Of a DNA stretch of 30,671 bases, positions 1-30,671 are shown one piece after another. Below the pieces are notes generated by a model that saw only the letters and a list, made by a program, of their open reading frames with translations, searched no databases and was not told the origin of the DNA. Every line of letters begins with the position of its first letter. Within the stretch, counting starts at the first letter, position 1. Made by a program: the position numbers and the translations under genes. This DNA comes from a virus: positions 1-30,671 of the IMG/VR virus record IMGVR_UViG_3300048030_000186; one strand, written 5' to 3'.

Positions 1-2759
1 CTAGTGGGTCTGATGTAGCTACCAAAGCATATGTTGATGCTGGAGTACTAGGACAAGATAACTGGGACGTACTACGTGAAAGTAGTAAAAATGACATTGC
101 AGTAGGTGACTTACTTGCTTACACTGGAAACAGAAAAGTTTTAATTACTGTTCCTGATGATGCTTCAGGCAGTGATACATTTGAAGTAGGAGATACTATT
201 GAAAATGCAAGTAGCAATAAAACAGCAGTTATTAAAGACATTGTTCAAACTACTGATACAGTAGTAGGAGAAAACGAACCTGGAAACAATATTTGGATAC
301 TAACCTACGAACTAACTGCTGGTGCAGACTTTGTTGCAGAACAAATTGAAGGCACAGGTGGCAAAGCAGATGTAAGTGCAACTATATTACGTGGACCATT
401 TGATGAAATTGGTAATGCTTCAAATAGTAGTAATAGTGATGTTTCGTTTACGCTTACTCGCCAACCAGATATACTAAACGGATCATTAGCAGGTTCGATT
501 GGTGAATACGATATACAGCTGAGAGCTGGCGTAGTTGAAAATGCTGATGTTAGTGGAACAGCAAGCATTGTACAAAGTAAACTATTGCTTGAAAGAGCAG
601 GAGTACTTGATAGTAGTGCATCATTGTTAGGCGCATCAGGCGATGCAGTTGGTCAAACAAACAGAGGTCTAGCGGCATTTGATGCTAATCACTTTACTGA
701 AGAAGTTGAACTTACAGTAAGTGCTAATATTACTGCAAATGCAGGCGACTATATCTATCAAGGAGCATTGTACGGTGAAGTAGTTGCTAATGTTAGTAAT
801 AGTGTACTTGTTAAAATTAGAACAAATGATCAATTTATATCAAGTTCAACAGTATTACAAAAAGCAATATTTACAAACGGCCAGCAGGCAGCACCAACAT
901 CATTAGGTGTACAATGTACGTCTGTAAAAGTATCAGGCTTTATTGGGCTATTGCCTAGATCAATACAGCTAACTGACTTGGCGCCAATAACTACCGATAC
1001 CGTAATAGGTAGATCGACAACAGGTACAGGCGATACTGAATTAGTTCCATTTGCAGATATAGCTAAACAAGGTTTTGCAATTGAAGATAAAGATTTTGAT
1101 CAAAGTGTAATTTCTAAAATTTCAGGGCAAAGACTTAACTTTGGAAGTGAAGTAACAGTAGTCAACGGTGAAACAATTACTCAAGGTAATATTGAAGGAC
1201 AAGTACAAGGTTCAGTGTTTGGTGAAACTTCATTTTATGTTGTTGATGCTATTAATACACAAACAAGTAACCCAGCTAACTTTTCAAACGGTGCTGTAAC
1301 AGGCAGTGTAAGTGGATCAATTGGTAACGTAACAGCCGTTAATACTAGTGTAAACTTGCTTGGCGAAGCAATGGTTAAACTAGACGACGGTGTTTACGGA
1401 AGTGTACCGATTAGTACAGGTAACTCTAGTGATAGTATTGCAAGAAGAACAGCAAGTGGTGGTCTACAGGTTGAATCACTTATATTAGGTGGATCGAGTA
1501 CAAACACTGTGCTTTCAGAATCTGGTGGTACATTAACATTCTCAACACTAACTGGTGGTAAGATTTTAGAAGCTAGTGGCGCAACTGCTCCAACTGTTAC
1601 AACAGGCGGCAGACTGCAAATTGGCGACACAGCTATTACGGCTGCCAATAGTACTTTTTATGATAATACTATTTACGGCGCTGGCGGCGCAAGTGAAGAA
1701 CAATCTGCGCTTGCTACACGATGGATTTATACATCGTTCATTGAAGCTGGCGGAGAAAAAGGAGCTGGTTCAACTGGTATATCAATCGGTGCAGGAACTG
1801 GATTTGACAGTTCTGCCGCAGACGTAATATCATTAATTACAGGCGGTGCTGAACAATTAATAGTATCGTCAAGTACAATGACTGTTAACAATAATATGAC
1901 AGTTAGCGGAGAACTAAACGTAAGTGGCGGAAGTTTAATTGAAACTATTGCCGGCGACATTAGAGTTAGAAATGCCGTAGACAATGCTAACTTGTTTAAT
2001 GTGTCAGGATCAAATGGTAATACAACCGTTGCAGGTACACTAGGAGTTACTAGTTCAATTAGTACAAACACTAGTTTGAGTGTTGGCACCAGCGCAACAT
2101 TCGGAGGCGGTTATGGTAGTACTGGTGTAACAATTAGTAGTGCAGGTGCTATTAGTGCAAACAGTAATATTATTACTGGCGGTAACTTAACAGTTGATGG
2201 TAATACTACACTAAAAGGCAATATGGACTTTGGTAATGCTTCAACAGACACATTAACATTTAATTGTAGAGTTGATAGTGCAATTATTCCAACAGGTACA
2301 CGAAACTTAGGTAGTTCAACAAACGCATGGAGTACAGTATACGGCGGCACGTTTAGTGGTACAGCAACTACAGCAAAATATGCTGACTTGGCAGAAAACT
2401 ATTTAGGTGATGCAGACTACGAACCAGGTACAGTTGTTGTGCTAGGTGGCGATGCAGAAGTTACTACAACTAACAAAAAAGGTGACACAAGAGTTGCTGG
2501 AGTTGTTACAACTAATCCAGCACACTTAATGAACAGTGCATTAGAAGGCGATTACGTTACAGGCATTGCACTAGCAGGTCGTGTTCCGTGTAAAGTAATT
2601 GGCGTAGTTGCTAAAGGTGACATACTAGTTTCAAGTGCTATTCCAGGATATGCTATGGTAGATAACAATCCGTCATACGGTACTATAATTGGTAAAGCAG
2701 TAGCATCAAAAGAAGATAACGAAAGAGGTTTTGTTGAAGTGTTAGTAGGCAAATCATAA
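1..2759 (+). CDS. Tail-fibre-like virion protein, 5' end outside the window
   Basis: The frame is open from position 3, so the gene starts upstream; 918 residues are visible. The first residues carry the phage fibre motif DVATKAYVDA. The middle is long, rich in Ser, Thr, Gly, Asn and Val, almost free of Cys, and has fibre-like beta repeats. A unit with the core GSVFG (about 1203-1247) resembles units in the next gene. The last 150 residues (from about 2307) form a different domain, with NLGSSTNAW, then AKYADLAENY and GIALAGRVPCKV. It looks like the C-terminal head of marine T4-like fibres and resembles the intramolecular-chaperone (Peptidase_G2-like) ends of other phage appendages; that last comparison is inference. 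The likely role is host recognition at the tail. A TTG at 585 is only an internal codon, not the start. Confidence 0.85.
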   Translation, partial: SGSDVATKAYVDAGVLGQDNWDVLRESSKNDIAVGDLLAYTGNRKVLITVPDDASGSDTFEVGDTIENASSNKTAVIKDIVQTTDTVVGENEPGNNIWILTYELTAGADFVAEQIEGTGGKADVSATILRGPFDEIGNASNSSNSDVSFTLTRQPDILNGSLAGSIGEYDIQLRAGVVENADVSGTASIVQSKLLLERAGVLDSSASLLGASGDAVGQTNRGLAAFDANHFTEEVELTVSANITANAGDYIYQGALYGEVVANVSNSVLVKIRTNDQFISSSTVLQKAIFTNGQQAAPTSLGVQCTSVKVSGFIGLLPRSIQLTDLAPITTDTVIGRSTTGTGDTELVPFADIAKQGFAIEDKDFDQSVISKISGQRLNFGSEVTVVNGETITQGNIEGQVQGSVFGETSFYVVDAINTQTSNPANFSNGAVTGSVSGSIGNVTAVNTSVNLLGEAMVKLDDGVYGSVPISTGNSSDSIARRTASGGLQVESLILGGSSTNTVLSESGGTLTFSTLTGGKILEASGATAPTVTTGGRLQIGDTAITAANSTFYDNTIYGAGGASEEQSALATRWIYTSFIEAGGEKGAGSTGISIGAGTGFDSSAADVISLITGGAEQLIVSSSTMTVNNNMTVSGELNVSGGSLIETIAGDIRVRNAVDNANLFNVSGSNGNTTVAGTLGVTSSISTNTSLSVGTSATFGGGYGSTGVTISSAGAISANSNIITGGNLTVDGNTTLKGNMDFGNASTDTLTFNCRVDSAIIPTGTRNLGSSTNAWSTVYGGTFSGTATTAKYADLAENYLGDADYEPGTVVVLGGDAEVTTTNKKGDTRVAGVVTTNPAHLMNSALEGDYVTGIALAGRVPCKVIGVVAKGDILVSSAIPGYAMVDNNPSYGTIIGKAVASKEDNERGFVEVLVGKS

Positions 2760-2763
2760 TTAC

Positions 2764-2771
2764 GATAAATA
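2764..2771 (+). promoter_or_regulatory. Late promoter-like motif GATAAATA
   Basis: The sequence is CGATAAATA, 20 bases before the start of the next fibre gene and just after the previous stop. It resembles the T4-type late promoter TATAAATA, read by a gp55-like sigma factor. The same 8-mer recurs at six other gene boundaries in the window. Confidence 0.65.
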
Positions 2772-2791
2772 TGTAAAATAGGACAAATCGA

Positions 2792-4504
2792 ATGGCAAAT
2801 AAATTTCCTTTAGTTTATGATACAACTGGTAAAAGTTTACAAGAACTAAGCACAACTGATAACTTAGACTTAACAGGTAGCAGTATAGTAAATGCTGTTA
2901 ACGTTACAGCAACAGGAGCAGTAAATGCTGGCAATGTTGTTGCAGGATCTTTAACAGTTGGAGGGCAAACATTAGGAGCAGTAGCTACGTCAAATGACTA
3001 TAACGACTTAACTAATAAACCTGCATTGTTTAGTGGTGATTACAACGACTTAACAAATTTGCCAAACAGTGTTTCAAGTGACTGGGCAGACATTACAAAT
3101 AAACCAGTAATAGCAACTAGTTTAAGTCAGTTAACAAATGATACAAATTTTGTTACTAATGCACAGATTAATATTATACCAGGACAAGTTACCGGATTGG
3201 CAACAGTTGCTAGTACAGGATCATTTAGTGATTTGACTGGGGTTCCGAACTATGTTACTAATGAACAAATTAATGGTGGCACACTAACTGTTGAAGTTAG
3301 TAATACTGGTGATTTGCAAGGTAGTGTGTTTGCTGATGACAGTTCTTTGATGCTGGATCATTTAAACAATAGGTTATATTCGTCTAAAGTAGATACTGAC
3401 ATACTTACAGTTAATGGAATTTTATCAGCTGACGACTTATCTATCAATGCTGAAACACAGTTAACTATACAAACTGATACATATGTAACTATACAGTCGA
3501 CTAGTTTTAATTTACTTAACACAGTATCAGGTACAAATATATACGATGTAGACGAATTACGTTTTCAAGGAGATGTTGACTTTAGTTTGGCATCTGTTAC
3601 AGGATTAACACTTAATCAAGTTGTAGGTGACTTAACTGGTAGTGTGTTTGCTGACGATAGTTCAGTTATTATTGACGGTATAAGCAGATCTGTAACTGCA
3701 GATACAATTAATGGTAATGTTATAGATGCACCAGTATTAAAAGGTAACTTACAAAATAGATTGCCTGGACAGTCAGTATCAATAACTGGTGAAGCAGGAA
3801 TTACTTTATCACCGTCAGGGCCATTAAATGTGCCAAATGCAACTAGTATACAACTAGCAGGTACACAAGGTATTACGATTGCGGCTACTAACGATTTAGC
3901 ACTTAGTACTAGTTCAGGAAATATTACATTCTCAGGACCAGTTGATTTTACAGCATCAACAGTTACAGGACTCAGTGTTGAAGGTAATTTTGTTGGTAGT
4001 GTTTTTGGCGATGATAGTACACCGTTAGTTGATGGTGTTAATAGTAAACTTACAGGTAAAATTGACACTACTGAAGCAATAGTTAATCAAGGTAGCTATA
4101 GTCTTACAGTTAATTCAACTGGTGCAAAATTACAAAGAACCAGTGGAGCAGGCGGAGGCCTTGTAGTAACTAATGCTACTGGTGTAGTACTAGGAGGCGA
4201 AGCACCTATTGAAATATCAACAGCAGGTGATACTATTGTAATTGGTAACGGAAGTTCAGGTAACATTGAAATTGGTAACGGTACTAATACAATCCAGATA
4301 ACAAATGGAAGCACATTAGATCTTACAGATGCTACAGCAATTAACTTTCAAAACTCAACTATACAAAATTTAGCATCAAGCAGTATTGAGTATACTCCGG
4401 GTAATAATAGTTACTGGAATGGAACGCCACCCGATGATGTGGAAGATGCAATTAATAGAATAGTAGCTTATCTATACAGTACAAACGGCGGCAACCCAGT
4501 TTAA
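2792..4504 (+). CDS. Tail-fibre-like virion protein with DLTN and GSVF repeats
   Basis: A 570-residue protein rich in Ser, Thr, Gly, Asn and Val, typical of an extended beta-structured phage fibre. Near residues 68-105 there are tandem units of the type DYNDLTNKP, a motif common in phage fibres. Three later units of the type GSVFADDSS (residues about 174, 280 and 399) are spaced 106-119 residues apart. The C-terminus (SYWNGTPPDDVEDAINRIVAYL) is a short predicted helix that could trimerise; that is inference. The start has an AGGA ribosome site and lies 20 bases after a late promoter motif. It follows another fibre gene and precedes two more virion genes, so it most likely belongs to the tail tip or fibre network. 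The exact T4 counterpart cannot be named. Confidence 0.8.
   Translation: MANKFPLVYDTTGKSLQELSTTDNLDLTGSSIVNAVNVTATGAVNAGNVVAGSLTVGGQTLGAVATSNDYNDLTNKPALFSGDYNDLTNLPNSVSSDWADITNKPVIATSLSQLTNDTNFVTNAQINIIPGQVTGLATVASTGSFSDLTGVPNYVTNEQINGGTLTVEVSNTGDLQGSVFADDSSLMLDHLNNRLYSSKVDTDILTVNGILSADDLSINAETQLTIQTDTYVTIQSTSFNLLNTVSGTNIYDVDELRFQGDVDFSLASVTGLTLNQVVGDLTGSVFADDSSVIIDGISRSVTADTINGNVIDAPVLKGNLQNRLPGQSVSITGEAGITLSPSGPLNVPNATSIQLAGTQGITIAATNDLALSTSSGNITFSGPVDFTASTVTGLSVEGNFVGSVFGDDSTPLVDGVNSKLTGKIDTTEAIVNQGSYSLTVNSTGAKLQRTSGAGGGLVVTNATGVVLGGEAPIEISTAGDTIVIGNGSSGNIEIGNGTNTIQITNGSTLDLTDATAINFQNSTIQNLASSSIEYTPGNNSYWNGTPPDDVEDAINRIVAYLYSTNGGNPV
2993..3106 (+). repeat. Tandem DLTN-type fibre repeats
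   Basis: Three coding repeats with the pattern D-[YW]-[NA]-D-[LI]-T-N-[KL]-P start near 2996, 3038 and 3080, about 42 bases apart. Degenerate further copies follow near 3122 and 3225. The DNA copies differ at third positions, so the protein pattern is what is kept. Confidence 0.75.
3311..4036 (+). repeat. Spaced GSVFADDSS coding repeats
   Basis: Three copies of a unit with the core G-S-V-F-[AG]-D-D-S-[ST] begin at 3311, 3629 and 3986, each followed by a short stretch ending near VDG. A looser copy is in the previous gene near 1203. The pattern is typical of marine T4-like virion proteins. Confidence 0.7.
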
Positions 4505-4516
4505 GAGGAACAACTT

Positions 4517-5224
4517 ATGGCAATTGAATATATTAATACAGGAACAATAGCAAACGATGGCACAGGCGATGCACTTCGAGAAGCATTTATTAAAGTAAAT
4601 GATAATTTTGAAGAACTTGATCTTAGAGTAATTGAAACAACACAATTTGAAAATGTTGGATCAGTTGGTCAAGGAGTTTTTGCTGGCAAAGACGGAACTA
4701 CAGCACAGTTTAAAAAACTAGTTGCAGGCACAAATGTTAATATTACACCAACTGCTACTACGTTAACAATTGATGTTGATAATGCATTAGAACAACTTTT
4801 AATTATAAGTGATAACGGAAGTTTAACAGTAGCCCCGGGGCAAAGCGTAAACTTCAACGGCGGCAATGGAGTTAGTACATCTATAACTGGTCAAACAATG
4901 ACTATTGGATTAGATACAACTAATATTGTTTCTAATGATACTAATCCAACGTTGTCAGCTACACTAAATGCTAATGGTAATGATATTACTAGTGCTGGCA
5001 CAATTACTGCTAATACTGTTACAGGAGCATTTCAAGGTCTTGTTTACGGATTTGACATAAGAGATTTTGGGCCTTATTTGTCAGGTTTTGATTTTGGCGG
5101 AGTGCGTAACACATACGGTAGCGCACTTGATTTCATTGTTAGGAATACTGATATTGATTTAGGACCAATTGATCCTGAAAGAACTGATCTAACTATTGAC
5201 TTAGGGTTCTTACCATCTGTTTAA
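4517..5224 (+). CDS. Small fibre or baseplate-associated virion protein
   Basis: A 235-residue protein. Its first 40 residues carry the pattern NTGTIANDGTGDALREAF followed by KVNDNFEELD. This N-terminal module is seen on many tail-fibre and baseplate-associated proteins of marine T4-like phages, where it probably attaches the protein to the tail. The rest is Thr-, Asn- and Val-rich beta-type sequence. The C-terminal 60 residues include a GAFQGLVYG unit resembling the GSVF repeats of the two upstream genes. An AGAGGA ribosome site precedes the ATG, and only 12 bases separate it from the preceding gene, so the two are co-transcribed. The structural role is well supported; the precise position in the virion is not. 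Confidence 0.75.
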   Translation: MAIEYINTGTIANDGTGDALREAFIKVNDNFEELDLRVIETTQFENVGSVGQGVFAGKDGTTAQFKKLVAGTNVNITPTATTLTIDVDNALEQLLIISDNGSLTVAPGQSVNFNGGNGVSTSITGQTMTIGLDTTNIVSNDTNPTLSATLNANGNDITSAGTITANTVTGAFQGLVYGFDIRDFGPYLSGFDFGGVRNTYGSALDFIVRNTDIDLGPIDPERTDLTIDLGFLPSV

Positions 5225-5231
5225 CTAATAC

Positions 5232-5239
5232 GATAAATA
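5232..5239 (+). promoter_or_regulatory. Late promoter-like motif GATAAATA
   Basis: ACGATAAATATG lies 20 bases before the start codon of the Ig-repeat virion gene, the same spacing as at the upstream fibre gene. It resembles T4-type late promoters. Confidence 0.65.
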
Positions 5240-5259
5240 TGTTATAGAAGGAATGATCT

Positions 5260-8091
5260 ATGGCATTATGGACAACAGGTACAAATAAACTACTTTCCAC
5301 GGTTACTGAACAACAAACAGTATCAATAGCATTGCCTGTTGATGCAGATGCAACTATTACGTTAATCAGTGGTAAACTGCCTACCGGCATGAAAATTAAC
5401 GGAGTTAATTTAATTGGTACTCCGCAAGAAGTAGCCCGAGTAACTGACTTTAGGTTTGTACTTAGAGCAACATTAAATACCCAAATTGAAGATAGAACTT
5501 TTACTATAAAAGTAGAAGGGCCTGACACACCAATATGGCAAACACCTGCAGGTGATCTAGCTGTTGGCAACAACGACACATTTTATATATTAGACAGTAG
5601 TCCTATAGATTTTCAACTAGTAGCAATTGACGACGACATTCAGGCAGGACAAACTCTTTCATACTTTATGAAAGACGGTGACGGGCAATTGCCGCCTGGA
5701 ACTACACTTACTACCGATGGACGAATTATAGGTATAGTTGATCCTTTACTTGCAATTGAACGTGGAGAAATTTATTCAAGCGGATTTTATGACACTAGTC
5801 CTTATGATTTGCAGTCAGGCGGTTACGACTTTGGTATAAGAAGTTCAAACGGTTTTGATAGCTTTTTTTATGACACAACTGTTTGGGACTTTAGTTATAC
5901 TGAAAAAGCACCAAACAAATTAAATAGATACTATGAATTTACAGTTAATGTAACTGACGGTGACATTATTGCAAGACGAACATTTAAAATATTTGTAGTA
6001 GGTGATGATTTTTTCCGTGCTGATAACACAGTTTTACAAGTTGGCAGTGGAACATTTACAGCTGATAATACTAACTTGCGAACTCCTATATGGATCACTC
6101 CAGGAAACTTAGGTATAAAACGTGCTAATAACTATATTACATTACAATTAGATATTATTGATACAAACTCACAAGTTGGCTTTGTAAACTACAGTCTTGA
6201 AGATACCAATCCAGGGACATATAAATTAAAAGCAACTGGTGAAATTATTTACAACGGAAAATATGAAGTTACTGGCACACTACCTAAATTTATAGATAGT
6301 GGACGAGGTCCTGACAGTTTTTCAGGTATTACTCCTGATCCAATACAACCAAGCGAATGGGAAGTAATTGTACCTGAAACAGTAAGTAAATTACCAACAG
6401 GATTAGAACTAGATACTTCAAACGGAGAAATAGCAGGCAGAGTTCCATACCAAGCAGAAGTAACAATTGATTATAGATTTACAATAAAAGCAACTCGATT
6501 CACTCCAGACGAACCTGATATTAATGTTAGTACAGTTAAAGTATTTGATATTAAATTACTAGGAGAAATTAATTCTAACACAACATGGAATACCCTTCCA
6601 GATCTAGGTATACTAAATTCAAACTCAATTAGTGTACTACGAGTTGAAGCAGAAACTAATGTACCAAATGCACAAGTACTTTACAGCCTAAAGTCTGGTA
6701 AACTGCCTCCAGGACTAGAACTAACATATGATGGAGAAATTGTTGGCAGAGTAAATGCATACGGTCAAAATGTTTATAAGAGTATTTGGAAAGGTTCACG
6801 CAATTACACAGCTGGCGATATTGTAAAAGTAGATGATGTATTTTATAGAACTGCTAGTAATCATACAAGTAGTTCAAGTGGAATATTTACAAACGACTCA
6901 GCATATTGGGTTGAATTTAATTACACAAGACTTGGTCTAACAACTATTGATAGTGATGCTACTACATTTGATGTACCAAATACAACCATTGATCGACAGT
7001 ATAACTTTGTTATAAATGCAGAAGACCAATACAAATATAGTATAAAAGAGCAACAATTTAGTATTACGGTAACAGACCCTGAAGTTATAAAATATAGTAA
7101 TGTATATCTTAAACCGTTTCTTAAAGAAACTACAAGACGTGAGTTCAGTGACTTCTTATCAGATCCAGAGATCTTTATTCCAGAAAATATCTATAGACCA
7201 GGAGATCCAAATTTTGGTATACAAACAGATATTAAAATACCAATATATTACGGCATTGAAGCACGAAACTTATCAGAGTTTCAGGCAGTAACAGCAAAGA
7301 ATCACAAAAGAAAACAATATAGAATTGGCGAATTAAAAACTGCAGAAGCTAAAAAAGAAGGCACAAATGATGTTCTTTATGAAGTAATATATGTAGAGGT
7401 TATTGATGCACAAGATACTAAGTTAGGTAGAACACGTAACAGTATTCAAATAAAAACAAATAATAAAATTACAGTTGATAGTGTAAACTATGATCCTAAC
7501 GATATGTTTTATGATTACGAAGTTAAACCATCATTTACTATACAAACACGTAGTGGACTTATATCAGTAAAATTAGGTGAAGACTTTAATATTGTTACTC
7601 GTGCTGATGGTACATTTAATTTAAATTGGACACTCGGAATAGAAGTTGACGGACGAACTGAAGACAACCTTATTAAAATATTAGAAGGATTTGGCGATAC
7701 ATACCGACTCCGTCCTGATTACGCAAATACATTAAAAGTAGATAGTAATACAATAACTGTATCTCAAAATAATGATAGTTTACGATACATCAGTAATATA
7801 AACAATATGCGAGACAATCTGCGATCTGTAGGTGAAACAAATAGATCGTTTGTTCCGTTATGGATGCGTAGTCAGCAACAAGGTAGTGTAAATGAGTTAG
7901 GCTATACACCTGCATTAGTATTATGCTATTGTAAGCCAGGCAAGTCTGCATTAATTAAGGCAGCAATCGAAGCCAACGGTTTTGATTTTAAAACATTTAA
8001 CTTAGACGTTGATAGATATATAATTGACAGTACTGATGTAAGTAGCAGTGATAGTTACTTGGTATTCGCAAATTATAGACACAATGTATAA
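5260..8091 (+). CDS. Large virion protein with Ig-like (He_PIG-type) repeats
   Basis: A 943-residue protein. At least four segments match the putative Ig domain signature L-P-x-G-x-x-[LI]-x-x-x-G-x-[IL]-x-G: near residues 40 (LPTGMKINGVNLIG), 145 (LPPGTTLTTDGRIIG), 383 (LPTGLELDTSNGEIAG) and 481 (LPPGLELTYDGEIVG). Such cadherin-like repeats are common in large T4-like cyanophage and pelagiphage structural proteins and usually mediate adhesion or build rigid rods. The last 250 residues are more mixed and contain little repeat structure. A GAAGGA ribosome site and a late promoter motif precede it. Its neighbours are fibre and virion genes, so a tail or baseplate location is likely; no T4 counterpart is recognisable. 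Confidence 0.8.
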   Translation: MALWTTGTNKLLSTVTEQQTVSIALPVDADATITLISGKLPTGMKINGVNLIGTPQEVARVTDFRFVLRATLNTQIEDRTFTIKVEGPDTPIWQTPAGDLAVGNNDTFYILDSSPIDFQLVAIDDDIQAGQTLSYFMKDGDGQLPPGTTLTTDGRIIGIVDPLLAIERGEIYSSGFYDTSPYDLQSGGYDFGIRSSNGFDSFFYDTTVWDFSYTEKAPNKLNRYYEFTVNVTDGDIIARRTFKIFVVGDDFFRADNTVLQVGSGTFTADNTNLRTPIWITPGNLGIKRANNYITLQLDIIDTNSQVGFVNYSLEDTNPGTYKLKATGEIIYNGKYEVTGTLPKFIDSGRGPDSFSGITPDPIQPSEWEVIVPETVSKLPTGLELDTSNGEIAGRVPYQAEVTIDYRFTIKATRFTPDEPDINVSTVKVFDIKLLGEINSNTTWNTLPDLGILNSNSISVLRVEAETNVPNAQVLYSLKSGKLPPGLELTYDGEIVGRVNAYGQNVYKSIWKGSRNYTAGDIVKVDDVFYRTASNHTSSSSGIFTNDSAYWVEFNYTRLGLTTIDSDATTFDVPNTTIDRQYNFVINAEDQYKYSIKEQQFSITVTDPEVIKYSNVYLKPFLKETTRREFSDFLSDPEIFIPENIYRPGDPNFGIQTDIKIPIYYGIEARNLSEFQAVTAKNHKRKQYRIGELKTAEAKKEGTNDVLYEVIYVEVIDAQDTKLGRTRNSIQIKTNNKITVDSVNYDPNDMFYDYEVKPSFTIQTRSGLISVKLGEDFNIVTRADGTFNLNWTLGIEVDGRTEDNLIKILEGFGDTYRLRPDYANTLKVDSNTITVSQNNDSLRYISNINNMRDNLRSVGETNRSFVPLWMRSQQQGSVNELGYTPALVLCYCKPGKSALIKAAIEANGFDFKTFNLDVDRYIIDSTDVSSSDSYLVFANYRHNV

Positions 8092-8095
8092 CACA

Positions 8096-8103
8096 GATAA
8101 ATA
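8096..8103 (+). promoter_or_regulatory. Late promoter-like motif GATAAATA
   Basis: CAGATAAATAAG spans the short gap after the Ig-repeat gene, 18 bases before the next ATG and just upstream of a TAGGAGA ribosome site. It has the same core as the other six copies. Confidence 0.6.
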
Positions 8104-8121
8104 AGTGTAGGAGAACACACT

Positions 8122-8745
8122 ATGGCAACAAGCGATAATATTACACCAGAACAAATAGATGAAGAATTTCCAATTGCAGGTCAAGATAATGACTCGCAAG
8201 GATTTCGTGACAACTTTGCGGCAATACAATCAAGTTTAAGTGCATCAAAGACAGCAATAAAAGATATTGAAGCAAAGGGCGTTTTTAAAGCGGCACTTGG
8301 TTCAGGTTCTTTAGATAACGACTTACAGGGCAATAAACTTACTAATGGTGTATTACAAGGCGTAGCATCAGAACATTTTAATAGTGGTAATATTACGCAA
8401 AACTCCGAAGCTAACATATTGTGGTCTACAGCAGAATATCATGACATTACTATGGCTAATCCAAGTTCAGTACGTTTGAGCTTAGGTGGATGGCCTACAG
8501 CAGGTACATATGGTAGAATGCGTCTTGCTATTCGAAGTAATGATGGCTCTGAAAGAACTGTTACTTTTGAAGCGGCAAATGCTGGAACTTTAAGAGTTAA
8601 TCAAACAAACTGGACTAGTGCATTAGACGCAGGTGACTTTAAAGTTACTAGTGCAACAAGTCCTAAAATTGTAGACGTATGGACAGTTGATGGTGGCATC
8701 ACAGTATTCATGGAGTACGTCGGAGAGTATACGATACTGTCATAA
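8122..8745 (+). CDS. Putative virion structural protein
   Basis: A 207-residue protein with its own late promoter motif and a strong TAGGAGA ribosome site. The N-terminus (EFPIAGQDNDSQGFRDNFAAI) resembles the attachment module of marine T4-like appendage proteins, where a GQDN-x-SQGFRDNF pattern precedes a helix. The middle (residues 55-110) and the C-terminal half are Thr-, Gly- and Val-rich beta sequence. No catalytic motif is visible. It closes the virion block, and its stop overlaps the next ATG (TAATG). A role as a small fibre or tail accessory protein is inferred from composition and position. Confidence 0.65.
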   Translation: MATSDNITPEQIDEEFPIAGQDNDSQGFRDNFAAIQSSLSASKTAIKDIEAKGVFKAALGSGSLDNDLQGNKLTNGVLQGVASEHFNSGNITQNSEANILWSTAEYHDITMANPSSVRLSLGGWPTAGTYGRMRLAIRSNDGSERTVTFEAANAGTLRVNQTNWTSALDAGDFKVTSATSPKIVDVWTVDGGITVFMEYVGEYTILS

Positions 8746-8984
8746 TGTTTAATCCATTAGTAGATAATTTTAATCAACTAAGTGATAGCGAAGTAGAAGA
8801 TAAACTTACTGAGCTTGGACGTAAATATTGGATGACACGCAATCCCGAAGTTCAGAGTCAAATTGCAGTCTTAATGGATATGTATAAACTTGAACTCACA
8901 TCTCGTAGAGCTATTCAGCAACAAAAAATTAAAGATCAAGATAATGGCGATAATTCTCTTGACAATTTAATTAATATCAGTTAA
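8745..8984 (+). CDS. Small conserved phage protein, helical
   Basis: A 79-residue protein, translationally coupled to the virion gene before it through a one-base overlap (TAATG). It is almost wholly charged helix: LSDSEVEDKLTELGRKYW, then MTRNPEVQSQIAVLMDMYKLEL. This layout recurs in small conserved hypotheticals of marine T4-like phages. There is no membrane segment, signal peptide or catalytic motif. Its last 26 bases overlap the -35 and -10 boxes of the promoter for the next gene. The function is unknown. Confidence 0.6.
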   Translation: MFNPLVDNFNQLSDSEVEDKLTELGRKYWMTRNPEVQSQIAVLMDMYKLELTSRRAIQQQKIKDQDNGDNSLDNLINIS

Positions 8985-8987
8985 AAT
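8959..8987 (+). promoter_or_regulatory. Sigma-70 promoter overlapping a gene end
   Basis: The -35 box TTGACA (8959-8964), a 17-base spacer and the -10 box TAAAAT (8982-8987) form a near-consensus host promoter. Transcription would begin close to 8994, which is itself the ATG of the DnaE-like gene, so the message may have little or no leader. Confidence 0.65.
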
Positions 8988-8993
8988 ACATGT

Positions 8994-9515
8994 ATGCTTA
9001 TGAAAACAGATTCTCTCGGTATCCCGCGATTTACAAATAAAGATTTAGTCGATATGATCTATAGTGGCAATGTAGATAAATGTCACGTAGTTCTATGTGA
9101 CGAATCAGATGATGTAGATAAATTTAACGAGGCTATGGAAGAACAAGGTCTAGACAAACTACAAAAGTATATTCCATTAGATGTAGATCAAAAGACTTTT
9201 GACGGTGTATGTCAAAGTGAATGGTTTATGCCTGATGAATACAAAAACATGGATATTGCAGAATACTTGCAAAGTAAATGCAAAACGCAAGAAGAACTTA
9301 CACGTTATTTTGAAGAATATGCAGAGTTTAACAAACGAGGTATGCTACCGCTATTACGCTATATGATTTATCTTGTAGACTTTATGCGTGAGAATGACAT
9401 TGTATGGGGAGTAGGTAGAGGATCAAGTGTAGCAAGTTATGTGTTGTATTTGATAGGTGTACACAAAATTAATTCAATCCAGTTTGGCCTGGATTGGAGA
9501 GAGTTCTTAAGATAA
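8994..9515 (+). CDS. Stand-alone DNA polymerase III alpha (DnaE)-like fragment
   Basis: A 173-residue protein whose second half matches the region just before the catalytic palm of bacterial DnaE. It contains FNKRGMLPLLRYMIYLVDFM, NDIVWGVGRGSS (GRGSS at residues 141-145) and YVLYLIGVHKINSI, and ends in LDWREFLR. Full DnaE continues from this point into the segment with the catalytic aspartates; here a stop codon follows at once, and no continuation is seen in any frame downstream. It is therefore not a polymerase. It may be a decoy, a host-replisome binder or a repurposed fold. The N-terminal 80 residues show no clear match. The start is ATG 8994 or ATG 9000, at the predicted transcription start; no ribosome site precedes it. 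Confidence 0.7.
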   Translation: MLMKTDSLGIPRFTNKDLVDMIYSGNVDKCHVVLCDESDDVDKFNEAMEEQGLDKLQKYIPLDVDQKTFDGVCQSEWFMPDEYKNMDIAEYLQSKCKTQEELTRYFEEYAEFNKRGMLPLLRYMIYLVDFMRENDIVWGVGRGSSVASYVLYLIGVHKINSIQFGLDWREFLR

Positions 9516-9545
9516 GTAAGCATATAACATTTAGGAGAAACTAAA

Positions 9546-9932
9546 ATGGTACAAAAAGCAAAAGGACAAAAAGTCTATAAGACCATGCAAGGTAAGATGG
9601 TTGATATGGATATGCTCCGAAAGAAAAACGAACTAACTCAAGCAGTAGGTAATGCAAAGGTTAATGCCCGTGGTGATGAATTAGGACCTGGCGGCAAAAT
9701 TATTAAAAAACGTGAAGATGTAGTTAAAGAATACTATGAATCGCATCAAGGAGTTGTTGACGAGCCTGCGGTTAAAGAGCCGGAAAAAGACTTGACAGAT
9801 GACTGGGAAGAACCTGCACCTGTAAAAGAAACAACAAAAGCTAAAACTCGCACAACAACAAAATCTAAAGTTGAAGTTGAAGACGAATGGGTCGAAGACG
9901 AAGACGGTAACTTTGTAAAAAAAGGTGACTAA
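9546..9932 (+). CDS. Conserved marine phage protein with acidic tail
   Basis: A 128-residue protein with a strong TAGGAGA ribosome site. The N-terminal 60 residues have a distinct conserved look (KVYKTMQGKMVDMDMLRKKN, then NARGDELGPGGKII) seen in small conserved proteins of marine T4-like phages. The rest is a low-complexity linker rich in Lys, Glu, Thr and Pro, ending in a strongly acidic stretch (VEVEDEWVEDEDGNFVKKGD). Its stop overlaps the ATG of the GroES-like gene, so the two are probably made together. The function is not known. The disordered acidic tail suggests a binding or scaffold role, but this is inference. Confidence 0.6.
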   Translation: MVQKAKGQKVYKTMQGKMVDMDMLRKKNELTQAVGNAKVNARGDELGPGGKIIKKREDVVKEYYESHQGVVDEPAVKEPEKDLTDDWEEPAPVKETTKAKTRTTTKSKVEVEDEWVEDEDGNFVKKGD

Positions 9933-10330
9933 TGAATAAAGCAATTAAAGGTAACGTCAGAGCCATTGGCGATCGTGTTTTAGTAGCAAATATGTACTTT
10001 GGTGAACAAAAAACTAAAGGTGGTATTATTATTCAAGACGATGATGGCAAAACTCGCGGCATTTATCCTCGTTGGGGGCAGGTACACTCTAAAGGTCCTC
10101 GAAACAATGACATTTATGATGTAGGTGATTGGATACTTATTGAACACGGACGATGGACTCGCGCAATGAAACTAGAAACAGATGATGGTGAAGAACTTGA
10201 GGTTCGAATGATTGATGCCGAGTGTGTATTAGCCATGTCAGATGAAAAGCCAGATGAAGTACAGATTGGTTCAGAGTACGCAGACGGTGAACATGCAACA
10301 ATTGACCCTAGTAGTTTTGTAAGGACATAA
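9932..10330 (+). CDS. GroES-like co-chaperonin (possible gp31 analogue)
   Basis: A 132-residue protein with the Cpn10 layout: AIGDRVLVAN at residues 11-20, a mobile-loop-like segment ending in KGGIII (residues 29-34), GQVHSKGP, DVGDWILIEHG at 63-73, and a final strand MIDAECVLAM that corresponds to the GroES end. GroES is about 97 residues; the extra 30 here form an acidic C-terminal tail. In T4, the related gp31 replaces GroES so that host GroEL can fold the large capsid protein, which is the likely role. It overlaps the upstream gene by one base. Sequence identity to GroES is modest, so the fold is better supported than the function. Confidence 0.72.
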   Translation: MNKAIKGNVRAIGDRVLVANMYFGEQKTKGGIIIQDDDGKTRGIYPRWGQVHSKGPRNNDIYDVGDWILIEHGRWTRAMKLETDDGEELEVRMIDAECVLAMSDEKPDEVQIGSEYADGEHATIDPSSFVRT

Positions 10331-10331
10331 A

Positions 10332-10685
10332 ATGACAAACCCATTTGAAGATATCAATAAATTCGCAACGGCTTGTGATCAAGAGCCAAGCGAAGCAAAC
10401 TATAATATGTATCTTGATTTAATTCGAGAAGAAGTAGGCGAACTAGAAGAAGCCATTACAGAAAACGACAGGATAGAACAGTTAGACGCACTAATTGATA
10501 TCTTAGTTGTTACATTAGGCGCCGTTCGAGCAGGAGGCTTTAAAGGTCAAGATGCTTGGAAAGAAGTAATGGACACAAACTTTGCTAAAATTGATCCTAC
10601 TACAGGCAAAGTTATCAAACGAGAAGATGGTAAAGTACTAAAGCCCGAAGGTTGGAAGGCTCCAAAACTTGAACCATTTATTTGA
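10332..10685 (+). CDS. MazG-like nucleotide pyrophosphohydrolase
   Basis: A 117-residue all-alpha NTP pyrophosphohydrolase of the MazG/HisE superfamily. The metal-binding motif is EEVGELEEA at about residues 34-42, and the second helix is DALIDILVVTLGAVRAGG with the conserved Asp pair. The C-terminus (GKVLKPEGWKAPKLEPFI) is typical of phage members. Enzymes of this family hydrolyse nucleoside triphosphates to monophosphates and may clean the nucleotide pool or alter alarmone levels. It fits with the nearby DHFR and ThyA genes as part of nucleotide metabolism. An AAGGA ribosome site precedes the start. The substrate cannot be read from the sequence. Confidence 0.82.
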   Translation: MTNPFEDINKFATACDQEPSEANYNMYLDLIREEVGELEEAITENDRIEQLDALIDILVVTLGAVRAGGFKGQDAWKEVMDTNFAKIDPTTGKVIKREDGKVLKPEGWKAPKLEPFI

Positions 10686-10851
10686 AAATTTTGAATGGTA
10701 TGACATTCCTGTCATACTGTTCTTTGCAAACACACTTGCTACACTAGGATTAACGACTTTATTTGGTGGCGGCTTTGTCACAGGCATTATGCTAGTAGTA
10801 ACTTGGGAGTGTTGGAAACTCTACGAAAAATATCGTGCAAAAAACACTTGA
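10669..10851 (+). CDS. Small membrane protein, TTG start
   Basis: A 60-residue frame that begins with TTG inside the end of the pyrophosphohydrolase gene (17-base overlap) and ends at the -35 box of the tRNA promoter. After about 10 polar residues there are two hydrophobic stretches (IPVILFFANTLATLGLTTLF, then a segment to MLVVTW), then a basic tail ending KLYEKYRAKNT. This suggests one hairpin or two short membrane helices with the C-terminus in the cytoplasm. No other in-frame start is near, so the TTG call rests on the overlap and the clear membrane pattern. Function unknown. Confidence 0.5.
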   Translation: MNHLFENFEWYDIPVILFFANTLATLGLTTLFGGGFVTGIMLVVTWECWKLYEKYRAKNT

Positions 10852-10876
10852 CTTCTAAAGCAATCTCTGCTATAAT
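10848..10876 (+). promoter_or_regulatory. Sigma-70 promoter for the tRNA gene
   Basis: TTGACT (10848-10853), a 17-base spacer and TATAAT (10871-10876) form a nearly perfect host promoter. The tRNA starts 18 bases after the -10 box. The -35 box overlaps the stop of the upstream membrane-protein gene. Confidence 0.85.
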
Positions 10877-10893
10877 TAACTTAAATTAAACGA

Positions 10894-10970
10894 GCGGCTA
10901 TAGCTCAGCTGGATAGAGCGTAGGTTTGCGGAACCTAAGGTCAGGAGTTCGAATCTCTTTAGCCGCGCCA
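10894..10970 (+). tRNA. tRNA-Arg, anticodon GCG
   Basis: A complete 77-base cloverleaf. The acceptor stem (GCGGCTA with TAGCCGC) is fully paired. The anticodon stem TAGGT/ACCTA has five pairs around the loop TTGCGGA, giving GCG at 10928-10930. The T-arm has a GTTCGAAT loop region, and CCA is encoded. A20 in the D-loop and C35 in the anticodon match known arginine identity elements. GCG is unusual, because most bacteria read CGU and CGC with an ACG (inosine) tRNA. It has its own promoter and lies 14 bases before the exonuclease gene, so the two may be co-transcribed. Confidence 0.95.
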
Positions 10971-10984
10971 AACGAGGATTTTTT

Positions 10985-11527
10985 ATGGCTACACACGGTA
11001 TGATTGATTTAGAAACACTAGGCGTAGAACCTGATAGTGTTGTAATGACGTTAGGTGCTATTAAGTTTGATCCGTTTACAGATACAGAACCGCACAGTCC
11101 TTTATACTTGCGTGGCGATGTAGAAGAACAAACAGAACACTACAATCGTTCTATTGACGAAAACACTCTTGCTTGGTGGGCAACTCAACCACAAGAAATT
11201 CAAGACGAAGCATTTGGTGATGACTTAGAAAGAGTAAGTGTACAAGAAATGCTACGTCAACTTAATAAATGGTGTGTAGGATTAGACTATATTTGGTGTC
11301 AAGGTCCTACATTTGATTTTGTAATACTACAGCATTTATACAAAGAAGCAGAAAAGCCTGCTCCGTGGAACTACTGGCAAATTAGAGATAGTCGAACATT
11401 GTTTGCTATGATGCCAAGTGATCCACGCAAAGCAATACAAGAAAGCCTTCACAACGCACTGGCAGATTGTTATTATCAAGCAAAGTGCGTACAACAATCA
11501 TATAAACATTTTGGAGTTACAAAATAA
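10985..11527 (+). CDS. 3'-5' exonuclease of the DEDD/RNase H fold (DexA- or Rv2179c-like)
   Basis: A 180-residue protein beginning with the exonuclease I motif MIDLETLG (Asp and Glu at residues 8 and 10), preceded by a GAGG ribosome site. Exo II is GPTFDFVILQHL near residue 107, and exo III is HNALADCYYQ near 157, giving the four acidic residues of the DEDD family. Length and motif spacing fit the small Rv2179c-like exoribonucleases and T4 DexA. It probably degrades RNA or single-stranded DNA; which one cannot be told. It follows the tRNA gene directly and may be read from the same promoter. It precedes the small conserved 55-residue gene with no gap. Confidence 0.8.
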   Translation: MATHGMIDLETLGVEPDSVVMTLGAIKFDPFTDTEPHSPLYLRGDVEEQTEHYNRSIDENTLAWWATQPQEIQDEAFGDDLERVSVQEMLRQLNKWCVGLDYIWCQGPTFDFVILQHLYKEAEKPAPWNYWQIRDSRTLFAMMPSDPRKAIQESLHNALADCYYQAKCVQQSYKHFGVTK

Positions 11528-11695
11528 ATGAACCCAGTATCACGAGAAGTAGACGACGAATCTAAACGATTAATACAAGAATATCTTGACAAGGGCGGCA
11601 AAATTACATATTGTGAGCCAATGGTCCGTACAGAAAATATTGAAGTTAAAGGGGGCTTCTACGGTACGAAAAAGAAAAAGAAAAAGGAAGAATGA
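11528..11695 (+). CDS. 55-residue conserved phage protein with Lys-rich end
   Basis: A short gene starting at the ATG directly after the exonuclease stop. It contains SKRLIQEYLDKGGKITYCEP and the pattern ENIEVKGGFYG, then a run of lysines. The KCEP-like and GGFYG-K-K-K pattern recurs in small proteins of marine T4-like phages, which supports a real gene despite its size. Highly basic; it could bind nucleic acid. A sigma-70 promoter begins two bases after its stop. Confidence 0.6.
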   Translation: MNPVSREVDDESKRLIQEYLDKGGKITYCEPMVRTENIEVKGGFYGTKKKKKKEE

Positions 11696-11696
11696 T

Positions 11697-11725
11697 TTGA
11701 CAAACTTTGAAAATACTGCTATAAT
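11697..11725 (+). promoter_or_regulatory. Consensus sigma-70 promoter before the clamp-loader run
   Basis: TTGACA (11697-11702), exactly 17 bases, then TATAAT (11720-11725) match the bacterial consensus at all twelve positions. It would drive the small gene at 11754 and the clamp loader, ferredoxin, DHFR and ThyA genes that follow without a break, probably early in infection. Confidence 0.9.
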
Positions 11726-11753
11726 AGCAGAACTACTATCAGATGATTATGAA

Positions 11754-11900
11754 ATGATTGGAGAAGCAATGCCATTAACAACTAATGCTGTTAAACTTAA
11801 CAAACATAGCATGAAAGATTTAGATAAGGTATTGGATCAAATTAAACTAACTTCTGAAGAAATGACTAAATTAAAACAAATTATAGAGGCAACTAAATGA
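11754..11900 (+). CDS. Small protein of 48 residues upstream of the clamp loader
   Basis: The frame is open further upstream, but the promoter at 11697-11725 places transcription start near 11732, so the first usable ATG is 11754. The product is mostly helix, ending DKVLDQIKLTSEEMTKLKQI. Its stop overlaps the next ATG (ATGA), indicating coupling to the clamp-loader gene. It is too short and unlike gp62 to be called the second clamp-loader subunit. No strong ribosome site is visible. Function unknown. Confidence 0.5.
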   Translation: MIGEAMPLTTNAVKLNKHSMKDLDKVLDQIKLTSEEMTKLKQIIEATK

Positions 11901-12811
11901 AAGAACTATGGGTAGAAAAGTACCGTCCTAAAACAGTAGACGGATATGTGTTTAGAGATGAAGCACAGCGTAATCAAGTAAACACTTGGATCAAAGACAA
12001 AACTATTCCACATTTGTTGTTTAGCGGCAATGCAGGTATTGGTAAAACTACCCTTGCAAAATTAATGTTTAACGAGCTTGATATAAATCCGTTAGATATT
12101 CTTGAAATAAATGCAAGTCGTACAAACTCAGTAGATGATGTACGTGATAAAATTGTTAACTTTGTGCAAATGATTCCATTTGGAGACTTTAAAGTTGTAT
12201 TACTTGATGAAGCCGATTATCTTAGTCCAAACGCTCAAGCGGCACTACGTGGCGTTATGGAAGAATATCACACCACTGCAAGGTTTATTCTTACTTGTAA
12301 TTACCCCAATCGTATTATCCCTGCTTTGCACAGTCGTTGTCAAGGCTTTCACATTGCTAAAATAGATCAAACAGAGTTTACTGCTCGTGTAGCAGAGATT
12401 CTTATTACAGAAGGTGTTACTCCTGATCTAGACACACTTGATACATATGTAAAAGCAACATATCCAGACTTGCGTAAGTGTATCAACACAGTGCAAATGA
12501 ATTCGCAAGACGGAAACTTACTAGCACCACATGAAGGCGACACAGGTGAACAAGACTGGAAGCTAGATATGGTTGAACTATTTAAAGCAGGTAAAATACA
12601 AGATGCACGTAAACTATTGTGCGGAGCAGTTCGTCCTGAAGAAATGGAAGAAATTTATCGTTGGCTGTATGACAATGTTGAACTGTTCGGAACTGAGCAA
12701 CAGCAAGATGATGCAGTGCTAATTATTAAACAAGGGTTAGTTGATCATACATTGGTAGCTGATCCTGAAATAAACTTATCAGCAACGTTAATTAATTTGG
12801 CGAAAGTGTAG
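11897..12811 (+). CDS. 44: Sliding-clamp loader small subunit (T4 gp44 / RFC-like)
   Basis: A 304-residue AAA+ ATPase. It starts [10 protein letters not shown], the usual RFC-box opening. Walker A is GNAGIGKT (residues 44-51), Walker B VLLDEAD (101-107), sensor 1 LTCNYPNR (132-139), and the SRC motif with the arginine finger is HSRCQ (145-149). These are the features of archaeal/eukaryotic RFC small subunits and T4 gp44, which loads the sliding clamp onto DNA for the phage polymerase. A TAGAGG ribosome site and an ATGA overlap precede it. The partner gp62, often next to gp44 in T4-like phages, is not recognisable next to it; the downstream neighbour is a ferredoxin. Confidence 0.93.
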
Positions 12812-13158
12812 TGACATACTTAGTTACAGATAATTGTATTAAATGCAAGCACACAGATTGTGTAAGTGTTTGCCCAGTAGATTGTTTTTATGAAGCAGAT
12901 AATTTTCTAGCAATTAATCCTGACGAATGTATTGATTGCGGTGTTTGTGTACCCGAGTGTCCAGCGGATGCTATTGTTGCAGATACTGATCTAAGTGTTG
13001 AAGAACTTGAAAAATGGGAAAATATAAATCGAAAAGTATCTTCCTGGAATGTAAATATAGTTGACCAACAAGACTCACTGCCAGATGCTGATAAATGGGA
13101 TCAATATCCTAATAAGTACGAAGAATTTGGAATAATACCTTGTGTGGAGATAGATTAA
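12811..13158 (+). CDS. 7Fe ferredoxin (FdxA-like, 3Fe-4S plus 4Fe-4S)
   Basis: A 115-residue protein beginning with GTG that overlaps the clamp-loader stop by one base. The first 55 residues closely follow Azotobacter FdI-type ferredoxins: [19 protein letters not shown] then [12 protein letters not shown]. All nine cysteines of that family are present (residues 9, 12, 17, 21, 25, 40, 43, 46 and 50), giving ligands for one 3Fe-4S and one 4Fe-4S cluster. It is a soluble low-potential electron carrier. Marine cyanophage ferredoxins are usually plant-type 2Fe-2S, so this type is unusual and fits a non-photosynthetic host. Possible partners in the window are the radical SAM protein and IscU. Confidence 0.92.
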
Positions 13159-13353
13159 ATGAGTAAAGGAAGTAGACAACGGCCAAGAGCAATTGATACT
13201 AATACATTTGAAGATAACTGGGACGCAATCTTTAACAAAAAGAAAGCTGACTATAAAGAAGTACAACAAGACCTTACTGAATTAAACGGTGATGGCAATC
13301 GAACCCGAGGAAGGTACGGCGAAGATAATGATAAAAGCAATTCTAGCGTGTGA
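13159..13353 (+). CDS. Small conserved phage protein
   Basis: A 64-residue protein starting directly after the ferredoxin stop. The opening MSKGSRQRPRAIDTNTFEDN and the following WDAIF resemble the start of small conserved proteins in marine T4-like phages. It is hydrophilic and ends in a low-complexity tail. Its last 26 bases overlap the start of the DHFR gene in another frame. No function can be assigned. Confidence 0.6.
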   Translation: MSKGSRQRPRAIDTNTFEDNWDAIFNKKKADYKEVQQDLTELNGDGNRTRGRYGEDNDKSNSSV

Positions 13354-13813
13354 CGATTATGGCGGTGTAAGTAAAAACGGAACACTACCATGGCCTAACA
13401 ATAGTACAGATCTAAAATGGTTTAAAGATAATACAGCAGGTCATATTGTAATAATGGGATCTACCACTTGGAACGATCCACACATGCCTCGCCCTTTACC
13501 TAAACGTAAAAATGTATTAGCAACTACTCAGCCAAGAAACTATCCTGGTGCTGACATTTATATTAGCGGCAACCTTAGCGAAAGCATAGTAAAAATTGCT
13601 GAGGATTATCCACAATTAATTACATGGGTAATTGGCGGACCAAAGATTATTGAACAAACACTAGATGTAATTGATGAATTTTACCTAAGTCGTATTCCAG
13701 GTGCATATGCCTGTGATACTTTCCTTCCTATAAAAGATATTGAATCATTATTCGAAAAGACTTGGTCTGAAAATCATGACGAAGTAGAGTTTCAAATTTG
13801 GAGTAAAAAATGA
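13328..13813 (+). CDS. Dihydrofolate reductase
   Basis: A 161-residue enzyme beginning at ATG 13328, where the family's usual opening (IKAILACDDYGGV) starts; an in-frame extension to 13289 would fall inside the preceding gene and adds nonconserved residues. Motifs are NGTLPWP at residues 17-23, a helix TDLKWFKDNT, VIMGSTTW at 41-48 and VIGGPKI near 109. The conserved substrate-binding acidic residue is D28 in TDLKWFK. It reduces dihydrofolate to tetrahydrofolate with NADPH, supplying the cofactor consumed by the ThyA encoded just downstream, as in T4 frd-td. Its stop overlaps the next ATG. Confidence 0.9.
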   Translation: MIKAILACDDYGGVSKNGTLPWPNNSTDLKWFKDNTAGHIVIMGSTTWNDPHMPRPLPKRKNVLATTQPRNYPGADIYISGNLSESIVKIAEDYPQLITWVIGGPKIIEQTLDVIDEFYLSRIPGAYACDTFLPIKDIESLFEKTWSENHDEVEFQIWSKK

Positions 13814-13983
13814 TTGACGAAATTGTAAAAATTATTTTTGGTATTATTATATTAATACCATTTGCTTGGGTAGTTTGGGAGTCATCTGTAATGTTAGCTG
13901 AACGTAAAGCAAGATATCGTGCAGGTACTCATGACTACTACGACAATCCTATAGTAAAGGAAACAGATGAAACAATATCTTGA
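13810..13983 (+). CDS. 57-residue single-pass membrane protein
   Basis: A short gene starting in the ATGA overlap with the DHFR stop and ending 17 bases into thyA. Residues 5-25 are a clear membrane helix ([19 protein letters not shown]), followed by a basic, polar tail ([16 protein letters not shown]). The tight coupling on both sides supports translation. Function unknown; one-helix proteins in such positions are common in T4-like phages. Confidence 0.6.
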
Positions 13984-14803
13984 TGCATTACAATATATTT
14001 TAGATAACGGCGAAAATGTAAGTGATAGAACAGGTGTAGGTACACGTACCGTATTTGGATATCAAATGCGTTTTCCTCTAACATACAGTAACTTTCCAGC
14101 TGTAACTACAAAGAAACTTGCGTGGCGTAGTGTAGTAGGAGAACTACTATGGTTCTTAGAAGGATCAACATCTGAGCCAAGACTAGCAGAAATTACACAC
14201 GGCGATAAAACAAAGAATACAATTTGGACAGCTAATTTTAAAGAACAAGGTGTAGCATTAGGATACACAGACGGAGAGCTTGGTCCTGTATATGGTTCTC
14301 AATGGAGAAACTTTAACGGCGATAGTGTAGATCAAATTGCATCTGTTATAGATCAACTTAAAAATAATCCTGACAGTAGACGAATTATTGTAAGTGCTTG
14401 GAACCCAAGTAAGCTAGACAAAATGGCGCTACCTCCGTGCCATGCATTTGCACAGTTTAAAGTAATAAACGGCAAACTAAGTTGTCAACTGTATCAACGT
14501 AGTGCTGACATGTTTTTAGGTGTGCCTTTTAACATTGCATCGTATAGTTTGCTTACACATATGTTAGCACAAATTTGCGATCTAGAGCTAGGAGAATTTA
14601 TATGGACCGGCGGCGATTGTCATATCTACAGCAACCATATGGATCAAGTAAACCAACAATTAGAACGTAAGCCTGTAAACGGTCCTATACTAGAGATGCC
14701 TGAGTTTACTACACTAGAAGAACTATTACAAACCAAAACTGAAGATTACAAACTTGTAGGTTATAATCCTATGCCAAGTATAAAGGCACCTATGGCAGTA
14801 TGA
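13967..14803 (+). CDS. thyA: Thymidylate synthase (ThyA type)
   Basis: A 278-residue enzyme. The phosphate-binding motif is DRTGVGT at residues 20-26, the second arginine pair is in DSRRI (138-139), and the catalytic cysteine is C158 in [11 protein letters not shown]. The dUMP-binding segments [20 protein letters not shown] and HIYSNH are intact, and the length fits the family (264 in E. coli plus a small insert). It methylates dUMP to dTMP, turning methylenetetrahydrofolate into dihydrofolate, which the DHFR upstream recycles. An AAGGAA ribosome site precedes the ATG, which lies inside the end of the small membrane-protein gene. Confidence 0.97.
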
Positions 14804-15030
14804 TGGGAGCAAATTGGCAACAGGATCCAAAAGAAGTTACATTTCAAAAGTTTGCTTGGTTTCCTATACGTAGTTCTTTTAGTAGAAAATTAATTTGGCT
14901 AAAACACTATGTAGAAAAAGAAATATACCATGATAGCGAAATGTCAAATCCAATACGTTCTAATACATTTAATCTAGTATATACGCAAAACGAACATTTA
15001 CTTTATTTACTGAGGAAAGATGAACACTAA
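14800..15030 (+). CDS. Small conserved phage protein next to thyA
   Basis: A 76-residue protein coupled to thyA by an ATGA overlap. It has an aromatic, basic core ([19 protein letters not shown], then [11 protein letters not shown]) that resembles small conserved proteins of marine T4-like phages. There is no membrane helix or catalytic motif. Its last 11 bases overlap the start of the radical SAM gene, whose ribosome site lies within this gene. Function unknown. Confidence 0.6.
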
Positions 15031-16069
15031 TTCTTCAACCTTTTGTCCTTTGATGCGGCATCAACTTACTATTAATCAAATGGGCAAGGTAATGCCTTGT
15101 TGTCATTTTGGTGAGCATATACCTATTGACCAATATGAAGAAACAACAACAAAATTTGCAGAACAGTTAGAAGCAGGTGAACGCATACCACAGTGTCAAG
15201 GTTGTTGGCAAACTGAGGATAAAGGTTTAGTTAGTGTACGACAAAGTGCAGTAGATAATTACGATCGAAACTATGCAAACTCTCCTGGCATTAATGCCAT
15301 GGATATTAGATTACATAATAAATGTAATATGGCATGTAATATGTGTGCTAGTTTTAATAGTACACTTTGGGCTAAAATAGAAAAGAAAGACGAGACTCAC
15401 GAAATTGGTGAAACTAATCTAGAGTACATCTATAGTCTAGCAGATAATGTTACAAAGTTAAGCATACAAGGTGGCGAAAGTTTTTACGGTCCGGAGTTTG
15501 TAGACTTTGTCGATAACTTTCCTAACAAAGAAAATTTAATACTAGATGTATTTACAAATACAATTACTGCTGATATGAAAGCAATAAAGCGTTGGAATGA
15601 CGAATGTAAAACATTATTAATAAATGCTAGTATTGACGGCGTAGAAGAAGTATTTGAATATATTCGTTGGCCAGGAAAATGGTCAAAGGCTAAACGTAAT
15701 CTATTAAAAATTTATGACATTGTTGGATCTAACATGCGTTATTTCTATGCTATCCAAGCTAGAAACTTATCAAGTATTATTCCTACACTAGAGTTTAGAA
15801 ATAATAATACACCTAAGAGCGAAATTATTTTTAACTTAGTTGAAGGACCTAGAGAACTTGCAGTTGAAGCAAGCACAATTGAAGAACGTACAAACTTTAT
15901 AAAAGCGATGGATAATTATAGCGGTTATTATTCACAAAGAGAAGAACACGATTTAACCGCCGTCTATAATTTGTGTAACTCTATTACAACAGATAATAAG
16001 TTACTAAAGCAAAGAGATGCTAAAGATACATATGTAGACTTAATACGTACTCGACATTTAGAAAATTAG
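15020..16069 (+). CDS. Radical SAM protein with twitch/SPASM-like cysteines
   Basis: A 349-residue protein. The radical SAM cluster motif C-x3-C-x2-C is at C102, C106 and C109 (KCNMACNMC). A GGE motif at 151-153 (SIQGGESF) fits the SAM-binding site. Ahead of it are extra cysteines: C9 in FCPLMRHQ, C27-C28 in MGKVMPCC, and C59/C62 in QCQGCW. This N-terminal arrangement is typical of twitch-domain radical SAM proteins in marine T4-like phages and can hold a second cluster. The reaction is not known. It would need an Fe-S scaffold and an electron donor, both of which this window encodes. A GAGGAAAG ribosome site precedes the start, and a hairpin terminator begins at the stop. Confidence 0.88.
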   Translation: MNTNSSTFCPLMRHQLTINQMGKVMPCCHFGEHIPIDQYEETTTKFAEQLEAGERIPQCQGCWQTEDKGLVSVRQSAVDNYDRNYANSPGINAMDIRLHNKCNMACNMCASFNSTLWAKIEKKDETHEIGETNLEYIYSLADNVTKLSIQGGESFYGPEFVDFVDNFPNKENLILDVFTNTITADMKAIKRWNDECKTLLINASIDGVEEVFEYIRWPGKWSKAKRNLLKIYDIVGSNMRYFYAIQARNLSSIIPTLEFRNNNTPKSEIIFNLVEGPRELAVEASTIEERTNFIKAMDNYSGYYSQREEHDLTAVYNLCNSITTDNKLLKQRDAKDTYVDLIRTRHLEN

Positions 16070-16100
16070 CTGTGTACTGAAATTTCTTACAGTACACAGC
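16069..16100 (+). terminator. Bidirectional hairpin terminator
   Basis: GCTGTGTACTG (16069-16079) and CAGTACACAGC (16090-16100) form a perfect 11-bp stem with a 10-base loop, flanked by AT-rich runs on both sides. It lies between the convergent radical SAM and phoH genes and overlaps the last base of the radical SAM stop. It can stop transcripts from either side. Confidence 0.8.
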
Positions 16101-16108
16101 AATTTAAT

Positions 16109-16831
16109 TTACTCGTCTCCGTAGACTTGTAAAACTTCTTTTACTGCATCATGCCTTTCAATATCTCCTTGTGCAAAGTGGACTATGTCCAAACGTGTAG
16201 AATTGCTTTGTTCTAACAGTTTACAGAAATCTATTAAACCGTTGTCTTTGAGCCTATCAGCTTGTGCTAAGTCGCCTGTAACAGCCATCATTGATCCTTC
16301 GCCTAAACGTGTTAGTAACATTTTCATTTGATTTGGTGTTGCGTTTTGCATTTCATCAGCTAAAATAAAACTATTTTTAAAAGTGCGTCCACGCATATAT
16401 GCTAGTGGAGCAATTTCAATAATACCTTCTTCTATCATACCTTCAATCTGTCGAGCATCAAAGTACTCTCTTAGCACATCAAAAATAGGTCTCGTCCATG
16501 GAGCCATTTTATCTTCTAATGTTCCTGGTAAAAATCCTAGATCTTCATCAACTGACACTGCGGGTCTTGTCACAATGATTTTATCGATTTTACCTTCTTT
16601 GAAGAGTTTTACTGCCACTTGTACTGCTAATAATGTTTTACCCGTACCTGCTGGACCAATACCAAAGACTATATCTTTGTTTAGATCTAACAATTTTAAA
16701 ACATAATGTTCTTGATTTATATTTCTTGGTAGGATTTGTACTTGTGTCTTTTTTTGATGTGGATTGAATTTAATTACGTTTCCGTAATTGCTGTCTGCAC
16801 GTTGTTTTTGTGCTTTCCTTTTTGCACCCAT
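16109..16831 (-). CDS. phoH: PhoH-like ATPase
   Basis: A 240-residue protein on the minus strand. Walker A is GPAGTGKT (residues 59-66), followed by VTRPAVSVDEDLGFLPG, Walker B FILADEMQNAT (155-165) and the TGDLAQAD motif, all typical of PhoH. PhoH proteins are cytoplasmic ATPases linked to phosphate stress and RNA metabolism and are very common in marine phages. The start is ATG 16831 (MGAKRKAQK), because a full AGGAGG ribosome site lies 8 bases upstream; an in-frame TTG further up has none. It is the only minus-strand gene in the window, convergent with the radical SAM gene and divergent from the one at 16980, so it has its own promoter. Confidence 0.93.
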   Translation of the reverse strand: MGAKRKAQKQRADSNYGNVIKFNPHQKKTQVQILPRNINQEHYVLKLLDLNKDIVFGIGPAGTGKTLLAVQVAVKLFKEGKIDKIIVTRPAVSVDEDLGFLPGTLEDKMAPWTRPIFDVLREYFDARQIEGMIEEGIIEIAPLAYMRGRTFKNSFILADEMQNATPNQMKMLLTRLGEGSMMAVTGDLAQADRLKDNGLIDFCKLLEQSNSTRLDIVHFAQGDIERHDAVKEVLQVYGDE

Positions 16832-16860
16832 TAAAGGTCCTCCTTGTTTGGAATTGGAGT

Positions 16861-16885
16861 AGTGCGCCCCGCAGGGCAAGCCCTA
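16861..16885 (-). promoter_or_regulatory. GC-rich, self-complementary phoH leader element
   Basis: A short island far richer in G and C than its surroundings, within the phoH leader. AGGGC (16873-16877) and GCCCT (16880-16884) are inverted repeats, and an alternative pairing GCCC/GGGC (around 16866-16877) overlaps them. It could be a structured leader in the phoH message. No known riboswitch is recognised. Confidence 0.35.
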
Positions 16886-16942
16886 CAAATGTATTTACCA
16901 TCGAAAGACTGATAAAAAACTATTTGTTAACCTCTTAGATAC

Positions 16943-16950
16943 GATAAATA
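16943..16950 (+). promoter_or_regulatory. Late promoter-like motif GATAAATA
   Basis: ACGATAAATAAG lies 29 bases before the next + strand gene in the only divergent intergenic region of the window. It shares the CGATAAATA form with the copies at 2763, 5231 and 29146. Confidence 0.65.
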
Positions 16951-16979
16951 AGTATGTTAGAGAAAACATAGGATATCCA

Positions 16980-17516
16980 ATGGAAGACGTATACGATTTA
17001 ATAAAAAATGTTGATGCTGTTTATAGTAGCAATACATCTTTTCAAGTATTAAAAGACTTTGAAAGAGTGTTAGAAGAACTTGACTTATATGTATATAAGA
17101 ACTGGCAAGAAGGCGAATTGCTATCAGGACCTAATATTAGCAGACATTGGGTTACATGTAAATTTATGTGGGCTCGAAATGAAATGCCAGATCCGATGGG
17201 AGCCAAGCGTTTGTCAGAGTACGATTGCAAAATAGGATATTCTAAAGATTTTATTGTTAAGCCTCGTAAAATACGTACTCCAGACGATATACGTCCAGGA
17301 ACTAAAAAAGGCAAATTAGATAAACACGCTATTTGGATTGTTGAAATTGAAATGCCTAAGAAACTTATTGCTGATATGTATAACAGTTATGCAGAACAAC
17401 AAGGATTTAATGTTGAACCAGCTGTTCCAGAAAATACTCCTCCATTGGAAGCAGAACAATCCGAAGATCAATCAATTGATCAAATAGCAGTTGACGATTC
17501 GTTGGAGACAGTGTAA
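16980..17516 (+). CDS. Conserved late phage protein
   Basis: A 178-residue protein driven by a late promoter motif. The first 140 residues form a compact conserved domain: VYSSNTSFQVLKDFERVL, LYVYKNWQEGELLSGP, MPDPMGAKRLSEYDCKI and RPGTKKGKLDKHAIW. These resemble a conserved protein of marine T4-like phages that has no assigned role. The last 40 residues are an acidic, disordered tail. Its stop overlaps the next ATG by one base. The late promoter makes a virion or assembly role likely, but nothing in the sequence proves it. Confidence 0.65.
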   Translation: MEDVYDLIKNVDAVYSSNTSFQVLKDFERVLEELDLYVYKNWQEGELLSGPNISRHWVTCKFMWARNEMPDPMGAKRLSEYDCKIGYSKDFIVKPRKIRTPDDIRPGTKKGKLDKHAIWIVEIEMPKKLIADMYNSYAEQQGFNVEPAVPENTPPLEAEQSEDQSIDQIAVDDSLETV

Positions 17517-18232
17517 TGAGTTTGAGAGAAGGCGATCTAAGAAACCTAATAAGTGAAGTATTTGAAGTTGATGGATTTCAATCTAAAATGGGCGACGACA
17601 AAAATATTATTACAGTAAGTTTTAATGTTGAAGGTAAAGACCCGGCAAATGACCTAGCTAACTTTTTAGAAAAAGGTTATGACTTTGTATTAGATGCAGA
17701 TGTTACTAGTGGCGAGCAGTCAAATGGCAAATATAAAGTATTTGTTGAATTAGAAAGAGACCGTAGTGGTCCTGATAATATTATGGAAATGCTAGACGGT
17801 ATATCTAAGTTAGGTGATATTGATAAGTTTAAATTTAGATACTACAAAAACTTTCACAGCAAAGATGCAACACTAGAAGAACTAACAAATGTAGTACCAT
17901 CAGATCCGGATGGTTATGTAGTATTAGCAAATGAATCAAATTTAAATAATTTTAAGAATTTCTTTAACAAAAGTTTCGTTGACGAAATTGACATGATAAA
18001 TGAAACTGTATATATTAAGAAAAAATATGCAGATCCTTTAGCATTTGAATTTGTTGATTTTGGCGACACGCTGAAAACTGTTGATAAAATAGATGGAGTA
18101 TTTGACTTAATGGAAAGTTATCCTGAAATACTCTTTTTAACCAAGTACATTGGTGATTACAACATAAGTAAGTATGGAGACAAACTTGTATTCGAAAATG
18201 AAGACAAGGCTCTCGTATTAAAAAGGATCTAA
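17516..18232 (+). CDS. Conserved late phage protein
   Basis: A 238-residue acidic protein, coupled to the gene before it (TAATG) with a GGAG ribosome site. The N-terminus SLREGDLRNLISEVFEVDGF and the following SKMGDDKNIITVSF resemble a conserved marine T4-like phage protein. There are two alpha/beta halves (residues 1-110 and 125-238) and no membrane segment or known catalytic motif. Because it shares an operon with the gene at 16980 and precedes the lysis genes by three bases, late expression is likely. Function unknown. Confidence 0.65.
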   Translation: MSLREGDLRNLISEVFEVDGFQSKMGDDKNIITVSFNVEGKDPANDLANFLEKGYDFVLDADVTSGEQSNGKYKVFVELERDRSGPDNIMEMLDGISKLGDIDKFKFRYYKNFHSKDATLEELTNVVPSDPDGYVVLANESNLNNFKNFFNKSFVDEIDMINETVYIKKKYADPLAFEFVDFGDTLKTVDKIDGVFDLMESYPEILFLTKYIGDYNISKYGDKLVFENEDKALVLKRI

Positions 18233-18235
18233 ATT

Positions 18236-19102
18236 ATGTTTGAACTACAGAAAGAACACCTGGCTAAACTTATCCCAGGCAACAAAAACGTTGACGAATG
18301 GTTCGAAGCTCTAGTTGCTGTTATGCCAAAGTATGGTATTAACACAGAAAGAAGAGCCGCACACTTTATCAGTCAGTGCGCTCACGAAAGTAATAACTTT
18401 CGAAGTTTACAAGAGAATTTAAATTACAGCGAAAAAGCACTCAACGCAGTGTTTGGTCGTTACTTTGGCGCACCGCCTAAGCGTAATGCGGCAGAGTATG
18501 CACGTAACCCAGAAGCTATTGCAAACTATGTGTATATGGATGAATTTCGTAAGTACAAAATGGGCAACGTAAATGAAGGTGACGGTTGGTTATTCCGCGG
18601 ACGTGGTCTAAAGCAATTAACAGGGCGCGAAAACTATACACGTTTTGGTGCCACAGTAGATATGACAGCAGAAGAAGCGGCAGACTATGTTGCAACTGAA
18701 AAAGGTGCTGTTGAGTCGGCTTGTTGGTTTTGGGACTCAAACAAATTAAACAACATTGCAGATACAGATGATGTTGTGCGTATGACTAAAAAAATTAATG
18801 GTGGTAATATTGGACTTGCAGACCGTCAAGCACGTTATGCAAAAGCAATGGAAGTATTTGGTAGTCCTGTATCACTAGCTGAAGATAACGGAGACGATGA
18901 TTTTGATGTAGACGATATTGGTGTACTACGTAAAGGTTGTCGAGGCGAAGGTGTTAAAATGATGCAAGAAGCACTAGGCATTGGCGCAGACGGAATCTTT
19001 GGACCCGGAACTGAACGTAAACTAAAGGAATGGCAAACAAGTAAAGGTTTAGTAGCCGATGGCATTGCCGGACCTGCAACATTAGGAGAGCTTCTCGGCT
19101 AA
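18236..19102 (+). CDS. Endolysin: GH19 chitinase-like lysozyme plus peptidoglycan-binding domain
   Basis: A 288-residue two-domain lysin. Residues 1-200 are a glycoside hydrolase family 19 domain: HFISQCAHESNNFRSLQENLNY with the likely catalytic E51, then a conserved block at 116-133 (DGWLFRGRGLKQLTGREN). Residues about 228-288 are a PG_binding_1 domain, with the repeated DGIFGPGT and DGIAGPAT turns. It cuts peptidoglycan glycan strands at the end of infection. It has no signal peptide, so it needs a holin; the two spanin genes follow directly. The linker (GDDDFDVDD) is acidic. Confidence 0.92.
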   Translation: MFELQKEHLAKLIPGNKNVDEWFEALVAVMPKYGINTERRAAHFISQCAHESNNFRSLQENLNYSEKALNAVFGRYFGAPPKRNAAEYARNPEAIANYVYMDEFRKYKMGNVNEGDGWLFRGRGLKQLTGRENYTRFGATVDMTAEEAADYVATEKGAVESACWFWDSNKLNNIADTDDVVRMTKKINGGNIGLADRQARYAKAMEVFGSPVSLAEDNGDDDFDVDDIGVLRKGCRGEGVKMMQEALGIGADGIFGPGTERKLKEWQTSKGLVADGIAGPATLGELLG

Positions 19103-19110
19103 CTATAGTT

Positions 19111-19596
19111 ATGTTCGGAACGATAAAAATTGCTATGATTGTCGTTGCCCTCGCTACAGCGGGCGGCGGCTTTCTTCACTATAAAACAGTAAAGTCAGAC
19201 TTAGAGACTGCTAAAGCAAATAATGTATTACTTGAGCAATCAGTTGAAGGTCAAAAAGCTGTAATAGCACAGCAAAAGGAAGACTTTACTGCTATAATGG
19301 CGGCAAACAAAACACTACAAGAACAAAATAGAGTGCTACAACAAGAATTTTCAGCACTCGACGAACGCTTCAATAAAATTAATGGTCAAGGCGAAGTTCG
19401 TGATATAGGCAAACTTGCTGTCGAACGTAGTAGATCAGTTGAACGTGTTATTAACAATGCGAGTAACAAAGCAATGCGATGTGTTGAAATTGCTATGGGC
19501 TCGCCATTAACAGAGGATGAGATTAATGCAACTAAAAAGTCTGAAATCAACTCAGAGTGCCCTAGTATTGCTAATCCTAACTACGTTCCTTATTAG
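19111..19596 (+). CDS. i-spanin (Rz-like)
   Basis: A 161-residue protein with an N-terminal membrane helix (residues 5-24, IKIAMIVVALATAGGGFLHY) and a long predicted coiled coil (about 28-100) rich in Gln, Glu, Leu and Asn. This is the layout of an inner-membrane spanin subunit, facing the periplasm. It follows the endolysin by eight bases, and the outer-membrane partner gene is nested over its end. Together they fuse the inner and outer membranes in the last step of lysis of a Gram-negative host. Identified by architecture and position, not by close sequence match. Confidence 0.8.
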   Translation: MFGTIKIAMIVVALATAGGGFLHYKTVKSDLETAKANNVLLEQSVEGQKAVIAQQKEDFTAIMAANKTLQEQNRVLQQEFSALDERFNKINGQGEVRDIGKLAVERSRSVERVINNASNKAMRCVEIAMGSPLTEDEINATKKSEINSECPSIANPNYVPY

Positions 19597-19912
19597 TGGA
19601 TGTAGTACAGTACAGAAACTAGATGTTTTCTCTACTGAAGTAGAGCGTGTACCGCTTAAATTAGAAAGCCCTGTGACTCCTGAAATGGAGGAAATTAAAT
19701 GGGTAATTATTACTAGCGAAAACGCAGAACAAGTATTTGCTAAACTACAAGAACAAGGATCAGATCCTGTGTTGTTTGGTTTAACTGACGATGGATATGA
19801 AACACTGTCAAAAAACTTTGCACAAATACGTGCATATATGATTCAACAGTCAACAGTTCTTGATCAGTATCGCGAATATTATGAGCCTGAAGAGGTTGAC
19901 AACGAAGAATAG
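19526..19912 (+). CDS. o-spanin lipoprotein (Rz1-like)
   Basis: A lipoprotein whose start lies inside the i-spanin gene in another frame, overlapping by 71 bases. From ATG 19526 (spacing 9 from a GAGG ribosome site; ATG 19517 is also possible) there is a signal peptide ending in the lipobox LISGC, with the lipid-bearing Cys at residue 26 of 128. The rest is unusually long for an o-spanin, with a folded-looking segment (WVIITSENAEQVFAKLQEQG, then LFGLTDDGYETL) and an acidic end. The nested overlap is the classic Rz/Rz1 layout. Its end overlaps the -35 box of the next promoter. Confidence 0.82.
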   Translation: MQLKSLKSTQSALVLLILTTFLISGCSTVQKLDVFSTEVERVPLKLESPVTPEMEEIKWVIITSENAEQVFAKLQEQGSDPVLFGLTDDGYETLSKNFAQIRAYMIQQSTVLDQYREYYEPEEVDNEE

Positions 19913-19924
19913 TTTTGTTATACT
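19896..19924 (+). promoter_or_regulatory. Sigma-70 promoter for iscU
   Basis: TTGACA (19896-19901), 17 bases, then TATACT (19919-19924) match the host promoter at 11 of 12 positions. It begins within the end of the o-spanin gene and lies 22 bases before the iscU ATG, so iscU can be made apart from the late lysis genes. Confidence 0.85.
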
Positions 19925-19946
19925 AATAAAATAATAACAATAATTT

Positions 19947-20375
19947 ATGGCATATTCAGATAAAGTAGTTAAGCGTTTTGAAGACGTTCTTAACAACCCT
20001 CATAGTCACGGGGTAGGTCGCTTTGATCCAAATGATCCTAACGTGGCAACAGGCATGACTGGCGCACCGGCGTGTGGTGATGTAATGAAACTTGACTTAA
20101 AAGTAAATCCTGATACTGATGTTATTGAGGATGTTAAATTTAAGACATATGGTTGCGGTAGTGCTATAGCAAGTTCAACAATGTTTGTTGAAATGCTTAA
20201 AGGACTTACTATGACTGAAGCATTAGAAATTAAAGATAAAGATATTGCTGATGCTTTAGAATTACCTCCTATCAAATTGCATTGTTCTGTACTAGCAGAG
20301 GATTCTATTAAGAAAGCCTTAAAAGATTGGGACGAAAAGAAAGCAAAACGTAAACATAACGGAGGACCTGAATAA
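19947..20375 (+). CDS. iscU: Fe-S cluster scaffold, IscU-type
   Basis: A 142-residue scaffold protein of the NifU N-terminal/IscU family. The three cluster cysteines are C43 (PACGDV), C70 (YGCGSA) and C113 (LHCS), with the conserved Asp45 after the first and His112 before the last. The chaperone-binding motif LPPIK (residues 107-111) that HscA recognises is intact. The opening YSDKVVKRFEDVLNNP is also IscU-like, so every known functional residue is kept. It would accept sulfur from the host IscS and deliver clusters to Fe-S proteins such as the phage ferredoxin and radical SAM protein. It has its own sigma-70 promoter, and its stop overlaps the next ATG. Confidence 0.95.
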   Translation: MAYSDKVVKRFEDVLNNPHSHGVGRFDPNDPNVATGMTGAPACGDVMKLDLKVNPDTDVIEDVKFKTYGCGSAIASSTMFVEMLKGLTMTEALEIKDKDIADALELPPIKLHCSVLAEDSIKKALKDWDEKKAKRKHNGGPE

Positions 20376-20566
20376 TGCCTATTAAATTTAAACCATCACA
20401 AACCATTAGAGACAAAGCATCTGGTAAAAATAAAACACAACATTTTTACATGAAGTCTACACCAACCAAAGAACTTGTTGATTACTTTGATAGTTTTAAT
20501 GCTAAACCTAAACTAAAAGTAAAAGTAAAACGAGAACTTGTACGCAGAGGTTACTACAAAAGCTGA
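20375..20566 (+). CDS. Small basic conserved phage protein
   Basis: A 63-residue basic protein with a CGGAGGA ribosome site inside iscU and a one-base overlap with its stop. The pattern IKFKPSQTIRDKASGK, then HFYMKSTPTKEL and a final KVKRELVRRGYYKS, resembles a small conserved protein of T4-like cyanophages. The charge suggests nucleic-acid binding; this is inference. Its stop codon overlaps the next late promoter motif. Confidence 0.65.
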   Translation: MPIKFKPSQTIRDKASGKNKTQHFYMKSTPTKELVDYFDSFNAKPKLKVKVKRELVRRGYYKS

Positions 20567-20572
20567 TAAATA
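20565..20572 (+). promoter_or_regulatory. Late promoter-like motif GATAAATA
   Basis: CTGATAAATACTTG overlaps the stop of the small basic gene and lies 25 bases before the membrane-protein pair at 20598 and 20879. It separates these from the sigma-70 driven iscU. Confidence 0.55.
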
Positions 20573-20597
20573 CTTGCATAATAATTGAGGGATTAAT

Positions 20598-20879
20598 ATG
20601 TGGGATATGATTGAAAGAATGGCGAATGATCGCCTATGGATTTACACAGCATTAGTTGGGTCGCTATTTGGATTAGCGTTTTCAACATATTTTCAAAGCA
20701 CACGTTTAGGCTTATGGCTATATGCTAAGTTTGACTTGACAATTGACTTCTTAGTTAAACGTTGGGGATGGACTTGGTTACAACAGCCAGAAGATGCATG
20801 GCGTAAAAAATATCCACATGTAACCAAAAAAATTGACGAATTAGAAAAACGTCTAAAACATCTTGAGGGGAAAAGATAA
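20598..20879 (+). CDS. Small membrane protein with C-terminal coiled coil
   Basis: A 93-residue protein. Residues 12-30 are a likely membrane helix (LWIYTALVGSLFGLAFSTY), and a second weaker hydrophobic stretch follows near 38-50. The C-terminal 30 residues are a charged coiled coil (KKIDELEKRLKHLEGKR). It has a GAGGGA ribosome site and follows a late promoter motif. It overlaps by one base with the EF-hand membrane protein, so the two are probably made together. With the lysis genes nearby, a part in lysis or membrane remodelling is possible but not shown. Confidence 0.6.
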   Translation: MWDMIERMANDRLWIYTALVGSLFGLAFSTYFQSTRLGLWLYAKFDLTIDFLVKRWGWTWLQQPEDAWRKKYPHVTKKIDELEKRLKHLEGKR

Positions 20880-21223
20880 TGGCAGAAGAAGACAAAAAAT
20901 CCGTAACTATGGATTCAGCTACAGCTAAAAGTATGGATACAAATGGCGATGGGCATATATCAGCAGAAGAAGCCGCAATGGATCTTGAATTCAAACGTAA
21001 ACGGTTAGAAGATGCTGATGCTATGCGTGATGCACAACGCAATATGGCATGGTTTGCATTGTTTGGTATGCTACTGTATCCGTTTGCAGTAGTTGTTGCA
21101 AGCCTAATTGGATTAGATACTGCTGGTAAAATTTTAGGAGATATGGCTCCTACATACTTTGTATCAGTAGCGGCTATTGTTGCGGCATTCTATGCTAAAG
21201 AAGCAGTTGGCGCAAAGAAGTAA
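20879..21223 (+). CDS. EF-hand membrane protein
   Basis: A 114-residue protein with one canonical EF-hand loop, DTNGDGHISAEE at residues 20-31 (Asp, Asn, Asp, Ser and Glu at the ligand positions), then a charged helix, then two membrane helices (about 56-78 and 91-110). The start has a strong GAGGGG ribosome site. A single EF-hand joined to a two-helix membrane domain suggests calcium-sensitive control of a membrane function. A holin is one option: no other holin is recognised near the endolysin and spanins, and holins often have two or three helices. It could equally be a superinfection-exclusion or other membrane protein. Confidence 0.65.
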   Translation: MAEEDKKSVTMDSATAKSMDTNGDGHISAEEAAMDLEFKRKRLEDADAMRDAQRNMAWFALFGMLLYPFAVVVASLIGLDTAGKILGDMAPTYFVSVAAIVAAFYAKEAVGAKK

Positions 21224-21238
21224 TCACGTCTGATAAAA

Positions 21239-21279
21239 TGTAATAGTCCATGCGATAAGTATTAATATGGACTATTACA
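21239..21279 (+). promoter_or_regulatory. Hairpin covering the dnaJ start codon
   Basis: TGTAATAGTCCAT (21239-21251) and ATGGACTATTACA (21267-21279) are perfect inverted repeats, 13 bp with a 15-base loop. The 3' arm begins at the ATG of dnaJ, so in RNA the start codon and the next three codons would be paired. There is no poly-T run after it and no ribosome site in the loop other than a weak TAAG. It may be a translational switch, perhaps heat-sensitive, for this heat-shock gene. Confidence 0.65.
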
Positions 21280-22070
21280 CAATCCTTGGTGTTCAAAAAA
21301 ACGCTTCTCCAGATCAGTTAAAAAAGGCATACAAGAAAGCAAGTATGCAACACCATCCTGATCGAGGAGGCGACGAAGAACAGTTTAAAAAAGTTAATGA
21401 AGCATATGCAACATTAAAGGATCCACAAAAAAGAGCGGCATACGACAATCCACAACCAAGAATGGATAGTAATATGTTTAATCAAAACTTTGGAAACTTT
21501 AATGATATATTCTCATCTATGTTTGGTGCTGATGTTCGTAGACAGCATGTACGCAATCCTGATGTCAATATTAAAGTTCCAATAAGTCTTAGAGAAGTAA
21601 TTACAGGTAAGAAAATACTAGCAACTTACAGGCTACGCAACGGACAAGAGCAAACTGTTGATTTAGATATACCTATTGGAGCTAAACATAAAGATACTAT
21701 AAGATTTAGTGGTTTAGGAGAAAGTAGTTTTCCTGGACCAAGAGGCGATTTGTATGCAGTTGTAGACATTCAAAAAGACTCTGTATTTGAACGCTCAGGT
21801 GATAATGTATTACTATCTTTAAAAGTAAATTGTTTAGAACTAATAACAGGATGTAATAAACATATAACAACACTTGAGGGTAGAACAATATCATTAACTA
21901 TTCCTCAAAATACAAAACACGGATCAACATTTAGTATGAACGGATACGGATTACCAAATATGCATACAAACAGGAGAGGCTCTATGCTTGTACGAATTGA
22001 AGCAGAAATACCTCAAACATTAACTGATAAACAAATAAAGAAAATAAGCGAGATAGTAAATGGATCTTAA
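21267..22070 (+). CDS. DnaJ/CbpA-like J-domain co-chaperone
   Basis: A 267-residue protein. Residues 1-60 are a J domain with the HPD motif at 30-32 (HHPDRGGDEEQFKKVNEAY). After a Gly/Phe/Asn-rich linker, two DnaJ C-terminal barrel domains follow (about 100-260), with the usual IKVPISLREVITGKK and LGE segments. The Cys-rich zinc finger of DnaJ is absent, so it is a type II protein like CbpA, somewhat short for the class (306). It would activate the host DnaK ATPase. It overlaps the deformylase gene by 11 bases and heads a run with deformylase and a Clp ATPase. No ribosome site is visible, and the start codon lies in a hairpin. Confidence 0.9.
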   Translation: MDYYTILGVQKNASPDQLKKAYKKASMQHHPDRGGDEEQFKKVNEAYATLKDPQKRAAYDNPQPRMDSNMFNQNFGNFNDIFSSMFGADVRRQHVRNPDVNIKVPISLREVITGKKILATYRLRNGQEQTVDLDIPIGAKHKDTIRFSGLGESSFPGPRGDLYAVVDIQKDSVFERSGDNVLLSLKVNCLELITGCNKHITTLEGRTISLTIPQNTKHGSTFSMNGYGLPNMHTNRRGSMLVRIEAEIPQTLTDKQIKKISEIVNGS

Positions 22071-22566
22071 ATTAGTAAAATCACCTAATCCATGGTTAGC
22101 TAAAAAAGTTAGCCCGTTTAGTTTTGGATTTTTAAATCCAGTAGAAGTTGAAAAACAAATGATTGAATTGATGATACAAGAAGGCGGAATCGGATTGGCT
22201 GCTAACCAAGTAGCATTAGATGCACAAGTTTTTGTAATGAAACCTTACTTATTGGAAGATAAGAGTCCTTTTGCAGTTATAAATCCTGAAGTGCTACAAG
22301 TGTCAGAAGAACAAGAAATAATGCCCGAAGGATGTTTAAGCCATCCTAATTTAATAATAAATGTTAAACGTCCTAAAACAATTTTAGTAAAATTTCTTGA
22401 CATTGAGGCAAATGAGTGTATAATAGAGTTAACAGACATAGATGCTAGGTGCTTTTTACATGAGTATGATCACTTACACGGTATTGAGTTTGTAGATCGA
22501 GTAAGCAAACTAAAATTAGATAGAGCAAAGAAAAAATTACAAAAGAGGAAAAAACTTAATGGTTGA
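22060..22566 (+). CDS. def: Peptide deformylase
   Basis: A 168-residue Fe/Zn peptide deformylase with all three motifs intact: GIGLAANQ (residues 44-51), EGCLSHP (90-96, metal ligand C92) and HEYDHLHG (134-141, metal ligands H134 and H138, catalytic E135). It removes the formyl group from new proteins. Marine phages are known to carry deformylases, thought to favour turnover or maturation of particular host or phage proteins. The length is standard. It starts within the last codons of dnaJ and ends just past the ATG of the Clp gene, so the three are coupled. Confidence 0.95.
   Translation: MDLKLVKSPNPWLAKKVSPFSFGFLNPVEVEKQMIELMIQEGGIGLAANQVALDAQVFVMKPYLLEDKSPFAVINPEVLQVSEEQEIMPEGCLSHPNLIINVKRPKTILVKFLDIEANECIIELTDIDARCFLHEYDHLHGIEFVDRVSKLKLDRAKKKLQKRKKLNG
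22397..22424 (+). promoter_or_regulatory. Possible sigma-70 promoter inside the deformylase gene
   Basis: TTGACA (22397-22402), 16 bases, then TATAAT (22419-22424) are both exact consensus boxes. It would start about 130 bases before the Clp gene. It lies in coding sequence, so chance remains possible. Confidence 0.5.
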
Positions 22567-24799
22567 ACCAAGTAAAGAGTTACAGGTAGTATTTGATAAA
22601 AGCATTAGAGATGCTAAAAAACTGCAACACGAGTATGTGACAGTTGAGCATCTATTATTTGCAATGTTATGCTCTGATAATTTCTATAACCTATTAAAAG
22701 GATCGGGTGTAGATGTTGATTATCTAAAGTCTAATCTTGAGCATTATTTAAAGAATAATCTACAAGAAATTACAATTGAAACTGTAAAATATAAACCTAA
22801 GAAAACAGCATCAGTTGAGCGTGTTTTAAATAGAGCATTTACGCAAACATTATTTGCTGGTAGAAGTCATATTGAACTTAGTGATGTACTAATGAGTATG
22901 CTAAGTGAAAAGAAAAGCCATGCTGTTTATTATTGTGATAAAGCAGGTATTGTAAAAGAAGAGTTCGCTGAATACATTAATAGTGAATTTGAAGAACAGT
23001 TTGAAGATGAAGAAATGTCTGGAGCAAGTGCAAAAGCTCTAAGACAATTTACAACTAACCTAAACGATCAAGCAAAGCGTAATAAAATTGACCCAATTAT
23101 CGGACGCAGTGACGAACTTGAAAGTATTGCACTAGCATTAGGGCGTCGACAAAAAAACAATGTTATTTTAGTTGGAGACCCGGGTGTTGGTAAGACTGCT
23201 ATTGCTGAAGGCATGGCTTACAATATTATTAATGATGCTGTACCAGAATTTCTAAAAGAATATGAAGTATACATGTTAGACATTGGTGCAATGCTTGCAG
23301 GTTCAAAATATCGCGGCGACTTTGAAGAACGATTTAAACTTGTATTGTCTGGATTAAAAAGTAAAGGCAAAACAATTATGTTTATTGACGAAGCACATAT
23401 GATGAATGGTGCAGGTGCAGGCGGTCAAGGTAATTCAAATGATCTTGCTAATATGTTAAAGCCAGCTCTTACTAAAGGAAATATCAAAGTAGTTGCATCA
23501 ACTACTTGGGACGAATATCGTAAGTACTTTGAAAAAGATCGTGCATTGATGCGTAGATTCCAACGTGTAACCGTTGACGAACCTACAGCAGAAGTTACTA
23601 AAGATATTTTACGAGGTATCAAACGCTACTATGAAGACTTTCATAAAACTGTAATTACAGAAGAAGCAATTGACCAAGCTGTGAAACTAAGTGTAAAATA
23701 TCAAGCTGATAAAAAATTACCTGATAAAGCAATTGACTTAATTGATTTAGCATGTGCTAGATTTAAACTTAACATGGAAACTGATAAAAAAGTTACAGCT
23801 AGTAAAATTGAGTTTGAATTAGCAAAACTTGTTAACCTTCCAGCAGAACAAGTTTCTGAAAAAGAGAGTGAAAATTTAGCTAACCTTGAGAAAAATCTCA
23901 AGAAGCAAGTATACGGACAAGACGAAGCAATTGACAGTATTGTTGATAAAATTCTTGTTGCTCAAGCTGGTCTAAAACCAGCAGATAAACCTGTAGGTGC
24001 ATTTGTGTTTATGGGGCCAACGGGTACTGGTAAAACTGAAACTGCCAAACAACTTGCAACAGCACTTGGTGTTGAACTTGTACGCTTTGATATGAGCGAA
24101 TACCAGGAAAAACATAGTGTTGCTAAACTTATAGGCTCGCCTCCAGGGTATGTAGGACATGAAGAGAGTCAAGGTCAGCTGATTGTAAAATTACAAGAAA
24201 ATCCTAACTGTGTTTTATTGCTTGATGAAATTGAAAAAGCACATCCGGATGTATCTCAAATCTTATTGCAAGTTATGGACAACGGTAAAGTAACAGGCTC
24301 TAATGGTAAAGAAGCAGATGCACGTAACAGCATCTTAATTCTTACAACTAATCTTGGCGCACAAGCCGCTGAGAAGAACACTATTGGATTTGACGAAGAC
24401 TTTGATCAATCTTCATATGAAGATACAGAATTGAAAAAGTTTTTTGCTCCAGAGTTCCGCAACAGGCTAGACGGTACAATTACATTTGCTAAACTTGGCA
24501 AAGAAGTAATGATAAAAATTGTTGGCAAGTTCCTTGTTGAACTTAAAGATATGGTTGTTGATAAAGATGTTAGTATTGAAATATCAGACGAAGCTATTGA
24601 TGCACTAGTTGAAAAAGGTTTTGACAGTAAAAACGGAGCTCGTCCATTACAGCGTGTTATTGACAAAGAAATTAAACGTCCGTTATCACGAAAGTTATTG
24701 TTCGGTGATCTAAAGAACGGTGGAAAACTACATATCGATTTCGTTGATGATAGTTTTACGCTTAGTGTGTTGGAGATTGAAACAGTTGATCACGAATGA
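22559..24799 (+). CDS. ClpA-like AAA+ unfoldase with ClpP-binding loop
   Basis: A 746-residue Hsp100 with an N domain of two Clp repeats (1-145) and two AAA+ modules. Walker A/B of the first are GDPGVGKT (207 region: 206-213) and FIDEAH (275-280); of the second GPTGTGKT (486-493) and LLLDEIE (about 553-559). The arginine-finger and sensor segments (APEFRNRLD, GARPLQRVID) are present. The long ClpB middle coiled coil is missing, and the size is near E. coli ClpA (758). An IGF tripeptide at 609-611, at the place of the ClpA IGL loop, predicts docking to ClpP. No ClpP is encoded here, so it would use the host peptidase. An AGAGGA ribosome site precedes the start. Confidence 0.92.
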   Translation: MVEPSKELQVVFDKSIRDAKKLQHEYVTVEHLLFAMLCSDNFYNLLKGSGVDVDYLKSNLEHYLKNNLQEITIETVKYKPKKTASVERVLNRAFTQTLFAGRSHIELSDVLMSMLSEKKSHAVYYCDKAGIVKEEFAEYINSEFEEQFEDEEMSGASAKALRQFTTNLNDQAKRNKIDPIIGRSDELESIALALGRRQKNNVILVGDPGVGKTAIAEGMAYNIINDAVPEFLKEYEVYMLDIGAMLAGSKYRGDFEERFKLVLSGLKSKGKTIMFIDEAHMMNGAGAGGQGNSNDLANMLKPALTKGNIKVVASTTWDEYRKYFEKDRALMRRFQRVTVDEPTAEVTKDILRGIKRYYEDFHKTVITEEAIDQAVKLSVKYQADKKLPDKAIDLIDLACARFKLNMETDKKVTASKIEFELAKLVNLPAEQVSEKESENLANLEKNLKKQVYGQDEAIDSIVDKILVAQAGLKPADKPVGAFVFMGPTGTGKTETAKQLATALGVELVRFDMSEYQEKHSVAKLIGSPPGYVGHEESQGQLIVKLQENPNCVLLLDEIEKAHPDVSQILLQVMDNGKVTGSNGKEADARNSILILTTNLGAQAAEKNTIGFDEDFDQSSYEDTELKKFFAPEFRNRLDGTITFAKLGKEVMIKIVGKFLVELKDMVVDKDVSIEISDEAIDALVEKGFDSKNGARPLQRVIDKEIKRPLSRKLLFGDLKNGGKLHIDFVDDSFTLSVLEIETVDHE

Positions 24800-25463
24800 A
24801 TCAAATAAATTATTCTACGGCAAATACTTATATAGACTTGAAATAAACAATCATCTAGCAAGATTTTTTAGAGAGAAAAATCTTCCTCAGGCTAAATCTG
24901 TGCTAGATAGTTTACAGGGTCAAATTGATTCAGGTATGTTGGAAAAATTAACAGTCCGTCGTGGCCTGCGCCATATACAAGTACCTTATGATGAATTTAT
25001 CGATGCTGTAAAACTTTATAGTTCTTTTATAACTGCTGATGATTATAAACTACGTGTATCCTATAGTTTTCTAAATATATATGCTAATAATTTAGATTGG
25101 CTTAAAGACATTGCTAACCAAATTAATTCAAATAAAGTATACGGACTATGGAAACCTAATGAAAAATACATAACTTCTTTAAAACAAAAAAATGTAATTT
25201 TAGTTAACGAAGGTAACGGGTATCAATATAAAGTTACATTTGGCAATGGGCGAGGAGAAGAATCATTTATAAAATGGGCTGATGCAAACCCTAATTTAAT
25301 TAAAGTAGGTCCTCGTCTTAAAGAAGAACTAGAAGCTCAAGGATACGTTAACGGTATGTATTTTTATGCAAGAGATGAAAAAACATTGTCATTATGCAAC
25401 CTAGTTACGTCAAATATTAGGCGCATTGACAAATTACTAGTCAAGTCCGATATTGATAAATAG
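24786..25463 (+). CDS. Conserved protein of unknown function, TTG start
   Basis: A 225-residue protein when started at TTG 24786, which overlaps the Clp stop by 14 bases. The frame is open to 24720, but that part lies wholly inside the Clp gene. The start is chosen because the conserved-looking opening SNKLFYGKYLYRLEINN comes soon after. It is basic and aromatic, with segments YDEFIDAVKLY, DDYKLRVSYSFLNIYAN and a closing GMYFYARDEKTLSLCNL. No known domain, membrane helix or catalytic motif is recognised. Its final codons contain a late promoter motif. Function unknown. Confidence 0.55.
   Translation: MITNESNKLFYGKYLYRLEINNHLARFFREKNLPQAKSVLDSLQGQIDSGMLEKLTVRRGLRHIQVPYDEFIDAVKLYSSFITADDYKLRVSYSFLNIYANNLDWLKDIANQINSNKVYGLWKPNEKYITSLKQKNVILVNEGNGYQYKVTFGNGRGEESFIKWADANPNLIKVGPRLKEELEAQGYVNGMYFYARDEKTLSLCNLVTSNIRRIDKLLVKSDIDK
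25455..25462 (+). promoter_or_regulatory. GATAAATA motif at a gene end
   Basis: The 8-mer encodes the last codons before the TAG stop of the previous gene and lies only five bases before the next ATG. If active, it would start transcription within the downstream coding sequence or at its ATG, so it may be chance or may serve a gene further on. Confidence 0.35.
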
Positions 25464-25467
25464 TTAT

Positions 25468-25809
25468 ATGGCACAAAGTGAATTAATATTAGCAAATCAA
25501 ATGCATCCCGGTGATAGTACCGCACAAACTACATTCGGTGAAAAATTTAAAGGGGACGGGTACTACGGACGTAGTGACGGGCTCCACACCGTACAATACA
25601 GTGTAACAGGATTTACAGGCACAGTTGCCGTGCAAGCAACACTTGCAGTTAATCCAGTTGAAGCAGATTGGTTTACAGTCTACACCGAATCACATTTAAC
25701 TACAACTAAAACGATTGTAGAAAACTTCACAGGAAATTATGTTTGGTTAAGAGCCGCAGTAAGTAGCTGGACTGATGGCTCAGTTGATAGTATATTATTA
25801 AATCATTAG
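25468..25809 (+). CDS. Putative virion protein, beta-rich
   Basis: A 113-residue protein. The start is ATG 25468 (MAQSELILANQ); there is no clear ribosome site. The body is a beta-rich domain: DGYYGRSDGLHTVQYSVTGF, TVAVQATLAVNP, then a Trp-containing turn and FTGNYVWLRAAVSSW. This resembles small conserved structural proteins of marine T4-like phages and has the look of a jelly-roll or Ig-like adhesion fold. No Cys. The 10-base gap to the next gene and the late-type neighbours support a virion role, which is inference. Confidence 0.6.
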   Translation: MAQSELILANQMHPGDSTAQTTFGEKFKGDGYYGRSDGLHTVQYSVTGFTGTVAVQATLAVNPVEADWFTVYTESHLTTTKTIVENFTGNYVWLRAAVSSWTDGSVDSILLNH

Positions 25810-25819
25810 GGAAAAGAAC

Positions 25820-26389
25820 ATGGAACATTTTATTAGAGTAGTAATGGAAAAGCAGGAAGTACTAAAAGGCTTAAATGAGTCAATATTTCCAACACACGAG
25901 GTTTTTGAATCAGAGCAAGGTGCTACTGTAATTCAAATTCCATTACCTAGCGCACTATCAGAAGATCAAGCTGATGCTATGGCTAACAAAGTAGCTGATC
26001 ATTTTTTTAATGAAGGTTACGACGACTTTGACATTGAAGTAAGTTCAGACGGTGAAATTGACGAAACTGATGAAATCACATACGAAGATGATGACGAGTT
26101 TTTTGAAGACTACGGTGTTATGTGGTACAACGAAGATGAAGAAATTGATGAAGCAGAATACCAAGGACGCAAAGTTAAACTAGGCAAGCCAATGGCAGGT
26201 GATGTTAAGAAGTTTAAAGTATATGTAAAGAATCCAAAGGGTAATGTAGTTAAAGTTAACTTTGGACAAAAAGGTGTAAAAATCAAAAAAAGCAATCCAT
26301 CACGTAGACGTTCATTTAGAGCAAGACACAACTGTGATAACCCAGGACCACGTCATAAGGCACGTTACTGGTCATGTAGGAAGTGGTAA
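25820..26389 (+). CDS. Acidic protein with basic Cys/Trp C-terminal module
   Basis: A 189-residue protein with two opposite halves. Residues 1-115 are acidic, with long Asp/Glu runs. From about 115 it is strongly basic, with EYQGRKVKLGKPMAGDVKKF, a KNPKGNVVKVNFGQKG strand pair, and a final module of the form RARHNCDNPGP then KARYWSCRKW. That C-terminal module is conserved in T4-like marine phages and has two cysteines plus aromatic residues, as in a small metal-binding or zinc-ribbon-like knot; metal binding is inference. A GGGAAAAG ribosome site precedes the start. It opens a run of coupled genes. Function unknown. Confidence 0.65.
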   Translation: MEHFIRVVMEKQEVLKGLNESIFPTHEVFESEQGATVIQIPLPSALSEDQADAMANKVADHFFNEGYDDFDIEVSSDGEIDETDEITYEDDDEFFEDYGVMWYNEDEEIDEAEYQGRKVKLGKPMAGDVKKFKVYVKNPKGNVVKVNFGQKGVKIKKSNPSRRRSFRARHNCDNPGPRHKARYWSCRKW

Positions 26390-26392
26390 ATT

Positions 26393-26728
26393 ATGAAAAT
26401 AGTAGAGATGGGAATCGAAGACAATCAGAATCTTAACTTTGATGTTGTAGATGACGTTTGTGTCTTTATGCGTAATGATCCAATGTTTTATCGTAAGTCG
26501 TTTTTTCCAGCGATTAGTCAGATGGCAGAAATGCAAAGATCTGGAAAAACATTAGATAAAAATAAATGTCTTTCAGGAATGATCGAAAATGCATTAAACG
26601 CTTATGTAAGAAAATATAATATTGCAGATTTACCCGACGAAGTATTTAATAACGATGACAGACAAAAAATTATTGATCAAATATTTTCTGAAGAATGCGA
26701 ACTAATAAAGAATGGTGAGTATGCATGA
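26393..26728 (+). CDS. Conserved phage protein
   Basis: A 111-residue helical protein. The central pattern DDVCVFMRNDPMFYRKSFFP, with AISQMAEM after it, and the later YNIADLPDEVF resemble a conserved protein of marine T4-like phages with no known role. No membrane helix or catalytic motif. It is three bases after the preceding gene and overlaps the next by four bases (ATGA), so it is co-translated with the cytidylyltransferase-like gene. Confidence 0.6.
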   Translation: MKIVEMGIEDNQNLNFDVVDDVCVFMRNDPMFYRKSFFPAISQMAEMQRSGKTLDKNKCLSGMIENALNAYVRKYNIADLPDEVFNNDDRQKIIDQIFSEECELIKNGEYA

Positions 26729-27681
26729 GACTAAGACAACTCTTCGAAGCTCCCCGCACAGCAGTAATGGCCTTTGGTCGAATGAATCCTCCAACTATTG
26801 GTCACCAAAAACTTGTAGATAAAATTAAAAGTCTTCCGGGCGATCATTACGTATTTCTTAGCCAATCACAAAAACCTAAAACTGACCCGTTAGCATTTGT
26901 AGATAAACTACGCTATGCTAAATTTTTCTTTCCTAACGTAACAGTAGGACATCCAGAAGTTAAAACAATTATACAGGCAATGCAAAAACTAGAAGAACTA
27001 GGGTACGAACGTATTATCTATGTTGCAGGTAGTGATAGAGTTGATTCATTTACAAAATTATTAAATCAATACAATGGTCAAGCTGATAAATCAGGCAATA
27101 TTCCTTACAGCTTTAAATTAATTAAAGTAGTAAGTGCAGGCGAGCGTGATCCGGATGCAGATGGTGCAGAAGGCATGAGTGCAAGTAAAATGAGAGCGGC
27201 AGCGGCAGAAGGTGATTTAGAGTCATTTAAGCAAGGGGTTCCGCAACAAGATTTAGCAGACGAAATGTTTGCGGCTGTAAGACAAGGCATGGGCATTAGA
27301 GACAAAGAGCCTGAAATGGCAGAAGGTTGGTTCAGCGGTGATCCACTTGAAGCACCTAAATGGTTAACTGATAAAAATAAGGCTATGTGGGAACAAATAA
27401 AGCCTACTACTAAAGATAAAAGACTTGTTCTAAATCTAAAGAAAGTGCAAAGATTTATTCAGGCTGGACTCATTGACGAAGCTAATCAAGTAATTGCAAA
27501 AGAACTAATGATGATGCAGTCAACTACGGAACGTACACTTACTAAGCCAGAAGAAAAAGAAAAAGAACGTGTTGTAAAAGGTATGAAAAAAGCCAAAGGC
27601 AATTTTAAGGATCGTTACGGTAAAGATGCTGAAGCAGTCATGTATGCTACAGCAACAAAATTAGCAAAGAAGAATGCATAA
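26725..27681 (+). CDS. Cytidylyltransferase-like protein (nucleotidylyl transferase fold)
   Basis: A 318-residue protein. Residues 12-190 form a nucleotidylyl transferase domain: FGRMNPPTIGHQKLVDKI with the HxGH-type motif as TIGH (24-27), a central YVAGSDRVDSF, and MSASKMR (151-157) in place of the ISSTxxR motif. Such proteins activate small molecules with CTP or ATP (as NMN adenylyltransferase does); the substrate is unknown. It begins MRLRQLFEAPR, resembling a capsid-targeting peptide. The middle (210-270) is unassigned, and residues 280-318 are a basic module (KGMKKAKGNFKDRYG, then AVMYATATKLAKK) found on many marine phage proteins. Confidence 0.82.
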   Translation: MRLRQLFEAPRTAVMAFGRMNPPTIGHQKLVDKIKSLPGDHYVFLSQSQKPKTDPLAFVDKLRYAKFFFPNVTVGHPEVKTIIQAMQKLEELGYERIIYVAGSDRVDSFTKLLNQYNGQADKSGNIPYSFKLIKVVSAGERDPDADGAEGMSASKMRAAAAEGDLESFKQGVPQQDLADEMFAAVRQGMGIRDKEPEMAEGWFSGDPLEAPKWLTDKNKAMWEQIKPTTKDKRLVLNLKKVQRFIQAGLIDEANQVIAKELMMMQSTTERTLTKPEEKEKERVVKGMKKAKGNFKDRYGKDAEAVMYATATKLAKKNA

Positions 27682-27902
27682 TGGATATTGCCGATCTTCA
27701 ACATCTAGCTGGTATACGTAATAAATTTACAGGATACTCAGAATATAAGATTGAAGAAAATCCAAGCGAGACAGCTGCCGAATTAAAAAAGAAAGAAAAG
27801 GCAATGGGTCTAAAGCCAGGAGATAAAGACTGGTTTAAATTATGGTTTTCAAAACCGTATATGAATGGTCCAACACAATTTAGAGGACGTACAAAAAAAT
27901 GA
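27681..27902 (+). CDS. Small conserved phage protein
   Basis: A 73-residue protein coupled to the gene before it by a one-base overlap. The pattern DIADLQHLAGIRNKFTGYSE, then DKDWFKLWFSKPYMNGP, resembles a small conserved protein of T4-like cyanophages. No known domain. It overlaps the next gene by four bases. Confidence 0.6.
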   Translation: MDIADLQHLAGIRNKFTGYSEYKIEENPSETAAELKKKEKAMGLKPGDKDWFKLWFSKPYMNGPTQFRGRTKK

Positions 27903-28387
27903 AAATGTACGAATTATTAGAAGATGGTAGAATTGTTAAAGGTGTAAACACTACACCTGACGTTGATGTTAATTCTATTTCTCGCGAAGCAGGTAAATTT
28001 GGAAACAAAGTAGATAAAGACGGAAAGCCGCCAACACTTAGTAAGAAAGTAAAAGGTGCAAGTACTAATGTATTATACAACTTAGGATTAGCCGAAGATG
28101 TAATAATGAAAGAAAGTTACAAAGCATGGTTTAAAGATAAGTTTACTCCTGATCCAGAGTATAAAGCATGGAGAAGAATGTATAAACATGATCCTAAAAA
28201 AGCAAAATCTACTTTTAGAGATAAACATAAACAGTTTCTAGCAACATACACACAAGCAGGTAATGAAGAAAAATTTACAGATTATGAACTTGCTGTTATG
28301 GAAGGTGGTCATAGTTTAGATAACAATGAATTAGAAATAAAAAAACCTGGCAGAATATTTACCGCATTGGACGCACTGAAAAAATGA
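27899..28387 (+). CDS. Conserved phage protein with possible capsid-targeting start
   Basis: A 162-residue basic protein. It begins MKMYELLEDGR; LLE matches the [LI]-x-E site cut by the T4 prohead protease near the N-terminus of internal head proteins. The next part, KGVNTTPDVDVNSI and KFGNKVDKDGKPPTLSKKVK, resembles a conserved region of marine T4-like phage proteins. Residues 95-150 are highly basic and aromatic (KAWFKDKFTPDPEYKAWRRM), fitting DNA binding. It sits in a coupled run with four-base overlaps on both sides. Packaging in the head is inference. Confidence 0.6.
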   Translation: MKMYELLEDGRIVKGVNTTPDVDVNSISREAGKFGNKVDKDGKPPTLSKKVKGASTNVLYNLGLAEDVIMKESYKAWFKDKFTPDPEYKAWRRMYKHDPKKAKSTFRDKHKQFLATYTQAGNEEKFTDYELAVMEGGHSLDNNELEIKKPGRIFTALDALKK

Positions 28388-28872
28388 AAAAGTTAGATAT
28401 AAGTCAAGCAGAACCGATACGTAAAAAGTTTTGTCCTAGTTGGGAAATTCGTAAGGGAACTTATCTATATAAAAAAGTTGCACTAGACGATTATAATCAA
28501 GTGCTACGTTTTTTAATGATGATTGAACAACCACAAATTAAATTAGATCACTTTGCTGACTTTATGAATTTCTATAACGAACTAACTATTGCTATTACCA
28601 CACACGATGTAAAAGGACTTACACAATTAGATTTTGAACTTGCACTATACATAGACAAAGCCTTAGAGAAAATGGATGCTAGACAACTAGAAGAAAATTT
28701 TGCTGATGGTAAGAAAAAAGGCAAAAGCAGACCAGGTAGAGTAAAGAAGTCAGGTGCTAGTTGTAATGGTAGTGTAACATCATTACGCAAACGTGCTAAG
28801 AACGCTAGTGGTGAGAAGGCTAAAATGTATCACTGGTGTGCTAATATGAAATCAGGTAAGAAGAAAAAATGA
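28384..28872 (+). CDS. Pterin-4a-carbinolamine dehydratase-like protein with basic C-terminal module
   Basis: A 162-residue protein. Residues 30-95 match the DCoH/PhhB fold (YNQVLRFLMMIEQPQIKLDH, then YNELTIAITTHDVKGL and FELALYIDK). Of the three histidines used by the enzyme, two are kept (H56 and H74), but the middle one is Phe57 and the following Pro is Ala58, so activity may be lost or changed. Y64 is kept. Residues 108-162 are a separate basic module: SRPGRVKKSGASCNGSVTSL, then KAKMYHWCANM and Lys-rich. That module has a conserved Cys pair and occurs on other marine phage proteins. It might recycle pterins, alongside DHFR, or be a binding protein. Confidence 0.72.
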   Translation: MKKLDISQAEPIRKKFCPSWEIRKGTYLYKKVALDDYNQVLRFLMMIEQPQIKLDHFADFMNFYNELTIAITTHDVKGLTQLDFELALYIDKALEKMDARQLEENFADGKKKGKSRPGRVKKSGASCNGSVTSLRKRAKNASGEKAKMYHWCANMKSGKKKK

Positions 28873-28994
28873 CCAAAGAAGAACTAGAACACTACATAGC
28901 AAAGTATAAAGAACACGAAGCACGTAGAGCTAGTACTAATGAACGTAATGCATATTGGAGAGAATACAATGAAAGTAAACGAATTAACAAATGA
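28869..28994 (+). CDS. 41-residue charged small protein
   Basis: A short gene that starts in the ATGA overlap with the preceding stop and ends 26 bases inside the next gene. The product is one charged helix (KEELEHYIAKYKEHEARR, then NAYWREYNESKR). Coupling on the 5' side supports it; otherwise there is little to judge. Confidence 0.45.
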   Translation: MTKEELEHYIAKYKEHEARRASTNERNAYWREYNESKRINK

Positions 28995-29151
28995 AGTGTT
29001 TTCAATAAAAGAAACAACTACTGCTGGAGCAGTTGCATCAGTAGCTAATCCTACAGTAGCTAAAGCTAAACCAAAAAAGAAAAAAGTAAAATCAGTAAAT
29101 GCATTAGATAGCAATGCTAACTTATTTGGCGGCGGAACAGTAAAACGATAA
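28969..29151 (+). CDS. Small conserved phage protein, Lys-rich
   Basis: A 60-residue protein starting at ATG 28969, where a GGAGA ribosome site lies 7 bases upstream; an in-frame upstream start at 28939 lacks one. It begins MKVNELTNEVF, then has an Ala/Val-rich linker (TAGAVASVANPTVAKAKP), a lysine run and NALDSNANLFGGG. The pattern resembles a conserved small protein of marine T4-like phages. Its start is similar to those of its neighbours. The stop overlaps the next late promoter motif. Function unknown. Confidence 0.6.
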   Translation: MKVNELTNEVFSIKETTTAGAVASVANPTVAKAKPKKKKVKSVNALDSNANLFGGGTVKR

Positions 29152-29154
29152 ATA
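29147..29154 (+). promoter_or_regulatory. Late promoter-like motif GATAAATA
   Basis: ACGATAAATACG overlaps the previous stop codon and lies 27 bases before the next ATG, in the CGATAAATA form shared with three other copies. Confidence 0.6.
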
Positions 29155-29181
29155 CGTTATATAAGTTATTGGAGTAAATTT

Positions 29182-29514
29182 ATGAAAACTAAAGAATTTA
29201 GAGAAGGACTTGGCGATTTAGCCGCAAAGGCTGAAATGGATCACGAAGTACAAATGGCCCGTGCTGATCTATATAAAATTGCAAAATACGCAATTCAGTT
29301 ACACGACATGCTAAAAGGTGTAAGTGAAGCAGAAGGTATTGAAGGTTGGCAACAAGCTAAAATTACAAAAGCCGCAGATTATCTAGGAAGTGTATATCAC
29401 AATTTAGAATATGATCAAAAATTTGGTAGCGGACAAAGCATGGAAGTTGAACCAACTGTTGCTGAACAAACTTATCGCGAACGATTACAAAGTAAACTAG
29501 ACGAAAAAAAGTAA
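29182..29514 (+). CDS. Conserved late phage protein
   Basis: A 110-residue helical protein with a late promoter motif and a GGAG ribosome site. The opening MKTKEFREGLGDLAAKA resembles the N-termini of its neighbours. The conserved core is EVQMARADLYKIAKYAIQLH, then EGWQQAKITKAADYLGSVYH, an all-helix domain seen in marine T4-like phages with no known role. The last 25 residues are polar and charged. It precedes the peptidoglycan-binding-domain protein by nine bases. A head-internal or assembly role is possible. Confidence 0.6.
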   Translation: MKTKEFREGLGDLAAKAEMDHEVQMARADLYKIAKYAIQLHDMLKGVSEAEGIEGWQQAKITKAADYLGSVYHNLEYDQKFGSGQSMEVEPTVAEQTYRERLQSKLDEKK

Positions 29515-29523
29515 GGTAGAACA

Positions 29524-30671
29524 ATGAAAATTTCTACCTTACTAGAATTTGCAATAAATCCACAGGTCGAACAAATGCTCGACGACGGCGTGGCTCGCAT
29601 ATGGGGCGGGCAACTCCAACGTGCCGTTGAAGAGATTGGTAATAGTACAGGCAGTAGAAGACAAGTACATTATTTTGCAAGTAAGGTTGCAGAAATTAGA
29701 AACTTAGAATGGATTGTTGTTCGTATACAAGGAAGAGTAACTTACATTACAGCTGAACGTCTTGAAGATAATTCTCCTAAAGAAATACAGTACGGAGACT
29801 TGCCTTTACCTAGTAACGAAAAAGCAGAAATTCTTAATGATATTGCAGGTGCCGGACTTCTTCCGCCATACATTGAAAACTTATGGATGGAAGAAGGCGA
29901 CGAAATACAAAAGGCGGCTGCAGAAATTCAAGATAGATGGAGAGCTGGCAGAGTTGCAAGTAGGGCAGATGATACTGCCACTAGAGTAACTGCTACATCT
30001 AATACTGATAGTACGTTTAACGTTGACGATGTAAGAGCCGCAATTGAACGTGGTGAAGAAACATCTGTTGTAAACGACGGTGGCAATATTGAAGTAGTAA
30101 GTGATACTTCAAAATTAAATAATCTAGTATCTTTTGCTAGTTCTGGTAAAGGTGGGCTTGCTAATGACTTTGACGAAAAAGATGCAATAAATGAATTGCA
30201 AACATTTCTTGTCAGTCTTGGTCTAAACGTTGGTAACAACGGTGTAGACGGACTTTATGGAAGGAAAACTGTTGCCGCAGTTAAGAAGTTCCAAAGTGCA
30301 ATAAAGGATCTTGCAGTTGATGGAGATGCAGGACCTCGGACTATTCAAGCTATATCAACTGTTGAATCAGACTTGCTCCGTATGCAAGAACTTGTAGATA
30401 GACACCTTAGCGAATCTTTTACATATAAAAGTAACTTAGCAAGATTATTAGAAGCAGATTTAACTGATGCTGAAGCCGCAGAGCTACAAGAATTAATCGA
30501 CAAGTACAAAGATTTTAGTACAGAATTTCCAGGCTTTATGGACGGTGTATATACTAAAGCACAAGAAGCGGCAGCCGGAGTACAAACACTCCCACTAGAC
30601 AATGATGAAGTAGTCTCTACTGATGGCAACGACGGGGCAGATGCTGAAACTACTGATGACGGTCTTGGCGA
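29524..30671 (+). CDS. Late protein with peptidoglycan-binding domain, 3' end outside the window
   Basis: The frame is open from ATG 29524 to the window's end, with 382 residues visible. It starts MKISTLLEFAINP, where LLE resembles the T4 prohead protease site. Residues 1-140 are an unassigned alpha/beta region. Residues about 220-280 are a PG_binding_1 domain: INELQTFLVSLGLNVGNNGV, a DGLYGRKTVAAVKKF block, then VDGDAGPRTIQAI. The rest is acidic with coiled-coil character (AEAAELQELIDKYKDF) and a disordered Asp-rich end. With a late promoter upstream, a virion protein that touches the cell wall on entry, or an internal head protein, is plausible. No catalytic domain is visible in the part present. 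Confidence 0.75.
   Translation, partial: MKISTLLEFAINPQVEQMLDDGVARIWGGQLQRAVEEIGNSTGSRRQVHYFASKVAEIRNLEWIVVRIQGRVTYITAERLEDNSPKEIQYGDLPLPSNEKAEILNDIAGAGLLPPYIENLWMEEGDEIQKAAAEIQDRWRAGRVASRADDTATRVTATSNTDSTFNVDDVRAAIERGEETSVVNDGGNIEVVSDTSKLNNLVSFASSGKGGLANDFDEKDAINELQTFLVSLGLNVGNNGVDGLYGRKTVAAVKKFQSAIKDLAVDGDAGPRTIQAISTVESDLLRMQELVDRHLSESFTYKSNLARLLEADLTDAEAAELQELIDKYKDFSTEFPGFMDGVYTKAQEAAAGVQTLPLDNDEVVSTDGNDGADAETTDDGLG

Follow-up and report, generated by a model that had tools for sequence, protein, structure and literature searches.

Introduction

In phage T4, the start regions of genes e, soc and 49 are described as sequestered on read-through RNA, and the late RNA lacks the 5' strand of the hairpin (PMC3014915). 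That review words what the T4 hairpins cover as 'SD and/or AUG', so that a Shine-Dalgarno (SD) sequence on the late RNA is not a defining trait (PMC3014915). A similar arrangement, with a sequestering RNA hairpin and a middle or late promoter immediately upstream, is described for I-TevI, I-TevII, I-TevIII, segB and mobE of Aeh1 (PMC2988022). Leaderless messages, with a 5'-terminal AUG and no SD, are known from bacteria (PMC9031893), and phage transcripts are called 'often leaderless' in a passage of PMC5312081, a statement that tempers the novelty of the leaderless part of what we report here. For Melnitz, late promoters have been reported, and the text available from that paper mentions no hairpin or dnaJ and has 'leaderless' in a reference title only (PMC9004378). 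Among the titles and abstract beginnings found in the literature, none describes such a dnaJ hairpin or leaderless late genes in T4-like phages, and the remark of the first-pass annotation that no element of this form was known in a phage dnaJ stands at that level of search.

Here we analyse the start of a dnaJ gene in a viral stretch of 30,671 nucleotides (IMG/VR record IMGVR_UViG_3300048030_000186), hereafter the window. As in T4 gene e, the start AUG of dnaJ is paired on read-through RNA, to judge from in silico folding and conserved pairing, and the late promoter is sited such that the predicted late RNA (+1 at 21267) would lack the 5' strand. T4 gene e has late elements whose ends lie 26 and 13 nt from the ATG, followed by the SD TAGGAGGT, whereas the predicted late RNA of dnaJ has no SD, its promoter element stands 5 nt from the ATG and the stem covers the AUG together with codons 2-4. 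The gene is also dnaJ and not a lysis gene, and it is for dnaJ that RNA covariation over many phages can be shown. With I-TevI, I-TevII, I-TevIII, segB and mobE, the dnaJ hairpin shares its association with a phage late-type promoter element, but those hairpins are described as masking a consensus ribosome-binding site about 8 nt before the AUG and as serving homing endonucleases (PMC2988022). The predicted 5'-terminal AUG without SD recalls the leaderless mRNAs of bacteria; here, in contrast, the promoters concerned are of the gp55-type late and the sigma70 class, the phages are marine and T4-like, and a putative silencing hairpin is added. As in heat-shock RNA thermometers, the start region is paired and the gene encodes a chaperone, but the dnaJ hairpin shows no melting in the physiological range in silico and masks no SD. 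Our best reading is that this is a new form of the T4 gene e/I-TevI-type silencer, with a guarded leaderless AUG instead of an SD and on a different gene.

Results

The dnaJ gene (21267..22070, + strand, as for all features of the locus given below) encodes a protein of 267 aa with a J domain (PF00226) and a DnaJ_C domain (PF01556) by Pfam, and it is flanked on one side by a small membrane-like gene (20879-21223), on the other by a peptide deformylase gene and a ClpA/B-like gene. The hairpin at its start consists of a 5' arm TGTAATAGTCCAT (21239..21251), a loop of 15 bases GCGATAAGTATTAAT (21252..21266) and a 3' arm ATGGACTATTACA (21267..21279). The 5' arm is the exact inverted repeat of the 3' arm, and the latter holds dnaJ codons 1-4 (ATG GAC TAT TAC A) and is the predicted 5' end of the late RNA. 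These coordinates confirm the first-pass annotation, which had described 13-bp exact repeats around a 15-base loop with the 3' arm starting at the ATG. Its statement that the start codon would be paired in RNA agrees with our in silico folding and with the pairing conserved in relatives, and its observation that no ribosome site precedes the ATG also holds, as no SD was found by eye in front of dnaJ and only a weak TAAG, itself part of the promoter-like motif, is present. Folding of positions 21224-21330 gave -23.5 kcal/mol (z = -3.58), a stability equalled by 0 of 200 shuffles, with an additional loop-side pair G21252-U21266. Perfect arms of at least 13 bp separated by 3-30 nt occur in the window at dnaJ only; any such repeat, at this stage without regard to its position relative to a start codon, was found in 2 of 60 dinucleotide shuffles (mean 0.05 per shuffle). 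No U-tract lies 3' of the hairpin, and a terminator scan of the region gave no terminator-like site. A tRNA was the sole match in the Rfam gathering search of the window, with no family for the dnaJ hairpin and no thermometer motif. Elsewhere in the window we noted a tRNA-Arg(gcg) at 10894-10970 and a second perfect inverted repeat (12 bp, 10-nt gap; 29510-29543), which flanks the stop of ORF 29182-29514.

Searching IMG/VR with the DnaJ protein returned 26 loci, and a profile search returned 356 relatives, of which the best 80 were retained, giving 59 distinct dnaJ leaders that were each scored for the 11 inner pairs of the helix. Within this sample (best 80 of 356 relatives) the helix is present in 26 of the 59 leaders and absent in 33. 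All 11 inner pairs form in 17 of the hairpin leaders, 10 form in eight, and 8 form in one (L133), in which the outer helix is absent; the 33 leaders without the hairpin have 3-7 of the 11. The inner ten pairs of the 26 hairpin leaders comprise 260 cells, of which 233 are Watson-Crick, 24 G-U and 3 broken, and when all 13 pairs are considered 89.3% of cells are paired, 30 of the 302 paired cells being G-U. The 5' arm thus tracks the 3' arm in relatives by Watson-Crick and G-U changes, and the fraction of paired cells falls to 25-60% when the 3' arm is shifted. Two-sided changes were detected in four pairs (16 cells), and neither these nor the covariation score were reached by any of 500 column shuffles; compensatory changes in related phages, which the first-pass annotation had named as a check, are therefore found. 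Further pair types number 10, which does not exceed chance, 471 of the 500 column shuffles being as high.

The clearest compensations involve codon 3, where TAT is replaced by TAC or CAC together with an A to G change in the 5' arm (L135, L168, L194, L200 and L206); the pair of columns 20-52 is G-C in these five leaders, which occupy at least four places on the DnaJ tree, and in L200 and L206 (MDHY) pair 22-50 has switched too. L141 has TAC at codon 3 with no matching change in the 5' arm, and one of its inner pairs is broken. RNAalifold added two loop-side pairs (-15/-1 and -14/-2), which shorten the loop and are present in 24 of the 26 hairpin leaders; the window, with C-A at -14/-2, is among the two leaders that depart from this, and only -15/-1 can form in it. 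Codon 2 is GAC in 26/26 hairpin leaders and in 27/33 of the others. The 26 leaders used for covariation were chosen by pairing, and presence of the upstream gene 20879 selects the same 26 independently of pairing. The dnaJ hairpin is real, exact and conserved, and the comparison of leaders supports selection on it as RNA. The G-U pairs fit the + strand RNA and would be mismatches in DNA or in antisense RNA.

Hairpin presence requires 10 changes on the DnaJ tree, and a single dnaJ clade carrying the hairpin was rejected on that count. Gene 20879 (20879..21223) encodes 114 aa with a weak EF-hand and a membrane-like character, and among relatives it occurs together with the hairpin. A homologue lies just upstream in 26/26 hairpin leaders, and no match was found in the 33 hairpin-free leaders, for some of which the upstream sequence is short (146 bases in L142). 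In the window, the hairpin starts 15 nt past the stop codon of this gene. Since the hairpin changes 10 times on the DnaJ tree, the upstream gene and the hairpin have probably been moved together by recombination. We also scanned IMG/VR with a pattern of the 5' arm and loop, which tells whether the motif is bound to dnaJ and not what share of dnaJ genes carry it; 98 stretches matched and, among the 80 listed, 76 precede ATGGAYTAYTAY, one (L100) precedes a DnaJ with MNYY and three lie elsewhere. A tblastn search of annotated phages found DnaJ-like matches in 59 records, all at 60% identity or less, and in the two examined among them, Atu_ph07 and Phosso, no 5-nt-spaced element precedes dnaJ.

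The loop contains a T4-type late-promoter element, GATAAGTA (21254..21261), one base off the local consensus GATAAATA and overlooked by the first-pass annotation. It is followed by a gap of 5 nt (21262..21266), which puts the A of the ATG at the predicted +1. Given that the T4 late element TATAAATA is placed at -13 to -6 (PMC1524935), a 5-nt gap would make the A of the dnaJ ATG the +1, and the late RNA would be leaderless and devoid of the 5' arm. The dnaJ loop element is of the same motif class as that before the window's putative structural genes, and ATAAATA is found upstream of window genes 2792, 5260, 8122, 16980, 20598 and 29182, mostly with an SD-like stretch in between. Across the 59 leaders (best 80 of 356 relatives), the heptamer at -12..-6 is ATAAGTA in 48, GTAAATA in 6, CTAAGTA in 2 and another sequence in three, so that the consensus ATAAATA occurs at dnaJ in 0/59 and a heptamer one base off (ATAAGTA or GTAAATA) in 54/59. 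These two heptamers are also present in 28/33 hairpin-free leaders, and the 5-nt gap is retained in relatives with and without the hairpin. ATAAATA itself is found at 67/70 distinct sites of a second predicted leaderless family, whose window member starts at 25468, and at 128/164 sites of the leadered class. We read the off-consensus dnaJ element as a putative promoter that is weak by design, and it could be a weak promoter or none. In two dnaJ genes without the hairpin (L198 and L199), TTGACT or TTGACA-17-TATAAT ends 6 nt before the ATG; under the -7 rule for sigma70, a 6-nt gap after the -10 element puts +1 at the A of the ATG. In these two leaders the late element, ATAAGTA, is 12 nt away from the ATG and overlaps the sigma70 promoter at leaderless spacing.

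The same exact spacing was found beyond dnaJ. Across the fetched loci, with 1,599 ORFs in 324 families, the gap from RTAARTA to the ATG is 5 nt 172 times, 4 nt 15 times and 6-8 nt 0 times, and a separate broad group has the motif 17-31 nt before the ATG. A stricter count over 1,274 ORF starts gave 125 cases at gap 5, 12 at gap 4, 0 at gap 6 and one each at gaps 7 and 8. The sites at gaps 4-5 come from few families, namely dnaJ (95/103 ORFs), the 25468 family (85/85) and a few sites in four others. Sigma70-like promoters (at least 11 of 12) end exactly 6 nt before the ATG in six cases, which include window gene 8994 and dnaJ of L198 and L199; there are 0 at 0-5 or 7-11 nt, and the other 44 lie at 12-53 nt. 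At window gene 8994, TTGACA-17-TAAAAT (8959-8994) ends 6 nt before the ATG, predicting a leaderless early gene. For the window ORF that was listed with TTG 25453 as its start, ATG 25468 is the probable start, GATAAATA (25455-25462) ending 5 nt before it; this is a predicted leaderless late gene, and its distant homologues in jumbo phages are annotated as structural protein. Opening the AUG costs a median of 2.35 kcal/mol in the 25468 family (85 leaders), and the hairpin was rejected as a general trait of leaderless genes.

Pelagibacter phage HTVC008M (NC_020484) has nine ATAAATA-5-ATG sites, all of which are annotated starts (gp10, 14, 20, 25, 27, 53, 63, 92 and 190, several being tail or head genes), together with one site at gap 6 and two at gap 8. 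In eight long contigs with these dnaJ genes, motif counts alone gave 26 sites at gap 5 (backwards control 3), six at gap 6 (control 7) and six at gap 7 (control 7). By motif counts alone, T4, syn9, S-PM2, P-SSM2, KVP40, RB49 and CBB were rejected as carriers of the 5-nt class, with 0-3 sites per genome, about the level of the backwards control (0-3).

Two candidate sources of read-through RNA lie upstream of dnaJ in the window. A late-promoter element GATAAATA before gene 20598 (20565..20572), recognised as a motif only, is a likely source of read-through into dnaJ, and a sigma70-like promoter before gene 19947 (TTGACA-17-TATACT, 11 of 12; 19896..19924) is a possible early one. The gene behind the latter (19947-20375) is IscU/NifU-like. 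L187, L193, L146, L152 and L203 likewise have a promoter scoring 11-12 of 12 shortly upstream of the IscU homologue or of genes next to it; a sigma70 site of 11 of 12 is absent from most hairpin contigs in the upstream sequence searched (4 kb at most), and a general tie of the hairpin to early promoters was rejected. At 20 C, the predicted cost of freeing the AUG on read-through RNA has a median of 11.2 kcal/mol for the 26 hairpin leaders (7.0 in the window) and is 2.3 kcal/mol for the 33 hairpin-free leaders; on RNA starting at the AUG it is 0.9 kcal/mol.

Discussion

Four features can be read from the sequences themselves: the helix, the conservation of that helix as RNA, the late-promoter-like element of the loop and the fixed 5-nt gap. 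Building on these, we hold it rather probable that the dnaJ hairpin is a promoter-dependent translation lock, that is, a silencer of read-through RNA of the T4 gene e/I-TevI type that guards a leaderless AUG and not an SD. RNA from promoters further upstream would carry both arms and fold the hairpin, hiding the dnaJ AUG, so that this RNA would yield little or no DnaJ. Transcription from the late promoter in the loop would give another RNA, beginning with the A of the AUG and free of the 5' arm, and this RNA, with its AUG at the 5' extreme, would be translated as a leaderless message. The amount of DnaJ would then depend on the late promoter of dnaJ itself and not on the upstream genes. We infer the use of the loop promoter, the translation block and the leaderless translation from this arrangement, and the exact start site at the AUG from the exact gaps of 5 nt (late) and 6 nt (sigma70). 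The first-pass annotation had suggested that the hairpin delays DnaJ until the RNA is opened by read-through. That it would limit or delay DnaJ on some transcripts comes near to our best reading, but the opening is reversed, because read-through RNA bears the hairpin and it is the RNA from the loop promoter that would lack the 5' arm. The lock appears to be optional, since 33/59 relatives (best 80 of 356) have no hairpin and still have the promoter and the gap. Against the lock, the AUG of read-through RNA might be silent anyway without an SD, and the perfect tie to gene 20879 would also fit a role for the mRNA of that gene. The strong read-through of gene 20879 may be what needs silencing, or the hairpin may serve the 20879 mRNA.

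This last possibility, a 3'-end element that stabilises or helps to process the 20879 mRNA and whose overlap with dnaJ is secondary, seems to us unlikely, even though the hairpin accompanies gene 20879 exactly (26/26 vs 0/33) and begins so shortly after its stop in the window. A stabiliser could sit anywhere in the intergenic gap, whereas the helix has the loop promoter at its centre and takes its 3' arm from the dnaJ AUG onwards, in a coding stretch where the letters are constrained; the missing U-tract moreover means that it is not an intrinsic terminator. Somewhat less probable still is an operator at which a putative protein (RegA-like, DnaJ itself or another RNA-binding protein) would bind the hairpin and repress translation. 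The well-conserved loop RCGRTAARTA of the hairpin set would suit such a binding site, but the loop heptamer persists in 28/33 relatives that have no hairpin, so its conservation does not require the stem.

The perfect dyad of the window could also point to a DNA element around the promoter, either bound by a regulator or extruded as a cruciform. We regard this as quite improbable, since the G-U pairs among the paired cells of relatives keep the RNA pairing and spoil the DNA dyad, and the compensatory changes preserve pairing and no fixed sequence. The reading proposed earlier, an RNA thermometer of a heat-shock gene, drew on DnaJ being a chaperone and on its paired start codon, and is the one we find hardest to credit. 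In folding predictions the third base of the AUG is more than 99.7% paired at all temperatures up to 70 C, well beyond those of the sea, and AUG accessibility is nearly unchanged from 4 to 60 C; there is also no SD to mask, and no Rfam family or known motif matches. We thus reject the thermometer and retain the promoter-dependent lock as the preferred reading.

If it is true, a late-promoter/hairpin lock would exist outside lysis and homing genes and would act on a leaderless AUG. In a wider sense, we see about an even chance that this group of marine T4-like phages, along with relatives like HTVC008M, possesses a set of leaderless genes, predicted to be transcribed from sigma70 and gp55-type promoters through an exact -10 spacing, and that at dnaJ this would be joined with a promoter-dependent hairpin insulating the gene from its operon. 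Many genes of marine T4-like phages may then have leaderless starts, which would affect gene calling and expression design, and this may bear on how phages use the ribosomes of small-genome marine bacteria.
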